Positions 1 through 64,000 of a DNA stretch of 64,000 bases are shown piece after piece. The stretch comes from Bacteriovoracaceae bacterium (GTDB taxonomy: Bacteria > Bdellovibrionota > Bacteriovoracia > Bacteriovoracales > Bacteriovoracaceae). The position numbers were made by a program, and so were the translations under genes. The notes below the pieces were generated by a model. It worked only from the letters and a program-made list of their open reading frames with translations. It ran no database searches and was not told the origin of the DNA. The stretch covers positions 46,761 through 110,760 of the forward strand of contig JAIEMA010000023.1 of assembly GCA_019752535.1 (NCBI GenBank). The letters run 5' to 3'. Positions within the stretch are counted from its first letter, which is position 1; each line of letters starts with the position of its first letter.

Positions 1-999
1 AAGTCTATGTAATCGATCCGGTCGATTTGTGAGAACTCCGTCAACTCCACTTTGTAGAAGTTGATAAAGTTTTTTCTCATCATCCACTGTCCAACTCACA
101 ATAGGATACATGGCACTGTTCTTACTAGAGTTTCTTTCTTCTAGAACTTTTTTGACTTCTTCTCCGTAGGTATCCCAGCCACGAAAAGGAGTGGAGCCCA
201 TTCCAATGGATTTAACTTTTTGCTTTAGCTTCTTTTTGAGAACTTTCACTCTACCTAAAACACCTTCATTCTCCATATCTAATGTTAGAAAATGGTTCGC
301 TGCTTTGGGATTATCTAAAATCCATTGCTGAAGAGTTTCATAAATTTCATCATATGGAGTCATCATATAGACCCTATAGGGTGAGTCTTTAAACGCATTT
401 GAAAAATGAGTGGCCATTCTTTTAGCAAGCTCTTCTTGCCCTGGTATTAATTTAATATCCAAAAAAACTGCGTAAAGTTCATTTTGCTGATTGGCCCAAT
501 TTGAAAATTCAAAGATGGTTGGAATAACAGCGCTCTCATCTTTAGTGTTCGATAATAAAGTGTCTCCCACGACACCCATGCTAAGAGCATACCCGTAAAA
601 CTCTCTTAATTCTGAGAGTGTGAGCTCTTCAGTAGGTAATCGCTTCGAACTTAAGAGTCCGGGGTTGTAAGGAATATATTTTTGCCCCTCAGCTCCAATC
701 TGTCTGGCGAGAGCAATGAGGTTTCCAGGAGTGCGATCATGAAAGACAGCAACTTCATCATCTTTAGTCATAACCAAATCAATTTCTAGAGCGTTCGCTC
801 CTAGTTTTAGTGCCGCTTCATAGGCCGGAATAGTATTCTCAGCTTCGACATAAGGAGCACCTCGATGACCGACGACTAAAAATGGACATCCAGTCCCATC
901 GTCTTGGCATTCTTTAATAGAGGCAATTGATCTCTTTGATCCTTGTTGAGAAGCACACGACGTCAGAAAAAGAAGAGTGAAAAAAACTCTAAAAATCAT
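1..999 (-). CDS. Glycerophosphodiester phosphodiesterase family lipoprotein (3' end cut by window edge)
   Basis: This ORF is missing from the track because its stop lies outside the window; the frame is open from an ATG at 999 to base 1 (333 codons). The N-terminus has a hydrophobic stretch ending in LTSC, a lipobox with Cys15, so it is probably a lipoprotein facing the periplasm. The GDPD signature follows: VVGHRGA at about residues 42-48, AENTIPAYEAAL, the acidic pair LEIDLV and the second histidine in VFHDRT. Near the visible end GVDGVLTNRPDR matches the usual C-terminal GDPD signature, so only a few residues should be missing. The family hydrolyses glycerophosphodiesters from phospholipid headgroups to glycerol-3-phosphate plus alcohol. 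A role in scavenging host or prey phospholipid is inference. It is divergent from the metallophosphoesterase at 1097. Confidence 0.87.
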   Translation of the reverse strand, partial: MIFRVFFTLLFLTSCASQQGSKRSIASIKECQDDGTGCPFLVVGHRGAPYVEAENTIPAYEAALKLGANALEIDLVMTKDDEVAVFHDRTPGNLIALARQIGAEGQKYIPYNPGLLSSKRLPTEELTLSELREFYGYALSMGVVGDTLLSNTKDESAVIPTIFEFSNWANQQNELYAVFLDIKLIPGQEELAKRMATHFSNAFKDSPYRVYMMTPYDEIYETLQQWILDNPKAANHFLTLDMENEGVLGRVKVLKKKLKQKVKSIGMGSTPFRGWDTYGEEVKKVLEERNSSKNSAMYPIVSWTVDDEKKLYQLLQSGVDGVLTNRPDRLHRL

Positions 1000-1096
1000 A
1001 AGTATCTTATCGGAAATACTTCTCATCATTAAACTGACTCTTTTCATTTGGTAATTTTGCCGTGCAGATAGCACTTTATTCAGTCAGAATGCTTTT

Positions 1097-1978
1097 ATGA
1101 AGTACAGCTCTGAAGTTCCATCTCTCCATAAGTCTGGATTTGTTTTGATTGGCGATACACAAAGGACGATGGCCTATCAAGTTCTCATGGGCCGCGAATT
1201 CAATAATGACCCTGAAAGAAGGGTGCTTCTTAATGAAATTGCTGCTCTTTCACCAGACTTCCTTGGAGTGTTGGGAGACCTTGTTACTTATGGACAATTT
1301 AAATCGGACTGGGATTATTTTGATTCGGTGATGAAGCCCATTAGAGAGAAGAAAATTTCAGTTCTTCCTATTGTCGGAAATCATGATTATTTTCTCTTTT
1401 CTCGCTCAGCACTTCCTTATTTAAAAGCGCGATTTGATTTACTCAGAACAAAAACGTGGCATTCATTTCGTTATGGAAATTGTGCCCTTATTACTCTGGA
1501 TAGCAATGCTTTTAGGCTCAAGCACTCTTGGCACACTCAGATTTCATGGTATCAAGAACAGATGTCTCTCTTTGAAAACGACCCAACGATAGAACATATT
1601 TTGGTTTTTTCCCATCATCCACCTTTCACTAATAGTTTAGAGATCAGGCCTCACAGACCCTCTCGAGAAGAAATTCTTCCGACCTTTTTGAAATCTAAAA
1701 AAGCAACGGGATATTTCACAGGTCACTGCCATGCCTACGAGAGGTTTATGGTTGAGGGGAAAACATTTGTCGTCAGTGGAGGTGGAGGGGGACCGAGGCA
1801 GCCTCTACTGACGGGGAGATGGCAGAGGTCTAAGGATCAATATGCAGGAAAGTGGATTAGACCTTTTCACTACCTGCATTTCACAATCGTGAACAATAAA
1901 CTTCAATTTACAGTCCATGGCTTAGAGAAAGGGGAGAGAGCGACAAGAATTTTGGAGACTGTTCAGTTGAGTAGATGA
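1097..1978 (+). CDS. Calcineurin-like metallophosphoesterase
   Basis: All metal-binding blocks of the calcineurin-like phosphoesterase fold are present in order: GDTQ near residue 19, GDLVTYG near 61, GNHDYF near 93, SHHPPF near 173 and GHCHAYERF near 208. The last block, with HAYER, is typical of the purple-acid-phosphatase branch. No signal peptide is visible, and no strong ribosome site precedes the ATG, so the start is less certain than the fold. It is a two-metal phosphomonoesterase or phosphodiesterase of unknown substrate. It lies head-to-head with the GDPD lipoprotein across about 97 bases, which suggests a shared phosphate-ester theme, but that link is inference. Confidence 0.8.
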   Translation: MKYSSEVPSLHKSGFVLIGDTQRTMAYQVLMGREFNNDPERRVLLNEIAALSPDFLGVLGDLVTYGQFKSDWDYFDSVMKPIREKKISVLPIVGNHDYFLFSRSALPYLKARFDLLRTKTWHSFRYGNCALITLDSNAFRLKHSWHTQISWYQEQMSLFENDPTIEHILVFSHHPPFTNSLEIRPHRPSREEILPTFLKSKKATGYFTGHCHAYERFMVEGKTFVVSGGGGGPRQPLLTGRWQRSKDQYAGKWIRPFHYLHFTIVNNKLQFTVHGLEKGERATRILETVQLSR

Positions 1979-2049
1979 GTCGGTTAATCCGTTTATTGAA
2001 CTTACTTGCCCATCATGCAGTTAGGCCTTTTGAGAGCTAAACTGATATT

Positions 2050-2901
2050 GTGAAAACTGACATGAACCCCTATGGTTCACCAATCCCATTAAAGCCCGCG
2101 GCCAATCTCAAGAATGGGAAGTCTCTCCCTGTTGGTGGAAAGCTTCCAGATGAATTAAAAAATCCGAATGCCAAAGATTATAAAGTTGATTTATCTGAAG
2201 CCGCTAAGGCGCCTTCAGCTCCATCTGCACCTAGTGTTCCCTCTCTGCCGGATGCACCTTCTGTGAGCGTGCCAAAACCAGTAGAGGCTGCGGCTAAAGA
2301 TGTGGCCAAAGATGAAGCAGTTAAAAAAGCCAAAGAAGCGAAGGAAGCTAGCAAAGACGTTGAAGTAAAATCGGGAAGTATAAAAAAGCCGATGATCGCT
2401 TTCATCACAGGTTCCCAATGGATGTTTTCTCCCTCTAAATCGGAAGGAAGTTATGCTGGCGTAGGACGGATGGCCGAAGCCGTAGAAGGCGCAAGGCTTT
2501 ATGGTTGGGATCAGAAAGAGGAAATCATCGATCAAATAAAGAAAACTCACAAAGATCAACCTATCATCATTGTGGGTCATTCATTGGGTGGAGATACGGC
2601 TAAAGAAGTGGCCGATGCTCTTGATTCTTTAGAGCATAATTTTAGAAAAGTAGATCTCCTTGTGACTCTGGATGCAGTTGGATTTAATAACGATATCGTT
2701 CCTCAGAATGTAAAAGAGCATCTCAATGTTTTTGGTGAGAATGATTGGTTTTTAAATGACGGACCTCATGTGGCAAGAAACCACGATAGAACTGGAGTTC
2801 AAAATATCCTTTCTCCTTTGGATCATACAGAATTAGATGATTCTAAAGAGATTCAATTTGAGATCGTTCAAGCCATAAATCGAGCACTTGCAGGTCATTA
2901 G
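2050..2901 (+). CDS. Alpha/beta hydrolase with Ala/Pro/Lys-rich N-terminal region
   Basis: The first 115 or so residues are low complexity: a Pro/Ser/Ala stretch (PSAPSAPSVPSLPD) and then a Lys/Glu/Ala helix-forming stretch. The C-terminal half resembles a lipase-type alpha/beta hydrolase: a strand IAFITGS, then PIIIVGHSLGGDTA with the nucleophile elbow GHSLGG, an acidic candidate in VTLDAVG, and late histidines (GPHVARNH, LDHTEL). No signal peptide is seen. The start is GTG at 2050 with GAGAG upstream; ATG at 2062 is a possible alternative. The substrate is unknown. The linker may hold the catalytic domain away from a partner or surface. Confidence 0.65.
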   Translation: MKTDMNPYGSPIPLKPAANLKNGKSLPVGGKLPDELKNPNAKDYKVDLSEAAKAPSAPSAPSVPSLPDAPSVSVPKPVEAAAKDVAKDEAVKKAKEAKEASKDVEVKSGSIKKPMIAFITGSQWMFSPSKSEGSYAGVGRMAEAVEGARLYGWDQKEEIIDQIKKTHKDQPIIIVGHSLGGDTAKEVADALDSLEHNFRKVDLLVTLDAVGFNNDIVPQNVKEHLNVFGENDWFLNDGPHVARNHDRTGVQNILSPLDHTELDDSKEIQFEIVQAINRALAGH

Positions 2902-2998
2902 TTGACTGCGATACTTTCTTCAAACATTACTTAAATCCTAAGATTAAAAGACCGAAAAGACCTTATCCACGACTGCACGTGGGGTATTAAGGTATTTG

Positions 2999-3601
2999 AT
3001 GAATCGCACTTCATTAATTATTTTCGGCATCGTACTAGCGGCTAGTTTCATTGGAGCTGCTAACTTCAAAGACATGGCAGATCAATACTACGCCATGAAA
3101 AAGTCTGAAGGACCTTCTCGCTGTATTGCCTCAATCGAAGAAGAGAAAACCATCATAGGACATAGTGAGACAGTGTATTTAGGATTGGCGAAGACCATGG
3201 TCTTTGACGCCAAAGTCGATTCTGGCGCTGAAACAAGTTCTATTCATGCGACAAATATTCATGCCTTCCAAAAGAACGTTGTCGAGAATGGAGAAAAGAA
3301 AGAATTGATGTTCGTTCGTTTCATCACTGAAGATGATGCTGGTCACAAAAGACAGTTGGAGCGAATGGTTAGTCGCATAGATCAAGTGAGTTCTGCCTCT
3401 GGCACGTCTACTCGCTATTTCTTTGTCGAAAAAGTCTGGATCAATGAGAGTTCATATGAAATTGAAATTAATCTTGCCGATCGTTCAGCTTTATCAAAGA
3501 AAATGCTCGTTGGAAAAAATCTCTTGAATCAAGGTTATCTCATCGACACCAATCAGGCCTATGTCATTACGCGCGCACTAACAGCACTCGAAAAACTGTA
3601 A
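2999..3601 (+). CDS. RimK-associated retropepsin-like protease (PF05618 type)
   Basis: The motif FDAKVDSGAETSSIHA near residues 70-85 matches the KVDTGA-T-S-L signature of the PF05618 family, historically called ATP-dependent zinc protease and now regarded as a retropepsin-like aspartic peptidase, sometimes encoded beside RimK-type ligases. The rest of the family layout follows, ending in KMLVGKNLL. The N-terminus (IIFGIVLAASFIGAANF) is a membrane anchor or signal peptide. The track starts at TTG 2996, but ATG 2999 is better placed after AAGG with a six-base spacer. No ATP-grasp ligase partner is adjacent. It ends one base before the convergent lipoprotein at 3603. Confidence 0.75.
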   Translation: MNRTSLIIFGIVLAASFIGAANFKDMADQYYAMKKSEGPSRCIASIEEEKTIIGHSETVYLGLAKTMVFDAKVDSGAETSSIHATNIHAFQKNVVENGEKKELMFVRFITEDDAGHKRQLERMVSRIDQVSSASGTSTRYFFVEKVWINESSYEIEINLADRSALSKKMLVGKNLLNQGYLIDTNQAYVITRALTALEKL

Positions 3602-3602
3602 A

Positions 3603-4355
3603 TTAATTAGCGGGCTCATACTCATTATGCACCCCGGAGCAGCCATCCACTGTCACCGATTTTTCAGTTAGTACTTTCACAGACATCGGAATTCGAGCAA
3701 AGCTACTATAGATTTGTTTTTTAGTTGTACTGAATAGCGCCGTTTCAAAATAGTACTCGCCAACCATTGTGTGCCCTATATTGAGAGCAGTGGGCACAAG
3801 TTCTCCAGTCGTAAGCTTTTCATTAAAAGGTGCATCTGCTCTCAAGAGAATCTCCATCGGCTCTTTTTTTCCAAACACATCATATTCATCGAGACGTAAA
3901 TTATGTGAGAAGGCAGGACATTGAAATTTTCTAAACCTCTCGGAGATGGCCGATGCCGCATAAGTAAGTGTAAAAGACACTGCCTTCACATGGAGCTTAC
4001 TTGTTCTGCCTTTTTGTTGGGCCCTAAATGGAGCATAAAGGGTAGCGAGTTCAATCCTGGAGCCTTGAGCATTGGATTGAATGACACGTACGAGCCAGGC
4101 ATCCACTCCATAAGTCTTTGCAAGAAAATCTTCATCAGAGTCTTCGAGATGAGGAAGTGAGAGAACCACATTGAGATTTTTACTTACTGTGTTTCTATAG
4201 GTTTTTCCGACTTTCCAAATACCTTCAGTGAGATTTGTAATATCCCACTCTACCTCTTTGAGGTGCACACCTACCCCGTCCTTAACGAGAGTGGCTTTTT
4301 GCGTACATCCGGAGAGGCCGACTAGAAGAGTCAAAAAAAGTACGTCCCAGCGCAT
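3603..4355 (-). CDS. Lipoprotein of unknown function
   Basis: The N-terminus MRWDVLFLTLLVGLSGC is a lipoprotein signal with lipobox LSGC (Cys17). The remaining 230 or so residues contain no family I recognise. They look like alternating beta-strands with few helices, and the tail has a close cysteine (VDGCSGVH). The start codon is divergent from the lipoprotein at 4411 across 55 bases, so both promoters must lie in that short gap. The 3' end abuts the protease gene at 3601 with a one-base gap and no hairpin. Probably a periplasmic-side envelope lipoprotein. Confidence 0.7.
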   Translation of the reverse strand: MRWDVLFLTLLVGLSGCTQKATLVKDGVGVHLKEVEWDITNLTEGIWKVGKTYRNTVSKNLNVVLSLPHLEDSDEDFLAKTYGVDAWLVRVIQSNAQGSRIELATLYAPFRAQQKGRTSKLHVKAVSFTLTYAASAISERFRKFQCPAFSHNLRLDEYDVFGKKEPMEILLRADAPFNEKLTTGELVPTALNIGHTMVGEYYFETALFSTTKKQIYSSFARIPMSVKVLTEKSVTVDGCSGVHNEYEPAN

Positions 4356-4410
4356 ATCACCTCTTTGAAGATTTCTGCTACACTCCCATTATACCGAAAG
4401 GAGCTAAGAG

Positions 4411-4701
4411 ATGAAATTTATCGTCATGTTTTTGTTAGTAGTTTTAACGGCCTGTAGTTCTTCACCAGGGAATTTAACTGATCTTGGCAAAGAAGTTCAG
4501 ATTCTTGATTCTAAACCCGGGAGCGAGTGTAGCGTCGTGGGTAAAGTTGTAGGAGAAAATGAGCAGGGCAGTATTGATTTGGCGAGAAACCATGCCAGAA
4601 ATTTGGGTGGAAAGCTTAAGGCTAACTCTATCTTTATTAATCAAGAAGTTCCAAACGGTCAGAAGTATCAGGTTTTCGCGACTGCTTATCAGTGTGAGTA
4701 G
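4411..4701 (+). CDS. Small lipoprotein resembling DUF4156
   Basis: A 96-residue protein with a clear signal and lipobox (VVLTAC, Cys15), followed by a compact domain: a cysteine before a VVGKVVG strand, a helix IDLARNHARNLGGKLKANSI, and a closing strand with a C-terminal cysteine (TAYQCE). This Cys...G-V-G...A-N-LR-N...GAN pattern is what I know from DUF4156/RcsF-like small lipoproteins; the assignment is by pattern only. AAGGAG precedes the ATG at good spacing. Its last 13 bases overlap the 3' end of the convergent MerR-type regulator. An envelope-stress sensor role is possible but unsupported here. Confidence 0.65.
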   Translation: MKFIVMFLLVVLTACSSSPGNLTDLGKEVQILDSKPGSECSVVGKVVGENEQGSIDLARNHARNLGGKLKANSIFINQEVPNGQKYQVFATAYQCE

Positions 4702-5627
4702 ATCTTAAGAAATTGATCAAGACTTTCAAGAGATAGGAGAAGTTCAACTCCTATCTCTTCAATCTCATTCTTCACATAGGGTTTAATATTTCCCCCTACA
4801 ATAATCTTAATTTTTGAATCAATTTTGCTTTTAAAAGATTTTAGATATTCTTGTAACGTTTGAGTGTCAGAAATTTCATGCCCTTTAGTGACTCCCAAAA
4901 TGACTGTCGTCGGATTCATTTGATTAATTGTCTGCGACAAGGATTCAGCCGGAAGGTCTTTTCCTAAATAAAGAAATTGAATTTTATGTTGAACACAAAG
5001 CAGGCACGCAGTGAGAAGTCCTATCTCATGCAATTCTCCCTCTGGAGCCGCTAGAATAATGAGTCCAGGCTTGAAATGTGAGCGTGTGTAGTGAAGTGCA
5101 ATAACTTGACCCATATGAAATTGAACAATTGCACTTAGGGTGTGTTCTTGAGCAATGGTGAGTTTTCCTTGCGACACTCGAAGACCAATATCTCTAAAAA
5201 GTGGAAGTATAATCTCTAGTGCAAAATCTCTAGGCCCTAAAAAACGCTTAGCTTTGTCGAGCTCATAGGAAATGATATCTAATTTATAAAGTGAGAAGGC
5301 AAGAAGAATTCCGGAGCGAATTTTTTCCGAATCAAAATCTTTGGTTTTTCTTTCAAGAAACTGCTCAACAGGATCAAATTCTTTGTCTTTAGAAATTAAT
5401 TCTTTCAGCTCCTCGATGCTTTTCTGCGCAATTTTTCCAATTGAATGCCCACACTGTGTGAGAGATTGAAGCAATGTGAGTTTCTCAATATCAGCTTCTG
5501 TGTAGAGACGATGACCATTCTCAGCTCTATCTGGCGCTAAAACTTTATACCTCTTCTCCCAAGCTCGAATGGTTGCTGCGGCCACACCTGAAAGCTGCGA
5601 CGCGATATGTATGTTAAATAATGACAT
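4689..5627 (-). CDS. MerR-family regulator with CarH-like cobalamin-binding domain
   Basis: The track extends this ORF to 5909, but the MerR domain begins at MSLFNIHIAS, giving a start at 5627 and 312 residues; the longer form would run into acs. Residues 4-70 are a MerR winged helix (GVAAATIRAWEKRY, GHRLYTEADI). Residues 90-175 match the B12-binding helical bundle and 185-312 the Rossmann-like cobalamin domain with E198-L-H200-E-I-G, the lower-ligand motif. The CarH W-x9-EH motif appears as V151-x9-E161-H162, and the residue after the Trp position, the light-state histidine in CarH, is Ser152. It therefore probably binds B12 but may not use CarH photochemistry. It is divergent from acs with 87 bases between starts, so acs is an obvious candidate target. 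Confidence 0.82.
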   Translation of the reverse strand: MSLFNIHIASQLSGVAAATIRAWEKRYKVLAPDRAENGHRLYTEADIEKLTLLQSLTQCGHSIGKIAQKSIEELKELISKDKEFDPVEQFLERKTKDFDSEKIRSGILLAFSLYKLDIISYELDKAKRFLGPRDFALEIILPLFRDIGLRVSQGKLTIAQEHTLSAIVQFHMGQVIALHYTRSHFKPGLIILAAPEGELHEIGLLTACLLCVQHKIQFLYLGKDLPAESLSQTINQMNPTTVILGVTKGHEISDTQTLQEYLKSFKSKIDSKIKIIVGGNIKPYVKNEIEEIGVELLLSLESLDQFLKIYSH

Positions 5628-5714
5628 TAGAAAAGAATAACAGAACTGATGCAGGATTTGATTGTTTTTCTGACTCACGCTCTGGAAAATGGTTCTCAAA
5701 TGAGGAGTTTTTTT

Positions 5715-7652
5715 ATGTCTGAAATTTATCCTGTAAAAAGTCGTGTCCAATCTAAATCCTATCTCAAGGATTTTGCCACATATGAAGCACTCTATAAGAG
5801 ATCTCTTGAAGAGCCAGAAAAGTTTTGGCTTGAAGTCTCTCAACGACTTGACTGGAGCACCTCTCCAAAAACGGCCGGACGAGGAGATTTTACCAACGTG
5901 AATCATCAATGGTTTTCGGGCGGAAAGTTAAATGCCTCATACAATTGTTTGGATCGTCATTTAGAAACGCGCGGAAATAAAACGGCCATCATTTGGGCCA
6001 AAGATGCGCCGGGAGAGTATGAGCATATTTCGTACTCCCAACTTTATGCTCAGGTTTGTAAAACGGCGAACATGCTTGAAGCTCACGGAGTAAAGAAAGG
6101 TGATCGCGTCTGCATTTATCTTCCCATGATTCCAGAGCTCACTTATAGCGTTTTGGCCTGTGCGAGAATAGGCGCTATTCATTCTGTCGTTTTCGGTGGA
6201 TTTAGCTCTGAAGCTCTGAAGGGACGTATTCTTGATGCTGAATGTAAAGTCGTGATCACGGCAAATGAAGGACTTCGCGGTGGTAAAACAATTCCTCTTA
6301 AAGCGATTACTGATGAAGCTGTGAAAGATGCAGCAGTTGTTGAAAAAGTTTTTGTGGTGAACCGTACAACGACTCCTTGGACACCAAGAAGTGTGGATGT
6401 GGTTTGGAATGAAGAGATTTTAAAGTATCGTCCCGTGGCGCCCGCCCCAGCGCATGATGCAGAAGATCCACTCTTTATTCTTTATACCTCAGGCTCAACT
6501 GGTAAACCGAAAGGTGTCATGCACACCACCGGAGGCTATCTCACTTATGCGAGCTACACCCATCAATATGTCTTTGATTATCACGAGGAAGATATTTATT
6601 TCTGTGCTGCCGATATTGGATGGGTGACGGGACATAGTTATATCGTTTATGGACCTCTCTCCAATGGGGCGACTTGTGTGCTCTTCGAATCTGTTCCTAA
6701 CTATCCAGATGCTGGACGTTACTGGCAGATTATTCAAGATTTAAAAGTGAATATTTTCTATGGAGCTCCCACAGCTCTTCGTGCCCTTGCTCAAGCGGGT
6801 GATGAGATTGTGAAAAAATATGATCGCTCCTGTCTTCGCATCTTAGGAAGTGTAGGAGAGCCGATAAATCCTGAAATTTGGAAATGGTATCATGATGTGG
6901 TGGGAGAAGGGCGTTGTGACATCATGGATACATGGTGGCAAACAGAAACGGGTGGCATTCTTATGACTCCAATCCCAGGAGTGACTCCTACAAAGCCTGG
7001 ATCTGCCACGTTTCCTTTCTTTGGAGTTGAGCCGTTATTAGTGAAGCCAGAATCGGGAGAAGTCCTCAATGGAAATGAAGTGGAAGGGGCTTTGTGTTTA
7101 AAGCGCTCTTGGCCTGGTCAAGCAAGAACCATTTATCGCGATCATGCTCGCTTCATTGAAACTTATTTCTCTCAATATAAGGGTCTCTATTTCACTGGAG
7201 ATGGCTGCAAGCGTGATAAAGATGGATACTACTGGGTAACGGGAAGAATTGATGATGTCTTGAATGTCTCTGGCCACAGACTTGGTACGGCTGAAGTCGA
7301 GAGTGCGCTTGTCGAGCATGATGCTGTCGTTGAAGCTGCGGTGGTGGGATATCCTCACGATATCAAGGGCCAAGGAATTTATGCGTATGTAGTTCTGTAT
7401 CCAAAATTTGGAGAGTCAGCGGAATTAATGGAGCAAATCAAAGATACCGTCCGTGATTCAATTGGAAGATTTGCAGCACCTGATAAGATTCATTTCACCA
7501 AGGGCTTACCAAAAACTCGCTCAGGAAAAGTGATGCGTCGAATTTTGCGTAAAATTGCGGCCCATGAATACACGGGCCTTGGAGATGTGAGTACTCTTGC
7601 TGATCCGACTGTGGTTGACGCTCTCATCAGTGAGCACAAAAAATCTCACTGA
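5715..7652 (+). CDS. acs: Acetyl-CoA synthetase
   Basis: A full-length AMP-forming acetate-CoA ligase of 645 residues. It activates acetate to acetyl-AMP and then acetyl-CoA in the cytoplasm. Visible blocks include the P-loop-like [18 protein letters not shown], the substrate-site region [10 protein letters not shown], the YFTGDG and [13 protein letters not shown] hinge region, and [15 protein letters not shown] with the conserved lysine that is acetylated in known Acs enzymes. The track start at 5649 is too early; ATG 5715 follows AGGAG with seven bases and begins MSEIYPV, typical for Acs. The gene is divergent from the B12-domain MerR regulator. The 3' end overlaps the convergent gene at 7646 by seven bases. 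Confidence 0.95.
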
Positions 7653-7987
7653 TGAATAACAGCTTTTATATCCTGGCGGGTGAAATAGAGCCCGCCAGCC
7701 CTAAAGCTATCCAGATCCGAGAGTTTCCCCGTAATAGGCGCAAAGTCCATTGATTCGATTTCTCTCTTAAGCACGACTCGATCATTCAAGATTAAGACTT
7801 GAACCCTCTCAGCGGGTAAGACTAGGCCCGCGCCTGTCACTTCGCCTAAAACAAGCTTTGATCCATTTTGCTCAAATTGGGAGAGAGTCATTTGTCTTTG
7901 CTGAAGGAGTCTGTTGACTTGATTGCGATCAATAGCAAAGGAGTTCAGGCTCAACAAAGTTAAAACTAAAAGAAAGTATTTATTCAT
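7646..7987 (-). CDS. Small exported protein of unknown function
   Basis: The likely start is ATG 7987 ([18 protein letters not shown]), a signal peptide preceded by AAGGA; the track's longer form lacks one. The mature part is about 95 residues. A helix ([18 protein letters not shown]) leads into a beta-rich section ([25 protein letters not shown]). I recognise no family. The start overlaps the stop of the regulator at 7984 as ATGA, so the two are translationally coupled, and the operon begins with a DUF4360 protein at 9615. It is therefore likely a third component of the DUF4360 locus. Confidence 0.65.
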
Positions 7988-8901
7988 TGGAGAGTTCCTT
8001 GGTTTTCTGTTGAAAATGATTCGCAAATATTTAAAGTAAAGTAGGGGATCGAGCCATTGCTTTCAGCTGATTTCATTATTTCATGAGTGGCTTTCACAGC
8101 TTCACGCTGAATATTCTTTATCTTTTGAATGGCTTCCTCATTTAAGGATTCACTCAAAGAGTACATAAGATTAAGTCCTCGTGAGACATCCTCTGGACGA
8201 TAAAATTTCACAAGTTCAGGCAGGTGAGAGCTCGCTACTTTAAGATCTAAACTAAAGTCACTGTCACAGGCGTGAATTTTTTCTTCTACAATTTTTAGCA
8301 CTTTCGCTTGAATTAGCTCTTCTGTTTTCTTCTTGCCAGTTGACCCAAAGAGTTCAGTGATTTCAATCCAAGATGTGCCGCTTCTGTTGGCCGCTAATTT
8401 ATAGATAAAATAGCTCATTCTATCTTTTAGAATTTCATTCAGTTCTAGAGAGTAAGTTCTCTCTTCGGCCCCTTCAAAAACGAATGCACCAAAATGTTTT
8501 TCAAGATACTGACTCAAAAGAGCAGGGAGAAGCTTTAAGAGAGGCCCAACTCTTTTTTCACGAAAAATATAAGAGCAAAGATTAAGAGCAGTATGAGGAG
8601 CGATTTCGCTTTTGGACTCAACTTGTAAGAGTCTTCTTAAAGTTGTCACCGGAACATTGGCCCGCTGAGAGAGAGCTTGAACAGTTAGTCTTGGGTGGCG
8701 ATTAAGAAAATCTTGAACGATCTCTCTTAAGCAGCTTACGTGAGATTGATTTTGTAATGGTTCAATTTGCAAGGTGTAATCCTTCCTTGAACCATTGATA
8801 TCAGGGGCCTTAATCACTAGAAAAGGGGACGCAAGTTTCTGACAGACGATAAAAGATCGCTGGTGTCGCCCTGGCCCCAATTCATCAAAAAAAGCCTTCA
8901 T
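7984..8901 (-). CDS. TIGR02147/DUF4423-like putative regulator
   Basis: A 305-residue cytoplasmic protein without signal peptide. Residues about 70-100 contain a helix-turn-helix (LTVQALSQRANVPVTTLRRLLQ), and the C-terminal two thirds are helical with a basic, winged-helix-like middle part (TEELIQAKVLKIVEEK). This architecture resembles the TIGR02147/DUF4423 regulators that are expanded in Fibrobacter and Bdellovibrio; the match is by layout, not by a signature motif. The gene sits six bases after the DUF4360 gene and overlaps the next small exported protein by four, so the three form one transcript. Autoregulation of the divergent DUF4360 pair is a reasonable hypothesis. Confidence 0.55.
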   Translation of the reverse strand: MKAFFDELGPGRHQRSFIVCQKLASPFLVIKAPDINGSRKDYTLQIEPLQNQSHVSCLREIVQDFLNRHPRLTVQALSQRANVPVTTLRRLLQVESKSEIAPHTALNLCSYIFREKRVGPLLKLLPALLSQYLEKHFGAFVFEGAEERTYSLELNEILKDRMSYFIYKLAANRSGTSWIEITELFGSTGKKKTEELIQAKVLKIVEEKIHACDSDFSLDLKVASSHLPELVKFYRPEDVSRGLNLMYSLSESLNEEAIQKIKNIQREAVKATHEIMKSAESNGSIPYFTLNICESFSTENQGTLQ

Positions 8902-8907
8902 AAGCCT

Positions 8908-9615
8908 CTATCTTGGGGACGTTCTGCCACCACATGGACGAGTAATGACTCGAAATTTCAGGGCCCCGTTGACATCTGAAGAGTCCATTGTCACGAGTCC
9001 TTGCTTAGTAAGATCCGCGTTTGTGATTTCAGCCTCGAGATGATTTTTCAAATCAAAGCGCACACTTCTTGCCATTCTTGAAGCACAAGCCGATTGAATC
9101 GGCACTCTCATCACCGGAGTACTTATCCAATCCTCATTGATATTCGAGCGACGAGTAACCCATAGTTTTCTCTCAAGAACCGTAGGTCTTCCACCAGCTC
9201 CTCTTCCCATCCCTTGAAAGCCAACAAAGACAGTAGAGAGACTGGCCTGCACACCTTGATCAAGGATGACGGCTCCACGATTGAAGAGTGAAATTTCTAT
9301 TGAATCCACTTGCTGACCTTCTGGTAGATCAGCATTAAAGCTAAGCGCGCACGCTTTATGATCTAAGGTCGAATCATTTTTTCCTCTTCTGCGACCTGTA
9401 TCATTGTCATTGTTTTGATCATATTGAGGAACCTGAACTTGAAAAGCATCAAAGAGAATAGAAACACTTGAGCCATCTGGTGATGGAGAAATGGCGACAG
9501 TGCCTTGCGGGCATCCTGAGCCTTTATGTTGAAGTCCACTAAATTGAACTTGTGCCTGAGCATTATTCAAGAAAAGTAAGAGTGAAGCTAAAAGAATTAA
9601 AAGTGCGTATGGCAT
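8908..9615 (-). CDS. DUF4360-like secreted protein (paralogue A)
   Basis: It has a signal peptide (YALLILLASLLLFLNNAQA) followed by the DUF4360 opening GSGCPQGTVAISPSPDG and SILFDAF. Further conserved points are DHKACALS, QSACASR and the final cysteine TRPCGG. Four conserved cysteines suggest two disulfides in an exported beta-sandwich-like domain. Compared with its divergent neighbour at 9837 it carries an extra Asp/Asn/Arg stretch (QNNDNDTGRRRGKN) near residue 70. It is the first gene of an operon with a putative regulator and a small exported protein. The biochemical role of DUF4360 is not known to me. Confidence 0.72.
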   Translation of the reverse strand: MPYALLILLASLLLFLNNAQAQVQFSGLQHKGSGCPQGTVAISPSPDGSSVSILFDAFQVQVPQYDQNNDNDTGRRRGKNDSTLDHKACALSFNADLPEGQQVDSIEISLFNRGAVILDQGVQASLSTVFVGFQGMGRGAGGRPTVLERKLWVTRRSNINEDWISTPVMRVPIQSACASRMARSVRFDLKNHLEAEITNADLTKQGLVTMDSSDVNGALKFRVITRPCGGRTSPR

Positions 9616-9739
9616 GAAGTCCCCCCTTCGTTGTTAAACATGAAATATCTAATTGATGATGGAATTGAAAGGTGTCTTGAAACTTCATCGACCACCTGGT
9701 TTTTTGAAAAGTTCATGTGGGCGACAACGTGAGACCTGA

Positions 9740-9767
9740 TTGATTTTACCCCTTCACGAAATATTTT
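9740..9767 (+). promoter_or_regulatory. Candidate sigma-70-type promoter for DUF4360 paralogue B
   Basis: TTGATT, a 16-base spacer and TATTTT lie about 70 bases upstream of the ATG at 9837. It is the best -35/-10 pair seen in the gap between the two divergent DUF4360 genes. The match is moderate and unverified. Confidence 0.4.
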
Positions 9768-9836
9768 GCCGATGGGTAAGGTGAGTTCATGAATCGTCGA
9801 GGTCGACGTTCTCTTAACCTGCAAGGAGCAACTTCA

Positions 9837-10427
9837 ATGAAAAAAATTATCTTATCACTCGCACTCACTTTCTCAGCGACTGCTTTCGCTCAGGGACTTC
9901 AGCTTGGCTACCCGAGTACAGGTGGTAACGGATGTCCTCAAGGATCAGTATCAGCTACTCTTTCACCTGATAGCACACAGCTCTCAATCCTCTTCGATTC
10001 TTTCGTTGCTGAAGCGGGACCTTCATCAGGCAAAACACTTGATAGAAAGAGCTGTAATATTGCCATTCCTGTGACTGTGCCAAATGGCTACAGTGTCTCC
10101 GTTGTCGCTGTTGATTACCGTGGATTCGTTGGACTCCCAAATAGACAGGCCAGCGCAAGATTTTCTGCTGAATACTTCTTTGCCAATATGCCTGGCCCTC
10201 GCATGCAGCGCCAGTTCGTAGGTGCTCAAAATACAGACTACTTAATTGAAAATGATTTGGTTGTTTCAGCAATCGTTTGGTCAGCGTGTGGTGCTCAGAC
10301 AAACTTGAGAATCAATGCTGCAATGATGGTGCAAAATACTTCTTACCAAGATGCGCTTGCGACTGTGGACTCTGCAGACTTAAGTTCAGGAATTATCTAC
10401 CAGCTAAAATTCCGTCCTTGCCGATAA
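9837..10427 (+). CDS. DUF4360-like secreted protein (paralogue B)
   Basis: The start is ATG 9837, after AAGGAG with eight bases, giving a clean signal peptide (KKIILSLALTFSATAFA); the track's 9789 start adds a basic extension. The mature protein begins with the DUF4360 pattern GGNGCPQGSVSATLSPD and LSILFDSF, then LDRKSCNIA, WSACGAQ and the terminal FRPC. It shares these landmarks with the divergent protein at 8908-9615, so the two are paralogues that probably arose by inverted duplication. It is a single-gene unit closed by a strong hairpin terminator. The function is unknown; an exported or surface role is supported by the signal peptide and the four conserved cysteines. Confidence 0.73.
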   Translation: MKKIILSLALTFSATAFAQGLQLGYPSTGGNGCPQGSVSATLSPDSTQLSILFDSFVAEAGPSSGKTLDRKSCNIAIPVTVPNGYSVSVVAVDYRGFVGLPNRQASARFSAEYFFANMPGPRMQRQFVGAQNTDYLIENDLVVSAIVWSACGAQTNLRINAAMMVQNTSYQDALATVDSADLSSGIIYQLKFRPCR

Positions 10428-10454
10428 TCAGCAACGCCGGATACCCCCCAAAAA

Positions 10455-10480
10455 ATAAAGGGCCCTTAGGGGCCCTTTAT
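10455..10480. terminator. Strong bidirectional hairpin terminator
   Basis: ATAAAGGGCCC and its exact complement are separated by a four-base loop (TTAG), an 11-bp perfect stem with A and T runs on the flanks. It closes the DUF4360 gene on the plus strand and overlaps the stop of the convergent TPM-domain gene on the minus strand. Confidence 0.85.
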
Positions 10481-11103
10481 TCGTTTAACCAGAAAATACG
10501 ATCGGGAACTTCAAATTGACAAGGATTTGGGTTTTTTCCAGCTTTCTGTAAAATCTTTTTCTCAAGGATCTCAATAGATTTTTTTAGTCCATCTTGGAAA
10601 TTACCTTGCTTGAAATGCATTCTCAGTAAAGTAATCGTCTCCTGTAGATCTTCTGGAGAGAGTTTCTCATTAAGATCTTTATCCACAAGGAGATGCATTT
10701 TTCTTTCAACTAATGAGAAAAAAAGAAGCAAAGAGGCTTGGTGACCAATTCGATTCGATTGGAATTTAGAAAAAAGTTCCGCTGCTTTCTCTCTCGTCTC
10801 TCTAGAACTCTCTTGAGATGTGATAAAAAAATGGAAAAGTTTTGTCCATTTCACAACATAGACACTAACTAAAATAAATAACCCCACCACTAACACTTCA
10901 AGCGTTTTGGGTGAGAAATCATAGAAATGAAGAAAGAGAATTGAGCAGAGCAGTCCAAAAAGTACAGCTCCTCTCCAGATTGCACCTGGATAGGGATCAG
11001 ATTTTGTGCAAACAGCTACAACTAACTCATAGCCGGTTGTGTTTTCAAAATTTGATATGGCATGAGTGACCTCTGGTGAGGTGAATTGAGATTTATGTTT
11101 CAT
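10477..11103 (-). CDS. TPM-domain membrane protein
   Basis: A 208-residue protein with a short N-terminal segment of TPM character (TGYELVVAVCTKSD), two hydrophobic membrane helices at about residues 45-80, and a C-terminal TPM-like half (LFFSLVERKMHLLVD, FKQGNFQDGLKKSIEIL). This is the arrangement of the membrane partner that often follows the YgcG-like protein in LemA/TPM operons. The proper start is ATG 11103, overlapping the upstream stop as TAATG; the track's TTG adds two codons. It is the third gene of the lemA operon. Envelope maintenance is the usual inference for these operons; the exact activity is unknown. Confidence 0.72.
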   Translation of the reverse strand: MKHKSQFTSPEVTHAISNFENTTGYELVVAVCTKSDPYPGAIWRGAVLFGLLCSILFLHFYDFSPKTLEVLVVGLFILVSVYVVKWTKLFHFFITSQESSRETREKAAELFSKFQSNRIGHQASLLLFFSLVERKMHLLVDKDLNEKLSPEDLQETITLLRMHFKQGNFQDGLKKSIEILEKKILQKAGKNPNPCQFEVPDRIFWLNE

Positions 11104-11807
11104 TACCAATCTCCCGAGGCGCCACCGCCACTAAAGCCACCGCCTCCTCCGCCCCAACTACTTCCTCCACCGCCAGAGCCCCAGCCTCCGCCTCCACCGT
11201 AATACATCCCACCTCTTCCTCTACGTCTGCTCATGAAAGGAAGAATGAAGAACATAATAATGAGAAATATTACGACTGCAGCAGGGGAGAGCTCTTCATC
11301 TTGTCGGGTCACTCTACGAGCGACTGGTGTGCCGGAAAGTTTTATTTCAAAACGGGAAGCCACTTCTTGCAAAACAATATAGAGGCCTTGTCCGTAATTG
11401 CCTTCTTTAAAAGCGGGACGCAAAATTTGGCGAATCCATTTGTCGGCGTCTAGGTCAGTGATTTCTCCCTCGATTCCGCCGCCAACTTCGATTCTCATCT
11501 TGCGCTCTTTGGGCGCGATAACGATGAGAAGGCCATTGTCTTTTTTCTCTCCACCTAGTTTCCACTTCTCAGCCGCTGCGATTGAATAATCTTCAATGGG
11601 ATAACCTTGAAGATCATCGGGAATGAGAATGGCTATCTGTGGACCGCCCTGATTAAATATGTCAGTGATCGCACTTTGAAGTTGCGTATTTTCATCCTCA
11701 CCCAACAGTCCGACCATATCGACGACTTGAAGGTTGAGAGCAGGGAGGTTAGGCCCTGCTGCAAAAACATTTGCGACAAAAAAAAGCGCGAGAAATAGAT
11801 AGCGCAT
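11103..11807 (-). CDS. TPM-domain (YgcG-like) exported protein with Gly-rich tail
   Basis: A signal peptide (RYLFLALFFVANVFA) is followed by a complete TPM domain (VVDMVGLLGEDE, GGPQIAILIPDD, DNGLLIVIAPKERKMRIEVGGG). After it come one transmembrane helix (AAVVIFLIIMFFILPFM), a short Arg-rich stop-transfer sequence, and a Gly/Ser/Trp-rich C-terminal tail of about 40 residues. This is the standard YgcG/TPM_phosphatase layout. The domain would sit in the periplasm with the tail inside. It overlaps the lemA stop by one base and the next TPM gene by one base, so the three proteins are coupled. Confidence 0.85.
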   Translation of the reverse strand: MRYLFLALFFVANVFAAGPNLPALNLQVVDMVGLLGEDENTQLQSAITDIFNQGGPQIAILIPDDLQGYPIEDYSIAAAEKWKLGGEKKDNGLLIVIAPKERKMRIEVGGGIEGEITDLDADKWIRQILRPAFKEGNYGQGLYIVLQEVASRFEIKLSGTPVARRVTRQDEELSPAAVVIFLIIMFFILPFMSRRRGRGGMYYGGGGGWGSGGGGSSWGGGGGGFSGGGASGDW

Positions 11808-12379
11808 TAAAATTGAACTTGAGGCACAGCTTGCTCAGTCGCAGCTGCTTCAAATTGTGGCTTCTTCTCATGCTTAAACATTAAGCTGTTTGTGAGAGAT
11901 GTCGGGAAGACAGTCACAAGATTGTTAAACTCTTTAACCGTTTCAATATAGCGTCTGCGCGCGATGCTGATTCGGTTTTCAGTTCCTTCAAGTTGAGCCT
12001 GAAGGCCTTTGAAGTTCTCTGAAGCTTTAAGATCAGGGTAGCGCTCAGCAACTACCATCAATTTGCCTAAAGCCTGAGAGAGACCGTTTTGAGCACTTTG
12101 AAATTGCTTTAACTTTTCTGGCGTTAAAGTCGCGGCATCAACTGTGATCTGTGTGGCCTTGGCGCGAGCTTCAACTACGCCCTCAAGAGTTTCTTTCTCA
12201 TGTGAGGCGTAACCTTTCACTGTTTGAACCAAGTTTGGAACAAGATCAGCGCGTCTTTTATATTGGTTTTGAACTTCCGCCCATGAAGCTTCAGTTTCAT
12301 TAAGCGCTGTAGGAATAGACTGGATGCCACATCCCGTTAAAATAGCGAGAAGGGGAAGAAGAATAAGGTAATTTCGCAT
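11807..12379 (-). CDS. lemA: LemA family lipoprotein
   Basis: A 190-residue LemA protein. The signature around residues 34-62 is clear (VQNQYKRRADLVPNLVQTVKGYASHE), followed by the two long helices with LMVVAERYPDLKASENF and ARRRYIETVKEFNNLV and the closing FPTSL. The N-terminus is a lipobox (LAILTGC, Cys17), so here LemA is lipid-anchored rather than held by a simple helix. It heads a three-gene operon with two TPM proteins, a common bacterial arrangement. A candidate promoter lies inside the rpsT terminator just upstream. Confidence 0.92.
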   Translation of the reverse strand: MRNYLILLPLLAILTGCGIQSIPTALNETEASWAEVQNQYKRRADLVPNLVQTVKGYASHEKETLEGVVEARAKATQITVDAATLTPEKLKQFQSAQNGLSQALGKLMVVAERYPDLKASENFKGLQAQLEGTENRISIARRRYIETVKEFNNLVTVFPTSLTNSLMFKHEKKPQFEAAATEQAVPQVQF

Positions 12380-12404
12380 GGAGATCTCCCGGAAAATAAA
12401 AAAA

Positions 12405-12431
12405 GCCCATAGTGTTTATTACACTATGGGC
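12405..12431 (-). terminator. rpsT terminator
   Basis: GCCCATAGTG and its exact complement flank a seven-base loop, followed on the minus strand by TTTTTTTATTTT. The hairpin lies 28 bases after the rpsT stop and is a textbook intrinsic terminator in that direction. Confidence 0.88.
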
Positions 12432-12450
12432 CCGTATTTTTTTAAGTCAA
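12423..12450 (-). promoter_or_regulatory. Candidate lemA promoter overlapping the rpsT terminator
   Basis: On the minus strand TTGACT, 16 bases and CATAGT lie between the rpsT stop and lemA. The -10 element is built from the terminator stem. As lemA has only about 80 bases between it and rpsT, and those contain the terminator, a promoter here or read-through is required. The -35 is good and the -10 moderate. Confidence 0.4.
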
Positions 12451-12458
12451 GGCTGAGA

Positions 12459-12725
12459 TTACTTAGAAAGAGTCGCTACTTGCTTAGTCAGGCGAGAAAT
12501 TCTACGAGCGACAGTCTTTTTAGACATAGCTGGAGATTTTGCTACTTTCATAAGTTTTGATTGAGCCGCTTTTAAAGTCGCAAGAGCTGCTGTCTTGTCG
12601 CCTTTAGCTACTGCATCACGAACAGCTTTTACTGCTGTACGAGCTGAAGCTTTTTTTACTTTGTTTGTCATACGCTTAACTTTGTCTTGTTTCGCGCGTT
12701 TTGTTGAAGACTTGTGGTTTGCCAC
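12459..12725 (-). CDS. rpsT: 30S ribosomal protein S20
   Basis: An 88-residue, Lys/Ala/Arg-rich protein with the S20 layout: ANHKSSTKRAKQ at the start, three long basic helices, and KNTVARRISRL-like VARRISRLTKQ near the end. S20 binds 16S rRNA early in 30S assembly. It is a monocistronic unit with its own promoter and a strong terminator. AGGAGT precedes the ATG. Confidence 0.95.
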   Translation of the reverse strand: MANHKSSTKRAKQDKVKRMTNKVKKASARTAVKAVRDAVAKGDKTAALATLKAAQSKLMKVAKSPAMSKKTVARRISRLTKQVATLSK

Positions 12726-12767
12726 GTTGCACTCCTAAAGATGATTCAATACTAATGTATCCGCGAA

Positions 12768-12796
12768 GTTATAAACGCTTTTTATGACCATGGCAA
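12768..12796 (-). promoter_or_regulatory. rpsT promoter
   Basis: On the minus strand TTGCCA, a 17-base spacer and TATAAC lie about 43 bases upstream of the rpsT start. It is a good sigma-70-type match in the expected place for a highly expressed ribosomal protein gene. Confidence 0.65.
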
Positions 12797-12902
12797 GAGA
12801 AGCTCGACATCTTAATCCCTCTGTTGACCACTGCTCTAAAATCAGGGCACATTGTAGCTGTAATTCTCTAAAGATATCCACGATTTAACCCTAGGGGTCT
12901 CC

Positions 12903-13757
12903 ATGCAAAATATCCAAATAATTGGTGTCGTCGGTGCTGGCCAGATGGGTCGAGGCATTGCTCAGGTCGCGATTCAATCAGGTTTTCAAGTCATTATGTT
13001 CGATGCTTTTCAAAATGCCCTTGATTTTGGCGCTGACTTTATTAAAGGCCAATTGAAGAAAGGCACAGAGAAAGGAAAGTGGACGTCTGATGAAGCGGAC
13101 TCAGCTTTAAAGCGTTTGAAGACGGCCGTGGATATGAAAGATCTTAAGGATTGTGATCTCGTGATTGAAGCGGCGACAGAAAATCGTGCGTTGAAATTTG
13201 ATATATTCAAAAAGCTTGATGAAATTATTAAGCCCTCTGCCATTCTTGCCTCTAACACATCATCAATTTCGATTACTGAAATTGCGGCCAAGACGAAGCG
13301 TCCTCAATTAGTGGCAGGGATGCATTTTATGAATCCAGTGCCGGTGATGAAATTGGTGGAAGGCATTCGCGGATTAGAGACAAGTGATGAAACATTCAAT
13401 ACTGTGGCTGCCGTCTCTGAGAAAATGGGTAAGACCTTTGTGCGCGCGCAAGATTATCCTGGCTTTGCCGTCAATCGCATCTTGATGCCAATGATTAATG
13501 AAGCCTTTTATGCACTCTATGAAGGGGTGGCCACTCCTAAAGATATCGACACCGCCATGAAGCTTGGAACCAATCAGCCAATGGGACCTTTTGAACTCGC
13601 TGACTTCATCGGCTTAGACACTTGTCTAGCGATTATGGATGTTCTGCATACAGGTTTATCAGACACAAAATATCGTCCATGCCCACTTTTAAAACAATAT
13701 GTCGCGGCCGGAAGATTCGGAAGAAAGAATAAAAAAGGTGTCTACGTTTATGAGTAG
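12903..13757 (+). CDS. hbd: 3-hydroxybutyryl-CoA dehydrogenase
   Basis: A 284-residue single-domain 3-hydroxyacyl-CoA dehydrogenase, the usual size for the Hbd/PaaH type. The NAD-binding Rossmann motif is VVGAGQMGRGIAQ at residues 8-20. ILASNTSSISIT follows, then the catalytic His in GMHFMNPVPVM and the C-terminal dimerisation domain with NRILMPMINEAF and ADFIGLDT. It interconverts acetoacetyl-CoA and 3-hydroxybutyryl-CoA. It overlaps the crotonase gene by eight bases and is followed by an acyl-CoA dehydrogenase, so the three catalyse consecutive steps of four-carbon acyl-CoA metabolism. The direction (butyrate breakdown or synthesis) cannot be told from sequence. Confidence 0.93.
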   Translation: MQNIQIIGVVGAGQMGRGIAQVAIQSGFQVIMFDAFQNALDFGADFIKGQLKKGTEKGKWTSDEADSALKRLKTAVDMKDLKDCDLVIEAATENRALKFDIFKKLDEIIKPSAILASNTSSISITEIAAKTKRPQLVAGMHFMNPVPVMKLVEGIRGLETSDETFNTVAAVSEKMGKTFVRAQDYPGFAVNRILMPMINEAFYALYEGVATPKDIDTAMKLGTNQPMGPFELADFIGLDTCLAIMDVLHTGLSDTKYRPCPLLKQYVAAGRFGRKNKKGVYVYE

Positions 13758-14535
13758 TTTTGAAACTCTTCAATACGAAGAATCAAATGGCGTTGGCATT
13801 TTAACTATCAATCGACCAGATAAACTCAACGCTTTAAATGCGACAGTACTTAAAGAGCTTAAATCCTTTTTGTCTGATGCTGTAAGTAAAAAAATATCGG
13901 GTTTGATTCTCACGGGAGCTGGCGATAAAGCTTTTGTCGCTGGAGCAGATATTGCCGCGATGACTTCGATGTCCGCAAGCGATGCAGTTGAATTTGGAAG
14001 ACTCGGTCAAACGGTCACCATGATGATGGAGTATCTCCCTTATCCAGTCATTGCAGCCGTCAATGGCTTTGCCCTTGGTGGTGGGTTTGAAATGGCACTC
14101 GCCTGTGATTTTATTTTTGCGAGTGAGAAAGCTGTTTTTGGACTCCCAGAAGTTAAACTTGGATTGATTCCTGGCTTTGGGGGAACACAACGTTTGGCCC
14201 GCAGAACTCATATTGGATTTGCTAAGGAGTTGGTTTTTTCTGGCAGAAATATGAATGCCCAAGAAGCTCGTGATCGAGGACTTGTGCAGAAAATGTTTTA
14301 TGACAATGCCGAACTTTTGAAAGGGTCTAAGGAATTTCTAGAAGGCGTGGCGAAGAATTCTCCACTAGCTATTGGAATGGCCAAAAAAGTCATGGATCAA
14401 GGAATGCAAACAACACTTGAGCAAGGCTTAGGCCTTGAAGTGAATGCCTTTTCACAATTATTTAATTCACAAGATATGAAAGAGGGGACAGCTGCATTTC
14501 TCGCCAAGAGACCAGCTGTTTTTAAAGGAGAATAA
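13750..14535 (+). CDS. Enoyl-CoA hydratase (crotonase)
   Basis: The correct start is ATG 13750 (MSSFETLQYEE), overlapping the end of hbd; the track's 13699 start reads into hbd. The 261-residue protein has the crotonase fold signatures: LNRPDKLNAL-like INRPDKLNALN, the oxyanion-hole AGADIAAM, and VNGFALGGGFEMALACDF. The paired catalytic glutamates lie in LPEVKLGLIPGFGGTQRL and the conserved region before it. It hydrates crotonyl-CoA or other short enoyl-CoA esters. The position between hbd and an acyl-CoA dehydrogenase supports a short-chain substrate. Confidence 0.93.
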   Translation: MSSFETLQYEESNGVGILTINRPDKLNALNATVLKELKSFLSDAVSKKISGLILTGAGDKAFVAGADIAAMTSMSASDAVEFGRLGQTVTMMMEYLPYPVIAAVNGFALGGGFEMALACDFIFASEKAVFGLPEVKLGLIPGFGGTQRLARRTHIGFAKELVFSGRNMNAQEARDRGLVQKMFYDNAELLKGSKEFLEGVAKNSPLAIGMAKKVMDQGMQTTLEQGLGLEVNAFSQLFNSQDMKEGTAAFLAKRPAVFKGE

Positions 14536-14536
14536 A

Positions 14537-15679
14537 ATGTTATTAGATGAGAAATATAATGAAATTCGCGACATGATTAAAAAATTCTCCGACGCAGAAG
14601 TTGCACCTCTTGCGATGGGCATAGATCATAATGGGAAAATTCCAGAAGAGCTGATAAAAAAATTAGGGGAAAATGGCTTTTTAGGATCCTATGTTCCTGA
14701 AGAATACGGTGGTGCGGGACTTGATTATTTAAGTTACGCGCTTTTAATCGAAGAGCTTTCACGCAACTGCGCTTCTACAGGTGTTTTCGTTTCAGCTCAT
14801 ACTTCTCTCTGTATCTGGCCTATTTTAAATTTTGGAACTGAAGCCCAAAAGAAAAAATATCTTCCTAAACTAGCGAGCGGTGAGTGGATTGGCTGCTTTG
14901 CACTCTCTGAACCGAACGCGGGTTCAGATGCTGGATCACTTACCACTTCTGCTGTTGATAAAGGTGATCATTGGGAAATTAACGGAGTAAAAAATTGGAT
15001 CACGAACGGCAAAGAAGCCAATATCGCAATCGTCTTTGCAAAAACAAAAAAGACTCCTGATTACAAAGGTATTTCGGCTTTCATCGTTGAGACTTCAAGT
15101 CCGGGATTTTCAATTATTAAAATTGAAGACAAGCTCGGAATCAAAGGTTCTTCAACGGCTCAGTTGGCGTTTGATAACGTCAAAGTTCCTAAGGACGCTC
15201 TGCTTGGAGACGCTGAAAAAGGTTTCCGTGTGGCGATGGCCACTCTTGATGGGGGACGTATTGGAATTGCCTCACAAGCTCTAGGGATCGCTCAAGGCGC
15301 ATTCACTTATGCGGCCAAGTATGTGCAGCAGCGAATTCAATTCGGCTCACCGCTTGCGACGCTACAGGGTGTTCAATTCATGCTCGCTGATATGAGCACT
15401 AAAATCGCTTCGTCTCGCTTGCTCATTTATCACGCTTCAGCTCTTAAAGACGCGGGGCTTCCATACTCAAAACAGTCTGCGCAAGCGAAGCTGATGGCTT
15501 CTGAGTCAGCGATGTGGGTGACGACGAAAGCGATTCAGCTCTGTGGTGGTAATGGTTACACCAAGGAGTACCCTGTTGAGCGTTATTTTAGAGATGCAAA
15601 GATTACTGAGATTTACGAGGGAACTTCAGAGGTTCAGCGCATGGTGATTGCGGCCAACGAACTCAAAGAACTTCAATAG
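14537..15679 (+). CDS. Short-chain acyl-CoA dehydrogenase (butyryl-CoA type)
   Basis: A 380-residue flavin acyl-CoA dehydrogenase. The FAD/substrate motifs FALSEPNAGSDAGS and NGVKNWITNG are intact. The catalytic Glu is in its canonical place in EIYEGTSEVQR near residue 365, as in short- and medium-chain enzymes. It starts one base after the crotonase stop with AAGGAG inside that gene's end. Together with hbd and the crotonase it gives a complete butyryl-CoA to acetoacetyl-CoA set, with thiolase encoded 2 kb further on. Electron-transfer flavoprotein genes are not in the window. It ends before a weak hairpin. Confidence 0.92.
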   Translation: MLLDEKYNEIRDMIKKFSDAEVAPLAMGIDHNGKIPEELIKKLGENGFLGSYVPEEYGGAGLDYLSYALLIEELSRNCASTGVFVSAHTSLCIWPILNFGTEAQKKKYLPKLASGEWIGCFALSEPNAGSDAGSLTTSAVDKGDHWEINGVKNWITNGKEANIAIVFAKTKKTPDYKGISAFIVETSSPGFSIIKIEDKLGIKGSSTAQLAFDNVKVPKDALLGDAEKGFRVAMATLDGGRIGIASQALGIAQGAFTYAAKYVQQRIQFGSPLATLQGVQFMLADMSTKIASSRLLIYHASALKDAGLPYSKQSAQAKLMASESAMWVTTKAIQLCGGNGYTKEYPVERYFRDAKITEIYEGTSEVQRMVIAANELKELQ

Positions 15680-15698
15680 TTGCCTCTTTAAGTTAGAC

Positions 15699-15725
15699 GG
15701 AAGCCGTGCCCTTTGGTACGTTTTC
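15699..15725 (+). terminator. Possible terminator after the acyl-CoA dehydrogenase operon
   Basis: GGAAGCCGTGCC can fold back on GGTACGTTTTCC over a CTTT loop with one G-T pair and an internal mismatch, followed by ATTATTTTTATTT. It is imperfect but in the right place, about 20 bases after the stop. Confidence 0.45.
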
Positions 15726-15765
15726 CATTATTTTTATTTGATAATTTGTCGGAGCGGAAAATTCT

Positions 15766-16962
15766 ATGGCGAAAACGAAGCCCAAGACTAAAATAAAGGC
15801 CACTAAGCCTGCGGCTAAAAAGCCTGCAGCGAAAGGAAAACCAGTGGCTAAAGCAAAACCAAAAGCTAAACCAGCAGCGAAGAAAGCAGCTCCTAAAAAA
15901 GCGGCTCCAGCTCCTAAAAAAGGTCTACTTAAGACTGCCGGAAAAATCGCAGGAAAAGCGATAGCTGCTCTCTCTAAAGTGGATAAAGAGAAAGCTAAAA
16001 AAGAAGCGCTTAAAGCAAAAGCTGAAGCGGCCAAAGAAAAAGAGCGCCTCAAGAAAGAAGCTGCAAAAGAAAAACTTGAAGCAGCAAAAGAGAAAGAAAA
16101 AGCCAAGAAAGCAGCAGCAGCTGAAAAGATGGCTGCTCAAAAAGCTAAAGAGCAGGCTAAAAAAGACGCAGAGAAAGCGAAAGTTCTAGCTGCAAAAGAA
16201 GCTGAAAAAGCTAAAAAAGAAGCAGCTAAGGAAGCTGAGAAAGCGGCAAAGCTTAAAGCGAAAGAAGACGAGAAAGCGGCTAAGATGAAGGCGAAAGAAG
16301 ATGCCAAAAAGCGCGCTCGTGGTGAAGACGTAGAAGATGAAGAAAGTGCTCCTCGTGCAGCCAAGGGAGATGATGATGACGACGAAGAAGATTTCAAACG
16401 TGTCGCCGCGAAAGGCAAAACCAAAGGCAAAAGTAAGTACGACGAAGAAGGCACGCACGATCTCGAGCGCGGCTACAAAAAATTCAGTGTCAATGACCTC
16501 GAAGGTAAAATCGCAGACGAAATCGCGGAACTCCGTGAACACTTTGCCTGGAAAGACATCGTTGGCGCGATTGGCACATTGGATTTCTTCGTTGATCCAA
16601 AAGACGATTCATGCGTTGAAAAAGGCTGTGACAACATCCGTACCACGCAGAGCTGGTGCCGCCTCCACTATCTAAAAAATTGGAAAGGCATTCAGACTAA
16701 AAAAGAAATTTTAAGTGAAGGAAAACTCCAAGAATATATCGAAGAGTTGATTTCTAAATATCCTGCTAAGTACATCGAAGCGATCACGAATGATCTCTCG
16801 GATGACAAAGAGTTCTATAAAGTCTTGAACGAACTTAACATCACGAATGATTTTGATTTCGAAGAAGAAGACTTTGAGCAAGATAACGATGATGATTCAG
16901 GTGATGATATTGGCATCGAAGCCACTTTCACTGGCTCTATGAGATACGAAGATACAGAATAA
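15766..16962 (+). CDS. Lys/Ala-rich histone-H1-like protein with a C-terminal zinc-knuckle-like motif
   Basis: A 398-residue protein in three parts. Residues 1-65 are Lys/Pro/Ala repeats (KPAAKGKPVAKAKPKAK) like the tail of histone H1. Residues 65-190 are an uninterrupted KEAEKAKKEA-type coiled coil. Residues 230-398 form a conserved-looking domain with CVEKGC and, nine residues on, WCRLHY: a Cys-x4-Cys-x9-Cys-x2-His arrangement that could hold zinc. The tail is acidic (EEEDFEQDNDDDSGDD). Basic tail plus zinc-like head suggests a nucleoid or RNA-associated protein. It is a single-gene unit with a strong terminator. Long reverse-strand ORFs here are artefacts of the AAG/GCT repeats. Confidence 0.75.
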   Translation: MAKTKPKTKIKATKPAAKKPAAKGKPVAKAKPKAKPAAKKAAPKKAAPAPKKGLLKTAGKIAGKAIAALSKVDKEKAKKEALKAKAEAAKEKERLKKEAAKEKLEAAKEKEKAKKAAAAEKMAAQKAKEQAKKDAEKAKVLAAKEAEKAKKEAAKEAEKAAKLKAKEDEKAAKMKAKEDAKKRARGEDVEDEESAPRAAKGDDDDDEEDFKRVAAKGKTKGKSKYDEEGTHDLERGYKKFSVNDLEGKIADEIAELREHFAWKDIVGAIGTLDFFVDPKDDSCVEKGCDNIRTTQSWCRLHYLKNWKGIQTKKEILSEGKLQEYIEELISKYPAKYIEAITNDLSDDKEFYKVLNELNITNDFDFEEEDFEQDNDDDSGDDIGIEATFTGSMRYEDTE

Positions 16963-16966
16963 AAAG

Positions 16967-16990
16967 AAAACCCCTCGAAAGAGGGGTTTT
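16967..16990. terminator. Bidirectional hairpin terminator
   Basis: AAAACCCCTC and GAGGGGTTTT pair perfectly around a GAAA tetraloop. T runs on one side and A runs on the other make it work in both directions, for the histone-like gene and the convergent gene ending at 16996. Confidence 0.88.
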
Positions 16991-16995
16991 TTGTT

Positions 16996-17502
16996 TTAGT
17001 GCAAAGTTTTATCTTCGTCTTCATCCTCAATGATGTCTTCATTAGGATCAAATCCTGCTTCTCTTAAAAGTCGATCTGCTTCAAGAGTGAGGCGAATATT
17101 TTCGCGAGTCATTTTATAAAAATATTTTTTGCCCTTCCATTCTACTTCCTGCCACTGAGGCTCCCAGTCACTCCACTCGGAGTTAGCGAAATACTCGTCA
17201 TAGAAAAGTCCGGCCACATCCATGAAATTGGCTTGAGTTTCTTTAACTTTCTGTGGTGTCTCTATTTCTTGAAAGTCGCAGGAAAGAAAACAAGAGACAG
17301 CGCTCTCATTAGTGGATTCTTTTGGTAGAAATCCAATAATCACCAGAAGCTCTTGAGGATAGAGGCGACCAAAAACATCAAATTGACGTTTGTGCGCCAC
17401 GCATTGTTCAGCGTAGGTCTCATTTAAGACGAGAGAGACCGATTCTAGCCATTCTTGGGGAAGAGCTTTGCCGGGATTACTTGTGGGTTTACGTTCTAAC
17501 AT
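16996..17502 (-). CDS. Conserved-looking cytoplasmic protein of unknown function
   Basis: A 168-residue soluble protein without signal peptide. It opens with GKALPQEWLESVSLVLNETY, has a beta-rich middle (QELLVIIGFLP), then a Trp-rich stretch (SEWSDWEPQWQEVEWKGKKYFYKMT), and ends in an acidic tail (DEDEDKTLH). I recognise no family. The acidic tail resembles the tail of the convergent histone-like protein; whether that reflects a functional link is unknown. The two genes share one bidirectional terminator. Confidence 0.6.
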   Translation of the reverse strand: MLERKPTSNPGKALPQEWLESVSLVLNETYAEQCVAHKRQFDVFGRLYPQELLVIIGFLPKESTNESAVSCFLSCDFQEIETPQKVKETQANFMDVAGLFYDEYFANSEWSDWEPQWQEVEWKGKKYFYKMTRENIRLTLEADRLLREAGFDPNEDIIEDEDEDKTLH

Positions 17503-17604
17503 GACGACCTGCCTTAAAATGCGAGATTTTTCTTTCTACCGCAGTCGAGGGTTATTAGAATAGTGAGATAGTTAAATCTCTTCTGTTTTTCAAGGACTAA
17601 ATCA

Positions 17605-18768
17605 ATGTCAGTTTACATACTCTCAGGTGCTCGTACAGCTTTTGGCAGCTTTCTTGGTGGTCTTACATCTGTAAGCGCTCCAAAGCTTGGGGCCGCGGCC
17701 ATTGCTGGAGCAGTTCAAAAATCAGGGCTTACAAAAGATCAAATTCAAGAAGTCTTTATGGGGAATGTCGTTCAAGCGGGTGTTGGACAAGCTCCTGCTC
17801 GCCAAGCCGCTCTGTTTGCAGGACTTCCTGAAGCAGTTCCCTGCACAACGATTAACAAAGTTTGTGGATCTGGACTTCAGTCAGTGATCTTAGGAGCGAG
17901 AAGTATTTTAACTGGCGACAACCAAGTGGTTCTTGCTGGTGGTATGGAAAATATGTCAGCTGCTCCTCACTTACTCATGCAATCGCGCAGTGGGATTAAG
18001 TTTGGAAATGGTGAGATCAAAGACAGTATGCAGTGGGATGGCCTTTGGGATGTTTACACAGATCGTCCGATGGGGAATTGTGCTGAAGAGTGTGTCGTGA
18101 AATTCAATATGACTCGCGCTGAACAGGATGCTTTCTCAATTGAATCTTTCAAACGTGCTCAAGCCGCCATCAAAGCAGGTCTCTTTAAAGATGAAATCGT
18201 AGCCGTTCAAGTTCCTGCCAAAGGTGGAAGTATAGACCTCGTAGAAGATGAAGGTCCATTTAAAGCAAATTTTGAAAAGATTCCTGGTCTTCGTCCAGCC
18301 TTTGATAAAAATGGCACCATCACGGCCGCTAATGCTTCGACTATCAATGATGGAGCTGCTGCACTGGTGTTGGGTGGAGATCAATTTGCAGGAACAGCAA
18401 AGTACAAAATTATTTCTTGGGCCTCTCATGCTCAAAATCCCACTTGGTTTACGACGGCTCCTGTGGCGGCGATTCAAAAGGCTTTGGATAAAGCAAAATT
18501 AAAAACAGAACAAGTCGATCTTTGGGAAATCAATGAGGCTTTTGCGGCCGTCTCAATGGCCGCTATGAAAGAGTTGAAGCTTCCTCATGAGAAAGTGAAT
18601 ATTCTCGGTGGAGCAGTGGCGATTGGTCATCCTATTGGAGCTTCCGGAGCGAGAATTCTTTTAACTCTTACAACAGCAATGACTCACAAAAATGCAAAAT
18701 ACGGCTGCGCCGCTATTTGCATTGGCGGTGGTGAGGCGTTAGCGGTTGTGGTTGAAAAGGTGAGATAA
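17605..18768 (+). CDS. atoB: Acetyl-CoA C-acetyltransferase (thiolase)
   Basis: A 387-residue thiolase with all catalytic motifs: the nucleophile cysteine in NKVCGSGLQSV near residue 89, the NEAFA block in WEINEAFAAVSMA, GGAVAIGHPIGASGAR with the active-site His, and a second cysteine in the CIGGGEA block. It condenses two acetyl-CoA to acetoacetyl-CoA or does the reverse, completing the four-carbon pathway encoded by hbd, crotonase and acyl-CoA dehydrogenase upstream. The start is ATG 17605 after AAGGAC. The stop overlaps the next start as TAATG, coupling it to a cyclic-nucleotide-domain protein. The symbol is by function class; phaA or thlA would be equally fair. Confidence 0.93.
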   Translation: MSVYILSGARTAFGSFLGGLTSVSAPKLGAAAIAGAVQKSGLTKDQIQEVFMGNVVQAGVGQAPARQAALFAGLPEAVPCTTINKVCGSGLQSVILGARSILTGDNQVVLAGGMENMSAAPHLLMQSRSGIKFGNGEIKDSMQWDGLWDVYTDRPMGNCAEECVVKFNMTRAEQDAFSIESFKRAQAAIKAGLFKDEIVAVQVPAKGGSIDLVEDEGPFKANFEKIPGLRPAFDKNGTITAANASTINDGAAALVLGGDQFAGTAKYKIISWASHAQNPTWFTTAPVAAIQKALDKAKLKTEQVDLWEINEAFAAVSMAAMKELKLPHEKVNILGGAVAIGHPIGASGARILLTLTTAMTHKNAKYGCAAICIGGGEALAVVVEKVR

Positions 18769-19868
18769 TGAGCACTGACACCACAAAAACGCAGGCTAAA
18801 TCTGGATTAAGACAACTTCGTCCAGGTGAAGTCTTGTTTAATGATGGTGACGTCGCTGAATCACTTTATATCATCCAAAAAGGTCAGATTCGCCTCTATA
18901 AACCAAAAGGTAAGGGGTTTATTGAGATCGCAGTCCTTCGTACTGGAGAAGTGATCGGGGAGATGGCCTTCTTTGATGAAGATGGATCAGGAAAAAAACG
19001 CTCGGCCTCTGGAGCGGCGATGGTTCCGACGGAGATTATTGAAATCTCCTTCCTGGCGTTTGGCAAAACCATGGCCACACTTAATCCTTGGTTTAAAACA
19101 ATTATCAACACACTGGCCACACGTCTTCGTAAAGCGAATTCAAGAATTAAAGAGTTGGAGTCAAACTCCACTTCAAATTATGGAGCCAAAGTAGGCGAGT
19201 ACGAATTTATTAAGCCTGCTGAAATTCTCAAAGTTTTAAGTACTGTTTTCTTAGTTTTTAAAACTCATGGAGAGAAACACGAGAATGGTGTTTCAATTCA
19301 TAAGAAGACTCTCGATCTCTATTCAAGTGATATTTACAATCTTGCTGAAGCCAAATTGGAAGCGATCCTTTTGACTCTTAAAGAGTTAGGATGGCTTGAG
19401 ATGCTTGAAGACGCTGATAAACTTCCACATCTTTATGTCATGAGAAATCTTGAACTCTTGAAAACTCTCTTCATTTTTTACAACACTGAGAAGTCCCTTC
19501 CAGATGAAAAGAAACTCAAAGTCTCAAATCAATGCACCACTTTCCTGGAAAAGATTCTTCAGTACGCTCCGAAATTTCCACCGATTGATATTCCTAATCA
19601 GCGTCCAAGAGATGAGTTTGATACATCTCATCGCTACACTCAGCAGTTCAACATTGCGCCGATTCTCGAAGAGTTTAAAACCCGTAATCTCACTATTAAC
19701 GCCGATCACCTAGATGATGCTCGATCAGTCCAGCTCATTGGTGAGAGATCTGTAGAGGGCAAAGAGATTTGGGTTGAGATCGATATGCCGAAACTTAAAC
19801 GGATGTATCCGATTATCAAATTTGTGAATTCAGTGAATCGCCAAAACCGTGAGAAGAGTAATTACTAG
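18768..19868 (+). CDS. Cyclic-nucleotide-binding (Crp-like) domain protein
   Basis: Residues 15-125 form a cNMP-binding beta-roll: RPGEVLFNDGDVAESLYIIQKGQIRLY, then GEVIGEMAFFDED and RSASGAA, which keep the Gly-Glu and Arg-Ser/Ala of the phosphate-binding cassette although with a short insertion. A helix (INTLATRLRKANSRIKELES) follows. The C-terminal 220 residues are helical and unlike the short Crp HTH; a stretch ending LTLKELGWLEMLED has winged-helix character. It may be a sensor with a non-standard output rather than a transcription factor. It is translationally coupled to thiolase and ends in a four-base CTAG overlap with the convergent lipoprotein. Confidence 0.75.
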   Translation: MSTDTTKTQAKSGLRQLRPGEVLFNDGDVAESLYIIQKGQIRLYKPKGKGFIEIAVLRTGEVIGEMAFFDEDGSGKKRSASGAAMVPTEIIEISFLAFGKTMATLNPWFKTIINTLATRLRKANSRIKELESNSTSNYGAKVGEYEFIKPAEILKVLSTVFLVFKTHGEKHENGVSIHKKTLDLYSSDIYNLAEAKLEAILLTLKELGWLEMLEDADKLPHLYVMRNLELLKTLFIFYNTEKSLPDEKKLKVSNQCTTFLEKILQYAPKFPPIDIPNQRPRDEFDTSHRYTQQFNIAPILEEFKTRNLTINADHLDDARSVQLIGERSVEGKEIWVEIDMPKLKRMYPIIKFVNSVNRQNREKSNY

Positions 19869-21244
19869 ATGCCCTCTGGCGTATAGTAAACTTCAACGGT
19901 GTCACCCGAGGCATAGACAGCACTTCCATTTAGTTTAATGAAATAGCCCGTGCGATTGAGTGGCGGATTGGCCGCAGTAGTGGCAGCGGCATTGGTGAAT
20001 TTAATGTTTTGATTCTCTAAATACCCAGTGTAACTCCAACCATTGGTTGTGCTTTGTGGAATGTTATTTCCACGAATTCGAACAACGATAGTGTCTGGTT
20101 TTGGTTTTGAAGGAACCACAGCATAACCATAGTACTCGGTTGGTGTGCGACTCTTCACCACTAAACATTGAGGATAAACGACTTGACCTGATCCATTGAG
20201 CTCAATGAATGTCCCGGTTTTTGGTTCACCTACAGTCGGAAGAATGCGTGTGTTTTGAGTTCCACTTGTGCAGCAAGTGTAACCATTGGTGGCATCCATC
20301 GGAACAGTTGTGGCCGTTCCATTGGGAGAGATTTTTGTGACACTTTCAATGACGTTTTGAGATGTGCCAGAGCTTACGAGCCAGCGGTTATAAGTGTGGC
20401 CCACGACTTCCTGACGGATTGATTCATTGATACCTGCATAGAGATTGTATGTTGAACTACATAAATCATAACTATCTGGAGTTGAGCGAGAGGATTGATC
20501 AGTGGCATTCATCGCTGAATAAACTCTAGATGACATCATCTTGTACATTTTGCCTTCTGCATAACCTGATTTACAGTTTGCAGTATGGGCCACTAAGCTG
20601 AAGAAGCGAAATTGTTGAGCGCTCAAACTTCCTTTCAAATTAATGAAGTTGTTGTAAGCGGAATCATAGGCCGTGTTATTCGGAAAGCACTGACCATTGA
20701 AGCAACTTTTTGTATCAGTGTCATCACCATTAGAAACGAGAACGATGATGGTGTGTGCACCATTTCTAAAAATTCCATTCGATCTATTGTTACTAATCAA
20801 TGAAGTAGATCTTGCAAAACCTGGTTCATTATTCACACCCTGAGGTGTGTTAAAGAATTGCAAACCTTCAAGACTGACGACATTCACGGAGGGAGCCATG
20901 CCTGAAGCGTTGTTTGTGATCACAGGACGGAAAGTATCTGACTGACCGTCTGCAAGCAGAGGGGCCACCATAATATGATAATCAAATTCTTGAGAAACAG
21001 TTTGAATAGTCAGACGGATTTGGTCTTTTACTGTGCTTGAAAGATAGCCTGCAGATAAAGAGTTATCGACGACATAAAGAATATCAACCGGTGGCTTTAC
21101 GAGAGTGTGGTTGGCGCAAGTAAGATTCTGAAAAACTTCAACCGAATTGGCCGTGTATTTCTCCGTTTTAGGAGATCCTGCGAATTCTTCTTTGCTACAG
21201 CCCCACGTAAAAACGAGGGCAAGCAGTACGGCATATTTAATCAT
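19865..21244 (-). CDS. Large vWA-like lipoprotein
   Basis: The N-terminus MIKYAVLLALVFTWGC has a lipobox-like WGC (Cys16). Residues 50-75 read PPVDILYVVDNSLSAGYL, close to the vWA metal site (DxSxS), and later IIVLVSNGDDTD resembles the second strand and its acidic residue, so a vWA-like fold fits residues 50-290. The C-terminal 170 residues are beta-rich with repeats of GYFIKLNGS and GTFIELNGS type, which suggests tandem carbohydrate- or protein-binding modules. At least ten cysteines are present, including a CC pair. Probably an outer-surface adhesin-like lipoprotein, by inference. Confidence 0.62.
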   Translation of the reverse strand: MIKYAVLLALVFTWGCSKEEFAGSPKTEKYTANSVEVFQNLTCANHTLVKPPVDILYVVDNSLSAGYLSSTVKDQIRLTIQTVSQEFDYHIMVAPLLADGQSDTFRPVITNNASGMAPSVNVVSLEGLQFFNTPQGVNNEPGFARSTSLISNNRSNGIFRNGAHTIIVLVSNGDDTDTKSCFNGQCFPNNTAYDSAYNNFINLKGSLSAQQFRFFSLVAHTANCKSGYAEGKMYKMMSSRVYSAMNATDQSSRSTPDSYDLCSSTYNLYAGINESIRQEVVGHTYNRWLVSSGTSQNVIESVTKISPNGTATTVPMDATNGYTCCTSGTQNTRILPTVGEPKTGTFIELNGSGQVVYPQCLVVKSRTPTEYYGYAVVPSKPKPDTIVVRIRGNNIPQSTTNGWSYTGYLENQNIKFTNAAATTAANPPLNRTGYFIKLNGSAVYASGDTVEVYYTPEGI

Positions 21245-21388
21245 AAGGCACCTTGCTGGTTCATATCGATTAAGCTGATCGGTTATTAAACGCGCAAACT
21301 TGAGGTCAGGAAAAGATTGCCGCTCGAGAGCTCCAAGTTTTAATGGGTTACAATCAATATAAATAGTTTCAACAGGTTGGGAGGAGCT

Positions 21389-22195
21389 ATGAGCGAGAGC
21401 TGGTATTACGTATTAAAAGGTCAAAGACAAGGCCCAGTGGATGCAAGTGCAATTGCCTCTTTAGTGAGCAGTCAGCAACTTCGTCCGGATGATTACATTT
21501 GGAAGAAGGGCTTTGATAATTGGCGCAAACTTAAAGATGTAGAAGAACTTCAAAGTCAAAGTAGTGCACCATCGATGCCTTCAATTCCTCAGCCACCTGT
21601 AAAGCAGGCCGCAACTCATTCCAATAAATTAAGAATGGGAAGTTTAGATCCAGAAGAGAAAAGTGTGTACGTGAGAATTGGTGTCGATCGTGGAGGATCT
21701 CCTGCTGAGTATGGACCTTATACTCCTTTGCTTGTGAAAAAACTCTACGAAGAAAATAGAGTCAATGGGCGAACTCAATTCTTTGTCAGAGAAAAGATGC
21801 AGGAGTGGATGTTTTTAGCAGATCTTGCGGACTTTGAAGAAGTCTTCCATGATATGCCTCCTGTTATTCAGGAAACTGAACGTAGAAGATGGATTAGAAA
21901 GCCGCTGCTAGCGAGACTGTTTGTTCAAAATCATAAAAAAGTTTTTGAAGGCATTTGCAGAGATATTTCTGTTGGTGGAATGCAAGTTTTAACTGACACC
22001 TTCCCTGGGAAGGCTGGAGATAAAATTTCGATTAACGTTCATCCAGACAATACGGAATATCATTTTACGGCCGCTGGAACAGTTGTGCGTCTGCTTGAAG
22101 GGAATCAAGGTTTTTCGTTTCGCTTTGATCCACTTCAAAATGATGCTCAAAGGGCAATTGAAAAGTATATAAAAGATGTGGACGCAACCCTCTAG
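21389..22195 (+). CDS. GYF_2-PilZ domain protein, probable c-di-GMP receptor
   Basis: The start is ATG 21389 directly after GGGAGGAG; the track's TTG is upstream of that ribosome site. Residues 3-55 are a GYF_2 domain (WYYVLKGQRQGPVDASAI, DYIWKKGFDNW). Residues 90-155 look like a second, diverged GYF_2-type unit (YGPYTPLLVKKLYEENR). Residues 165-268 are PilZ with the c-di-GMP motifs RRWIR (RxxxR) and DISVGG (DxSxxG) intact. It should therefore bind c-di-GMP and pass the signal to proline-rich partners via GYF. It overlaps the next gene by 20 bases. The FHA-GGDEF cyclase of the same window is a possible source of the signal. Confidence 0.85.
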   Translation: MSESWYYVLKGQRQGPVDASAIASLVSSQQLRPDDYIWKKGFDNWRKLKDVEELQSQSSAPSMPSIPQPPVKQAATHSNKLRMGSLDPEEKSVYVRIGVDRGGSPAEYGPYTPLLVKKLYEENRVNGRTQFFVREKMQEWMFLADLADFEEVFHDMPPVIQETERRRWIRKPLLARLFVQNHKKVFEGICRDISVGGMQVLTDTFPGKAGDKISINVHPDNTEYHFTAAGTVVRLLEGNQGFSFRFDPLQNDAQRAIEKYIKDVDATL

Positions 22196-23078
22196 ATCGA
22201 CCGATAAAAAATCTCAACGAATTAAAATTCGTCGAGAGATAAAACATTATAAATCAGCACAGCCTGATTCGCGCTTTGCCGTCCAAAGTTGGTTTGCAGT
22301 AGGCAGTCATCCCACTTCTCAGATACTCTTTCTTCATGGCGCACTTTCACACGGTGATCGTCATTCAGAGATGTTTGAGTGGTTTGTAAAAAAATCAGAT
22401 GGAGCAACGGTTGTTAGATCTCTCGATTTTGTGGGCCACGGAATCTCTTCAGGTCCCAGAGGTCATGTCGATAAATTTAAGTATTGGATGGATGATCTCA
22501 TTAGCGCCTTAAATGATTTATCCGCTTATGGATCAACTACTTTAATTGGTCACTCTATGGGGGGACTCATCGCTCTCAAATCTTTACTCGAGAGAGAACA
22601 AGAGATTCCAAAAGAAGTCGGACCTTTGATTCTGAGCAATCCATGCATTCGTCCTATTCAAGTGGTAGAGATTCCTAAGTTAGAAATGATGGTCAATGGC
22701 ATTGCCGATCGCCTGCCTTTGTTAAGATTTCCTCGGATTCATAAAGGGCCACAACTTGCCAATAATCCTGAAGCCGCTAATTCTTTTGAAACTGATCCTC
22801 TCGTTTCTGGATTTATTACGGCTCAGATGACACGTGAAATTTATTATGCTTCTCAAGATATTCGCTCTTTATCCTATTTCCTTAAGAGACCGACTCTTTT
22901 TTTGATTTCGGGTCAAGACTTAGTTGTTGATCGGGAAGCGACACTTCTTTTCTCTCGTGGAATTGATAAGAAGTTTTGTAAAGTTATTGAATATGAAAAT
23001 GTAAAACATGAGCTTCTTCATGAGGCGATTCGTCATAAAGTTTGGCAGGATATTGCCACTTGGTTGGAGAGTGTATGA
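22176..23078 (+). CDS. Alpha/beta hydrolase, monoacylglycerol-lipase type
   Basis: A 300-residue Hydrolase_4 (serine aminopeptidase S33/lysophospholipase) protein. The oxyanion region is FLHGALSHGDRH, then SLDFVGHGISSGPRGHV, the typical GHGxSxGxRGH signature. The nucleophile elbow is LIGHSMGGLIAL, the acid lies in ISGQDLVVD and the catalytic His in NVKHELLHE. No signal peptide is present. It probably cleaves monoacylglycerols or lysophospholipids in the cytoplasm or at the inner membrane. It begins inside the end of the GYF_2-PilZ gene and overlaps the next lipoprotein by four bases (ATGA), so all three are one operon. Confidence 0.85.
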   Translation: MWTQPSRSTDKKSQRIKIRREIKHYKSAQPDSRFAVQSWFAVGSHPTSQILFLHGALSHGDRHSEMFEWFVKKSDGATVVRSLDFVGHGISSGPRGHVDKFKYWMDDLISALNDLSAYGSTTLIGHSMGGLIALKSLLEREQEIPKEVGPLILSNPCIRPIQVVEIPKLEMMVNGIADRLPLLRFPRIHKGPQLANNPEAANSFETDPLVSGFITAQMTREIYYASQDIRSLSYFLKRPTLFLISGQDLVVDREATLLFSRGIDKKFCKVIEYENVKHELLHEAIRHKVWQDIATWLESV

Positions 23079-23608
23079 AGAAACTTGGCATTTTATTTTT
23101 AATTTTTATCTCTTCTTGTGCTGCTTATAGAACCTTTAACCAAACGACGACTGGTAAAGTGAGATTTCCAGGTGGAGTTCAAGGTAAAGAAGTTTGGGAT
23201 GATGCCATGTACTTCAGAAGAGCGAGCTGGTACCACGGCATGACACTTTATTATGATGCTTTGATTTACACTGCAGATGAAAAATCACCTTTTACTCGCT
23301 GGTTCTCGCCAGCAGAGCGTGAATATTTCCAAAAGTGTGAAAAACTGCTTGTTACAGTCAATTATGCCGCTGACGCTACCAAAATTTCACATGTGATGTT
23401 TCGTGAACAAATGAGACAGAATGGCTTTGATGATGTTGTTGTGAATTCATTTGCTTCATATATTCGCACGCATCCTACATTCCAAGCTTGGAATCTCCAG
23501 AATTATAAGATCTTAGGCTATTGCAAACGCCAGACCGGGAAAGTAGGAGACATTAATAATCTCTTGGTGAATTTCCCATCTTTTACAGAACTTAAGATTA
23601 AGATTTAG
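23075..23608 (+). CDS. Lipoprotein of unknown function
   Basis: The start is ATG 23075, overlapping the hydrolase stop; it gives a lipoprotein signal (KKLGILFLIFISSC, Cys15) that the track's earlier start obscures. The 160-residue mature part is rich in aromatic residues (YFRRASWYHGMTLYYDALIY, WFSPAEREYF) and mostly helical. I recognise no family. It is the third gene of the PilZ-hydrolase operon, so a role at the envelope under c-di-GMP control is conceivable but unproven. Confidence 0.65.
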   Translation: MKKLGILFLIFISSCAAYRTFNQTTTGKVRFPGGVQGKEVWDDAMYFRRASWYHGMTLYYDALIYTADEKSPFTRWFSPAEREYFQKCEKLLVTVNYAADATKISHVMFREQMRQNGFDDVVVNSFASYIRTHPTFQAWNLQNYKILGYCKRQTGKVGDINNLLVNFPSFTELKIKI

Positions 23609-23653
23609 TTCTCATTTCAATGACTTGAGCCTTGATTTAAGTCACTCCACCTC

Positions 23654-23680
23654 TAAAGATTTCCTGGCGTTGACCGATAG
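23654..23680 (+). promoter_or_regulatory. Sigma-28 (FliA)-like promoter motif before the Ser/Thr kinase gene
   Basis: TAAA, exactly 15 bases, then ACCGATAG closely matches the FliA consensus TAAA-N15-GCCGATAA. The motif ends 16 bases before the kinase ATG, which would leave a leader of only about ten bases, barely containing the GAGG ribosome site. The match is good, the geometry tight. Confidence 0.4.
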
Positions 23681-23695
23681 GATCATGAGGTTTGT

Positions 23696-25657
23696 ATGAC
23701 AGATAAGAAATTTGAAAGATTCGGTAAGTACCTCATCCTTGACCATTTGGTTGATGGTGGAATGGCGAAAATTTGTCGCGCGCGCTTTTTGGGTGAGCAG
23801 TCGAACAAAGTTGTCGCGATTAAAATGGTGCAGCCACAATTTTCAAAAGATCCAAACTTCGTACGTATGTTTCAAGATGAACTTTCTGTTTGCTTTGGAC
23901 TTCTTCATCCAAATATCGCACAAACTTATGACTACGGTAAGGTAAACGAACAGCTCTATACGGCGATGGAGTATGTTGATGGTGCCAATCTCAAGCAGTT
24001 CCTAGACCGTTTGAAAGAAAAAAACTTCGTCTTTCCTGTTGAGATCTCTGTTTATATTATTTCTCAGGTTTGTCAGGGTCTTCACTACGCTCATACCTTT
24101 ACTGAGAAGTTAAGTGGGCAGCCACTTAACATCGTTCACCGTGATATCTCTCCTCACAACGTGATGTTGACATATGATGGGGCGGTCAAGGTTATTGACT
24201 TCGGTATTGCGAAATCCAATTCTAACTCTGAAGCCACTCAAGCAGGAACGATCAAAGGTAAGCTCTCTTACCTCGCTCCGGAATATTTAGAAGGACTTGA
24301 GCTCGATGCCCGTTATGATGAATTTGCTGTCGGTATTACTTTGTGGGAAATGCTATGTTCTCGCAAAATGTTTACTGCTGCTAATGATCTTGCGGTCTTA
24401 AAACAAATTCAAGCTTGTAAAATAGCTCCACCATCTTCAATCAATCCAAACGTACCTAAAGAGCTTGATGCGATTGTGATGAAAGCTTTATCTAAAGATA
24501 GATCACAACGCTATGAAGATATGGATAAATTTAACCGTGCCCTGGTTAAGTTTCTCTATTCACAATACCCGGATTTTAACCCTTCGGATTTAAGCTATTT
24601 TGCCAAAGAATTATTTAAAGATGAAATCAAGCGCGATAAAGAAAAATTTGTTGAGTACGGCAAAATTGATGTCCAGCCCTACATCGACGATTTAAATAAA
24701 GACCAGAATGGAAAACCAGCAGCTCCGGCCGCATTTCCAATGCCAAACGCTTCAGGTGGAGAGCAACTGGTTCGCCAAGAAAGAATTGAAATCGATTTGG
24801 ATGAGCCTTCTTCTTCAAATGAAGAGGGATCTGCAACTATTGAACTTGCGACTTCAAGCCCACAGACTTCAACAAGAAAAGTGGCGCGTGCTTCTTTAAG
24901 TAAAGAGAAAGCAAAAACTTCGACATCGATAAAGATGTCTAAGAGAACCGACAAGACGAGCACTTCATCAAATAAAACGATGAGTCGCTCAAAGAAGGAT
25001 CTTGAGAAGGGCGAGAAAGAATCAAGTAGTAGTGTAAGTGTGATCTTCATCTTAGTTGCCTCACTTTGTGGTGTCGCTTATTTTCAGGGCGATTTCATGG
25101 AAGAGATGATTGGTATCAATCTTCATAAAATGATTCATGGTGAGGGAGATAGAACGATTTCCTCTGTTTCAAATCCATCAGTGGCCAAAGAAACTAAGGT
25201 AGCCCCACAGCCGCAGTTACCTAAAGAGGGGACTATTACTCTTGGTGGTGTCGATTTTGATATGGAAGTTTTGATTAACGGTCAAAAGCAAGCCTACGTG
25301 AGTGGTACGGCGATGAAAGTGCCCCTCGATCAGAACATCACTGTTATGGTTAAAAAAGCAGGTTACAAGAGCTTTATGAAAACAATAGCTCTTACGGCCG
25401 AAGAGAATAGTGTATTTGTTCAAGTCCCTGAGCCTGTTCGAGCACGCACGGGATTACTCTCTTCATCTCTGAATTATGGTGCCGGTTCGATTTTGATATT
25501 TGAAGTAGATGGTGAAAAAATAGAAAAGACCATGCCATTTAGAGATATCGCGATTCCTTCAGGAAGCTATCAGGCAAAGGTTATTAATCCTGCCCTTGGT
25601 ACAGAAAAAGAAATTGAGTTTCTGATTGAAGAAAATAAAATGCAGCTCTTGCCTTAA
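23696..25657 (+). CDS. Membrane Ser/Thr protein kinase with C-terminal PEGA-like domain
   Basis: Residues 10-280 are a complete Hanks-type kinase: GGMAKICRA glycine loop, VAIKM with Lys43, the catalytic loop HRDISPHNVM, VIDFGIAK (DFG) and the activation end GKLSYLAPEYL. Next comes a Ser/Thr/Lys-rich linker of about 120 residues, a single transmembrane helix (VSVIFILVASLCGVAYF) near residue 455, and an outer part with a PEGA-like repeat (VLINGQKQAYVSGTAMKVPL). The kinase would be cytoplasmic and PEGA periplasmic. This is the layout of deltaproteobacterial-type sensor kinases. Its clients are unknown; an FHA protein that could read phosphothreonine is encoded at 31204-32115. A FliA-like motif lies just upstream. 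Confidence 0.88.
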   Translation: MTDKKFERFGKYLILDHLVDGGMAKICRARFLGEQSNKVVAIKMVQPQFSKDPNFVRMFQDELSVCFGLLHPNIAQTYDYGKVNEQLYTAMEYVDGANLKQFLDRLKEKNFVFPVEISVYIISQVCQGLHYAHTFTEKLSGQPLNIVHRDISPHNVMLTYDGAVKVIDFGIAKSNSNSEATQAGTIKGKLSYLAPEYLEGLELDARYDEFAVGITLWEMLCSRKMFTAANDLAVLKQIQACKIAPPSSINPNVPKELDAIVMKALSKDRSQRYEDMDKFNRALVKFLYSQYPDFNPSDLSYFAKELFKDEIKRDKEKFVEYGKIDVQPYIDDLNKDQNGKPAAPAAFPMPNASGGEQLVRQERIEIDLDEPSSSNEEGSATIELATSSPQTSTRKVARASLSKEKAKTSTSIKMSKRTDKTSTSSNKTMSRSKKDLEKGEKESSSSVSVIFILVASLCGVAYFQGDFMEEMIGINLHKMIHGEGDRTISSVSNPSVAKETKVAPQPQLPKEGTITLGGVDFDMEVLINGQKQAYVSGTAMKVPLDQNITVMVKKAGYKSFMKTIALTAEENSVFVQVPEPVRARTGLLSSSLNYGAGSILIFEVDGEKIEKTMPFRDIAIPSGSYQAKVINPALGTEKEIEFLIEENKMQLLP

Positions 25658-25660
25658 TGC

Positions 25661-26638
25661 ATGGAAAGAGCTTTTTTTATTCCAAGAAAACCTTCTTTAG
25701 GTTTATTAAAAAAAATTGGTAAATTCCTTTTTAGCCTAATTGTTCCATCTCTGGTGCTGTTGTGTGGTGTGGAGTTGTTCATCTCAAATGAACTTCTAAA
25801 AGTGATTCAGAAATCGAGTGATAAAATTGTAGGTAAGAACTATCACTTAATCAAAGCAGATAAATTTCAGAAAGTTTTTGTAGAGATTACACCCAAAAAC
25901 ACAATTCTAAGACTCCCATTTCCATTCTACCCATTGGCTGCAAAAGTAAACAACGAATCTGTATTGGTTTACGTGTTTGAGAAAGATGTAGAGGAAGACC
26001 CTAGGCTTTTGGAGGGATTACCCTATAAGAGAGAGTTATTTTTATTTCAAGGCTCAAATCCGACAGTATATTTCTCAAAGGATGCAGAGGGTATAAGGGA
26101 GAGCATGAGTGATTTGACTTTGGCGACAGTCTTTGTTCAGCAGATTAAATTTTTAATTCAAGCAATACTTCCTTCTTCTCGCTCTCATCAAGAACAAAAT
26201 CAAGACTCGATAGATGGTATGATCTTTCCTTTGTTTTTCGGCTTCATCATTTTGATAGTATTTGGTCTATTTAGAGAGTCAAAAAATGAGATAAAAAAAA
26301 GATGTCAGCAAATAGATGAATTTAAAAATGAGCTGATTGAGTGGGAAAGTTGCAGTGAGGTTACAGTTGAGTCAGTGTCAGGTAGATTTTTTACTTCAAA
26401 AGCTATGAAAAATATTCATAAGGATTTCAAGGTTAAGAAGATTTTTTTTATTCCAGTTAAATATTATTTGTATCTAAAGTGGGTGGGAAATCCTGCAATT
26501 ATTGTGGATGGACCTGAAGAATTAATTGGAAAACTAGTTCCTATCAATTATCGAGGAAAGTTTAAAAGAATGGTGGGTAGAGCGATCAGTGTTGATGGGT
26601 TAATATATTTTGTCACAAAGCCCACTATCCTAAACTAA
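25661..26638 (+). CDS. Orphan membrane protein, AT-rich
   Basis: A 325-residue protein with an N-terminal membrane helix (FLFSLIVPSLVLLCGVELFI), a periplasm-facing section of about 150 residues, a second helix (GMIFPLFFGFIILIVFGLF) near residue 195, and a basic C-terminal cytoplasmic domain. I recognise no family. The coding sequence looks richer in A/T, with more AGA, ATA and AAA codons, than its neighbours, hinting at recent gain or relaxed selection. It starts three bases after the kinase stop and so is probably co-transcribed. It abuts the convergent ppsR with no gap. Confidence 0.6.
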   Translation: MERAFFIPRKPSLGLLKKIGKFLFSLIVPSLVLLCGVELFISNELLKVIQKSSDKIVGKNYHLIKADKFQKVFVEITPKNTILRLPFPFYPLAAKVNNESVLVYVFEKDVEEDPRLLEGLPYKRELFLFQGSNPTVYFSKDAEGIRESMSDLTLATVFVQQIKFLIQAILPSSRSHQEQNQDSIDGMIFPLFFGFIILIVFGLFRESKNEIKKRCQQIDEFKNELIEWESCSEVTVESVSGRFFTSKAMKNIHKDFKVKKIFFIPVKYYLYLKWVGNPAIIVDGPEELIGKLVPINYRGKFKRMVGRAISVDGLIYFVTKPTILN

Positions 26639-27514
26639 TTACTCTTCCTCTTTCTTCTCTTCTTCATTAAATCGCTTACTTTGCTTAAAACGATTCACTT
26701 TCCTCATATTCATGAGTTTGATAATTTCAGCCGCAGTCTCCTCAAGTGCCTTTCCTGTGACATTGAACACTGGCCAGCGTTTATTCTGAGCGAAGAGCCC
26801 ATTAGCCCACTCTACTTCATCAACCACCTTGTTGATATCCGCATACTCACCACCTTCGTCTACACCAAGGCGAGTGAGTCTATTCTTTCTGATTTTATGA
26901 AGAGCCTCAGGATCAATAGTGAGGCAGAAGATTTTTCTTTGATCAATTTGAAAGAGTTTCTCTGAAAGAGGAAGGCCTTTAACGATCGGAACGTTGACCA
27001 CTTTTAAACCTTCAAGTGAGAGATACATGGAGAGTGGTGTTTTAGAAGTTCGAGATATACCCACCAACACCACATCGGCCACTTCTAAGCTCTCAAGATT
27101 TCTTCCGTCATCGTGATTGAGAGTAAATTCAATCGCCGCGACTCTCTTGAAGTACTCATCATTAACGGCATGAAGTAAGCCAGGAACGTGACTCGGTTCA
27201 GCTTCAAATACGTTCGAGAAGGCCACAAGTAATGGACCCATCAAATCCACAGAGCGAACATGATCTCTTCTTGTGAGTTCAGCAATGTGTTGACGCATTT
27301 CCAGAGACACAACGGTGTACACAACGATGTCATGGTGTATAGCTGCTTCTTGAAAGATGGCATCAATCTGCTCTTTCGTTCTTACATTTTTATAGCGAGT
27401 AAAAAAAATGTCCTTCTCAGCAAATTGAGTCATCGCGGCCCTTGTGATCGCCGTCGCGGTCTCACCTGTACCATCTGAGATAATAATAACTTTCAATTTG
27501 TCGTGTAAGCCCAT
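26639..27514 (-). CDS. ppsR: Pyruvate,water dikinase / PEP synthase regulatory protein
   Basis: A 291-residue DUF299 protein. The signature ISDGTGETA at residues 13-21, the P-loop GISRTSKTPLSMYLS near 155, and NVPIVKGLPLSEKLF are all in place. The family is a bifunctional ADP-dependent kinase and phosphorylase that switches PEP synthase (or pyruvate phosphate dikinase) off and on by threonine phosphorylation next to its catalytic His. The tail is unusually charged (KRFNEEEKKEEE). The target enzyme is not encoded in the window, so PEP synthase or PPDK cannot be distinguished. It fits a gluconeogenic, amino-acid- and acetate-using metabolism, as suggested by acs. Confidence 0.92.
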   Translation of the reverse strand: MGLHDKLKVIIISDGTGETATAITRAAMTQFAEKDIFFTRYKNVRTKEQIDAIFQEAAIHHDIVVYTVVSLEMRQHIAELTRRDHVRSVDLMGPLLVAFSNVFEAEPSHVPGLLHAVNDEYFKRVAAIEFTLNHDDGRNLESLEVADVVLVGISRTSKTPLSMYLSLEGLKVVNVPIVKGLPLSEKLFQIDQRKIFCLTIDPEALHKIRKNRLTRLGVDEGGEYADINKVVDEVEWANGLFAQNKRWPVFNVTGKALEETAAEIIKLMNMRKVNRFKQSKRFNEEEKKEEE

Positions 27515-27635
27515 TCTATTTACCTATAAGCTGATAGATATTTTCTATTTTAGTTGAAGTCTTGTTTGGCTTATTATTTTCCCATCTATGTGATAATAAT
27601 TCCATGTTACGTTTAAGTTAAATTGAGGAGATCCT

Positions 27636-28667
27636 ATGAAATTAGTCTGTTTAACTCTGGTATTAGGCGCTTTATCGAGTTTTAGTGCAAGTGCGCTTGA
27701 AGCTCTGCCCAAAGATGTCCCAACCCCTGCCGATAATCCAAAAACGGCTATTAAAGTAGAGTTAGGCAAGGCCTTGTATTTTGATCCCCGTCTCTCGATC
27801 GATGGCACTGTTTCTTGTAATTCATGCCATAACGTGATGGCCAGTGGTGAAGATAATCGCCCTGTCTCGGTTGGTGTGAACGGCCAGAGAGGTGGAAGAT
27901 CTGCGCCGACAGTTTGGAATTCCGGGCATAATACAGTTCAATTTTGGGATGGGCGTGCCGCAAGTTTAGAAGATCAAGCGAAAGGGCCTCTCACTAATCC
28001 AATTGAAATGGGAATGCCTAACCATGATGCTGTCATGGCAAGAGTGAAGCAGCTTCCTGGGTATGTTGAAATGTTTAAGAAAGCATTCCCTAAAGATAAG
28101 GAGCCGGTGACGATTGATAATTTGGCTAAAGCCATCGCCACTTTTGAGAGAACTCTCAATACTCCTGATAGTGCGTTCGATCTTTATAAGCGCGGAAATA
28201 AAAAAGCCATGTCAGCTCAAGCCATTCGCGGCATGAAGCTGGTCGAAGAAATCGGTTGTACGGCTTGCCATACGGGTAAAAACTTCAACGGAGAAGGCTT
28301 AAAGATGGGTGAGGGGAATTACCAACTCTTCCCACAAGCTCCTGGATCTAAATTTGATAAGCAATACAATTTGACTGCTGATCTTGGTCGTTACGAAGTG
28401 ACTAAGAATCCAGAAGACAAACATAAGTGGAGAGTGCCGACTTGGAGAAACGTCGCTTTAACTGCTCCCTACTTTCATAATGGCAGTGTGAAAACTTTAG
28501 ACGAAGCCGTTAGAGTCATGGGCAAAACTCAACTTGATATGGACCTATCTGAAGATCAAGTGGGAGATATCGTGGCTTTCCTTAATTCTTTGACTGGTAA
28601 ACTTCCAAAAATCGTGGCTCCTCAGCTTCCCATGATGGCCGGTGGAACACTCACTCCTGAGAAATAA
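27636..28667 (+). CDS. Di-haem cytochrome c peroxidase
   Basis: A 343-residue periplasmic CcpA/MauG-family protein with signal peptide (KLVCLTLVLGALSSFSASA). Two haem c sites are present: CNSCHN near residue 61 and CTACHTG near 208. Other landmarks are GKALYFDPRLS, NGQRGGRSAPTVWN, the conserved WDGRA, and VPTWRNVALTAPYFHNGSV near the C-terminus, which contains the distal methionine region. It reduces hydrogen peroxide with electrons from cytochrome c. AGGAG precedes the ATG at 27636. The 3' end overlaps the convergent miaA by 17 bases. Confidence 0.93.
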   Translation: MKLVCLTLVLGALSSFSASALEALPKDVPTPADNPKTAIKVELGKALYFDPRLSIDGTVSCNSCHNVMASGEDNRPVSVGVNGQRGGRSAPTVWNSGHNTVQFWDGRAASLEDQAKGPLTNPIEMGMPNHDAVMARVKQLPGYVEMFKKAFPKDKEPVTIDNLAKAIATFERTLNTPDSAFDLYKRGNKKAMSAQAIRGMKLVEEIGCTACHTGKNFNGEGLKMGEGNYQLFPQAPGSKFDKQYNLTADLGRYEVTKNPEDKHKWRVPTWRNVALTAPYFHNGSVKTLDEAVRVMGKTQLDMDLSEDQVGDIVAFLNSLTGKLPKIVAPQLPMMAGGTLTPEK

Positions 28668-29577
28668 ACTCTTTTGCCTTTGCCATGAGGGATTCTCCTT
28701 CATGGCGAGGGTCAAATTGAAACTTCTCTTTCTTCTTAAACCAAGTTCTCTGTGCTTTTGCTAATTGCCTTGTATTAATAATGATTCTCTCTTTGTAATC
28801 ATTAATCTTATCTCCATATAATCCCTGAATGAAATCTAACGTTTCTTTGTAGCCGATGGCCTGTAGAGGTTTCTCCGTTCCACTAAATCCTAGATCTAAA
28901 AGATGTTTGACCTCATCGATGAGACCTCGCTGAATCATCTCTTCAGTTCGCTGAATAATAATTTTGTGATGATCTTCTTTAGGTATATCAAGATACAGAT
29001 GAAGAAGAGCCCATTCCGGTGGAGGAATAGGGGTAAAAGCCATTTTCGCAATGGAGAACGGCGTTCCATGAGTCCAAAAATGTTCAACCGCTCTGCGAAT
29101 TCTATAGTGATCATTTTCATGAAGTCGCAAAAAACTTTCTCTATCTTCTTTAGATAAAACTTTGATGAATGGAGCAATTCCTTCAGATGAATAAAGAGAG
29201 TCAGACCTTTCAGTTATCTCTTGAGGTGTTGTGGGAGAGTTCCACATCCCTTCAACTAGAGCTTGAAGATAAAAACCAGATCCACCAGTAAGAATTGGGA
29301 TTTTATTTCGAGAATGAATCTCATTAATAACAGGTTTCGCAAGTGCAGAGAAATCAGCCGCATTTATCGGATTGCTGATGCTTTTAATATCAATAAGGTG
29401 ATGAGGAATATCTTTTCTCTCTTCCACTGTCGGTTTAGCAGTACCGATGTTCAGTTCTTTATAGAAAAGAAGAGAATCAAAATTAACGACTTCACCTTGA
29501 AGTTTTTGGGCCAAAGTGATGGCCCCACTTGTTTTACCACTTGCTGTGGGACCTGAAAGGATGATGACTTTCTTCAT
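28651..29577 (-). CDS. miaA: tRNA dimethylallyltransferase
   Basis: The true start is ATG 29577 (MKKVIILSGPTASGKT); the track's extension to 29691 lies inside mutL. The 308-residue protein has the MiaA P-loop GPTASGKTS, the DSLLFYKELNIGTAKPT block (usually DS-QVY), IPHHLIDI, GGSGFYLQAL and AIGYKETL. It prenylates A37 of tRNAs reading UNN codons. One base separates it from the mutL stop (TAAGATG), so it is translated from the mutL transcript; miaA next to mutL is a widespread bacterial linkage. Confidence 0.94.
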   Translation of the reverse strand: MKKVIILSGPTASGKTSGAITLAQKLQGEVVNFDSLLFYKELNIGTAKPTVEERKDIPHHLIDIKSISNPINAADFSALAKPVINEIHSRNKIPILTGGSGFYLQALVEGMWNSPTTPQEITERSDSLYSSEGIAPFIKVLSKEDRESFLRLHENDHYRIRRAVEHFWTHGTPFSIAKMAFTPIPPPEWALLHLYLDIPKEDHHKIIIQRTEEMIQRGLIDEVKHLLDLGFSGTEKPLQAIGYKETLDFIQGLYGDKINDYKERIIINTRQLAKAQRTWFKKKEKFQFDPRHEGESLMAKAKEFISQE

Positions 29578-29578
29578 C

Positions 29579-31207
29579 TTAGTTCCTAGAGAAAAGATCA
29601 GGCGTGAGATCGATAATGAGCTTGTTTTTCTTAAGCTCATCAGCTGTAAATGCGTTAAGGATCTCTTCCCACTTATGGGTTGAGATTTCATAAAAATGAA
29701 TAGAGGGAAGAGATTGAGCTTTTGTTTTTTGGTTTATTGAGATTTGAAGCAAGAGGTGCAGGGGAATGCCCTTACCCCAAATGGGTATCTCTCTTACAAC
29801 ATAAAAACCAGGTTCAAGCTCATCAATTTCATAACCCAAATTGTTTAAGGATTGAACTATCTCATTACTAATTTTGATCTCTCTTAATGGGTGACTCACA
29901 AGTAAAGGAAAGCTAGTCGATTGATTCACTGATTGAAGATCGACCCATGAAGCAAGCAGTTCGGGGCCGTTAACATAGAAGGGAGTCGCTTGAAGAGAAG
30001 ATTTCCAAATAAAATACGGCCCACTTTGATGAAAGAGCACTTGAGATTCATTCATCTCCGCATTTGAATCAGTAACTGATCTCTCTATGTGGCCAGCATA
30101 ACTTTCACCTCGATGAGACTCTATGTCTGATCGTCCAAGAGAGCTTAGTGGAATTTTCGTATCTAAAGTCGTTTGGCTCACTGGTTGAGATGTCTTGGGA
30201 ATTGCTTCTCTTAAAGTTGAACTTAAGAGGGAGAGAATCTCACCCATCTGATGAAACTTTAAGTGGGTCTTATTGGGGTGAACGTTGACGTCAACTTGAT
30301 CCCCAGGAACTTCAATTGAAACTGAAACAATAGGTGGTGTGAAAGTCATCTGACTCTCTAAAACTTGCTGAATAACTCTATGGTAAGCCTTATCTAGAAC
30401 AGGTCTTCCATTGATATTCACATGCTCAATCGGCCCATCTGATTTTGAACCAAATGTTTCTGTCGCATAAACACGGCATTTAAGATGATTCCATTCACGA
30501 CATGCCGAATGAATGACTAGTCTTTCAGCGGCCTTTCTCGAAAAGAGCTGCTTGATTCTCTCTTCAGTGGTCTCAGTGGCAGGATAGATAAGTCTTTCTG
30601 AATCGTCCCATAATAAACTAAAGCTAATTTTTGGATTTGCGATCACGAATGCATAAAAAAACTTTTTGATCCAATTCTTTTCTGAAGTGGCCGATTGTAA
30701 AAATTTTAAACGGGCGGGGGTATTAAAAAATAAATCTTGGACACTCATGATCGTGCCATTGTTTTTTCCGGATTTACTTACAGAGATCAATTCACCTTGA
30801 AGTCCACCTTCAAAACGAAGTGAGCCCCCTTGCTTCTCTTCAGAGGTCCAAGAAACACATTCGAGTTTTGAAACACTGGCGATAGAGGGCAGAGCTTCAC
30901 CTCTAAATCCAAAAGTCGATAAACGATAAAGGTCTTCGAATGAATTAATCTTAGAAGTGGCATGTCTACCAAAAGCAATGGGGATGTCGTCTTTGTAAAT
31001 CCCACTCCCGTTATCAATAACGCGAATAAGATTTAGTCCATTTTCACGTATCTCTAAATCTATAACAGATGCACCCGAATCTAAGGCGTTCTCTAAGAGC
31101 TCTTTCACGACATTGGCAGGTCTCTCTATGACTTCGCCGGCTTTAATTTGGTCTATGAGATGTTCAGGAAGAAGCCGGATCTTGCCCGGCTTTCCAGGAG
31201 TGGTCAT
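29579..31207 (-). CDS. mutL: DNA mismatch repair protein MutL
   Basis: The N-terminal GHKL ATPase is complete: ELLENALDSGA, RVIDNGSGI, GRHATSKI and STFGFRGEALPSIASV, followed by the transducer domain (GRPVLDKAYHR, VDVNVHPNKTHL). The protein is 542 residues, shorter than the 600 or so typical. The C-terminal dimerisation domain is present but diverged, and I cannot find the DQHAxxER metal motif of endonuclease-type MutL. It is thus probably a non-nicking matchmaker, or relies on another nuclease. The start ATG overlaps the stop of the FHA-GGDEF gene by four bases, and miaA follows. Confidence 0.93.
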   Translation of the reverse strand: MTTPGKPGKIRLLPEHLIDQIKAGEVIERPANVVKELLENALDSGASVIDLEIRENGLNLIRVIDNGSGIYKDDIPIAFGRHATSKINSFEDLYRLSTFGFRGEALPSIASVSKLECVSWTSEEKQGGSLRFEGGLQGELISVSKSGKNNGTIMSVQDLFFNTPARLKFLQSATSEKNWIKKFFYAFVIANPKISFSLLWDDSERLIYPATETTEERIKQLFSRKAAERLVIHSACREWNHLKCRVYATETFGSKSDGPIEHVNINGRPVLDKAYHRVIQQVLESQMTFTPPIVSVSIEVPGDQVDVNVHPNKTHLKFHQMGEILSLLSSTLREAIPKTSQPVSQTTLDTKIPLSSLGRSDIESHRGESYAGHIERSVTDSNAEMNESQVLFHQSGPYFIWKSSLQATPFYVNGPELLASWVDLQSVNQSTSFPLLVSHPLREIKISNEIVQSLNNLGYEIDELEPGFYVVREIPIWGKGIPLHLLLQISINQKTKAQSLPSIHFYEISTHKWEEILNAFTADELKKNKLIIDLTPDLFSRN

Positions 31208-32115
31208 GCTTTGAAGAAGTTAACTTGATTGCGGCCGCCTTCCTTAGACTTATAAACCGCAGAGTCTGCTCTCTTGAATAGATCAGTTCCGTTGTTAATA
31301 CCTTGGCGATAATCAGCGACACCGATTGAAGCAGTGACAGGTAAACGTTTTCCATCATAGATGAACTGATGAGTTTCGATCATTTTACGAAGACGCTCAG
31401 CGATCTCAAATCCTTGCTTCAAGTTTGTGTTAGGAAGCAGGATACAGAATTCTTCACCACCGTAGCGAGCCACAATATCGCCTTGGCGAATCCCTTGTTC
31501 ACGAATGATGCGAGACTTCTCTTTTAAAACAAAATCTCCGGCATCGTGACCGAAATTATCATTGAGCTTCTTGAAATGATCCAAGTCAAAAATAATGAGA
31601 GTTAATGGCTTACCAGTGAGTTTTGATTTTTTAACTTCATTTTCGAGAGCATCGTTGAAGTAGCGCTTGTTGTAGCACTTTGTGAGTCCATCAGTGTTCG
31701 CATCTTCATGAAGCTTATCGTAAGTCAGTCTTTCAGGATCACCTTTAGGCAAAAACTTTAAAGCGATCGCGCCAACTTTAATCATGTCTCCGCGCTTAAG
31801 GGGAGCAGATCCTTCGAGCTTCTGATTATTAAGATAAGTTCCGTTCGAGGAACCAAGATCTTTAAGAATAACGACATCAGATTCGTCAGCAGTAATGGTA
31901 AAATGCTTTCTTGAGATACCTTGAAAATCGAGAGGAACCTGACAATCAGGATTTCTTCCTGCAACAGTTTCTCCAACTAATACATTGAAGATAGAACCGT
32001 TCAAATCTCCGCCGACAACAAGAAGGCAAGCCGGCTTTGATTCCGCTTCTTTCTCTGATGAGGCCAAGGCCGCTTTGATATCGCGTATGACTACGGTTGC
32101 GTTGTCGTCGCTCAT
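31204..32115 (-). CDS. FHA-GGDEF diguanylate cyclase, DgcB-like
   Basis: ATG 32115 (MSDDNATVVIRD), after GGAG with eight bases, is a better start than the track's 32145. Residues 30-120 are an FHA domain with GRNPDCQ, SRKHFTI and SSNGTYLNN. Residues 140-303 are GGDEF with active site RYGGEEF, an intact inhibitory RxxD (RQGD) five residues before it, and DHFKKLNDNFGHDAGD. It makes c-di-GMP in the cytoplasm. Size, order and the short Thr-containing N-terminus match Bdellovibrio DgcB, whose FHA domain reads its own phosphorylated N-terminus and which is needed for prey invasion. That equivalence is inference. mutL is translationally coupled downstream. Confidence 0.9.
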   Translation of the reverse strand: MSDDNATVVIRDIKAALASSEKEAESKPACLLVVGGDLNGSIFNVLVGETVAGRNPDCQVPLDFQGISRKHFTITADESDVVILKDLGSSNGTYLNNQKLEGSAPLKRGDMIKVGAIALKFLPKGDPERLTYDKLHEDANTDGLTKCYNKRYFNDALENEVKKSKLTGKPLTLIIFDLDHFKKLNDNFGHDAGDFVLKEKSRIIREQGIRQGDIVARYGGEEFCILLPNTNLKQGFEIAERLRKMIETHQFIYDGKRLPVTASIGVADYRQGINNGTDLFKRADSAVYKSKEGGRNQVNFFKA

Positions 32116-32214
32116 TGCAAATTCTCCAAAGGATCTAAAGTCCATTAATTCTAAACCCGCCCCCCTTATGATTCAAGACGCGAGTGTAGAGAATGTACAT
32201 TTGTTATCGGCAAT

Positions 32215-33450
32215 TTATCGATGTTGGCCAAGCCAATCGTGAGCAAATTTTTTGCCCGCCTCGACTCCAGGTTGATTAAAGGGGTCAATGTTGAGGTTTA
32301 GACCAACTATTGTAGTCAAACATTCAAAGAACATGACGAGCTGTCCAACTGTTTCGGCATCAATTTGGCTTACATGTAGGTCTAGAAAACTGCGATTCGC
32401 TTCTTCGAGAGCACTTAGTGTTCCACTATACTCAGCTTCCATTAATTGACTTAATTTGAAAGGTGCTAGGGCTTTGAGAGCTGGATAGTTGAGTTCGCTG
32501 TGAAGTGGATAATCTTTTTTACCTGAAGAAACCTTAAGCATGAGCATGGCCTTATCACTAGGACCTTCCATGAAAAGTTGCATCTGCGAATGTTGATCAG
32601 TGGCGCCGTAAGCCATAATGGGTGTTAAGCCTTTGCCTTCTTTTCCAAGAGATTCAGCCCAAAGTTGCACCCACCATGCAGTGAAATCTTTCAGTAAAGA
32701 ACTATACGGCATAAGAACAGTAAGAGTTTTTCCACTCACTCTTTGCTCTTCAAGCCATAGGGCCACTTGAGTGAGAAGATTTTTATCCGCTTCAGGATGA
32801 CTGAGCAGTGGCTTGATTGATTCAGCTCCGTGGCACAATTGATCGACATCAATTCCGGCCCATGCAGCTGGGAATAATCCGACATCTGTTAAAACGCTGT
32901 ATCTTCCACCCACGGCTGGAGGAACATCGAGAGTGGCAAGTTGATGATCACGGGCAAATTTTCTTAAGTCCCCTTTTGTGGGGTCTGTGCATACTACAAT
33001 ATGTTCTTTCCACTGAGCCGATGAGGCGCCATTTTTTTCTAACCAATGAGTGATAATTGAAAGGGCGGCCAGAGTTTCGGCCGTGCCACCAGATTTAGAA
33101 ACAATAAAGAAAAATGTGTCTGAAATATTCCAGCGCTTCTCGATACGTGCGAGTGCATCTGGATCAATGTTGTTTAGAAATTGAACTGATTTTCCTTCTG
33201 AGACCCCTAGGGCCGATAAAAGCATTTCAGGGCCTAGGCTTGAGCCCCCAATTCCAACATGAACTAAATTTTTTTTGTGAGAAAAGCGTCTCGCTGTTGT
33301 TTTAGCAAGAGTCGCAACCGATTTGTCATGAGTGTGATTGTAGAAGCCAATGTCAGGCCTTTGGATCGTTTTTGTAAATTTCTCAAGCGAGATTTTATGT
33401 TTTGCAGAATCGATCGAATGAGCAGGGAAAGATTTATTAAGTTTAATCAT
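32215..33450 (-). CDS. pgi: Glucose-6-phosphate isomerase
   Basis: A 411-residue PGI, of the shorter bacterial form (about 450 is usual). Sugar-phosphate motifs are HVGIGGSSLGPEML, FFIVSKSGGTAET and VPPAVGGRYSVLTDVGL, with the catalytic region continuing to QHSQMQLFMEGP and the late lysine region PFNQPGVEAGKKFA. It interconverts glucose-6-phosphate and fructose-6-phosphate. It starts within the stop of an acyl-CoA dehydrogenase gene (ATGA overlap), an unusual partner, and is followed after about 100 bases by the FHA-GGDEF gene. Confidence 0.93.
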   Translation of the reverse strand: MIKLNKSFPAHSIDSAKHKISLEKFTKTIQRPDIGFYNHTHDKSVATLAKTTARRFSHKKNLVHVGIGGSSLGPEMLLSALGVSEGKSVQFLNNIDPDALARIEKRWNISDTFFFIVSKSGGTAETLAALSIITHWLEKNGASSAQWKEHIVVCTDPTKGDLRKFARDHQLATLDVPPAVGGRYSVLTDVGLFPAAWAGIDVDQLCHGAESIKPLLSHPEADKNLLTQVALWLEEQRVSGKTLTVLMPYSSLLKDFTAWWVQLWAESLGKEGKGLTPIMAYGATDQHSQMQLFMEGPSDKAMLMLKVSSGKKDYPLHSELNYPALKALAPFKLSQLMEAEYSGTLSALEEANRSFLDLHVSQIDAETVGQLVMFFECLTTIVGLNLNIDPFNQPGVEAGKKFAHDWLGQHR

Positions 33451-34586
33451 AGTGAATACTCTTTTTTGAGTTGTCTTGCGATGACGACTTTTTGAATTTG
33501 ATTTGTTCCTTCTACAATTTGTAGAACTTTGGCATCTCTCATAAATCTCTCAACGGGATATTCGCTGGTATAGCCAACTCCGCCGTGGATTTGAACCGCT
33601 TCAGTCGTGACATACATTGCAGTATCTGTTGCTTTCATTTTCGCCATGGATGAAAGTTTTGGAGAACTTTTTTTCTGGTCAACAAGTTCGGCTGCACGTT
33701 GAACTAAAAGCCTTGAAGCTTCAACTTCACAGGCCATTTCACTCATCATGAACTGGAGGCCTTGAAAATCAAAAATGGGCTGACGAAATTGGACACGACC
33801 CAAACTATATTTAATCGCCTCATCAAGTGCTCGTTGTGCACATCCCACACCAATGGATCCGATAGCGATGCGACCTCTATCAAGTCCACCCATCGCAACA
33901 CTAAAGCCTTCGCCCTCTTTAAGAAGAAGATTTTCTTCAGAGACAAAACAATTTTCAAAGACTAATTCTCGGGTAGGAGAGGCTTTCCATCCCATTTTCT
34001 TTTCAGCTTTTCCGTAAGTAAACCCTTTGTCGCCGTCGCGAACAATAAAGGCTGAGACTCCTTTAGCACCTTCGCCGCCAGTTCTGGCCATCACAATATA
34101 TGTTTTGGCGACTCCAGCAGAGGTGATCCACATCTTTGTGCCATTAAGGATATATCCACCCTCAGTCTTTTTAGCCGTTGTTTTTAAAGAAGCGGCATCG
34201 GATCCTGAGTGAGATTCAGAGAGAGCAAAAGCTCCTATCTCTTCACCTGAAGTGAGTTTCGGAAGATATTTTTGTTTCTGCTTTTCATTTCCGTATTCAT
34301 TAATAATGGTTTGCACCATGCTTGAAACAGAAAGAGTCACTGAATAAGCGACAGAGTATTTAGCAATCGTTTCAAGGGCAGCGACGTAATCTAAATAAGA
34401 GAGTCCAGCTCCTCCATAGGCTTCTGGGAGCGTGATACCTGCGTAGCCTTGAGAGCCCAGACCTTGAAAGAGGTCTAAACGAAATTTTCCTTCGGCATCA
34501 TCATGTTCCATGTGTGGTTCGATATTAGCTTCGCACCACTTCGCTAGATTGGAACACAACTCTTCTCTTAATTCTAAATCAGACAT
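33447..34586 (-). CDS. Acyl-CoA dehydrogenase
   Basis: A 379-residue acyl-CoA dehydrogenase with FALSESHSGSDAAS, NGTKMWITSAG and VQIHGGVGYTSEYPVERFMRD. The catalytic Glu is at the standard C-terminal place (QIVEGTNQIQK near residue 363). It dehydrogenates a short or branched acyl-CoA; the chain length cannot be read directly. It is the middle gene of an operon with an isovaleryl-CoA-type dehydrogenase two bases upstream and pgi overlapping downstream by four bases. It differs clearly from the butyryl-type enzyme at 14537, so it is not a recent duplicate. Confidence 0.9.
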   Translation of the reverse strand: MSDLELREELCSNLAKWCEANIEPHMEHDDAEGKFRLDLFQGLGSQGYAGITLPEAYGGAGLSYLDYVAALETIAKYSVAYSVTLSVSSMVQTIINEYGNEKQKQKYLPKLTSGEEIGAFALSESHSGSDAASLKTTAKKTEGGYILNGTKMWITSAGVAKTYIVMARTGGEGAKGVSAFIVRDGDKGFTYGKAEKKMGWKASPTRELVFENCFVSEENLLLKEGEGFSVAMGGLDRGRIAIGSIGVGCAQRALDEAIKYSLGRVQFRQPIFDFQGLQFMMSEMACEVEASRLLVQRAAELVDQKKSSPKLSSMAKMKATDTAMYVTTEAVQIHGGVGYTSEYPVERFMRDAKVLQIVEGTNQIQKVVIARQLKKEYSL

Positions 34587-34588
34587 GA

Positions 34589-35734
34589 CTAATCCTTCAG
34601 AGCATCTCTTAGTAAGTTTTTAGCAATGATCATTATCATTACTTCGTTTGTTCCAGCTCCGATCTCATTGAGTTTGTTATCTCTCATGAGGCGCTCAACT
34701 GGAAATTCTCTTGAATAGCCATAACCGCCATGAAGTTGAATCGCATCGAGAGCAATCTTCGTAGCCATTTTTGGAAGCTGAAGCTTAACCATTGAAGCCA
34801 GTGTGTTTGATTTGTGGCCATGATCATATTCATAGCAAACAGTATAGAGCATACGTCTCATGGCTTCAGTCTCTGTTGCCATTTCAGCGATCATCTTTTG
34901 AATCATTTGGAAGTGAGCGAGATTTTTTCCAAACTGTTTTCTCTCTCCAGCATATTTAATACATTGATCCACACACGCTTGAGCGACTCCAAGGGAGATG
35001 CCTGCGATTGTGATGCGCTCAATTTCTAGATTCTTCATCATGTGAGTCACTGAATCACCTTCGGCCCCAACTCTGGCGCTTTCAGGGACTTTACAATTTT
35101 GGAAGGCAAGTTCAGCAGTAGGTGAGGTACGCATTCCCATTTTGTGGATTTCTTTTGAGACAGAAAATCCTGGAGTCCCTTTTTCTACAATAAATGTAGT
35201 GAGGTCTTTCTTTCCATTTCCTGTGCGAGTGTAAACATAACTCACGTCGGCCATGTTGCCGTTAGTGATCCACATTTTTGCGCCATTGAGCAAATAGCCA
35301 CCTTCAGTTTTTGTCGCTTTGGTTTGCATGCCAACGGCATCAGATCCATAACCCGGCTCAGACATGGCCATACATCCGATATGCTCGCCGCTGATTAATT
35401 TAGGCAAGTATTTGGCTTTTTGGTCTTTTGACGCATTCTTGTCGATGTTATTAACGCAAAGAATACTGTGCGCGAGGAAAGAAAGTGTTGTCCCTGGATC
35501 GGCTTTACCGAATTCTTCCATGACAATCGTAGCCGCAGTAGCACCAAGTCCGGCACCTCCATACTCGGGGTCTGCTGTAATTCCTAGGATTCCAAGTTCG
35601 CCCATGGCCTTATAGGCTTTGAGGTTAAATTTCTCTTCGGTGTCGAGTTTTTCAGCTACAGGAGCGATTTCTGCTCGAGCAAAATCACGGCAGGTTTTTT
35701 GTAACTCACGTTCTTCCGAGGTGAAAAACCACAT
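34589..35734 (-). CDS. Isovaleryl-CoA dehydrogenase-type acyl-CoA dehydrogenase
   Basis: A 381-residue acyl-CoA dehydrogenase with AMSEPGYGSDAVG, NGAKMWITNG and IQLHGGYGYSREFPVERLMRD. At the usual catalytic position the sequence is EIGAGTNEV, with Ala instead of Glu. In isovaleryl-CoA dehydrogenase this same Ala occurs and the base is a Glu on another helix, in an LDLER motif; here LEIERITIAG near residue 236-245 supplies it at Glu239. It is therefore most likely active on isovaleryl-CoA or a related branched acyl-CoA in leucine breakdown. The other leucine-pathway genes are not in the window. It is the first gene of the operon. Confidence 0.85.
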   Translation of the reverse strand: MWFFTSEERELQKTCRDFARAEIAPVAEKLDTEEKFNLKAYKAMGELGILGITADPEYGGAGLGATAATIVMEEFGKADPGTTLSFLAHSILCVNNIDKNASKDQKAKYLPKLISGEHIGCMAMSEPGYGSDAVGMQTKATKTEGGYLLNGAKMWITNGNMADVSYVYTRTGNGKKDLTTFIVEKGTPGFSVSKEIHKMGMRTSPTAELAFQNCKVPESARVGAEGDSVTHMMKNLEIERITIAGISLGVAQACVDQCIKYAGERKQFGKNLAHFQMIQKMIAEMATETEAMRRMLYTVCYEYDHGHKSNTLASMVKLQLPKMATKIALDAIQLHGGYGYSREFPVERLMRDNKLNEIGAGTNEVMIMIIAKNLLRDALKD

Positions 35735-35869
35735 AGGATATTCCTTTCATGTCTTAAAGTTTGAGGAGGAAAGCTTACAGGAAAAATCAGTCTTTGCAAA
35801 ATTGACGCTACGTGAATTTTGCTCACTGACATAGAATTAATTAAGCTAGAATAAGATAAAGGCGGCTAG

Positions 35870-37636
35870 TTGGATATTTCATTAACACCTTCTGAAATAA
35901 AAGAAGCAGAAAGCGTTTTCCCAGGGGAGAACTGGTTTTGTTATTGGCGCACCTCTGCAGCCTTGTGGGAATCTAAGTTAGCGGCGATCAATTCAAATGG
36001 CGGTCCAATTTTTATTCCTCTCTATTGGGGATTTCATACAGAAAATGGTGAGACATTTGATTTTGGTGAGCAAAAACCAGAAGCTGATCTAGGTCGTCTT
36101 TTCAAAGCGATAAAACAATCTCGACACGAGGCACTTTGGCTGCTCCCTCTCACGCCCATTCCGATTCAACCTAATGGGGGATTGCCATCATTTATGGCGA
36201 GAAATCCAAGTCATGACATCAATGGAATGACTTCGGCCATGCTTGACTCAGATGGCTCAATTCACAAGATGCACTCTTTTTATGACCCAAGAGTGTACCA
36301 AGCATTTAGAAAATGGGTTTGGCAGCTTTCTCAAAATTTAACTCAAAAGAGTGTTGCTACTCCAATGCGTGGCATTCGCTCTTACTGGGTGGGAACACAA
36401 ACGGCTCATTCGTATATTGAAGATTATTCTCCTACTTACGTGGCCGGCTTCACTCGCTATCTCAAGCAACAAAAAATGCCCGTTCGTTTGAATGATGAAG
36501 GTGTAGAGGTTCCAAATCTAGATGCCGAGCAATCGACAATTCATACAGCGAAATATAGAAAACTTATTTCAGATCTTTATTCTCAAACGGCGTCAGAGTC
36601 TCTAGGTGGTTTTTGGACAGGGGAGCAGGATTACGGATTTTTAGGTGGTGCACCTCAAGATATTTTTCCTCGCTCGTGTGAACTTTGGCCTCATCAATCA
36701 GAATTGATGCAAGATCTATGGACACAGCTTGAGTGGAATCTTCTTCCCTCAAGTGTTCTTATTCCACCCAAATCGAAAAAAGGTGTGATTGGAAAATTTC
36801 TCAAAGACTATCTGACTCCTAGTTATATAACAAAATGTCTCCAACTTGAGATGGCCGACAATGATGCAGGCAATTTTACCCCTTTAGTTTTCTTTGATGT
36901 GTTTTGGGATGATGATCTTGCTCAAGTGGCACCTGCAAAATTAGAGAGTTTAGGTTTATTGAATCATCTGCAAAAAGATTTTAAAGGTTGTTGGCGCTGG
37001 CGAGGGCGCTTTGATTTTAGTCGTGAATCAGAAGATGAAACCGACAACCGTTTGAAGTTTTTCTTTGGAAGACAAATGGATCGCAATCGCTTTCAGCAAG
37101 TCTTGCGACTATTCCTTAATGGTCAAAAAGTAGTGCTGGATCGTAGTGGACTTGATCCTGTGCTGGAGAAGAAATTACAACTTTTCATGACTGAAAATGA
37201 ATTGGTCTCTCAAGATGTAAATTTTCTTACCAAAGTGACATTGATAAGACTTGGAGAGGGAATGTTGCTTCTTCATAACGGTGATCAATTATGCGAGCAA
37301 CCCCCAGCAAAAAAGATAGCCTTCTGGGAACATCTCACTAAGTATCTCAATATTCGCCATCTTAATATAACCGGAAGTGATGAGCAGTTGTTTTATACTT
37401 GGAAGACTAGAGCCTCTGGTTCTTTCGAGTTAAACTACAATGAAATTAGACGTCTCTCTTTTTATAATCCACTGAACCAGCGAGTGAAGTGCCAGATCCA
37501 AGGATCCAAGCAGTTTGCTTTTTTAAAAGTTGTTGATCCCGTTCAAGCTCAAGCAAAAAGTACTCCGATGGGAATTGAAATTGAAGTCATGGCCGGAGGT
37601 TCAATAAGTTTGGATTTCGGTCATTTTGAGGGATAA
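35870..37636 (+). CDS. Large protein with glycoside-hydrolase-like character, TTG start
   Basis: A 588-residue cytoplasmic protein (no signal peptide). The opening (FIPLYWGFHTENGETFDFGEQKPEADLGRLFKAI) and the following LWLLPLTPIPIQPNGG resemble the first strands of GH42/GH35-type TIM barrels. A Rossmann-like segment (FLNGQKVVLDRSGL) and a beta-rich C-terminus follow, again as in GH42. I could not assign the acid/base and nucleophile glutamates, so activity is unproven. The only start before residue 109 is TTG at 35870, with AAGG eight bases upstream, which suggests low expression. A 140-residue partner follows after three bases. Confidence 0.55.
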   Translation: MDISLTPSEIKEAESVFPGENWFCYWRTSAALWESKLAAINSNGGPIFIPLYWGFHTENGETFDFGEQKPEADLGRLFKAIKQSRHEALWLLPLTPIPIQPNGGLPSFMARNPSHDINGMTSAMLDSDGSIHKMHSFYDPRVYQAFRKWVWQLSQNLTQKSVATPMRGIRSYWVGTQTAHSYIEDYSPTYVAGFTRYLKQQKMPVRLNDEGVEVPNLDAEQSTIHTAKYRKLISDLYSQTASESLGGFWTGEQDYGFLGGAPQDIFPRSCELWPHQSELMQDLWTQLEWNLLPSSVLIPPKSKKGVIGKFLKDYLTPSYITKCLQLEMADNDAGNFTPLVFFDVFWDDDLAQVAPAKLESLGLLNHLQKDFKGCWRWRGRFDFSRESEDETDNRLKFFFGRQMDRNRFQQVLRLFLNGQKVVLDRSGLDPVLEKKLQLFMTENELVSQDVNFLTKVTLIRLGEGMLLLHNGDQLCEQPPAKKIAFWEHLTKYLNIRHLNITGSDEQLFYTWKTRASGSFELNYNEIRRLSFYNPLNQRVKCQIQGSKQFAFLKVVDPVQAQAKSTPMGIEIEVMAGGSISLDFGHFEG

Positions 37637-37639
37637 AGC

Positions 37640-38062
37640 ATGAAAGACGGACTCGCTCTTAATTTGATTTATCATTACGGACATGAAGCTGATTCGGAAT
37701 TTCCTGAACTTTCAGGTCGATACAAAGTCCTGTATTTTTTTACTGAAGCTGGACCCGTGCCAGTTGATGTACAAAACGACGTTTCTATTAAGATTTTTAA
37801 TAAAACAGTGGGCCATCCGGCTACATTTAGCTCTCTTGATGATTTAAAAGATTTCGCCATGTCTGTGTGTCGTCATCTCAATTCACCCGAGGTCTTTGTG
37901 CTCTCTGTTCAAGACTACAATGTCGGAGTGGAAGCTTCGAAAGATGTGCGCTCTTTTAGAGAAATTTATCGTCGCTATGGCCTCAATTTAGCTAACCCGG
38001 ACATCATTAGTCGAGGCCCGGGTTTATTTGGTAAATTTTTTAATAATAACAGAAAAAGTTAA
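37640..38062 (+). CDS. Small cytoplasmic protein of unknown function
   Basis: A 140-residue soluble protein. The N-terminal half is beta-rich (GRYKVLYFFTEAGPVPVDV), and the C-terminal half mixes helices and strands (LKDFAMSVCRHLNSPEVFVLSVQDY). The last 30 residues (GLFGKFFNNNRKS) look flexible. I recognise no family. It follows the glycosidase-like gene by three bases, with GAGG inside that gene's end, so the two are a transcriptional pair. The stop shares a TTAA palindrome with the convergent gene at 38059. Confidence 0.6.
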   Translation: MKDGLALNLIYHYGHEADSEFPELSGRYKVLYFFTEAGPVPVDVQNDVSIKIFNKTVGHPATFSSLDDLKDFAMSVCRHLNSPEVFVLSVQDYNVGVEASKDVRSFREIYRRYGLNLANPDIISRGPGLFGKFFNNNRKS

Positions 38063-38469
38063 GGCATTATTTCGCTGCCATCAGCCGTTTCCGCTTCCTC
38101 AACATTATCAAACGTGCCACAAAACCAATAAGTCATTGGGCTCTGATTGTACCAATAAGCGACGATTGGTCTGCGAATTTTATCCGTCACATATCTCACT
38201 GTACTTTCATCGCCGCCATCAGTGATTTTCACATCAAATCCAGTCAGAGCACCGGCGCGGTAGCGACCTGTTACGGATTCGATGTAGGGCTTAAAGCTTG
38301 GCTCAAATCGGCTTTTATAGTCTTGAAGTAATGAATAGAAGGAGCGGTAAGAAATTTCATTCACTTCAAATGTCGTTTTGCCTGCACCAAGAGCTTTTCT
38401 TGCAAGAGCAGGGCAGGCCGCATGAGCCATTGAACTGATGAGAATAATTAATCCAACTACGAATTTCAT
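38059..38469 (-). CDS. Small exported protein of unknown function
   Basis: A signal peptide (KFVVGLIILISSMAHA) is followed by about 120 residues beginning AACPALARKALGAG and ending in an acidic tail. Two cysteines (ACPAL and YWFCGTF) could form one disulfide. The middle (RYRAGALTGFDVKITDGGDESTVRYV) is beta-rich. I recognise no family. AAGGAG precedes the ATG. It is divergent from rlmN across 116 bases and shares a four-base stop overlap with the convergent gene at 37640. Confidence 0.65.
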   Translation of the reverse strand: MKFVVGLIILISSMAHAACPALARKALGAGKTTFEVNEISYRSFYSLLQDYKSRFEPSFKPYIESVTGRYRAGALTGFDVKITDGGDESTVRYVTDKIRRPIVAYWYNQSPMTYWFCGTFDNVEEAETADGSEIMP

Positions 38470-38585
38470 GGTCTCTCCTTAATTTGTGTATGCCTCTAGT
38501 AGCTTTCCTGGGATTTGTTCGTCTCAAAGCCTGTAAAATTTCCCTGCTAGACGATGAGAGTGAGAAGACATAAGCTCGCGCCATT

Positions 38586-39686
38586 ATGTTGCCCTCATTT
38601 TACGACCTCACATTGGCCGAATTTACCGACATTCTTCTTCAGAGAGGATTGAGTAAGTTTTCTGCGGCTCAGATCTATGACTGGGTTTTTAAAAAGAATG
38701 TGCGTGATCCTTCTTTATGGACCAATGTCTCTAAAGAGACTCGCCAATGGCTCAGTGAAACTTATGATTTTAAACTTCCTAAGATTGTTTGGCAGGGGCT
38801 ATCGGTGGATGGCACTCGGAAATTTTTAGTAGGATTTCAAGATGGTCAAACAGTTGAGACGGTGGCGATACCCGCTCGTGAAAGACTCACACTGTGTATC
38901 TCTTCTCAAGTTGGTTGCGCCATTGGTTGCACCTTTTGTCATACCGCCACACAAGGACTCAAGCGTCACTTGAAAGCCGGTGAAGTGGTGGGACAATTTT
39001 TAGTGGTTCAAGATTGGCTTAATCAAAATGGTGGCGAGAAGCTCACGAATATTGTCTATATGGGGCAAGGTGAACCGCTTCATAATTATGAGAATGTAAA
39101 AAAAGCGACGACAATATTTCTAGAACCTAAAGGCATGGGTCTGGGTCAAAGAAGAATCACTCTTTCAACATCAGGGTTAGTTCCTGCGATAGAAAAGTTG
39201 ATCGACTTTCCGCCAGTGAATATTGCCATCTCTCTTCATGCCGCTCACAACGAAGTGCGAACAGAATTGATGCCTATTAATAAGGTCTATGATCTCGAGC
39301 GACTTTTTAAAGCAATTAAAACTATTCCCCTTAAGGCCCATCGCCGTATCACATACGAGTACTTATTGATTGATGGGCTCAATGATGGTGAGCGAGATAT
39401 TCAAGGATTAATTGATCTTCTGCCTAAGTCAGAAAGTAAGGTGAATCTCATTCCATTCAATGAATACCCAGGCTCAAATTATAGAAGACCTTCGGATAAA
39501 AAAATTTACTGGTTTATGCAGCAGCTTGAATCAAATGGAGTGACTTGCACTGTAAGGACGACAAAAGGTACAGATATTCTCGCTGCCTGTGGGCAGCTCA
39601 AAAGTGCTTATGAGGGAGGGGAACTTAATCTTTGGAGCTCTCCTCAACAGAATCCTCAGTCCATCTCCAGTACTTCATCTCAGTAG
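38586..39686 (+). CDS. rlmN: Dual-specificity rRNA/tRNA (adenine-C2) methyltransferase RlmN
   Basis: A 366-residue radical-SAM enzyme. The cluster motif is CAIGCTFCHTATQG (CxxxCxxC) near residue 117. N-terminal SKFSAAQIYDWVFKK, VYMGQGEPLHNYENV, LSTSGLVPAI, ISLHAAHNEVR and ITYEYLLIDGLND follow in the family order, and the second catalytic cysteine lies in VTCTVRTTKGTDILAACGQL. It methylates A2503 of 23S rRNA and A37 of some tRNAs. The C-terminus carries a Ser/Gln-rich tail beyond the usual end, and the last 62 bases overlap a small exported gene on the other strand. Confidence 0.95.
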   Translation: MLPSFYDLTLAEFTDILLQRGLSKFSAAQIYDWVFKKNVRDPSLWTNVSKETRQWLSETYDFKLPKIVWQGLSVDGTRKFLVGFQDGQTVETVAIPARERLTLCISSQVGCAIGCTFCHTATQGLKRHLKAGEVVGQFLVVQDWLNQNGGEKLTNIVYMGQGEPLHNYENVKKATTIFLEPKGMGLGQRRITLSTSGLVPAIEKLIDFPPVNIAISLHAAHNEVRTELMPINKVYDLERLFKAIKTIPLKAHRRITYEYLLIDGLNDGERDIQGLIDLLPKSESKVNLIPFNEYPGSNYRRPSDKKIYWFMQQLESNGVTCTVRTTKGTDILAACGQLKSAYEGGELNLWSSPQQNPQSISSTSSQ

Positions 39687-39891
39687 CGTCTTCAGCTTTC
39701 GTTTCAGCAGCTAGATCTCGCTCGCTTTTAGTTTGCTGAGCGACTCCGCGTTTTCTGATTTTTTGAGCCTGAGGAGCTTCAAAGCGATGTCCAAGAGCAT
39801 CGTCCATATGTTCTTTGGCCACAGTTGGAGCCGCATACGACTGCGTAAACCAAATAAGACCTGCTAAGACGACCAATTTTTTCCATAACAT
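39625..39891 (-). CDS. Small exported protein antisense to the rlmN end
   Basis: ATG 39891 with AAGGA seven bases upstream gives an 88-residue protein with a signal peptide (LWKKLVVLAGLIWFTQSYA). The mature part is short, highly charged and without obvious fold (HRFEAPQAQKIRKRGVAQQ). The gene overlaps rlmN by 62 bases tail-to-tail. The signal peptide and ribosome site lie outside the overlap, which argues for a real gene, and the rlmN tail looks like the part that grew. No family recognised; confidence is modest. Confidence 0.5.
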   Translation of the reverse strand: MLWKKLVVLAGLIWFTQSYAAPTVAKEHMDDALGHRFEAPQAQKIRKRGVAQQTKSERDLAAETKAEDATEMKYWRWTEDSVEESSKD

Positions 39892-40099
39892 AGCAATTCC
39901 TTCGTTTTGACTCCCTTGAGTCTTCACATAATCTTATCGGAGCAGAATTCGAAAGCCTTAACCCAATGTTATCAGCGACTTAGACCGTGTAATAATGACC
40001 TGTGTTATAGAGTGTCAGGAAATAAGCAGTGACGGCTCAAAATCTTTAGTGCCACAATCGCAAGCACTTGATCATAACGAATCATTTCACTGGAGTTTC

Positions 40100-41425
40100 A
40101 TGCGTTTAACGCTTTTGCTCAGTTTGATTATCCTCTCCGCTCAGGCCAACGCTGCTATCCGCAGTTATTTCAATAATCGCGCAACCACTTCATATGTTGA
40201 TCCTTTAAGAAATATCAAAAAGTCTGGTGATAATTTAGAAGAAGTGATTTTGGCGGAAATGGATAAGGCCAAGAAGTCTATATATATAGCGGTTCAAGAA
40301 ATCAGATTGCCGGCCATCGCTAAAAAATTAGTCGAAAAGCAAAAAGCTGGTCTAGATGTCCGAATTGTTATCGAAAATACTTATAACCATAACGTGATGG
40401 CTCAGCCTGATCTGCCACAAGGTGGAGAACCTGAGACTCATGAGTCGACACGCTACAAAGATTTAGTTGTTTTGGTTGATATGAACGGTGACGGTAAAGT
40501 TACACGCGCTGAAATGGCCGAACGTGATGCCATATTTATTCTTCAACAAGGTAAAGTCCCTTTAATTGATGATACAGAGGACGGATCTTCTGGCTCGGGA
40601 CTGATGCACCATAAGTTTATTGTAATTGATGGCAAAACGGTTGTGTTGAGCTCGGCTAATTTCACTCCAAGTTGTATTCATGGAGATGTTGGTGTTCCAA
40701 GTTCTCGCGGAAATGCCAATGGTTTGATGGTTATCGATTCCGCTCCACTTTCTAAAATCTTTACAGAAGAATTTTCGCTCTTGTGGGAAGCTAAGTTTGG
40801 GATGAACAAACCTTTCAGAGGTTCAAGAACAGTATCGGTTGGCGGCAAAAAAATTACTGTTCAGTTTTCTCCCTCTTCTCGAAATGTTTCTTGGGATATG
40901 ACAACTAATGGATTGATTGCCAGTACATTGAGTGGAGCTAAAAAATCCATCCAAGCCGCGCTTTTCGTCTTCTCGGAGCAGAAGCTCGCTGACGCGATGA
41001 AAGAAGCGCACAAGAAAGCATCCGTCGAAGTACTCGTTGAGCCGAAGTTTGCTTTCCGACCTTATAGCGAAGTTCTTGATCTTCTCGGTGTGATTTTGCC
41101 CGACGGAAATTGTGTTGTTGAACAAGGTAACGCACCTTGGCGTCCCGCTCTTGTGACTGCAGGACAGGCTTCATTGCCAGTTGGGGATGTGCTTCACCAC
41201 AAATTTGGTGTCGTTGATCAACGTAAATTAATTTTTGGCTCTCATAATTGGTCTGACTCTGCCAATGTCACGAATGATGAGTTCTTGGTCGTTGTCGACG
41301 ATGAGAGTGTTGCCACTGACTTCTCGGGAGAATTCAATCGTATCAGCGCTGGATCTCGCTGGGGTTTGCCGATACGCGTTCGAAATGAAGTCGAAGCTTC
41401 TCGCGGTCGCTGCTCTTCTCTCTAA
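40100..41425 (+). CDS. Exported phospholipase D-like protein with EF-hand
   Basis: ATG 40100 after TGGAG gives a signal peptide (RLTLLLSLIILSAQANA) that the track's 39995 start hides. Two PLD half-sites are present: MHHKFIVIDGKTVVLSSANF (first HKD) and, 200 residues later, LHHKFGVVDQRKLIFGSHNW (second HKD). Between the first strand block and HKD1 is a canonical EF-hand loop, DMNGDGKVTRAE, with Asp/Asn/Asp at positions 1, 3, 5 and Glu at 12. The enzyme would hydrolyse phosphodiesters (phospholipid or nucleic acid) outside the cytoplasm, perhaps with calcium control. It resembles exported Nuc/PLD enzymes of predatory bacteria. Confidence 0.87.
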   Translation: MRLTLLLSLIILSAQANAAIRSYFNNRATTSYVDPLRNIKKSGDNLEEVILAEMDKAKKSIYIAVQEIRLPAIAKKLVEKQKAGLDVRIVIENTYNHNVMAQPDLPQGGEPETHESTRYKDLVVLVDMNGDGKVTRAEMAERDAIFILQQGKVPLIDDTEDGSSGSGLMHHKFIVIDGKTVVLSSANFTPSCIHGDVGVPSSRGNANGLMVIDSAPLSKIFTEEFSLLWEAKFGMNKPFRGSRTVSVGGKKITVQFSPSSRNVSWDMTTNGLIASTLSGAKKSIQAALFVFSEQKLADAMKEAHKKASVEVLVEPKFAFRPYSEVLDLLGVILPDGNCVVEQGNAPWRPALVTAGQASLPVGDVLHHKFGVVDQRKLIFGSHNWSDSANVTNDEFLVVVDDESVATDFSGEFNRISAGSRWGLPIRVRNEVEASRGRCSSL

Positions 41426-41431
41426 TTCTCT

Positions 41432-41475
41432 CTTAAGCATTTCCTTTCACTTTCTCCGTGGTTATACTTAAGCAT
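41432..41475 (+). repeat. Direct repeat CTTAAGCAT upstream of sppA
   Basis: Two exact copies of CTTAAGCAT lie 35 bases apart (41432-41440 and 41467-41475). The second overlaps a TATACT that could be the -10 of the sppA promoter. It may be an operator, or chance. Confidence 0.4.
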
Positions 41476-41502
41476 CTGAAAAAACTTAGCGGAGGAGTTT
41501 TT

Positions 41503-42426
41503 GTGTCACGCGAAAGATCAAAAGGCATTGTTGGAATATTTGCACTCATCACAGTTCTCTTTGTGGTGTTCATGGTTTTTGCCTTTTTTACTATTTCTAG
41601 TTTAAGGAACACTTCCGATTTAAGCGCCAAGGCCCTGCGTGGTGATGAGGACGGACCTATTGGAGTCATCACAATTGATGGCGCCATAATGGAATCAAAG
41701 AAAGTGGTTCAACTTCTTCATGCTGCTGAAGAAGAGGAAAGTATTAAAGCCATTTTGATAAGAGTTGATAGTCCCGGGGGAGCTGTGGCTCCGACTCAGG
41801 AGATTTACGAGGAGATCAGAAGGATTGATGCCAAGAAGCCAGTCTTCTCATCTTTTGGAAGTATTGCTGCAAGCGGTGGCTATTACATTGGAGCCGCGAC
41901 TCGTAAAATTTATGCGAATGCCGGCTCGTTGACTGGATCAATTGGGGTGATCATGCAGTTTGCTGATCTCTCTGAATTGTTTGCTTTCGCGAAGTTCAAA
42001 CCAGGGGTCATTAAAGCTGGAAAGTACAAAGACATCGGTTCACCGAATCGTCCAATGACTGAAGAAGAAAAAATGATTCTGACAAAAAGCTTAGCGGTAA
42101 CCCATAAGCAGTTTATCAATGACATTTTAAAGACACGTGAAGATCGTCTCACAAAGAAGCCTGAAGAATTTGCTCAAGGGCAAATCTTTAATGGTGAAGA
42201 AGCTTTGGAGATTGGTTTAGTCGATGAGCTTGCTGGCATGTGGGAAGCAGGAAGAAGAATTCATAAAGATCTTAAGATCAAAGAGAAGTTCGGTCTTCGC
42301 TTCATTAAATCTAAAAAGAAGAGAATGTCTCTGAGCGATCTTCTTCAAGATGGAGAAGAGACACTTTCTCATATAAAAGAATCGATGGTCCGAAAGTCTG
42401 GGCCTGCTTTTCTTTTGCCTTGGTAA
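41503..42426 (+). CDS. sppA: Signal peptide peptidase SppA, short form
   Basis: The start is GTG 41503, five bases after GGAGGAG; the track's GTG at 41458 lacks a ribosome site. The 307-residue protein has one membrane helix near the N-terminus (GIVGIFALITVLFVVFMVFAF) and one S49 domain, as in the bacillus-type short SppA. The substrate-binding strand IRVDSPGGAVAPTQEIYEEI, the nucleophile Ser in SFGSIAASGGYYIG and the SLTGSIGVIMQ strand are intact. It degrades cleaved signal peptides at the membrane, with its active site outside. It is followed six bases later by lapB. Confidence 0.92.
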   Translation: MSRERSKGIVGIFALITVLFVVFMVFAFFTISSLRNTSDLSAKALRGDEDGPIGVITIDGAIMESKKVVQLLHAAEEEESIKAILIRVDSPGGAVAPTQEIYEEIRRIDAKKPVFSSFGSIAASGGYYIGAATRKIYANAGSLTGSIGVIMQFADLSELFAFAKFKPGVIKAGKYKDIGSPNRPMTEEEKMILTKSLAVTHKQFINDILKTREDRLTKKPEEFAQGQIFNGEEALEIGLVDELAGMWEAGRRIHKDLKIKEKFGLRFIKSKKKRMSLSDLLQDGEETLSHIKESMVRKSGPAFLLPW

Positions 42427-42432
42427 GACTTA

Positions 42433-43662
42433 ATGGATTGGGTTTTACTTTCTGAATGGATGAAAACGAATCTACTCACAGTAATCGCCGTAGCGATTAC
42501 TGGGGTTTTGATTTATCACTATGTCATTGAGCGCGATCGCGCAGTAAAACTTTCTAAGAAGTATCGCAATAGTATTTTTGAAGCTCAGTCTCGTATTTTT
42601 CTTAGTGCCACTCAGTATTTGATTTCAGGAAACAAAGATTTAGCGATTAAAGAGTTTTTGAATGCAGTAGATCTCAACAGAGAGACGATTGATACCTACT
42701 TTGCTTTGGGTGGCCTCTTTCGCTCAAATGGTGAGATTGAAAAAGCTATTTCCATTCACCGCTCCCTGATCGCAAGAGAAAGTATTTCTGAAGCCACTCG
42801 TTTGATGGCGCTTAAAGAGCTTGCTGTAGATTTTGATAAAGGTGGCTTTGTTGATAAGGCGATTGAAACGTATAAAGATGTTTTAAAAATCAATCGTGAC
42901 CAACATGATGTCATTCAGGCCCTATGTCGAATATATGAAGACACGGAAGATTGGGATCAAGCCTACAATTATCGCATTATGCTCTCAAAAGTTGGGCACG
43001 AGAATCAAAGTGAAACGATTTCCCATATTCTCGTCCAAAAAGCTAAAACGCAGTTTGAGAAAGGGAACTATCGACAAGCGGCTGAAGATCTCGACGATGC
43101 TTTCAGATTTTCTCCTTCGGTCTCTGCAAAGATCTTAAGACTTAAATTGGATTTGGTTCAAGGCAAGATGGAAGATGCAAACATTCTCCTGATGGAATTG
43201 CTTAAAGAGCATCCGATGTTCTCATCGTTTTTATTTGTCTCTCTCGATGAGGTTCATAAGAATCTTCCGGCTGATTCAGATTACTCTCAACGTCTCACAC
43301 AACTAAAAAAATCATTCTTAGAGATGCAAGATGGCGATCTCATGAGTGCGCCTTCTGTTGTCCTCTCTAAAATTCGATTGTTAAAAGCGACTGATAGATC
43401 ACAAGAGGCTTTTGAATTACTCGATAGATGGATGAAGAATCACGGACAAAGTGATGTTCTCAAAATGGAGTATATCAAGCTCCTAATTGATGTTGGTAGA
43501 GGCCCAGAAGCTCTTGAGCAAACTCAGCAGCTTCTTAAAACGTTACACAGCTCTCTCACTCGTCATTATTGCTCTCAATGTGGCTACAATTCGGATGAGA
43601 TTTTTTGGCGATGTCCACAGTGTCACACATGGGAAACAATTCAATTTAGGTGGAAAGTTTAA
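42433..43662 (+). CDS. lapB: LapB-like TPR protein with rubredoxin-type metal-binding tail
   Basis: A 409-residue protein, close to LapB/YciM length. It has an N-terminal membrane helix (LLTVIAVAITGVLIYHYVI), about eight TPR units (ISGNKDLAIKEFLNAVDLN, GEIEKAISIHRSLI, GFVDKAIETYKDVL), and a C-terminal CSQCGYNSDEIFWRCPQC, the CxxC...CxxC rubredoxin-like tail that defines LapB. In known bacteria LapB controls LpxC turnover and couples lipopolysaccharide synthesis to transport. It follows sppA and its stop overlaps the next gene as TAATG, the start of a run of three unknown envelope genes. Confidence 0.88.
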   Translation: MDWVLLSEWMKTNLLTVIAVAITGVLIYHYVIERDRAVKLSKKYRNSIFEAQSRIFLSATQYLISGNKDLAIKEFLNAVDLNRETIDTYFALGGLFRSNGEIEKAISIHRSLIARESISEATRLMALKELAVDFDKGGFVDKAIETYKDVLKINRDQHDVIQALCRIYEDTEDWDQAYNYRIMLSKVGHENQSETISHILVQKAKTQFEKGNYRQAAEDLDDAFRFSPSVSAKILRLKLDLVQGKMEDANILLMELLKEHPMFSSFLFVSLDEVHKNLPADSDYSQRLTQLKKSFLEMQDGDLMSAPSVVLSKIRLLKATDRSQEAFELLDRWMKNHGQSDVLKMEYIKLLIDVGRGPEALEQTQQLLKTLHSSLTRHYCSQCGYNSDEIFWRCPQCHTWETIQFRWKV

Positions 43663-44045
43663 TGAAAGCGTTATGGCTTTTTTTATTACTCTCAATCAAT
43701 GTAGGTGCTGAAGTGAAAGCTGTTGGAGTTTTTTACTTCAATCCTTTCTTGGGTCATGTTCATCAATCTCCTGCTCGCCGCTCTCCAAGCTTGACGACTA
43801 TTCAATGTGGTCACCCACTAAAAGTCATTGAAGATCCCAACGTCACTGTCAGTGATGAGTGGTCTTATGTTTCTGTAGCTGACTGGAAGGGGTTTGTTTG
43901 GAAAAAACATCTCACAACCAAGCGACCAGATTGTTTCCAATCGAGATACCCCAAGTTTTATGATGCACTTTCTCTCGATCTTGCTGAACTCTTTTATTGG
44001 GGCCGATTGCATGATCACTGGGAAGAGGGAGTAGCGAAGCCATGA
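43662..44045 (+). CDS. Small exported SH3-like protein
   Basis: ATG 43662 overlaps the lapB stop by one base; the track's 43650 start reads into lapB. A signal peptide (KALWLFLLLSINVGA) is followed by 110 residues. The pattern SPARRSPSLTTIQCGHPLKVIED, then WSYVSVADWKGFVWKKHL, is that of a bacterial SH3 domain (start strand, cysteine-Gly turn, W-x-x-V and G-W/F-V). Such domains bind cell-wall peptides. It overlaps the next gene by four bases. A second cysteine (RPDCFQ) could pair with the first. Confidence 0.65.
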   Translation: MKALWLFLLLSINVGAEVKAVGVFYFNPFLGHVHQSPARRSPSLTTIQCGHPLKVIEDPNVTVSDEWSYVSVADWKGFVWKKHLTTKRPDCFQSRYPKFYDALSLDLAELFYWGRLHDHWEEGVAKP

Positions 44046-44914
44046 AAATATTATTTTTACTCTTATTTTCTTTTAACTCCCTGGCACAAAACTCCACAAC
44101 CTTGCCTCAAGAGAAAGAGTTAGACGTTGTCGATTTTCAAAACGTAAAAGATGTTTTGAAAAAAGATGGTCTCATGCAAGAGGTTCAAAAAAAGAAAAAA
44201 GAAGTTTTGAAAATAAAAGAGATACGCTCTGATGAAGAGAAAAAACTCTATAATTGGCCAACGGATAATGAGTTTTGGCCGATCGCTACGGAGTATTGGC
44301 TAGTAAAACAAGCTCCAACTTTAATGTGGGACTTCGATCGTCCAGACTATGGTCTGACACAATCATTTGCCTCAATTCTTAAAACTGTTGGATACATTCA
44401 AAAGCGCTTTAGGCTGTTGGCCATTGATTCTCCATCACCTGCCCATTTATCTCTACCCTGGACGAGTGATGAATTGTGTCTCGTTTTCTCTGTTCCTTTT
44501 GCTCGCTCCATGGATCTAAGTAAGCTTGAGATTTCTCTTCTGCTTCTCGAAGATGTTCTGAGAATGGAAGAGGGATGGCTTAAAGATTTTGCAACACCTG
44601 CTAACTTGAAAGACCTATTAGGTTCAAATTTCAAAGACAAAAAACCGGACCTAACTCCTATTTTTGAAGTCTCTAAAGGCTACACAAAATTTATTCAAGA
44701 GAAGGGTTTTAGTTTTCAACAGCAATTCACTATCACAAAAAAGATGAGTGCTATCCTTAAGCCACATCCTGAATTGTGGAATGCCTACGTTCGTTTGCTT
44801 GGAAAAATTGATCGTTTAGTGAAAGGGAATCAAGTTTTTAGCTCCTACGTGAAGCTCTATCCTTCTCCTGAAATGCAAATCCGCTGGCTAGCTCCTGAGG
44901 AAAAAATTCTGTGA
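44042..44914 (+). CDS. Exported protein of unknown function in the lapB-tol cluster
   Basis: A 290-residue protein with a signal peptide (KILFLLLFSFNSLA). A charged helix (VQKKKKEVLKIKEIRSDEEKK) follows, then a globular section with several Trp residues (NEFWPIATEYWLVKQ, LMWDFDRPDYGL). The second half is helical (LSKLEISLLLLEDVLRMEEGW). I recognise no family and see no catalytic motif. It is coupled by four-base overlaps to the SH3-like gene before and the membrane-protein gene after, so all three are translated together with lapB. Confidence 0.65.
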   Translation: MKILFLLLFSFNSLAQNSTTLPQEKELDVVDFQNVKDVLKKDGLMQEVQKKKKEVLKIKEIRSDEEKKLYNWPTDNEFWPIATEYWLVKQAPTLMWDFDRPDYGLTQSFASILKTVGYIQKRFRLLAIDSPSPAHLSLPWTSDELCLVFSVPFARSMDLSKLEISLLLLEDVLRMEEGWLKDFATPANLKDLLGSNFKDKKPDLTPIFEVSKGYTKFIQEKGFSFQQQFTITKKMSAILKPHPELWNAYVRLLGKIDRLVKGNQVFSSYVKLYPSPEMQIRWLAPEEKIL

Positions 44915-45747
44915 ACACAGAGCCTCAAAACATCGACGAATTTAAGCGTAATATTCGATGGTGGCTCTTCTACATTGCCATCCAAGTGATTGCTCACATC
45001 TCACTCAGTTCTGTGGGAGCTTTTTTTCATTTCCTGCTAGATCACGAAATCTCACTTGTTGAGGGTTGGCTTCACAACAATGGATGGGAGCTTGCTGTTG
45101 CTTCCAAAGTTTTAGCTTTCTGGATCGTTTATAAATTGCTTAAAGTGAGACTTTATCAACCGTTAAGAGTTCGGGATTATTTTGGCGATTTGTGGCGCTT
45201 ACCTGATCAGCGAGCCGTTGTTTTAGCTTTCTTTTTAAATATTTTATTTTGGTTAGTGGCCCAACCAGTGCTTCAGACCCAAAACCAGTCTTATTGGGCT
45301 TTTCATTTTGTCTCTTACTTTGGCATCGGCCTTTGGTTTCTCTCCGATTTTCTTGTTGCTTCAATTCTTCAAGATCTCTTTCCCATCACAATCAAGAAAT
45401 TTGAAAATATAAGAATTTTTATTTATTTAATTGGTTTCTCTTTATCATTTCGACTCGTAGTACCTGACTATTTTGGCACCTTCTTTGTCATGTTGTTACA
45501 CTTCTGCTCGCTATTGCTGCTGAGTGGAATACGTTTGCAAAATATTGGAAATGTTGTCGTCTATTTAGCTTTAGTTGTTTCACCCTTTGCTGCCTTCTTT
45601 GGCATTGATCCTATTTGGGGAGCTGATTTCTCTCCTTTCAAGTTTCAACATCTGCCGAGCGTACCTTTTCTTCTGATATTTTGGATGTTATCGTTGGCCT
45701 ATTATCGATACCGTCATCGCTGGCGCTGGCCATTCTCTCTAGGTTAG
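44911..45747 (+). CDS. Polytopic membrane protein of unknown function
   Basis: A 278-residue protein with about seven hydrophobic segments, for example WWLFYIAIQVIAHISLSSVGAF, VVLAFFLNILFWLVAQPVL, FFVMLLHFCSLLLL and VVVYLALVVSPFAAFFGI. The GTG start overlaps the previous stop (GTGA). I recognise no family. Many Trp, His and Phe residues and a polar C-terminus (YRYRHRWRWPFSLG) are notable. It closes the lapB run; tolQ begins 34 bases later with its own strong ribosome site. Confidence 0.65.
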   Translation: MNTEPQNIDEFKRNIRWWLFYIAIQVIAHISLSSVGAFFHFLLDHEISLVEGWLHNNGWELAVASKVLAFWIVYKLLKVRLYQPLRVRDYFGDLWRLPDQRAVVLAFFLNILFWLVAQPVLQTQNQSYWAFHFVSYFGIGLWFLSDFLVASILQDLFPITIKKFENIRIFIYLIGFSLSFRLVVPDYFGTFFVMLLHFCSLLLLSGIRLQNIGNVVVYLALVVSPFAAFFGIDPIWGADFSPFKFQHLPSVPFLLIFWMLSLAYYRYRHRWRWPFSLG

Positions 45748-45781
45748 AGAATTTCCCGCAAGCGACACAAAGGAGTGTGGT

Positions 45782-46480
45782 GTGCACGGGAACTTAAATA
45801 TCTGGGAAATTCTTTGGCAATCAGGTCCAGTGGTAAAAGCTGTGTTACTGATTTTAATTGTTTGCTCTGTTGCCTCATGGGCGATCATCATTCAGAAAAT
45901 GAAAGAGTTCAAAATCATTGATGAGGCCAATCAACATTTCCTTGGTGCTTTTAAAAGCAACGCGAGTATGGGTGAGCTTTTTCAAGCTGCTGTAGGGAAT
46001 CAAGAATCGACAATGGGAATTATGTACCGCAAAGGGTACGAGGAAATTAATCGCCTCAATGAAAAACTCGGCGATAAGAAACATCTTGCAGAGTATTTAA
46101 AAAATCAAAATTTCGTTCCAGTTGAACGTGCTTTAAAGCAAGGTGTCTCTCAGGTTCAGGAAGTTTTGGATCTCCGTATTGCGACTCTGGCCACGATTGG
46201 CTCTGTGGCTCCATTTATCGGATTGTTTGGAACGGTTTGGGGGATCATCGACGCTTTCTCTGGTCTTGCAAGCGGTGGAGGCTCAATTGAAGCGGTCGCT
46301 CCCGGTATTGCGGAAGCCCTAGTGGCCACGGCCGTAGGTCTCGCGGCTGCGATTCCTGCTGTCTGGTTTTATAACAATTTCAACACACGTCTTCAGCGCA
46401 TGCAGAATCAGATGGATGGTTTTGGACAGGACTTTTTGAATTTAGTTGAACGCTCTTTGATAGTTTTACGCAAAGATTAG
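45782..46480 (+). CDS. tolQ: TolQ/ExbB-family proton channel protein
   Basis: A 232-residue MotA/TolQ/ExbB protein. The first helix is VVKAVLLILIVCSVASWAIIIQKM; the conserved pair of helices comes after residue 130 (LATIGSVAPFIGLFGTVWGIIDAF, PGIAEALVATAVGLAAAIPAVWFYN). The GTVWGI and EAL-T motifs are intact. GTG 45782 follows AAGGAG at seven bases. With TolR it uses proton-motive force to energise TolA for outer-membrane constriction at division. Called TolQ rather than ExbB because tolB is in the same operon. Confidence 0.92.
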   Translation: MHGNLNIWEILWQSGPVVKAVLLILIVCSVASWAIIIQKMKEFKIIDEANQHFLGAFKSNASMGELFQAAVGNQESTMGIMYRKGYEEINRLNEKLGDKKHLAEYLKNQNFVPVERALKQGVSQVQEVLDLRIATLATIGSVAPFIGLFGTVWGIIDAFSGLASGGGSIEAVAPGIAEALVATAVGLAAAIPAVWFYNNFNTRLQRMQNQMDGFGQDFLNLVERSLIVLRKD

Positions 46481-46492
46481 TAAAGGATCAAA

Positions 46493-46912
46493 ATGGGATT
46501 TCAGACTGGAAATAGAAAGGGCCCGGTTTCAGATATAAACGTGACTCCACTTGTGGACGTGATGCTTGTTCTGTTGGTTATTTTTATGGTGACCGCTCCC
46601 ATGATGTTTAGTGGGGTTAATTTAAAATTGCCTAAGACAGGTAAGGTCTCCTCTTTAAATTTGCGTCCTGAACTCATCATCCTCTCGGTGACTGCTGGAG
46701 AAGAATATTTCTTAGGTAAAGAGAGAATTCCTAAAGAGACATTGCTTAAAGTCGTCTCTGATAAATTAAAGAGCACCAAGAGTGATGTGATCTATTTGCG
46801 TGCAGACTATGCCTTAAAATATGAAAAAGTGGCAAAGCTCATCTCTGCGCTTAAAAATGCAGGTATTTCAAATATTGCGCTCGTGACTGAGATTGAAAAA
46901 AGTCAGGGGTAG
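46493..46912 (+). CDS. tolR: TolR/ExbD-family protein
   Basis: A 139-residue protein with the TolR/ExbD pattern: a short cytoplasmic start, then SDINVTPLVDVMLVLLVIFMVTAPM, in which the Asp in PLVDVMLVLL is the proton-carrying residue. The periplasmic domain ends VYLRADYALKYEKVAKLISALKNAGISNIALVTE, matching the family's swapped-dimer domain. AAGGATC precedes the ATG 12 bases after tolQ. It pairs with tolQ as the stator of the Tol motor. Confidence 0.92.
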   Translation: MGFQTGNRKGPVSDINVTPLVDVMLVLLVIFMVTAPMMFSGVNLKLPKTGKVSSLNLRPELIILSVTAGEEYFLGKERIPKETLLKVVSDKLKSTKSDVIYLRADYALKYEKVAKLISALKNAGISNIALVTEIEKSQG

Positions 46913-46914
46913 AA

Positions 46915-47718
46915 GTGAAGGCGTTAAATCATCAAAACGAATTTTACTCTGATGATTACAAGTCAAGCTTCATGCTGGCGATCGCTCTCCATTTATTTCT
47001 CATTCTTATCGCTTTCATTGTAGGCCGTGTTCTTCACTCCCAATACTCTAAGGACGCGGGACTTGAGATCATTCAGGCCTCCGTGAGAGTGGATGTTGTC
47101 GGCATGCCTAAGATGACGATTAAAGAGCTCAAAGAATTAGAAGCTTCTCCCGTTGCTCCGGTTGAAGAGCCAAAAATTGTAGAAGCCACAAAAGTCGAAG
47201 AAGTGAAGCCAGAAATTAAGCCTGATGATCTGGTTGTGCCTGATGAATCAGCTCCTAAGAAGAAAAGCCTCACTTCATTTCTCTCGGACTATAGCTCGCA
47301 AAAAGTTAAAGTGGATACGAAGGCGAAAAAGGGTGACAAGACATCAAAGCTTCAGGGTCTTGATAGTCTCATCATCGAAGGAAATAGATTAAGCAAAGGA
47401 ACGGCCCTTGTTGGAACGACTTCTGATATGGCCGACTCCGTGTTTGTGGGTTACGTACAGACACTTCCTGAAAAAGTTCGTGAGCATTGGCGCTTGCCTG
47501 GGTACCTTAAAGAGCAAGAATTGAAGTGCCGGATGCATGTTTGGATTGGCGTTCGAGGTGAAATATTAAAGACCGAGATTCGCGAATCGAGTGGTAATAA
47601 TGAATTTGATACTCGAGCAGAAGCGGCCATACGAGCTGCGGCGCCATTTACTGTCCCACCTCCGGAAGCGGCTCCAAAGCTAGCAACTAGAGGGATTATT
47701 TTGGGCTTTCCCCTTTAA
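46915..47718 (+). CDS. tolA: TolA/TonB-like energy transducer
   Basis: A 267-residue protein: N-terminal membrane helix (FMLAIALHLFLILIAFIVGRVL), a Glu/Lys/Pro-rich periplasmic span of about 100 residues, and a TonB/TolA-type C-terminal domain (REHWRLPGYLKEQELKCRMHVWI, IRESSGNNEFDTRAEAAIRAAAPF). Its place between tolR and tolB makes TolA the likely role. It is short compared with E. coli TolA, mostly through loss of the long helical domain. GTG 46915 starts two bases after the tolR stop. Confidence 0.85.
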   Translation: MKALNHQNEFYSDDYKSSFMLAIALHLFLILIAFIVGRVLHSQYSKDAGLEIIQASVRVDVVGMPKMTIKELKELEASPVAPVEEPKIVEATKVEEVKPEIKPDDLVVPDESAPKKKSLTSFLSDYSSQKVKVDTKAKKGDKTSKLQGLDSLIIEGNRLSKGTALVGTTSDMADSVFVGYVQTLPEKVREHWRLPGYLKEQELKCRMHVWIGVRGEILKTEIRESSGNNEFDTRAEAAIRAAAPFTVPPPEAAPKLATRGIILGFPL

Positions 47719-47727
47719 AGGTTTTAT

Positions 47728-49029
47728 ATGAAGTTATTAATTTTAGCTCTTTGCTTTTTTTCTTCTCTCGCTCTCGCTCAAAATGAGGCGACAGTCTCTG
47801 TCATTGCCGTAGGGGAAGCCCAAGATGAAAAAGATCAAGTTTACTTTGCTCCTGCCAAAGTCAATGGTGTTCTCACTGCAACTCAACAGAAAACGATGGA
47901 TGAAGTCCTCTCGCTGGTCAAAAATGATTTTGCTTTTTATAAGCACCGCTTTGATTTCGCTACATCAAAAACAGCGACAACAGTCAATGTAATGTTTGAT
48001 GTTAAAGGCAGTGATGGTGGAGTGTCGATTCAAGCCGATGTGACAAAAGGCGAAGGCAAAGAGTTAGGATCTGTAAAAATTGTGGCCGGTGGCACCAGTC
48101 TTAGGGATGAAGGGCATAAGCTTTCTGATAAAATCTATCGCTCTATCACTGGAAAAAAATCTGTATTCCTAGAAAAAATTATGTTCGTCTCTGATCGTTC
48201 AACGATGGGGAAGGACACACGCAAAGAACTCTATACAATGGACTTTGATGGCAGAAGAGTAGAGAGGCTCACCTTCTTTAATTCAACGGTGATCTCACCT
48301 TCATTCTCTCCGGATAATAACGATATTATCTTTTCTTTGATACAGTCCCATGTGCAGACGGATCGGAAAAACAAAGAAACAAAAAACATTGATCTTCGCA
48401 TGTATGATAGAAAAACAAAAAAATTCACAACTGTTTCAGGTCATCCAGGAGTGAATTCAGGCGCAGTTTATAGTGCTGATGGTAAGAGTATTTACTTTAC
48501 TCTCACGACTTCGGGTAACGCTGATATCTATGAGATGAATTTAGCCTCAAAAGATTTAAGAAAAATTACTTCTCATTATGCTGATGATGTTGATCCGACC
48601 GTGACAGCTGATGGCAGTAGTATGAGTTTCCTTTCCAATCGTGCAGGTCGTGCTCATATCTATATTATGGATCCTCGCGGGACAGAGAAGAATGTCCGTC
48701 GTGTGAGCTTTGTGGGGCAGTTTAATGCTTCTCCTCGCTACTCACCTGATGGGAAAGACATCGTATTCACTTCATGGGTAGATAATGGATTTGATCTCTA
48801 TCGTATTGATAGTCAGGGAAATAACCTTGTTCGCCTCACGAAAGACTTTGGCTCTAATGAAGAGCCTTGGTGGTCTCCAGATGGCGAATTCATCATTTTT
48901 ACCTCTCAAAGAGTGCTCTCACGCACGAAGGCCATCCAAGATATATACATTATGAACAGGGACGGAGAGGTTTTGGGTCAATTAACCCAAGATTTCGGTC
49001 GCTGCTTCACTCCTCGGTGGACTAACTAG
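47728..49029 (+). CDS. tolB: TolB periplasmic beta-propeller
   Basis: A 433-residue protein with signal peptide (KLLILALCFFSSLALA), an N-terminal alpha/beta domain and about six WD40-like PD40 repeats. The repeats show the typical strings RVERLTFFNSTVISPSFSPD, GAVYSADGKSIYFTLT, DPTVTADGSSMSFLSNRAG, NASPRYSPDGKDIVFTS and EPWWSPDGEFIIFTS. TolB binds TolA and the lipoprotein Pal. No pal or cpoB gene follows within the window, which is unusual for this operon. A weak hairpin lies just after the stop. Confidence 0.92.
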   Translation: MKLLILALCFFSSLALAQNEATVSVIAVGEAQDEKDQVYFAPAKVNGVLTATQQKTMDEVLSLVKNDFAFYKHRFDFATSKTATTVNVMFDVKGSDGGVSIQADVTKGEGKELGSVKIVAGGTSLRDEGHKLSDKIYRSITGKKSVFLEKIMFVSDRSTMGKDTRKELYTMDFDGRRVERLTFFNSTVISPSFSPDNNDIIFSLIQSHVQTDRKNKETKNIDLRMYDRKTKKFTTVSGHPGVNSGAVYSADGKSIYFTLTTSGNADIYEMNLASKDLRKITSHYADDVDPTVTADGSSMSFLSNRAGRAHIYIMDPRGTEKNVRRVSFVGQFNASPRYSPDGKDIVFTSWVDNGFDLYRIDSQGNNLVRLTKDFGSNEEPWWSPDGEFIIFTSQRVLSRTKAIQDIYIMNRDGEVLGQLTQDFGRCFTPRWTN

Positions 49030-49031
49030 TT

Positions 49032-49047
49032 GATTTCTTTAGAAATC
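49032..49047 (+). terminator. Possible weak terminator after tolB
   Basis: GATTTC and GAAATC pair around a TTTA loop three bases after the tolB stop, followed by GTGTAAATTTTTT. The stem is short and AT-rich, so termination would be partial at best. Confidence 0.4.
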
Positions 49048-49173
49048 GTGTAAATTTTTTAAACACCGCATCAAAATAGTCTTGTAATATTTTTAGGCAT
49101 AATGTACTCTTTTCACAGTTACGCATTGCACAAACTGTGTCTTATCACTTTTTTAAGTGTCAAGGAGTTAGCC

Positions 49174-50685
49174 ATGAAAAACGCCACTATTACTAACGAG
49201 TTAGCGGTCCTCAACACTCAGCTTTTGTCTAATCTTGATGAAACAGTCTTCTTCTCTCAGTTGAGCGGATACTTTCAACAAGTAACTGGTGAACATAAGG
49301 TTCAAGTGTACGAAGCGATGGGTGATGGTTCAACTCGTCTTGGCGCTGAAAATGGCCACTCAATAGATGGTGAGATTCTCGCTAAAGGTATCGGTCTCTC
49401 TGGTTATGTTGCTCGTATGAAGAGAGCTTATTATTCAAACAATGTTAAAAGAGATCCAATCACGGCTCACTCTAAGCGTGATGATTCAGTAGAAGCTGAA
49501 CTTGCAGTTCCTGTTATGCACGAAGGTGTTGTCATCGGAACTATCCATATTCAATCAACAAAGAAAGATCGCTCTTTTTCTGAGAAAGATGTAGCAGCGA
49601 TTAACGAAGATCTTAAGAGCTTAGCTGCTCCAATTCGCAACATGCGCCTCTATTTAGTTGCTCGCCACATGGCCCGCGAACTTGAGTCTAAATTGGCTCA
49701 ACGTGAAGTCGAGCGCACTCAAGCTCCACGTTTTGATATCAAGACTGGAACTCAGAATATTGAAGAGCGCGTAAATTTGATTGCTGTCTCTAAATCAATG
49801 CTTGAAACCATTCAGGTTGCTAAAAAGTTAGCGGCTCAGGATTTCCCAATCCTTCTTGATGGTGCCCACGGTTCAGGTAAGAAGATTTTAGCTCGTAAAA
49901 TTCACTTCTGGAGCCATAGAAAGAATGGAGCTTGTGTACTTGTTCACTGTACATCAATGCAGGAAGCTGCTCTTGATATCGAATTATTTGGCAAAAAAGG
50001 GAAGAAGGGAGCATTTGCTGAAGCAAACGGCGGAACTTTGATCCTTGATGATATCGAGGCTTTATCGCACACTCTTCAAGCGAAAATCCTTCGCGCCATG
50101 GTCACTGGCGAAGTGGTTTCTTCAGATAACGAAGAGAAGACAATGATCAACGTAAGAGTGATTGCTACTTGCAAGAGCTCACTTGAAGAAGCTGTGAAGA
50201 AAGGTGAATTTAAAGAAGAGTTATACATTCGCTTGAACTCAATGAATATCAAGGTTGCTCCTTTGCGCCAGCGCCAAGATGACATCAGAGCTTTAGCTGA
50301 GTTTTTCTTGAATCAAAATCGCTCACAAAATGAAGCGAAGATTTTAACGGCCGCTGCTCAAGCGAAACTTGCAGCTTACCACTGGCCAGGAAACGTTCAG
50401 GAATTGAAAGGTATCATCGAGCGCGTTTCGGTTGTCGTTGAAGGTCAATATGTAGACGAGAGCCATCTTCCTGAGTTGCGCCGCGAAGAAGTAAAAGAAG
50501 AAGTTAAAGTAGAAGTGAAATTTGAAGAAGTTCCACTTCATGACCTTGAGAAGACACACATCTTAGCGACTCTTGATCACTTGAGTGGCAATAAAACGCG
50601 CGCTGCGAAGTCTTTGGGCATCACAGTGAAGACGCTTTATAACAAGCTGCACAGCTACGGTTTGATTGAAAACCGTGAAGCTTAA
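49174..50685 (+). CDS. GAF-AAA+-Fis regulator lacking the GAFTGA loop
   Basis: ATG 49174 after AAGGAG at seven bases gives 503 residues. Residues 20-170 look like a GAF sensor domain (LSGYVARMKRAYYSNNVKRD, ELAVPVMHEGVVIGTIHIQS). Residues 205-430 are the AAA+ domain of sigma-54 activators: Walker A GAHGSGKK, Walker B LILDDIEAL (Asp-Asp instead of Asp-Glu), sensor I VRVIATCKSS, arginine region FKEELYIRLNSM and PLRQRQDDI, and YHWPGNVQELKGIIERV. The C-terminus is a Fis HTH (GNKTRAAKSLGITVKTLYNKL). ELFGKKGKKGAFAEANGG shows that the GAFTGA loop is deleted. It may regulate without sigma-54. Confidence 0.87.
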   Translation: MKNATITNELAVLNTQLLSNLDETVFFSQLSGYFQQVTGEHKVQVYEAMGDGSTRLGAENGHSIDGEILAKGIGLSGYVARMKRAYYSNNVKRDPITAHSKRDDSVEAELAVPVMHEGVVIGTIHIQSTKKDRSFSEKDVAAINEDLKSLAAPIRNMRLYLVARHMARELESKLAQREVERTQAPRFDIKTGTQNIEERVNLIAVSKSMLETIQVAKKLAAQDFPILLDGAHGSGKKILARKIHFWSHRKNGACVLVHCTSMQEAALDIELFGKKGKKGAFAEANGGTLILDDIEALSHTLQAKILRAMVTGEVVSSDNEEKTMINVRVIATCKSSLEEAVKKGEFKEELYIRLNSMNIKVAPLRQRQDDIRALAEFFLNQNRSQNEAKILTAAAQAKLAAYHWPGNVQELKGIIERVSVVVEGQYVDESHLPELRREEVKEEVKVEVKFEEVPLHDLEKTHILATLDHLSGNKTRAAKSLGITVKTLYNKLHSYGLIENREA

Positions 50686-50744
50686 GAGCAAAGTTGTGTA
50701 ACTGAGAGCAAAAAAGTATTATTGAGATTCCCCAAGGAGCTTGT

Positions 50745-50960
50745 ATGAGCAAAACGATTGTAGAAGATAAAACAGTAGAAGCCGCACCGGAAGTGATGAC
50801 TTTAAAAAACTTTCGTACGAATAATGAAGATATCGAAACTTTTTACCGCTTTGTTCATGATAATGATGTTCGCCGTGAAGCAGGAATGTTGATCCAGTAT
50901 GCAATGGATAAACTTCGCAAAGCTCGCAAGAACAAAAGAGCAGCTAAAACGTTACAGTAA
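50745..50960 (+). CDS. Small basic-tailed protein of unknown function
   Basis: A 71-residue protein with AAGGAG five bases before the ATG. It has an acidic start (KTIVEDKTVEAAPE), a middle helix (NNEDIETFYRFVHDNDVRREAGMLIQYAM), and a strongly basic end (KLRKARKNKRAAKTLQ). No family is recognised. It follows the GAF-AAA+-Fis gene by about 60 bases and is followed by a hairpin, so it may be the last gene of that transcript. A nucleic-acid or protein-binding accessory is a reasonable guess for such a tail. Confidence 0.65.
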   Translation: MSKTIVEDKTVEAAPEVMTLKNFRTNNEDIETFYRFVHDNDVRREAGMLIQYAMDKLRKARKNKRAAKTLQ

Positions 50961-50982
50961 TATTTCACAAATTTTTATGGAG

Positions 50983-51001
50983 GGGGCCAAGGTTTGGCCC
51001 C
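50983..51001 (+). terminator. Hairpin terminator or leader hairpin before the HD gene
   Basis: GGGGCCAA, loop GGT and TTGGCCCC form an 8-bp perfect stem followed by TTTTCTTT. It works as an intrinsic terminator for the small gene, but it ends only 13 bases before the next start codon, so it could also be a control element of that gene. Confidence 0.75.
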
Positions 51002-51014
51002 TTTTCTTTGAAAC

Positions 51015-52442
51015 ATGGATGTAAACCCAAATCTTAAGCAGCGCATTTTCTACGATCCTCTCTACGGTCATATTCCAATGACCAATCTAGAGTGGGAAAT
51101 TATCCACACACCTTTCTATCAAAGACTACGCTGGATTCGCCAACTCGGTTTCACCTTTTATACATTTCCGGGCGCAGAGCATTCGCGATTTGGTCACTCT
51201 ATTGGAGTCATGCATAACTCGCACATGATTTTGCGGGCGATGGGAAGAGCCGTTCATACGAACGAGCTTTATGACGACCGTGTTCAATCTGCCGCAAAAA
51301 CCTATCATCAAAGTATTCGTCTAGCGGCTCTTTTGCATGACCTCGGAACTTTCCCATTTTCTCACACCACTGAGATGGCCTACATCCGCTACGGTGAAAC
51401 AACGAATGCAAAAAATGGTAAGGGCCTCTCTGACGATCACGAGCACCTAGGCTCATTCATCATTAAAAATACAGATTACAAAGGGGGCATCACTCAACTG
51501 CTGAAGCAGTATGGGATTGATCCTCAAAGAATTTCTGACCTTGTCAAAGGGGTCGATAAGAGTGTTCTCGCCAATCAAATTCTGCATTCTGAAATTGATT
51601 GCGACCGCATGGATTATCTTCTCCGTGATGCTCATTATTCCGGAATTCATTACGGAACTTATGACCGTGACTATCTCCTCAATCACTTTCGCTGTGTGAA
51701 AGTCGGTGAGCATGAAATCATGGCCATTAACCATAATGCGCTTCATGCCGTTGAAGATTTTCTCATGGCCCGCTACGCTTGGTACTCGCAAGTGATTCGT
51801 AGTGCTCGCGGGGCTCGCTTTGATGCGATGGCCGAAGAGATGATGTATTACCTCTTAGAGAAGGGGAAGGTTTACACTTACTCTCAACTGATGGAGATGG
51901 TGGCCGAGAATCCTGTGAAGTTCTATAGCTTCAATGATCAATATTTTATGCAAGTGGTTCATCAAGCTTACCTGAATGGGGACTTTGATAAGTCTGCACG
52001 TATGAAAGATATGGCCCATCGCCTGCTGTTTGAAATTGCTCCAAAAACAATTCGTTGTGATGAGTTCAAACAACGTTTGCTCGACCAAGATGATGATACT
52101 GGCAATGAGAAGATTCTTCGCAAAGCCACTGAAAAACTTCAAGAGATTCGAGACGTTTTAAAGAAGAAAGGTAGCGATGCAGATTGGGTTCTAGAAGATT
52201 TCCCTAAAAAGCACATCATGTTCGTGAAATCGAGAAAGAAGCTTGTAAAATCGAAAACGACTCAAAATCTTCTTTTAGAGAGAGATCCTGCGAAAATACT
52301 CTTGGATAACGGGGAAGTTCGACTTTTGGGCGATATGGAGAACTCGGTGATTGCCACTCTTCAAAACAAATTCAATTTTGTCCCGAACGTCTATTGCTCT
52401 GAAAGTGCATGGGAACTCTTGAAAAAAGAGGGAGTTATTTGA
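51015..52442 (+). CDS. HD-domain phosphohydrolase (COG1078/dNTPase-like)
   Basis: A 475-residue protein of the SAMHD1-like HD family. Opening landmarks are FYDPLYGHIPMTNLEWEII and YQRLRWIRQLG; the metal ligands are in EHSRFGHSIG, the HD pair in ALLHDLGTFPFSH, and the distal Asp in EIDCDRMDYLLRD, followed by GIHYGTYD. Such proteins hydrolyse (d)NTPs or related nucleotides; the substrate is open. An in-frame TGA four codon positions before the ATG fixes the start at or after 51015. No ribosome site is visible there; only the poly-T of the hairpin precedes it. Confidence 0.87.
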   Translation: MDVNPNLKQRIFYDPLYGHIPMTNLEWEIIHTPFYQRLRWIRQLGFTFYTFPGAEHSRFGHSIGVMHNSHMILRAMGRAVHTNELYDDRVQSAAKTYHQSIRLAALLHDLGTFPFSHTTEMAYIRYGETTNAKNGKGLSDDHEHLGSFIIKNTDYKGGITQLLKQYGIDPQRISDLVKGVDKSVLANQILHSEIDCDRMDYLLRDAHYSGIHYGTYDRDYLLNHFRCVKVGEHEIMAINHNALHAVEDFLMARYAWYSQVIRSARGARFDAMAEEMMYYLLEKGKVYTYSQLMEMVAENPVKFYSFNDQYFMQVVHQAYLNGDFDKSARMKDMAHRLLFEIAPKTIRCDEFKQRLLDQDDDTGNEKILRKATEKLQEIRDVLKKKGSDADWVLEDFPKKHIMFVKSRKKLVKSKTTQNLLLERDPAKILLDNGEVRLLGDMENSVIATLQNKFNFVPNVYCSESAWELLKKEGVI

Positions 52443-52478
52443 GTAGACTAGGCAGGAATTTCTCCGACTAAACGGCGC

Positions 52479-52508
52479 TTGCCGACCCCTGTCACGGATA
52501 GCTAGAAT
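52479..52508 (+). promoter_or_regulatory. Candidate promoter for the ftsE operon
   Basis: TTGCCG, an 18-base spacer and TAGAAT lie about 70 bases upstream of the ftsE start, right after the HD gene. The match to a sigma-70-type promoter is fair, and the following leader contains two hairpins. Confidence 0.5.
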
Positions 52509-52515
52509 AGAGATA

Positions 52516-52547
52516 GGTCCGATGGAACGGACCCCGCCACGATGGCG
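52516..52547 (+). other. Structured leader: two adjacent hairpins upstream of ftsE
   Basis: GGTCCG-ATGGAA-CGGACC (six-bp stem) is followed one base later by CGCCA-CGA-TGGCG (five-bp stem). Both are perfect and GC-rich in an AT-rich context and lie between the candidate promoter and the ftsE ribosome site. Neither is followed by a T run, so they are not terminators. They could stabilise the transcript or bind a regulator. Confidence 0.5.
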
Positions 52548-52578
52548 TTAAACTCACTTTTCCGCCGAGGTTGCACGG

Positions 52579-53277
52579 ATGTATACCCAGCGATACAGCT
52601 CGCCTAATCAGGCGATACCAAAAATTAGACCTGTCTTTCACTTTGATCAGGTGAGTGTTGATTTTGGGAAAATCAAAGCGCTTCGTTCTGTTCAATTAAG
52701 CGTTCTTCCCAAAGAAATTCTTTTTGTCACTGGTGCATCTGGAGCAGGTAAATCAACTCTTCTCAACATGATGGCCGGTTTAGTTGAACCCACTTCTGGA
52801 AAAATTCATCGCCTCCAGGATGATTCAAAGTTTTTCGTAGCCAGCGTCTTTCAAGATTTACGTTTATGGCAAGAGAAGACGTGTGAGCAGAATATGTGGA
52901 TTAGCTACGATGCTCGTCTCTACGACTCTCGTGAACAGTTTCATAAAGAAATGCTCGAGCTGGCCCGAGTGCTTGGGGTGTATGAGCACATGAATCAAAA
53001 GATTTCAGACTGTAATGGTGGTCTTAAAAGCAAAGTGGCCATGATTAGAGCTCTGCTCTCAAAGCCAGATGCACTTTTGGCCGATGAACCAACAGCTGCG
53101 CTAGATCGTGAAGCGAGTTTCCGTTTGTTCGAACTTCTGAATCACTATAATCAAAAGAAAGGTCTCACTCTCGTGTGGGCGACTCACAATCGCGAGATGG
53201 CCAAGCAATTTCCTGGCAAGGTCGCTCATCTTGATGGGGGAAGATTAATGTATTCGGGGCAAGCATGTTTTATTTAA
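52579..53277 (+). CDS. ftsE: FtsE-like ABC ATPase
   Basis: A 232-residue ABC ATPase. Walker A is TGASGAGKSTLL, the Q-loop SVFQDLRLWQEKT follows the FtsE pattern (VIFQDHRL), and Walker B is ALLADEPTAALD with the H-loop Thr-His in WATHNR. The signature, normally LSGGEQQR, reads CNGGLKSK: the Gly-Gly pair survives but the Ser and Gln are gone. It is assigned FtsE because ftsX-like and envC-like genes overlap directly downstream. FtsEX works as a signalling ATPase at the septum rather than a pump. A 30-residue N-terminal extension precedes the domain. Confidence 0.85.
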   Translation: MYTQRYSSPNQAIPKIRPVFHFDQVSVDFGKIKALRSVQLSVLPKEILFVTGASGAGKSTLLNMMAGLVEPTSGKIHRLQDDSKFFVASVFQDLRLWQEKTCEQNMWISYDARLYDSREQFHKEMLELARVLGVYEHMNQKISDCNGGLKSKVAMIRALLSKPDALLADEPTAALDREASFRLFELLNHYNQKKGLTLVWATHNREMAKQFPGKVAHLDGGRLMYSGQACFI

Positions 53278-54065
53278 AAGAATTTTTCTCCACACTTCTA
53301 GATATCAAAGGTAGAGGAGCATTCTTTCTCCTATCCAGTCTCATGCTCGCTTTTGTTTGCGCTTTCAGACCCTCAGTCCAATCAACGATAACAGCTTTAG
53401 CTCCAGAAGCCTGGGCTCGTCCCTACTTTACTGCGCTCTTTGATAGCACAGTAGAGAAGCAAGATGTATTAGATGAAATTGCGAATCGTCCTGAAGTGGC
53501 CAGTGTTGAAACATTAGCAAATCAGGAAACTGGTGGAGTTCTTGGGCGTTTGATATCTCAAATCGGTCAAGACTACGCAGGGAAAGTTCAAGATGTGGCT
53601 GCCTTTGGTTTGAGAATTATTTTAAAGAATCAAACATTCATGCCTGCAGGTGAGACACTGCTTAACGGACTTGAAGAGAGTTATGGCCGTGAGCACGTGA
53701 CAACTTCAGGATTAAGAACTCCAAGAGTCGGTGGATTGTTTCAGACTCATCCAATATTTAAATATCTTAGCCGGTATGGATTTTTTGGAGTGTTTGTTCC
53801 AGTTTTAACCGTCTGGATCTTTGCCTTTGTTTTATGCTTTCCTCACTTTTCAAGAAGAGCTTGGCTCGTTGAGAGATACCAGAGACGTCATCTTGTAAGA
53901 GCGAAAATGGTGGCCAGTGGATTGGCCTCATTTGTCTTGATTGCAACTCTCTCTTCATTAGTGCTTCAGGGTCCTGACCTTATTGGTGTGGCCTTGATTG
54001 TTGCTTGTTTCTCGATACCGTGGACAGCGACAATGCGTGAGGTTAAATGGCGCTGGCAAAATTAA
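53265..54065 (+). CDS. ftsX: FtsX-like membrane protein
   Basis: A 266-residue protein with FtsX topology: one helix near the N-terminus (GAFFLLSSLMLAFVCAF), a periplasmic loop of about 140 residues (EAWARPYFTALFDSTVEKQDVLDEIANRPEVASVE resembles the FtsX extracellular strand-helix unit), and three more helices (FFGVFVPVLTVWIFAFVLCF, ASGLASFVLIATLSSLVL, GVALIVACFSIPW). It overlaps ftsE by 13 bases and the envC-like gene by 19. The loop would hold the EnvC-like activator. Sequence identity to known FtsX appears low; the call rests on topology and context. Confidence 0.75.
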   Translation: MFYLKEFFSTLLDIKGRGAFFLLSSLMLAFVCAFRPSVQSTITALAPEAWARPYFTALFDSTVEKQDVLDEIANRPEVASVETLANQETGGVLGRLISQIGQDYAGKVQDVAAFGLRIILKNQTFMPAGETLLNGLEESYGREHVTTSGLRTPRVGGLFQTHPIFKYLSRYGFFGVFVPVLTVWIFAFVLCFPHFSRRAWLVERYQRRHLVRAKMVASGLASFVLIATLSSLVLQGPDLIGVALIVACFSIPWTATMREVKWRWQN

Positions 54066-55030
54066 TTCTGATTTCATTTCTCTCGCTTTCATTTGCATTT
54101 GCCGCAAATAAGCCCTCTGTCGCCCAATCGCGCAGTGAGATTATGCAATTGGGAGCAAGACTGAATGCTCTTGAGCGTAATCTTGGTCAGCACAATGATA
54201 AGTATCTAGCGGCTATTGAACGTATTCGATTGCTCGAAACGGATGTTACGACCTATCAGCAACGATTATCTCAATTGAAAACAGAGGCGACAAAACGTGA
54301 GCAAGAGCTTGCGAGTATTTTACGCGCCCAAGCTCTGGCCATGGTGGAAGACGAAGTCGTTGTCAATTCGGAGTATCAAAAATTAACTGAAGAGAACCGT
54401 CAGAAAGCTCAGAGTGTCTCAAAAGAAATTTCAGCACTCGAAAAAATTGTTGAAGAATTTCAAACTCGTCTCACTCAACTCAAACAAGATGAGCAGGATT
54501 TGTTGAAATTAAGTTCTGATCTTGAACAGAAAAAACAGCAAATGACAGAAGTCTATTTGGCAAAACTTGAAGAGAGACAAAAATTAGAGTCTCAAGCTGA
54601 AAAGAGTCGCATCTCGACAAGACTTAATACATTTAAAAAATCTGAGTCTTTGGGTTTAAATATTCCGAGTCATTTGAAGTTTTCTTCGCCATTGGCCAAC
54701 TACGCAGATGCAGTCGTTTCAGAGAAAGGGGTGACCTATAAATTTGGTCAGCTTCAACCTTTATTGGCACCGAGAGACGGACGCGTGGTGTATAACGGTG
54801 AATTAGCGAGCTATGGAAAAGTTTTAATGATTGATCATGGTGAAGATATTAGAACGGTTTTTTTAGGTCGATTTAGCTCGGAGTTACAAAAAAATCAGTC
54901 GGTGAAAGCTGGAGACACATTAGGTCATACAGACACAGATGCAGACTCGCTTTATTTTGAGGTTCGTAAAAAGAATGTCGCTCAGAAGACAATTCATTGG
55001 CTAGACCAGTCTCGTACCAGTAAAATCTGA
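54047..55030 (+). CDS. envC: EnvC-like coiled-coil murein hydrolase activator with degenerate LytM domain
   Basis: A 327-residue exported protein: signal peptide (LAKLILISFLSLSFAFA), a long coiled coil over residues 25-200 (ALERNLGQHNDKYLAAIERIRLLE, EISALEKIVEEFQTRLTQLKQ), and an M23/LytM fold at the end (PLLAPRDGRVVYNGELASYGKVLMIDHGED). The zinc ligands are missing: the HxxxD strand has no His-Asp pair, and LHFE appears as LYFEVRKK. That is the state of EnvC, which activates amidases instead of cutting murein. Its place right after ftsEX fits exactly. Confidence 0.87.
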   Translation: MALAKLILISFLSLSFAFAANKPSVAQSRSEIMQLGARLNALERNLGQHNDKYLAAIERIRLLETDVTTYQQRLSQLKTEATKREQELASILRAQALAMVEDEVVVNSEYQKLTEENRQKAQSVSKEISALEKIVEEFQTRLTQLKQDEQDLLKLSSDLEQKKQQMTEVYLAKLEERQKLESQAEKSRISTRLNTFKKSESLGLNIPSHLKFSSPLANYADAVVSEKGVTYKFGQLQPLLAPRDGRVVYNGELASYGKVLMIDHGEDIRTVFLGRFSSELQKNQSVKAGDTLGHTDTDADSLYFEVRKKNVAQKTIHWLDQSRTSKI

Positions 55031-55054
55031 GGGTATCTTCTTAAGGGAGCCCTC

Positions 55055-56467
55055 ATGGTTAAGTATCTCGTATTCGCACTCTTTATTTCATCTTCCTTTG
55101 CCGCTGATAAGGCTAAACCTTCAAAGCCAGCTCCAGAGACGGCCAGTCATCGCTCGCGTTTTGAGCAGCTTGAATTATTTAATAAAGTTCTCTATCTCAT
55201 CGAGAATCAGTACTACCGCCAAGTCGATACTGAAAAGTTAATTGAAGGTGCTTTGAAAGGGATGATGGAGACCTTAGATCCCCATACTTCATTTTTAAAT
55301 AAAGATTTCTTTCAAAAAATGCAAAGTGACACGGCCGGAGAGTTCGGAGGCTTGGGCCTAGAAGTCACAAGTCGTGATGGCGCCATTTTTGTTATTACTC
55401 CAATTGATGACAGTCCAGCCTTTAGAGCAGGCATTAGAGCGAGAGATCGCATCGTTGAAATCAATCATGAGTCAATCGTTGGACTCTCGCTTGATCAAGC
55501 GGTTGAAAAAATGCGCGGAAAAAATGGGGAAGTTATGCATTTGGGTATTGCCCGAGAAGGTGAAGACTCAATTAAGCATTTTAAATTGAAGCGTGAAATC
55601 ATCAAAGTGAATCCAGTGAAGTCTGAATTAGTTCAAGAGAACATTGCCTATATTCGTTTAACTCAGTTTCAGAAGCGTGCTGCTGAAGCCGTCGAAGAGG
55701 CTTTAAAAAAATTGAAAAAAGATTCAAAGGATGGGCTTGCGGGAATCATCCTCGATTTACGCTCTAATCCAGGAGGCCTTTTAGATCAAGCTGTAGATGT
55801 TTCATCTATTTTTTTAAAAGAAGGAATTGTTGTTTCAACAGAAGCACGCGATCCACAAAATAAAGATATTCGCTATGTGAAAAAGCAGGGCTACAAAGAT
55901 CTTGAGACACCAATTGTCGTTTTAATTAACGGCTCCTCTGCCTCAGCGTCTGAAATTGTCGCCGGTGCCCTTCAAGATCATCACCGTGGACCGATTGTCG
56001 GATTACAATCATTCGGTAAGGGCTCAGTCCAAACTGTGGCTCAACTTGATGGTGGGACAGGTGTCAAACTTACGATTGCCCAATACCTCACGCCCAAAGG
56101 AAGACGAATTCAAGGGATTGGTATTAAGCCAGATATCCTTATCGAAGACCTCGATCCTAAAGGGTATGAGCGCGCGAAGAGAATTGATCGCTATGTCAGA
56201 GAGAGAGATTTAAGAAATCACCTGGCGGCCACAGTGGAGAGTGCTGAGGAGAAAAAAGCGCGCGAACAAATGGAGCGAGAAGACAGAGCGAAGCGTGCTA
56301 AGGAAGTTGAAAGAAGAGTCAAGGAAGCGAAGGAAGATAAAAAGAATACTAAAGAAGAAGATGATGACATCTTTAGAACTTATAACCCTTCTGACGATTT
56401 TCAAGTTCAGCAATCGGCTGCTCTTTTGAAATCAATGAAGTTCTACGGTCAGAAATCTAATCCATAA
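55055..56467 (+). CDS. ctpA: C-terminal processing peptidase (S41)
   Basis: A 470-residue exported serine protease with signal peptide (VKYLVFALFISSSFA). GALKGMMETLDPHTSFL opens the family, a PDZ domain covers residues 100-180 (GGLGLEVTSRDGAIFVITPIDDSPAFRAGI), and the catalytic Ser-Lys dyad lies in INGSSASASEIVAGAL and GLQSFGKGSVQT. The last 80 residues are an unusual charged tail (EEKKAREQMEREDRAKRAKE) with no counterpart in typical CtpA. The family degrades periplasmic proteins including murein hydrolases, which fits its neighbours. Its stop overlaps xseA as TAATG. Confidence 0.92.
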   Translation: MVKYLVFALFISSSFAADKAKPSKPAPETASHRSRFEQLELFNKVLYLIENQYYRQVDTEKLIEGALKGMMETLDPHTSFLNKDFFQKMQSDTAGEFGGLGLEVTSRDGAIFVITPIDDSPAFRAGIRARDRIVEINHESIVGLSLDQAVEKMRGKNGEVMHLGIAREGEDSIKHFKLKREIIKVNPVKSELVQENIAYIRLTQFQKRAAEAVEEALKKLKKDSKDGLAGIILDLRSNPGGLLDQAVDVSSIFLKEGIVVSTEARDPQNKDIRYVKKQGYKDLETPIVVLINGSSASASEIVAGALQDHHRGPIVGLQSFGKGSVQTVAQLDGGTGVKLTIAQYLTPKGRRIQGIGIKPDILIEDLDPKGYERAKRIDRYVRERDLRNHLAATVESAEEKKAREQMEREDRAKRAKEVERRVKEAKEDKKNTKEEDDDIFRTYNPSDDFQVQQSAALLKSMKFYGQKSNP

Positions 56468-57753
56468 TGTTAGCACCTGGTCAAAAGGCAGCCACAGTCT
56501 CCGAGTTGGTAGCGCATATTAAGCTCACGCTCGAAGACACGTTTAATGAAGTGATGGTTGAGGGAGAGATTTCAGGAATCTCTCATGCTCACAGTGGGCA
56601 TTGCTACTTCAATATCATGGATGAAGAAGCCTCGATTTCTTGCGCGCTTTTTCGTCAGGATCTTTTGCGCCATCCTGGATTTAAGAACATAAAAGAAGGC
56701 GATAGAGTTCTAATCTATGGCCCATTAACCGTGTACCAGAAACGCGGTTCATTCCAGATTATGGTTAAAAGAGTAATGCCGGCCGGAGAAGGCTTGTGGA
56801 AGCTCAAGTTTGAACAATTAAAAAAGAAACTCCAATCTGAAGGTTTATTTGACCCCGATAAAAAGAAAGCCCTTCCCACTTTTCCTAAGAGAGTCGCTAT
56901 CATTACGGCTCCAGGTGGTGCGGCCCTTCATGATTTTATTAATGTGTATTCAAGAAGAGCTCTAAGTTATGAGCTCGTCATTTCTTCGGCTCTCGTTCAG
57001 GGAGATAAAGCTCCACAATCACTCATCAAAGCTCTCGATAAAGTTGAGCGTGCGGGGAGATTTGATGTTGTTGTTTTCACTCGTGGCGGTGGTAGCCCAG
57101 AAGATTTATGGTGTTTTAATGATGAGCAGTTGATTCGCAGGATGGCGAAATCTAGCATTCCTATTATCAGTGCTGTCGGGCATGAAGTGGATTGGACTCT
57201 GAGTGATTTTGTAGCAGATCTTCGCTGTGAAACACCAACGGCTGCGGCGGAAGTTTTAACTCAGCCTCAGACGGAAGTAAAAAGAAGATTGATTCAATCA
57301 AAGCAGCGTCTATCATCTCATTTACGCCATCTCCAGACGACACTACAGGGACAGCTTTCGCGCTACCATCCCAAGCAGCTCATTGGAATTGTCCTCTCAA
57401 GACTTCAAGAGCAAACCAGAAGACTTGAAATGCTCAATCCTCTCAATAAGATTCACCAATATCTTCCAGTCGCTCAAAGAAGCTTGGAGTTGGATGATAG
57501 CTTCAGAAGGCTTGAGTCAATCATGAAAGAGAATTTGCAAAGTTTAAGAGAGCGAATCAATCAGTCTCAAGCCAAGATCGATTCCCTTGATCCTAGGGCC
57601 GTACTTTCTAGAGGCTATGGAATAGTTGAATCGGATCAAGGTATCATAAGTTCAGCTAAGCGTTGGAGAGATGTTCCGACAAACTCTATTATTAAGCTCG
57701 TCTTCCAAGATGGCGAAGGCTTGGCGCAAAAAATCGATAAGGATAAAAAATGA
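56467..57753 (+). CDS. xseA: Exodeoxyribonuclease VII large subunit
   Basis: A 428-residue XseA. The N-terminal OB fold reads FNEVMVEGEISGISHAHSGHCYFNIMDEEASISCALFR; the catalytic core includes VAIITAPGGAALHDFINVYSRR, TRGGGSPEDLWCFNDEQL, SAVGHEVDWTLSDFVADLRCETPTAAAE. A helical rod and a C-terminal RGYGIVESDQG segment complete it. It degrades single-stranded DNA to oligonucleotides in complex with XseB. No xseB follows here. It is translationally coupled to ctpA and overlaps the M23 lipoprotein gene by four bases. Confidence 0.95.
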   Translation: MLAPGQKAATVSELVAHIKLTLEDTFNEVMVEGEISGISHAHSGHCYFNIMDEEASISCALFRQDLLRHPGFKNIKEGDRVLIYGPLTVYQKRGSFQIMVKRVMPAGEGLWKLKFEQLKKKLQSEGLFDPDKKKALPTFPKRVAIITAPGGAALHDFINVYSRRALSYELVISSALVQGDKAPQSLIKALDKVERAGRFDVVVFTRGGGSPEDLWCFNDEQLIRRMAKSSIPIISAVGHEVDWTLSDFVADLRCETPTAAAEVLTQPQTEVKRRLIQSKQRLSSHLRHLQTTLQGQLSRYHPKQLIGIVLSRLQEQTRRLEMLNPLNKIHQYLPVAQRSLELDDSFRRLESIMKENLQSLRERINQSQAKIDSLDPRAVLSRGYGIVESDQGIISSAKRWRDVPTNSIIKLVFQDGEGLAQKIDKDKK

Positions 57754-58610
57754 AATATCTCTTGTTTCTACTGATGATGAATTCGGCCTGTGCGACTTCA
57801 GTAAAAGTTGAACCAATGAAGCCGGGAGAGCTCGTGACCGTTGAGTCTCAACCAGGATTTGTGAGATGGGTATCCTTTCCAGTTCAAGAGGGATGGGAGA
57901 ATGCCACCTTACAGTGTAAGGATCAAAAATTAAAGCATGCTCCTTTAGGACAAGGGATGAGATTTGCCTATATCGCAGAAACTTATCACTCAGATCTCTC
58001 TGCTTTTAAATGTAAACTAATTCAAGGCAAAGAAGAGAGAGAGGTTATTGATTTTTCAATTAAGCCTTTCAAATACAAAGAAGAAAAATTAAAAGTACCA
58101 TTTCGAACAATCAAACTTTCAAAAACAGATTTAGCCCGTGCTCAAAGAGAGCAAAGAATGTTGGCAGAACTTTATACAAAGTCAGCTGCACTTCCATATT
58201 TCAATCAACCTTTTATCGCACCACTTGATTCATATATCACTAGTATTTATGGCAATCGCCGAGTCTATAACAATGCTCACAAAAGTCAGCATTTAGGAAC
58301 AGACTTTAGGGCCGCAATAGGTGTTCCTGTTCCGGCCACAAATCGCGGCCGAGTTCTGTTTGCCGGAGATTTATTTTACACGGGCGGAACTGTTATTATT
58401 GATCATGGGATGGACATTTTCTCTGTCTATGGGCATCTCTCTGAAGTCAAAGTTCAAGAGGGACAAGTCGTCAATAGAGGAGATATTGTGGCTTTAAGTG
58501 GAAATACGGGGCGCTCAAGTGGGCCACATTTACATTGGGGAGTTAAGATTCATGGTGACTATGTTAATGGTTACTCACTTATTGATGAGTCTAAAAAACA
58601 ATTTCCATGA
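57750..58610 (+). CDS. M23 family peptidase lipoprotein with intact zinc site
   Basis: The N-terminus KYLLFLLMMNSAC has a lipobox-like NSAC. Residues 20-140 are beta-rich and may be a targeting domain. Residues 160-286 form the LytM/M23 domain: SIYGNRRVYNNAHKSQHLGTDF (the HxxxD ligands), VIIDHGMDIFSVYGHL, and SGPHLHWGV (HxH). All zinc ligands are present, unlike the EnvC-like protein two genes upstream. It should cleave peptidoglycan cross-links as an endopeptidase at the envelope. It overlaps both neighbours by four bases. A role in prey-wall or self-wall cutting cannot be told apart. Confidence 0.9.
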   Translation: MKYLLFLLMMNSACATSVKVEPMKPGELVTVESQPGFVRWVSFPVQEGWENATLQCKDQKLKHAPLGQGMRFAYIAETYHSDLSAFKCKLIQGKEEREVIDFSIKPFKYKEEKLKVPFRTIKLSKTDLARAQREQRMLAELYTKSAALPYFNQPFIAPLDSYITSIYGNRRVYNNAHKSQHLGTDFRAAIGVPVPATNRGRVLFAGDLFYTGGTVIIDHGMDIFSVYGHLSEVKVQEGQVVNRGDIVALSGNTGRSSGPHLHWGVKIHGDYVNGYSLIDESKKQFP

Positions 58611-60307
58611 ATTCTAAAAAGCTTCTTCAAGATCAATCACATCGTTTGGTTTTTGTTCTTGATAAGCTACACCCTCAAGACGTGAGGGTTACTCTTGAAG
58701 ACTGGATTAAGCCCTTGCGTGGGGCTATAACGGTTGATTGGGAGCAAGAGATTCCGACTGGTCTTATTCCTATCATTTTACCGACCTCAACTCGTCTTCA
58801 AAAGAAAAAATCCACAGGGACAAATATTTTAGTCCGCCCCATTCATCAAGATTTACTCACAATTGGAGATCAGTCTCAGGCCGAAGAAATGGCTGATGCT
58901 GTCGTAGAGGCGACAAAGGGTGAAGGGCCATTTCAAGATATAGTGGCCATCTTTTTAATGAAGGCGCTTGCAAGAGAGACTGAAGCCTCTCGGAAACTTG
59001 CTCTAAGACACCAGAGGGTTTTTGAAAAAAAAGTCAAAGCCGCTCAAAAAGAAATTTCTCTAAAAGAAAATGATCTCAAATCATTTATTGAAATCTTTTC
59101 GCAATATCTTGATCTTCAAGAAGAATTGACGGGCGTTCCAAGTTTAGAAACCATTGCTCAGAATTTAGAACTTCTTTCAAAGAAATTAGATCGAAAAAAG
59201 AACTGGCGACTCATCCTTAGGGCAGACGCTCATTTAACTTGTGAAGGGGAGCTCTTTTATCTAGGGAATCTTAAAGGTAGTCCTCTTTTTTTAGAAAAAA
59301 TATCTCAAGAGACTTCAGCTTTAAATATCTGCTCCACCTCGCTGATTGTTATAAGTCTCACTCGACTTGTACGCAAGTGGGAGACGGAAGAAGGTGAAGT
59401 GAAGCCTGGCCATATTGTTCAAGAAGCATTTCAAGCGCTTCCATTTCCACTTCTTCTCTTAGGAGAGAAGGGCGAAGTCTTACAGCACAACACTTCTTTT
59501 GTTAAAATGAATCTTCCTCCCTCAAGAGTAGGGAAGCTTCAGGAACTTGATCAGGTGCAAACCAAAGAGATGAACTGGACTGTAAGAAGGACTTCACTTA
59601 CGAGTGCTCATGGGCAAAGAGCCCTTTTTACATTTCTGCCTGATCGCCCCAAAGGGTTTAAGAATGGCTCTCCAAGTGGAGGTCAAGAATTAGGTATTAT
59701 CACCAGCTCTATTGCTCACGAATTGAATAATCCGATTGGTGGCCTTCTAGTCGCCTTAGAGCTGCTCTCGATGGATGATCATTGGGACGAGGAATCACTC
59801 ACTCAGCTTGCGGAGATGAGACAAGGGGCTTTGCGCTGCAAACAGCTCATTGAAACTTTCCTTGGCTTCTCTCGTCTTAAAACAAACGATGCAAAAATTG
59901 AAAAAGATTTATTAAAAAATTGCTTCGAGCAAGCACTCCATCTTCAACGCTTTAGAATGGTTGAAAGTGGACTGAGGGTCACGATCAGTCATCAGCAGCA
60001 GCATCCCTTCGCTTATGCTCTACACGCCCCAACGGCGACCATGCTGGCCTACCTGGTGATAGGGGAGATGATGACTGCCTTCCATCATCTAAAACTTCTT
60101 GAAAATCAATCGGCGCGAGGAATGCAATTAGACATTCAAGTCCAAGAGGATGCTGATCGCTTTAAGCTCATCCTCAAAACACCTCTTTCTATTAAGCAGA
60201 GTTTAAACTCCAAATTGCTTCAGTTCTTGCTTCAGCAAGAACGACTGCAACTTGATGTAGAGTTAGATAATTCTCTGAGTTTCTTGCATCAAAACGTTTT
60301 GATCTAG
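58607..60307 (+). CDS. Histidine-kinase-like protein with degenerate ATPase domain
   Basis: A 566-residue cytoplasmic protein with no membrane helix. A coiled coil spans about residues 130-210, a PAS-like unit covers 285-345 (ALPFPLLLLGEKGEVLQHN), and a HisKA helix with phosphoacceptor follows (ITSSIAHELNNPIGGLLVAL). The C-terminal region where HATPase_c should be has no N-box Asn (YLVIGEMMTAFHHLK) and no DxGxG box. It therefore may accept phosphate or dimerise but should not autophosphorylate in the normal way. It is coupled to the M23 gene by ATGA. The stop shares a CTAG with the convergent exonuclease. Confidence 0.75.
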   Translation: MNSKKLLQDQSHRLVFVLDKLHPQDVRVTLEDWIKPLRGAITVDWEQEIPTGLIPIILPTSTRLQKKKSTGTNILVRPIHQDLLTIGDQSQAEEMADAVVEATKGEGPFQDIVAIFLMKALARETEASRKLALRHQRVFEKKVKAAQKEISLKENDLKSFIEIFSQYLDLQEELTGVPSLETIAQNLELLSKKLDRKKNWRLILRADAHLTCEGELFYLGNLKGSPLFLEKISQETSALNICSTSLIVISLTRLVRKWETEEGEVKPGHIVQEAFQALPFPLLLLGEKGEVLQHNTSFVKMNLPPSRVGKLQELDQVQTKEMNWTVRRTSLTSAHGQRALFTFLPDRPKGFKNGSPSGGQELGIITSSIAHELNNPIGGLLVALELLSMDDHWDEESLTQLAEMRQGALRCKQLIETFLGFSRLKTNDAKIEKDLLKNCFEQALHLQRFRMVESGLRVTISHQQQHPFAYALHAPTATMLAYLVIGEMMTAFHHLKLLENQSARGMQLDIQVQEDADRFKLILKTPLSIKQSLNSKLLQFLLQQERLQLDVELDNSLSFLHQNVLI

Positions 60308-61605
60308 AGATACTTTGAGGGAAAATGGAATGGATCCGGAGACACTTTAACTAAGTTCTCAATTCTTCCAAAGAATTTTCGCTGCTCTTTTTTAAGCTCA
60401 TTGGCAGATAGAAATAGCCCATAGCCATCTACATCTTTCTTCATTTTGGCTAAACAGCTCTCTATCAAGGGCCTTACTTCATTTAAAATTTGATGGCGGC
60501 GCTTACCCTTTTGGGTTTCAAGTCTCAAAATATGATTCTGCAAAAACTGCGCAACTTTTTTTCGATGAGCAGGAAATTTAAAAATAAGATGAGAAAAAGA
60601 GGCAAGAGACATGAGTGAGTAAATCATGAGTTGCCCCTGAATGAGATGGGGCAGCACCAGGAAGTCGTCAGACTCAAGTTCAATGTGTTCTGTACTCTTT
60701 TCAAGGTTTCTGGAGAGGAAGTTTAGCGTTTGAAGTCTTGTGGCTTCGGGGATTTTAAGGAAGTGTGCATTCAGTTGCATCAATCCCTCAAAGTGGGGCC
60801 CGATGAGTCGAATAGTAATGAGATTCCATTGGTACTCACTTAAAAATTTCTTTATATCTTCAGCTTCAATCGAGGGATTTTCAATCGGAAGCAATGAAAG
60901 AATCACTCCTTGTTCGCCTTTTACAGTGATAAGCACAGGTCGATTTTCTTTCTTTAAGACATTTATTACATCATCAAGCGTTTTTTCCGAAGTATCGAAG
61001 TGACGACGATCGAGCTCAAAGCGATTGCGAGGATAATAAAGTTGATTCACTTTTCGGATATCTTTCTCTTGGAATATCGCGAGATACTTTAAAAGGAGCT
61101 TCGCTGTGATTCGTGCATCTTCAACTGCTCGGTGGGCTTTTTGTTCACCTAAGTCAAAAATCTTTCCCATGTATTCAAGATTTGAATTCACAATTTCAGG
61201 AATCATGTATTTGGTCATCACGTTCGTGCAAAGGACTTTGTTATCCATTGTCTCCCTGCCAGCTTCTTTGAGTTTGGCATTGAGAAAAGGAATATCAAAT
61301 GAAGTGTTATGGGCCACGAGAATAGTGTCTCCAGCAAACTGGCGAACTTCATCGGCGATCTCATCAAAGCGGGGAGCTCCCGCCACGTCTGCTTGTTTTA
61401 CGCCAGTGAGGCGTTGAACGAACTCAGGGATTTCTCTTTCTGGATTGACGGTGAAGCTTCTTTCTTCAGAGACAGAAAGATTTTCAATCTTGGTCATACC
61501 GATTTCAAAAATCTGATCTTTCTCGGCGCTTCCGCCCGTTGTTTCGAGATCGATGACACAAAATTTTAAAGAACGAAGTAACTCTTCAGGGGTATTATCG
61601 GCCAT
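60304..61605 (-). CDS. DnaQ-like DEDDh exonuclease
   Basis: A 433-residue protein. Residues 15-175 are an Exo domain with all DEDDh residues: CVIDLETTGG, VAHNTSFDIPFL, and HRAVEDARIT with the conserved His. The remaining 250 residues are not a GIY-YIG or helicase domain; they are mixed helices and strands (DVINVLKKENRPVLITVKGEQG) without a family known to me. It could be a proofreading epsilon-like subunit or a free 3'-5' exonuclease with an extra domain. It stands alone, with about 50 bases before the cdd operon. Confidence 0.85.
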   Translation of the reverse strand: MADNTPEELLRSLKFCVIDLETTGGSAEKDQIFEIGMTKIENLSVSEERSFTVNPEREIPEFVQRLTGVKQADVAGAPRFDEIADEVRQFAGDTILVAHNTSFDIPFLNAKLKEAGRETMDNKVLCTNVMTKYMIPEIVNSNLEYMGKIFDLGEQKAHRAVEDARITAKLLLKYLAIFQEKDIRKVNQLYYPRNRFELDRRHFDTSEKTLDDVINVLKKENRPVLITVKGEQGVILSLLPIENPSIEAEDIKKFLSEYQWNLITIRLIGPHFEGLMQLNAHFLKIPEATRLQTLNFLSRNLEKSTEHIELESDDFLVLPHLIQGQLMIYSLMSLASFSHLIFKFPAHRKKVAQFLQNHILRLETQKGKRRHQILNEVRPLIESCLAKMKKDVDGYGLFLSANELKKEQRKFFGRIENLVKVSPDPFHFPSKYL

Positions 61606-61658
61606 TTTATTATCGCGTGATCATTCGATCCGCGCTCCATATGCCTCATTCGAGGCGA

Positions 61659-62045
61659 TTATTTTTTTATCAAATGCTCTGGCGTAAACGCCAAAGGCAA
61701 TAAATCTTTAAATTTCCAAATCTGCTCTTTGCCATTTTTATCACCAATCACAACTTCAAGATCTGGAGAAGCGAACTCTGCCATGACCTGACGGCATAGG
61801 CCACAAGGAGGCCAGCCAGCATCGGTGTAGACGTAAATCTTTTTAATACTTCTGTGACCCTCTGAGACTGCTTTCCACATGGCAACTCTCTCTGCACAGA
61901 CAGTTCCCCCAAAACTTGAATTTTCAATATTACAGCCACTATAGAGAGTGCCATCTTCAGTGATAAGGGCACTGCCCACTTTGGCCATTGAGTAAGGGGA
62001 GTGAGAATTTTGGGCGGCTTCAAAAGCCTTCTTTTTTAAATCCAT
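61659..62045 (-). CDS. cdd: Cytidine deaminase
   Basis: A 128-residue cytidine deaminase of the small tetrameric type. The signatures are SPYSMAKVGSAL, GCNIENSSFGGTVCAERVA (zinc Cys and catalytic Glu in CAE) and PCGLCRQVMAEF with the other two zinc cysteines. It converts cytidine or deoxycytidine to uridine or deoxyuridine. It is the last gene of a salvage operon with purine and pyrimidine nucleoside phosphorylases, eight bases after the previous stop. This fits nucleoside scavenging from degraded prey or environmental nucleic acid. Confidence 0.94.
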   Translation of the reverse strand: MDLKKKAFEAAQNSHSPYSMAKVGSALITEDGTLYSGCNIENSSFGGTVCAERVAMWKAVSEGHRSIKKIYVYTDAGWPPCGLCRQVMAEFASPDLEVVIGDKNGKEQIWKFKDLLPLAFTPEHLIKK

Positions 62046-62053
62046 AGGTCCTT

Positions 62054-62869
62054 CTATTCTAGGCTGCCGATCGTTTCAGTCAACACCGTGGCAAATCCGG
62101 CCATAGCTTTTTGGGCCACATGTTTAACATCGGCATGATTAAGCTTCTCGGGCTTAAGTCCAGCCGCATAGTTAGTGATACAAGCGACACCGGCGACTCG
62201 AATACCTAAGTGAGCCGCTGCGATAACTTCTGGCACTGTACTCATGCCCACCATATCGCCTCCAAGTTTACCGAGCATGCGGATCTCGGCCGGAGTTTCA
62301 TAGGTCGGACCCAGAAGCCAACAATACACACCACTTTTCATCGTGATGCCAGATTTAGCCCCACTCGCTTTAAGTTTTTCTCTTAGATCTTTTGGATAGG
62401 CTTCAGACATGTCTGGAAAGCGAGGCCCCAATTGGGCCAAGTTAGGTCCAACGAGAGGATTTCTGCCTGAGAGATTAATATGGTCTTCAATCATGACGAG
62501 ATCGCCAGGATGGAAGTCTTTATTGATTCCACCAGAGGCATTGGTCACAAAGAGAGTTTTCACTCCAAGAAGCGCCATCACGCGAATCGGAAGAACGACG
62601 TCTTCCATCGGATAGCCTTCATAAGCATGAAGTCTTCCAGAAAGAGCGACAACTGATTTGCCTTTCACTTTTCCAAAAATAAGACGGCCATCATGACCTT
62701 CAACCGTAGTGCGGTGAAAGTGAGGGATCTCAGTATATGGAATGGTCACGCGCTCTTCGATTTGATCGACATAAATGCCAAGGCCCGAGCCAAGCACAAT
62801 ACCAATCTCTGGTGTGAAGGCGACTTTTGATTTGAGGTATTGAGCAGCTTCTTCAATTTTATGATACAT
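62054..62869 (-). CDS. punA: Purine nucleoside phosphorylase (trimeric PNP-I type)
   Basis: A 271-residue trimeric-type purine nucleoside phosphorylase. Landmarks are IGIVLGSGLGIYVDQI, GHDGRLIFGKVKGKSVVALSGRLHAYEGY, FVTNASGGINKDFHPGDLVMIEDHIN, and the base-binding region VYCWLLGPTYETPAEIRMLGKLGGDMVGMSTVPE. It splits inosine and guanosine (and deoxy forms) with phosphate. It sits between the pyrimidine phosphorylase and cdd genes with gaps of nine and eight bases. The symbol follows the common punA/xapA usage; specificity is not proven. Confidence 0.93.
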   Translation of the reverse strand: MYHKIEEAAQYLKSKVAFTPEIGIVLGSGLGIYVDQIEERVTIPYTEIPHFHRTTVEGHDGRLIFGKVKGKSVVALSGRLHAYEGYPMEDVVLPIRVMALLGVKTLFVTNASGGINKDFHPGDLVMIEDHINLSGRNPLVGPNLAQLGPRFPDMSEAYPKDLREKLKASGAKSGITMKSGVYCWLLGPTYETPAEIRMLGKLGGDMVGMSTVPEVIAAAHLGIRVAGVACITNYAAGLKPEKLNHADVKHVAQKAMAGFATVLTETIGSLE

Positions 62870-62878
62870 CTTTGATCC

Positions 62879-64000
62879 TTAAGCTTTTATCACTTCAGTA
62901 ATAAGTTTTGGTGCACGAATCGAACTTGCAGATAAGCGCATCACATCTTTAATAAATTTTTTGCTAATTTCTTCAGCAATACCTTTTTGATGAGCATGAT
63001 GATGAATCGTCATGATCGGATCACCTTTCTTGAGCTTAGTGCCGACTTTGGCATGCATGGTAAAACCGACGGCCATATCGATGACGTCTTCTTTCGTTTT
63101 TCTTCCGCCCCCGAGTTCAATCAAAAGGTAGCCGATCTGATCGTTTTCAAAACTTTTAATCCACCCATTCTTTGGCGCTCTAATAACGAGCTTCTCAGAA
63201 GCGACAGCAAGTTTTTGAGGATGATAAACCACATCTTCATCACCGCCTTGCCACTTAATGAGTTGAGCGAATTTCTTTAGAGCCGAACCATCATGCAAAG
63301 TCGCTTGGGCTTTTTTACGGGCTTCGGGAAGAGACTTGATGACTCCCGCCAGTACGGCCATGTGAGCGGCTAGCTCAACTGAGATTTCCGTTAAATCTTT
63401 TGGCCCTTCGCCTTTAAGTGTGGCGATCGATTCTTGAATCTCAAGAATATGTCCTACTTCATTTCCAAGAGGCTGACCCATATCTGTGAGAAGAGCGACT
63501 CCTTTGCGCTTAAATCTTTTTCCTGTCGCGAGTAAACTTTTGGCCAGTGTGCGCGCATCTTTTTTATCACGCATAAAGGCACCCGAGCCGTGCTTAATAT
63601 CAAACACAATTCCCTCAGCGCCTTCAGCTAATTTTTTACTCATGATCGAGGCTGTAATAAGCGGGATGCAATCAATCGTCGCAGTGACATCGCGAAGAGC
63701 ATAAATCAAGCGATCGGCCGGAGCGATCTCTGGGGTTTGTCCCATCAGAACGAGACCCTTCTCTTTTAATTGCTTGGCAAATTCATCAAGAGAGAGATTT
63801 GTTTTAAAACCTCTGATGCATTCAATCTTATCAACAGTACCACCAGTGTGGCCTAAGCCGCGTCCGGCAATCATAGGAACCTTCACACCAAGGCAAGCCG
63901 CGATGGGGGCCAGAACAAATGAAGCCTTATCTCCAATGCCACCGGTGGAGTGTTTATCCACAACCGTTTTATCATTGAATTCAAGAAATCTTCCTGAATA
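62879..64000 (-). CDS. Pyrimidine/thymidine nucleoside phosphorylase (5' end cut by window edge)
   Basis: The track gives an internal GTG start at 63961, but the frame stays open to base 64000, so the N-terminus lies outside. The visible 373 residues begin before the substrate motif VDKHSTGGIGDKASF and include GRGLGHTGGTVDKIE, the phosphate-site region SIMSKKLAEGAEGIVFDIKHGSGAFM and a C-terminal domain ending in KKGDPIMTIHHH. That is the thymidine/pyrimidine-nucleoside phosphorylase family. It releases uracil or thymine and (deoxy)ribose-1-phosphate. deoA and pdp cannot be separated from this part alone. First visible gene of the salvage operon. Confidence 0.92.
   Translation of the reverse strand, partial: YSGRFLEFNDKTVVDKHSTGGIGDKASFVLAPIAACLGVKVPMIAGRGLGHTGGTVDKIECIRGFKTNLSLDEFAKQLKEKGLVLMGQTPEIAPADRLIYALRDVTATIDCIPLITASIMSKKLAEGAEGIVFDIKHGSGAFMRDKKDARTLAKSLLATGKRFKRKGVALLTDMGQPLGNEVGHILEIQESIATLKGEGPKDLTEISVELAAHMAVLAGVIKSLPEARKKAQATLHDGSALKKFAQLIKWQGGDEDVVYHPQKLAVASEKLVIRAPKNGWIKSFENDQIGYLLIELGGGRKTKEDVIDMAVGFTMHAKVGTKLKKGDPIMTIHHHAHQKGIAEEISKKFIKDVMRLSASSIRAPKLITEVIKA

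Follow-up and report, generated by a model that had tools for sequence, protein, structure and literature searches.

A CarH-like regulator without the CarH Trp-His pair is conserved beside one subtype of the acetyl-CoA synthetase gene in Bacteriovoracaceae and very probably controls it

The stretch of DNA analysed here (the window, 64,000 nucleotides of a Bacteriovoracaceae genome) encodes a CarH-like protein that, to judge by its sequence and conservation, very probably controls the neighbouring acetyl-CoA synthetase gene, acs. Our preferred reading, to which we assign a probability of about 0.6, is that the protein is a dedicated acs regulator of CarH/LitR-type ancestry, a dimeric repressor that does without the CarH switch and probably binds cobalamin through His200. 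The features concerned are these:

4689..5627, minus strand: CarH-like regulator with MerR and B12 domains, 312 aa, stop included (ORF and translation, Pfam, PDB search, TtCarH alignment)
5424..5612, minus strand: MerR helix-turn-helix domain, residues 6-68, with RAWEKRY as recognition helix (Pfam and family alignment)
5118..5249, minus strand: four-helix-bundle portion of the B12 region, residues 127-170, B12-binding_2 (Pfam, structure model)
5172..5177, minus strand: Val151-Ser152, at the site of CarH Trp131-His132 (alignment)
5142..5147, minus strand: Glu161-His162, the EH of the Wx9EH motif, retained (alignment)
5019..5036, minus strand: ELHEIG (198-203), with His200 as predicted lower cobalt ligand (alignment)
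4782..5063, minus strand: Rossmann-type B12-binding domain, residues 189-282, with GG at 278-279 and Gly245 for the Ser of SxT/V
5628..5714, no strand: 87-bp divergent intergenic region, by position a shared promoter, with no detectable CarH-type 11-bp repeat
5715..7652, plus strand: acs, acetyl-CoA synthetase, 645 aa from the conserved start (TIGR02188, conservation)

The regulator starts with an ATG, verified from the ORF and its translation. Its neighbour was identified by TIGR02188 (acetate-CoA ligase, 951.5 bits against a cut-off of 725), and conservation supports an acs start at 5715 and not the longer ORF start at 5649. The two genes are divergent across an 87-base gap, as an earlier reading of the sequence alone (the sequence-only reading) had stated. 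On the other side, the end of a small convergent DUF4156 lipoprotein gene (window 4411-4701) reaches 13 bp into the regulator across its stop codon; the lipoprotein gene was found again in most acs-linked loci.

The MerR_1 domain (PF13411) of the regulator scored 52 bits in Pfam (E=6e-14), and B12-binding_2 and B12-binding were detected, both under the Pfam cut-offs; the latter match (PF02310) spans residues 189-282 (E=3e-5). CarH of Thermus thermophilus (TtCarH) was the top PDB match by sequence and by fold. Foldseek with an AF2 model ranked TtCarH 5c8d first (E=3.6e-13), with a CBD TM-score of about 0.8 by target. The model, of moderate confidence (mean pLDDT 68, 5 sequences), was used for fold assignment only, and it predicts both the four-helix bundle and the Rossmann cobalamin domain.

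Many CarH proteins have, next to the Trp of the Wx9EH motif, a His that serves as the upper ligand in the light state. In TtCarH, Trp131 stacks on the adenosine and drives tetramer formation and His132 is the light-state ligand; after illumination, an H132A variant remains for the most part a tetramer (PMC10442372). The G192Q variant halts at dimers, and D201R abolishes tetramers (PMC8221060). We mapped the window protein onto complete TtCarH, from plasmid pTT27. V151-S152 align with W131-H132, E161-H162 with E141-H142, and H200 with H177. The Wx9EH motif accordingly reads V151-x9-E161-H162, with S152 in place of the upper ligand; none of the 33 acs-linked proteins introduced below has His at this position. 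The cobalamin domain holds no second Trp: W23, in the DNA-recognition helix, is the sole Trp of the protein, which leaves no room for a Trp-His pair at another place on the cobalamin face, an arrangement that the sequence-only reading had named as evidence against itself. That reading's description of a retained MerR head, helical bundle and ELHEIG, and of V151-x9-EH with Ser in place of His, agrees with the MerR_1 match and the complete alignment.

Of the B12 motif E/DxHx2G-x41-SxT/V-x22-27-GG, the window protein has ExHx2G, the x41 spacing and GG; Gly245 replaces the Ser and the last spacing is 30. The tetramer contacts R176-D201, G160 and G192 are replaced by L199, D224, Y180 and, at the G192 position, Lys; the acs clade has mostly L/M, N/S, Y and G there. 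Because of the Lys at the G192 position and the Leu at R176, a TtCarH-type tetramer is unlikely to form, and we consider it probable that the protein has no CarH-type light switch.

The association with acs was followed by tblastn-type searches with the regulator and with acs over 129 genomes of the family. The window's acs subtype, defined by an identity of 64% or more to the window gene, occurs in 32 genomes. The regulator stands divergent beside it in 31 of these; only G021 has the acs subtype and lacks the regulator. The other family genomes carry an acs of 50-56% identity, beside which the searches matched no CarH-like gene. Across 22 larger loci the regulator and acs are always adjacent, with 7 gene clusters beyond acs and 7 beyond the regulator, and the pair persists through insertions and rearrangements on both flanks in four genus-level groups. 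Lipoprotein genes beyond the regulator are also often retained. The maximum-likelihood tree places 28 acs-linked proteins on one branch (SH-aLRT 100) and the acs-linked L052 (G063) just outside it; the acs-linked proteins may have a single origin. In several genomes of the large genus g37, a HAMP-GAF histidine kinase gene and two companion ORFs (clusters c50, c51) lie beside the regulator (L109, L110, L117, L139), an insertion that leaves the regulator-acs pair undisturbed.

CarH operators are tandem 11-bp repeats, nnnnTnnACAn (PMC9304148), and the T. thermophilus carH promoter, the positive control, has three TnnACA in 11-bp phase. We compared 100 non-identical family members from the phylum, 33 acs-linked and 67 others. 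At least two TnnACA in 11-bp phase were present in 46 of the 67 non-acs promoters (shuffle mean 1.5, maximum 5) and in only 2 of the 33 acs-linked ones (shuffled mean 0.6). In the proteins, residue 18 is His in 57/67 non-acs members and Ala in 31/32 of the acs clade; at residue 39, Arg in 57/67 gives way to His in 31/32. The window regulator has the Ala18 and His39 characteristic of the acs-linked clade. As read from these residues and promoters, DNA recognition appears to have shifted along with the target in this clade.

Two species of the window's genus have tandem 11-bp repeats in the acs gap. In G116 (L113; C85 about 5424-5454), AAACTTAGAAT stands three times in tandem (31/33 pairwise matches, 0/300 shuffles); G115 has a degenerate set of three (21/33 pairwise matches, 0/300 shuffles). 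The repeats occupy the stretch from about 64 to 31 nt upstream of the acs ATG and resemble AAACCTAGACA, the repeat at a paralogue's promoter. Searched genome-wide in five congeners with at most 2 mismatches, the repeat doublet was matched 7 times, and 6 of these sites lie upstream of CarH-like genes; reversed as a control, the pattern was matched 6 times. The window gap, 5628-5714, has no 11-bp repeat (12/33, P=0.76), as is the case for most acs-linked promoters, and the canonical operator nnnnTnnACAn was sought there and rejected. In g37 the gap has conserved overlapping divergent promoter elements, which we read as -35 and -10 boxes; the window gap is without elements of this g37 type. The best triple match in L034 (G097) overlaps the acs start codon and ribosome-binding site, and we took it for a chance match.

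From this evidence we infer control of acs, repression and a dimeric state. The regulator, derived from a CarH/LitR-type ancestor, would act on the adjacent acs and probably also on itself, with several subunits bound, in the manner of CarH, to tandem 11-bp repeats overlapping the acs promoter. Its action would most simply be repression from the short promoter shared with acs, because the G115/G116 repeats lie where the acs promoter should be. The CarH switch would go unused, since Trp131 and His132 are absent and the tetramer contacts changed, and the regulator would work as a dimer, like CarA. Cobalamin, probably bound through His200, may modulate, in the dark, how the protein dimerises or binds DNA. 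Several observations count against this explanation: the window gap and most acs-linked promoters have no 11-bp repeat; G021 has acs without the regulator; the cobalamin signature is imperfect, with Gly for the Ser of SxT/V and a GG spacing of 30 against 22-27; and the acs-linked orthologues of G082 and G091 lack the ligand His. The sequence-only reading had proposed a dark B12 or redox sensor controlling acetate activation. Its missing Trp/His switch and its acs link stand, the latter on the pair in 31 of 32 genomes, the clade-specific DNA-binding residues and the repeats of the two congeners; its B12 or redox sensing stays hypothetical.

The evidence on B12 as the signal points both ways. 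Among the acs-linked proteins E141 is kept in 32/33, H142 in 31/33, H177 in 31/33 and G180 in 32/33, and Trp131 and His132 in 0/33; the 31 proteins other than those of G082 and G091 show almost no variation in EH, ExHx2G and GG. The host genome has methylmalonyl-CoA mutase (MCM), methionine synthase (MetH) and a PduO-type adenosyltransferase. The two exceptions retain the acs pair: the G082 orthologue (L053) reads ER and EQQSVG, its cobalt-ligand His gone, and that of G091 (L123:4967-5935) has lost all B12 signature residues. Loss of B12 use was rejected as the cause, both genomes having adenosyltransferase and methylmalonyl-CoA mutase. The window regulator is probably still able to bind cobalamin, and we put a cobalamin-dependent signal at not quite an even chance. 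More tentatively, a cobalamin-form sensor without a light switch may set acs expression by way of His200-bound cobalamin, an open upper face without Trp and binding of the dimer to the acs promoter; acyl-CoA entry would then be tied to B12 status in bacteria with an AdoCbl-needing methylmalonyl-CoA mutase. As another link between B12 and acetate, the ethylmalonyl-CoA pathway was rejected for the window's genome, which has no crotonyl-CoA carboxylase/reductase over the cut-off and no isocitrate lyase. Cobalamin riboswitch control was rejected as well, there being none in the genome.

M. xanthus CarA, the B12-independent CarH paralogue, is a dimer that CarS inactivates. The window regulator could likewise be independent of B12, its B12 fold a dimerisation scaffold and its signal a partner protein or another acetate-linked metabolite, which we regard as unlikely, though it is the strongest of the alternatives. 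It accords with the two ligand-less orthologues still paired with acs in genomes equipped with adenosyltransferase and mutase, and with the precedent of CarA, which shares the motif pattern (no Trp, EH and ExHx2G retained) and binds B12 without needing it (PMC9304148, PMC8156234); neither B12 nor its motif is required for CarA repression (PMC9304148, PMC8156234). The near-invariance of EH, ExHx2G and GG in the other 31 acs-linked proteins weighs against such independence, as does their absence from the paralogue in the same genome. No CarS-like partner gene was noticed beside the pair; the known homologues of CarS all belong to myxobacteria that are relatives of M. xanthus (PMC8156234).

The sequence-only reading had held that the regulator "has lost" the Trp. 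This is wrong for the window gene, as Trp is missing from every family member found in the phylum: it occupies the Trp131 position in 0/100. The 33 acs-linked proteins all have Val, Ile, Ser or Leu there, and 48 of the 67 others have Val. Because the position is never Trp in these 100 proteins, V-x9-EH is, on sequence grounds, taken to be an old trait of the Bdellovibrionota CarH-like lineage. Many non-acs members adjoin epimerase/DUF1731, photolyase, CFA-type fatty acid synthase, DUF1365, amine oxidase or lipocalin genes. Such clusters are of the kind that CarH controls elsewhere. They are also of the kind under LitR control (PMC9758184). The Trp-less V-x9-EH proteins L082-L086, L054 and L058, beside photolyase, CFA synthase, DUF1365 and amine oxidase genes and with canonical CarH operators, are possible photoreceptors without Trp. 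The missing Trp alone is no proof of a missing light function, because we found no experimental test of the V-x9-EH relatives in light-type clusters, and a loss of light chemistry, as the sequence-only reading put it, is unsafe to claim. The window's own genome has a second CarH-like regulator (L042:5001-5939, contig C31), next to epimerase, truncated amine oxidase, patatin and aldehyde dehydrogenase genes, a light-type context. Its EH and lower-ligand motifs are gone, and its own promoter retains TnnACA repeats.

These relatives, with their photolyase, cyclopropane-type fatty acid synthase, DUF1365, amine oxidase and epimerase neighbours and canonical operators, are what favours a cobalamin photoreceptor that functions with another kind of upper face, in which V-x9-EH proteins would bind adenosylcobalamin and acs would be light-controlled. 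We hold this to be very unlikely for the window regulator: Trp131 and His132 have their roles in stacking and light-state ligation, H132A remains mostly tetrameric after light (PMC10442372), and position 132 varies more within the acs clade than any other pocket position (entropy 2.9 bits). The gene itself speaks against it too; we know of no light response in which acs takes part. Least probable is that the pair is conserved synteny only and the regulator controls other genes, as the missing operator in the window gap and the often retained lipoproteins might suggest, since the pair has, in four genus-level groups, withstood insertions and rearrangements to either side and the G115/G116 gap repeats occur almost nowhere else in those genomes.

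In the open-access literature that was searched, which leaves most subscription journals outside, we came across no paper that connects acs with a CarH-like regulator or with B12 status. If dedicated control of acs is true, a CarH-family regulator would serve central carbon metabolism, not pigments or photoprotection, and its recruitment to acs would show in DNA-binding residues and operators that changed together. The Trp-less V-x9-EH group of the phylum, including light-cluster members with canonical operators, would test the need for Trp in B12 photoreception.

With CarH (T. thermophilus, M. xanthus, B. megaterium; class I LitR), which is its best PDB match by sequence and fold, the window regulator shares the architecture, the RxWE(K/R)RY helix, the EH and ExHx2G...GG motifs and, in the two congeners G115/G116, 11-bp repeats at the target promoter. 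It differs in lacking Trp131/His132, in its altered R176, G160 and G192 contacts, in the Gly for Ser in SxT/V, and in having acs, not carotenoid genes, as neighbour across a gap without a canonical operator. It is not a CarH by the published definition, because both signature motifs, Wx9EH and the B12 motif, are required (PMC8156234). Class II LitR (PplR/PmlR of Pseudomonas) belongs to the same wider family, is MerR-type and has no CarH light switch; unlike the window regulator, which keeps the Rossmann domain and ligand motif and for that reason is not class II, it acts together with a LOV protein and has no recognisable Rossmann B12 domain (PMC9758184). Other Bdellovibrionota CarH-like regulators (L042, L054, L083) also lack Trp at the Wx9EH position, most reading V-x9-EH (e.g. 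L054, L083), but lie next to epimerase, photolyase, CFA synthase, DUF1365 or amine oxidase genes and combine TnnACA operators with His18/Arg39; L042 is without the EH and ligand motifs. CarA likewise has no Trp of Wx9EH and keeps EH and the B12 motif, a likeness of motif state only, as the window regulator is of an independent lineage with no carotenoid genes or CarS beside it. The best reading of these comparisons is of a regulator CarA-like in motif pattern and of a separate lineage.
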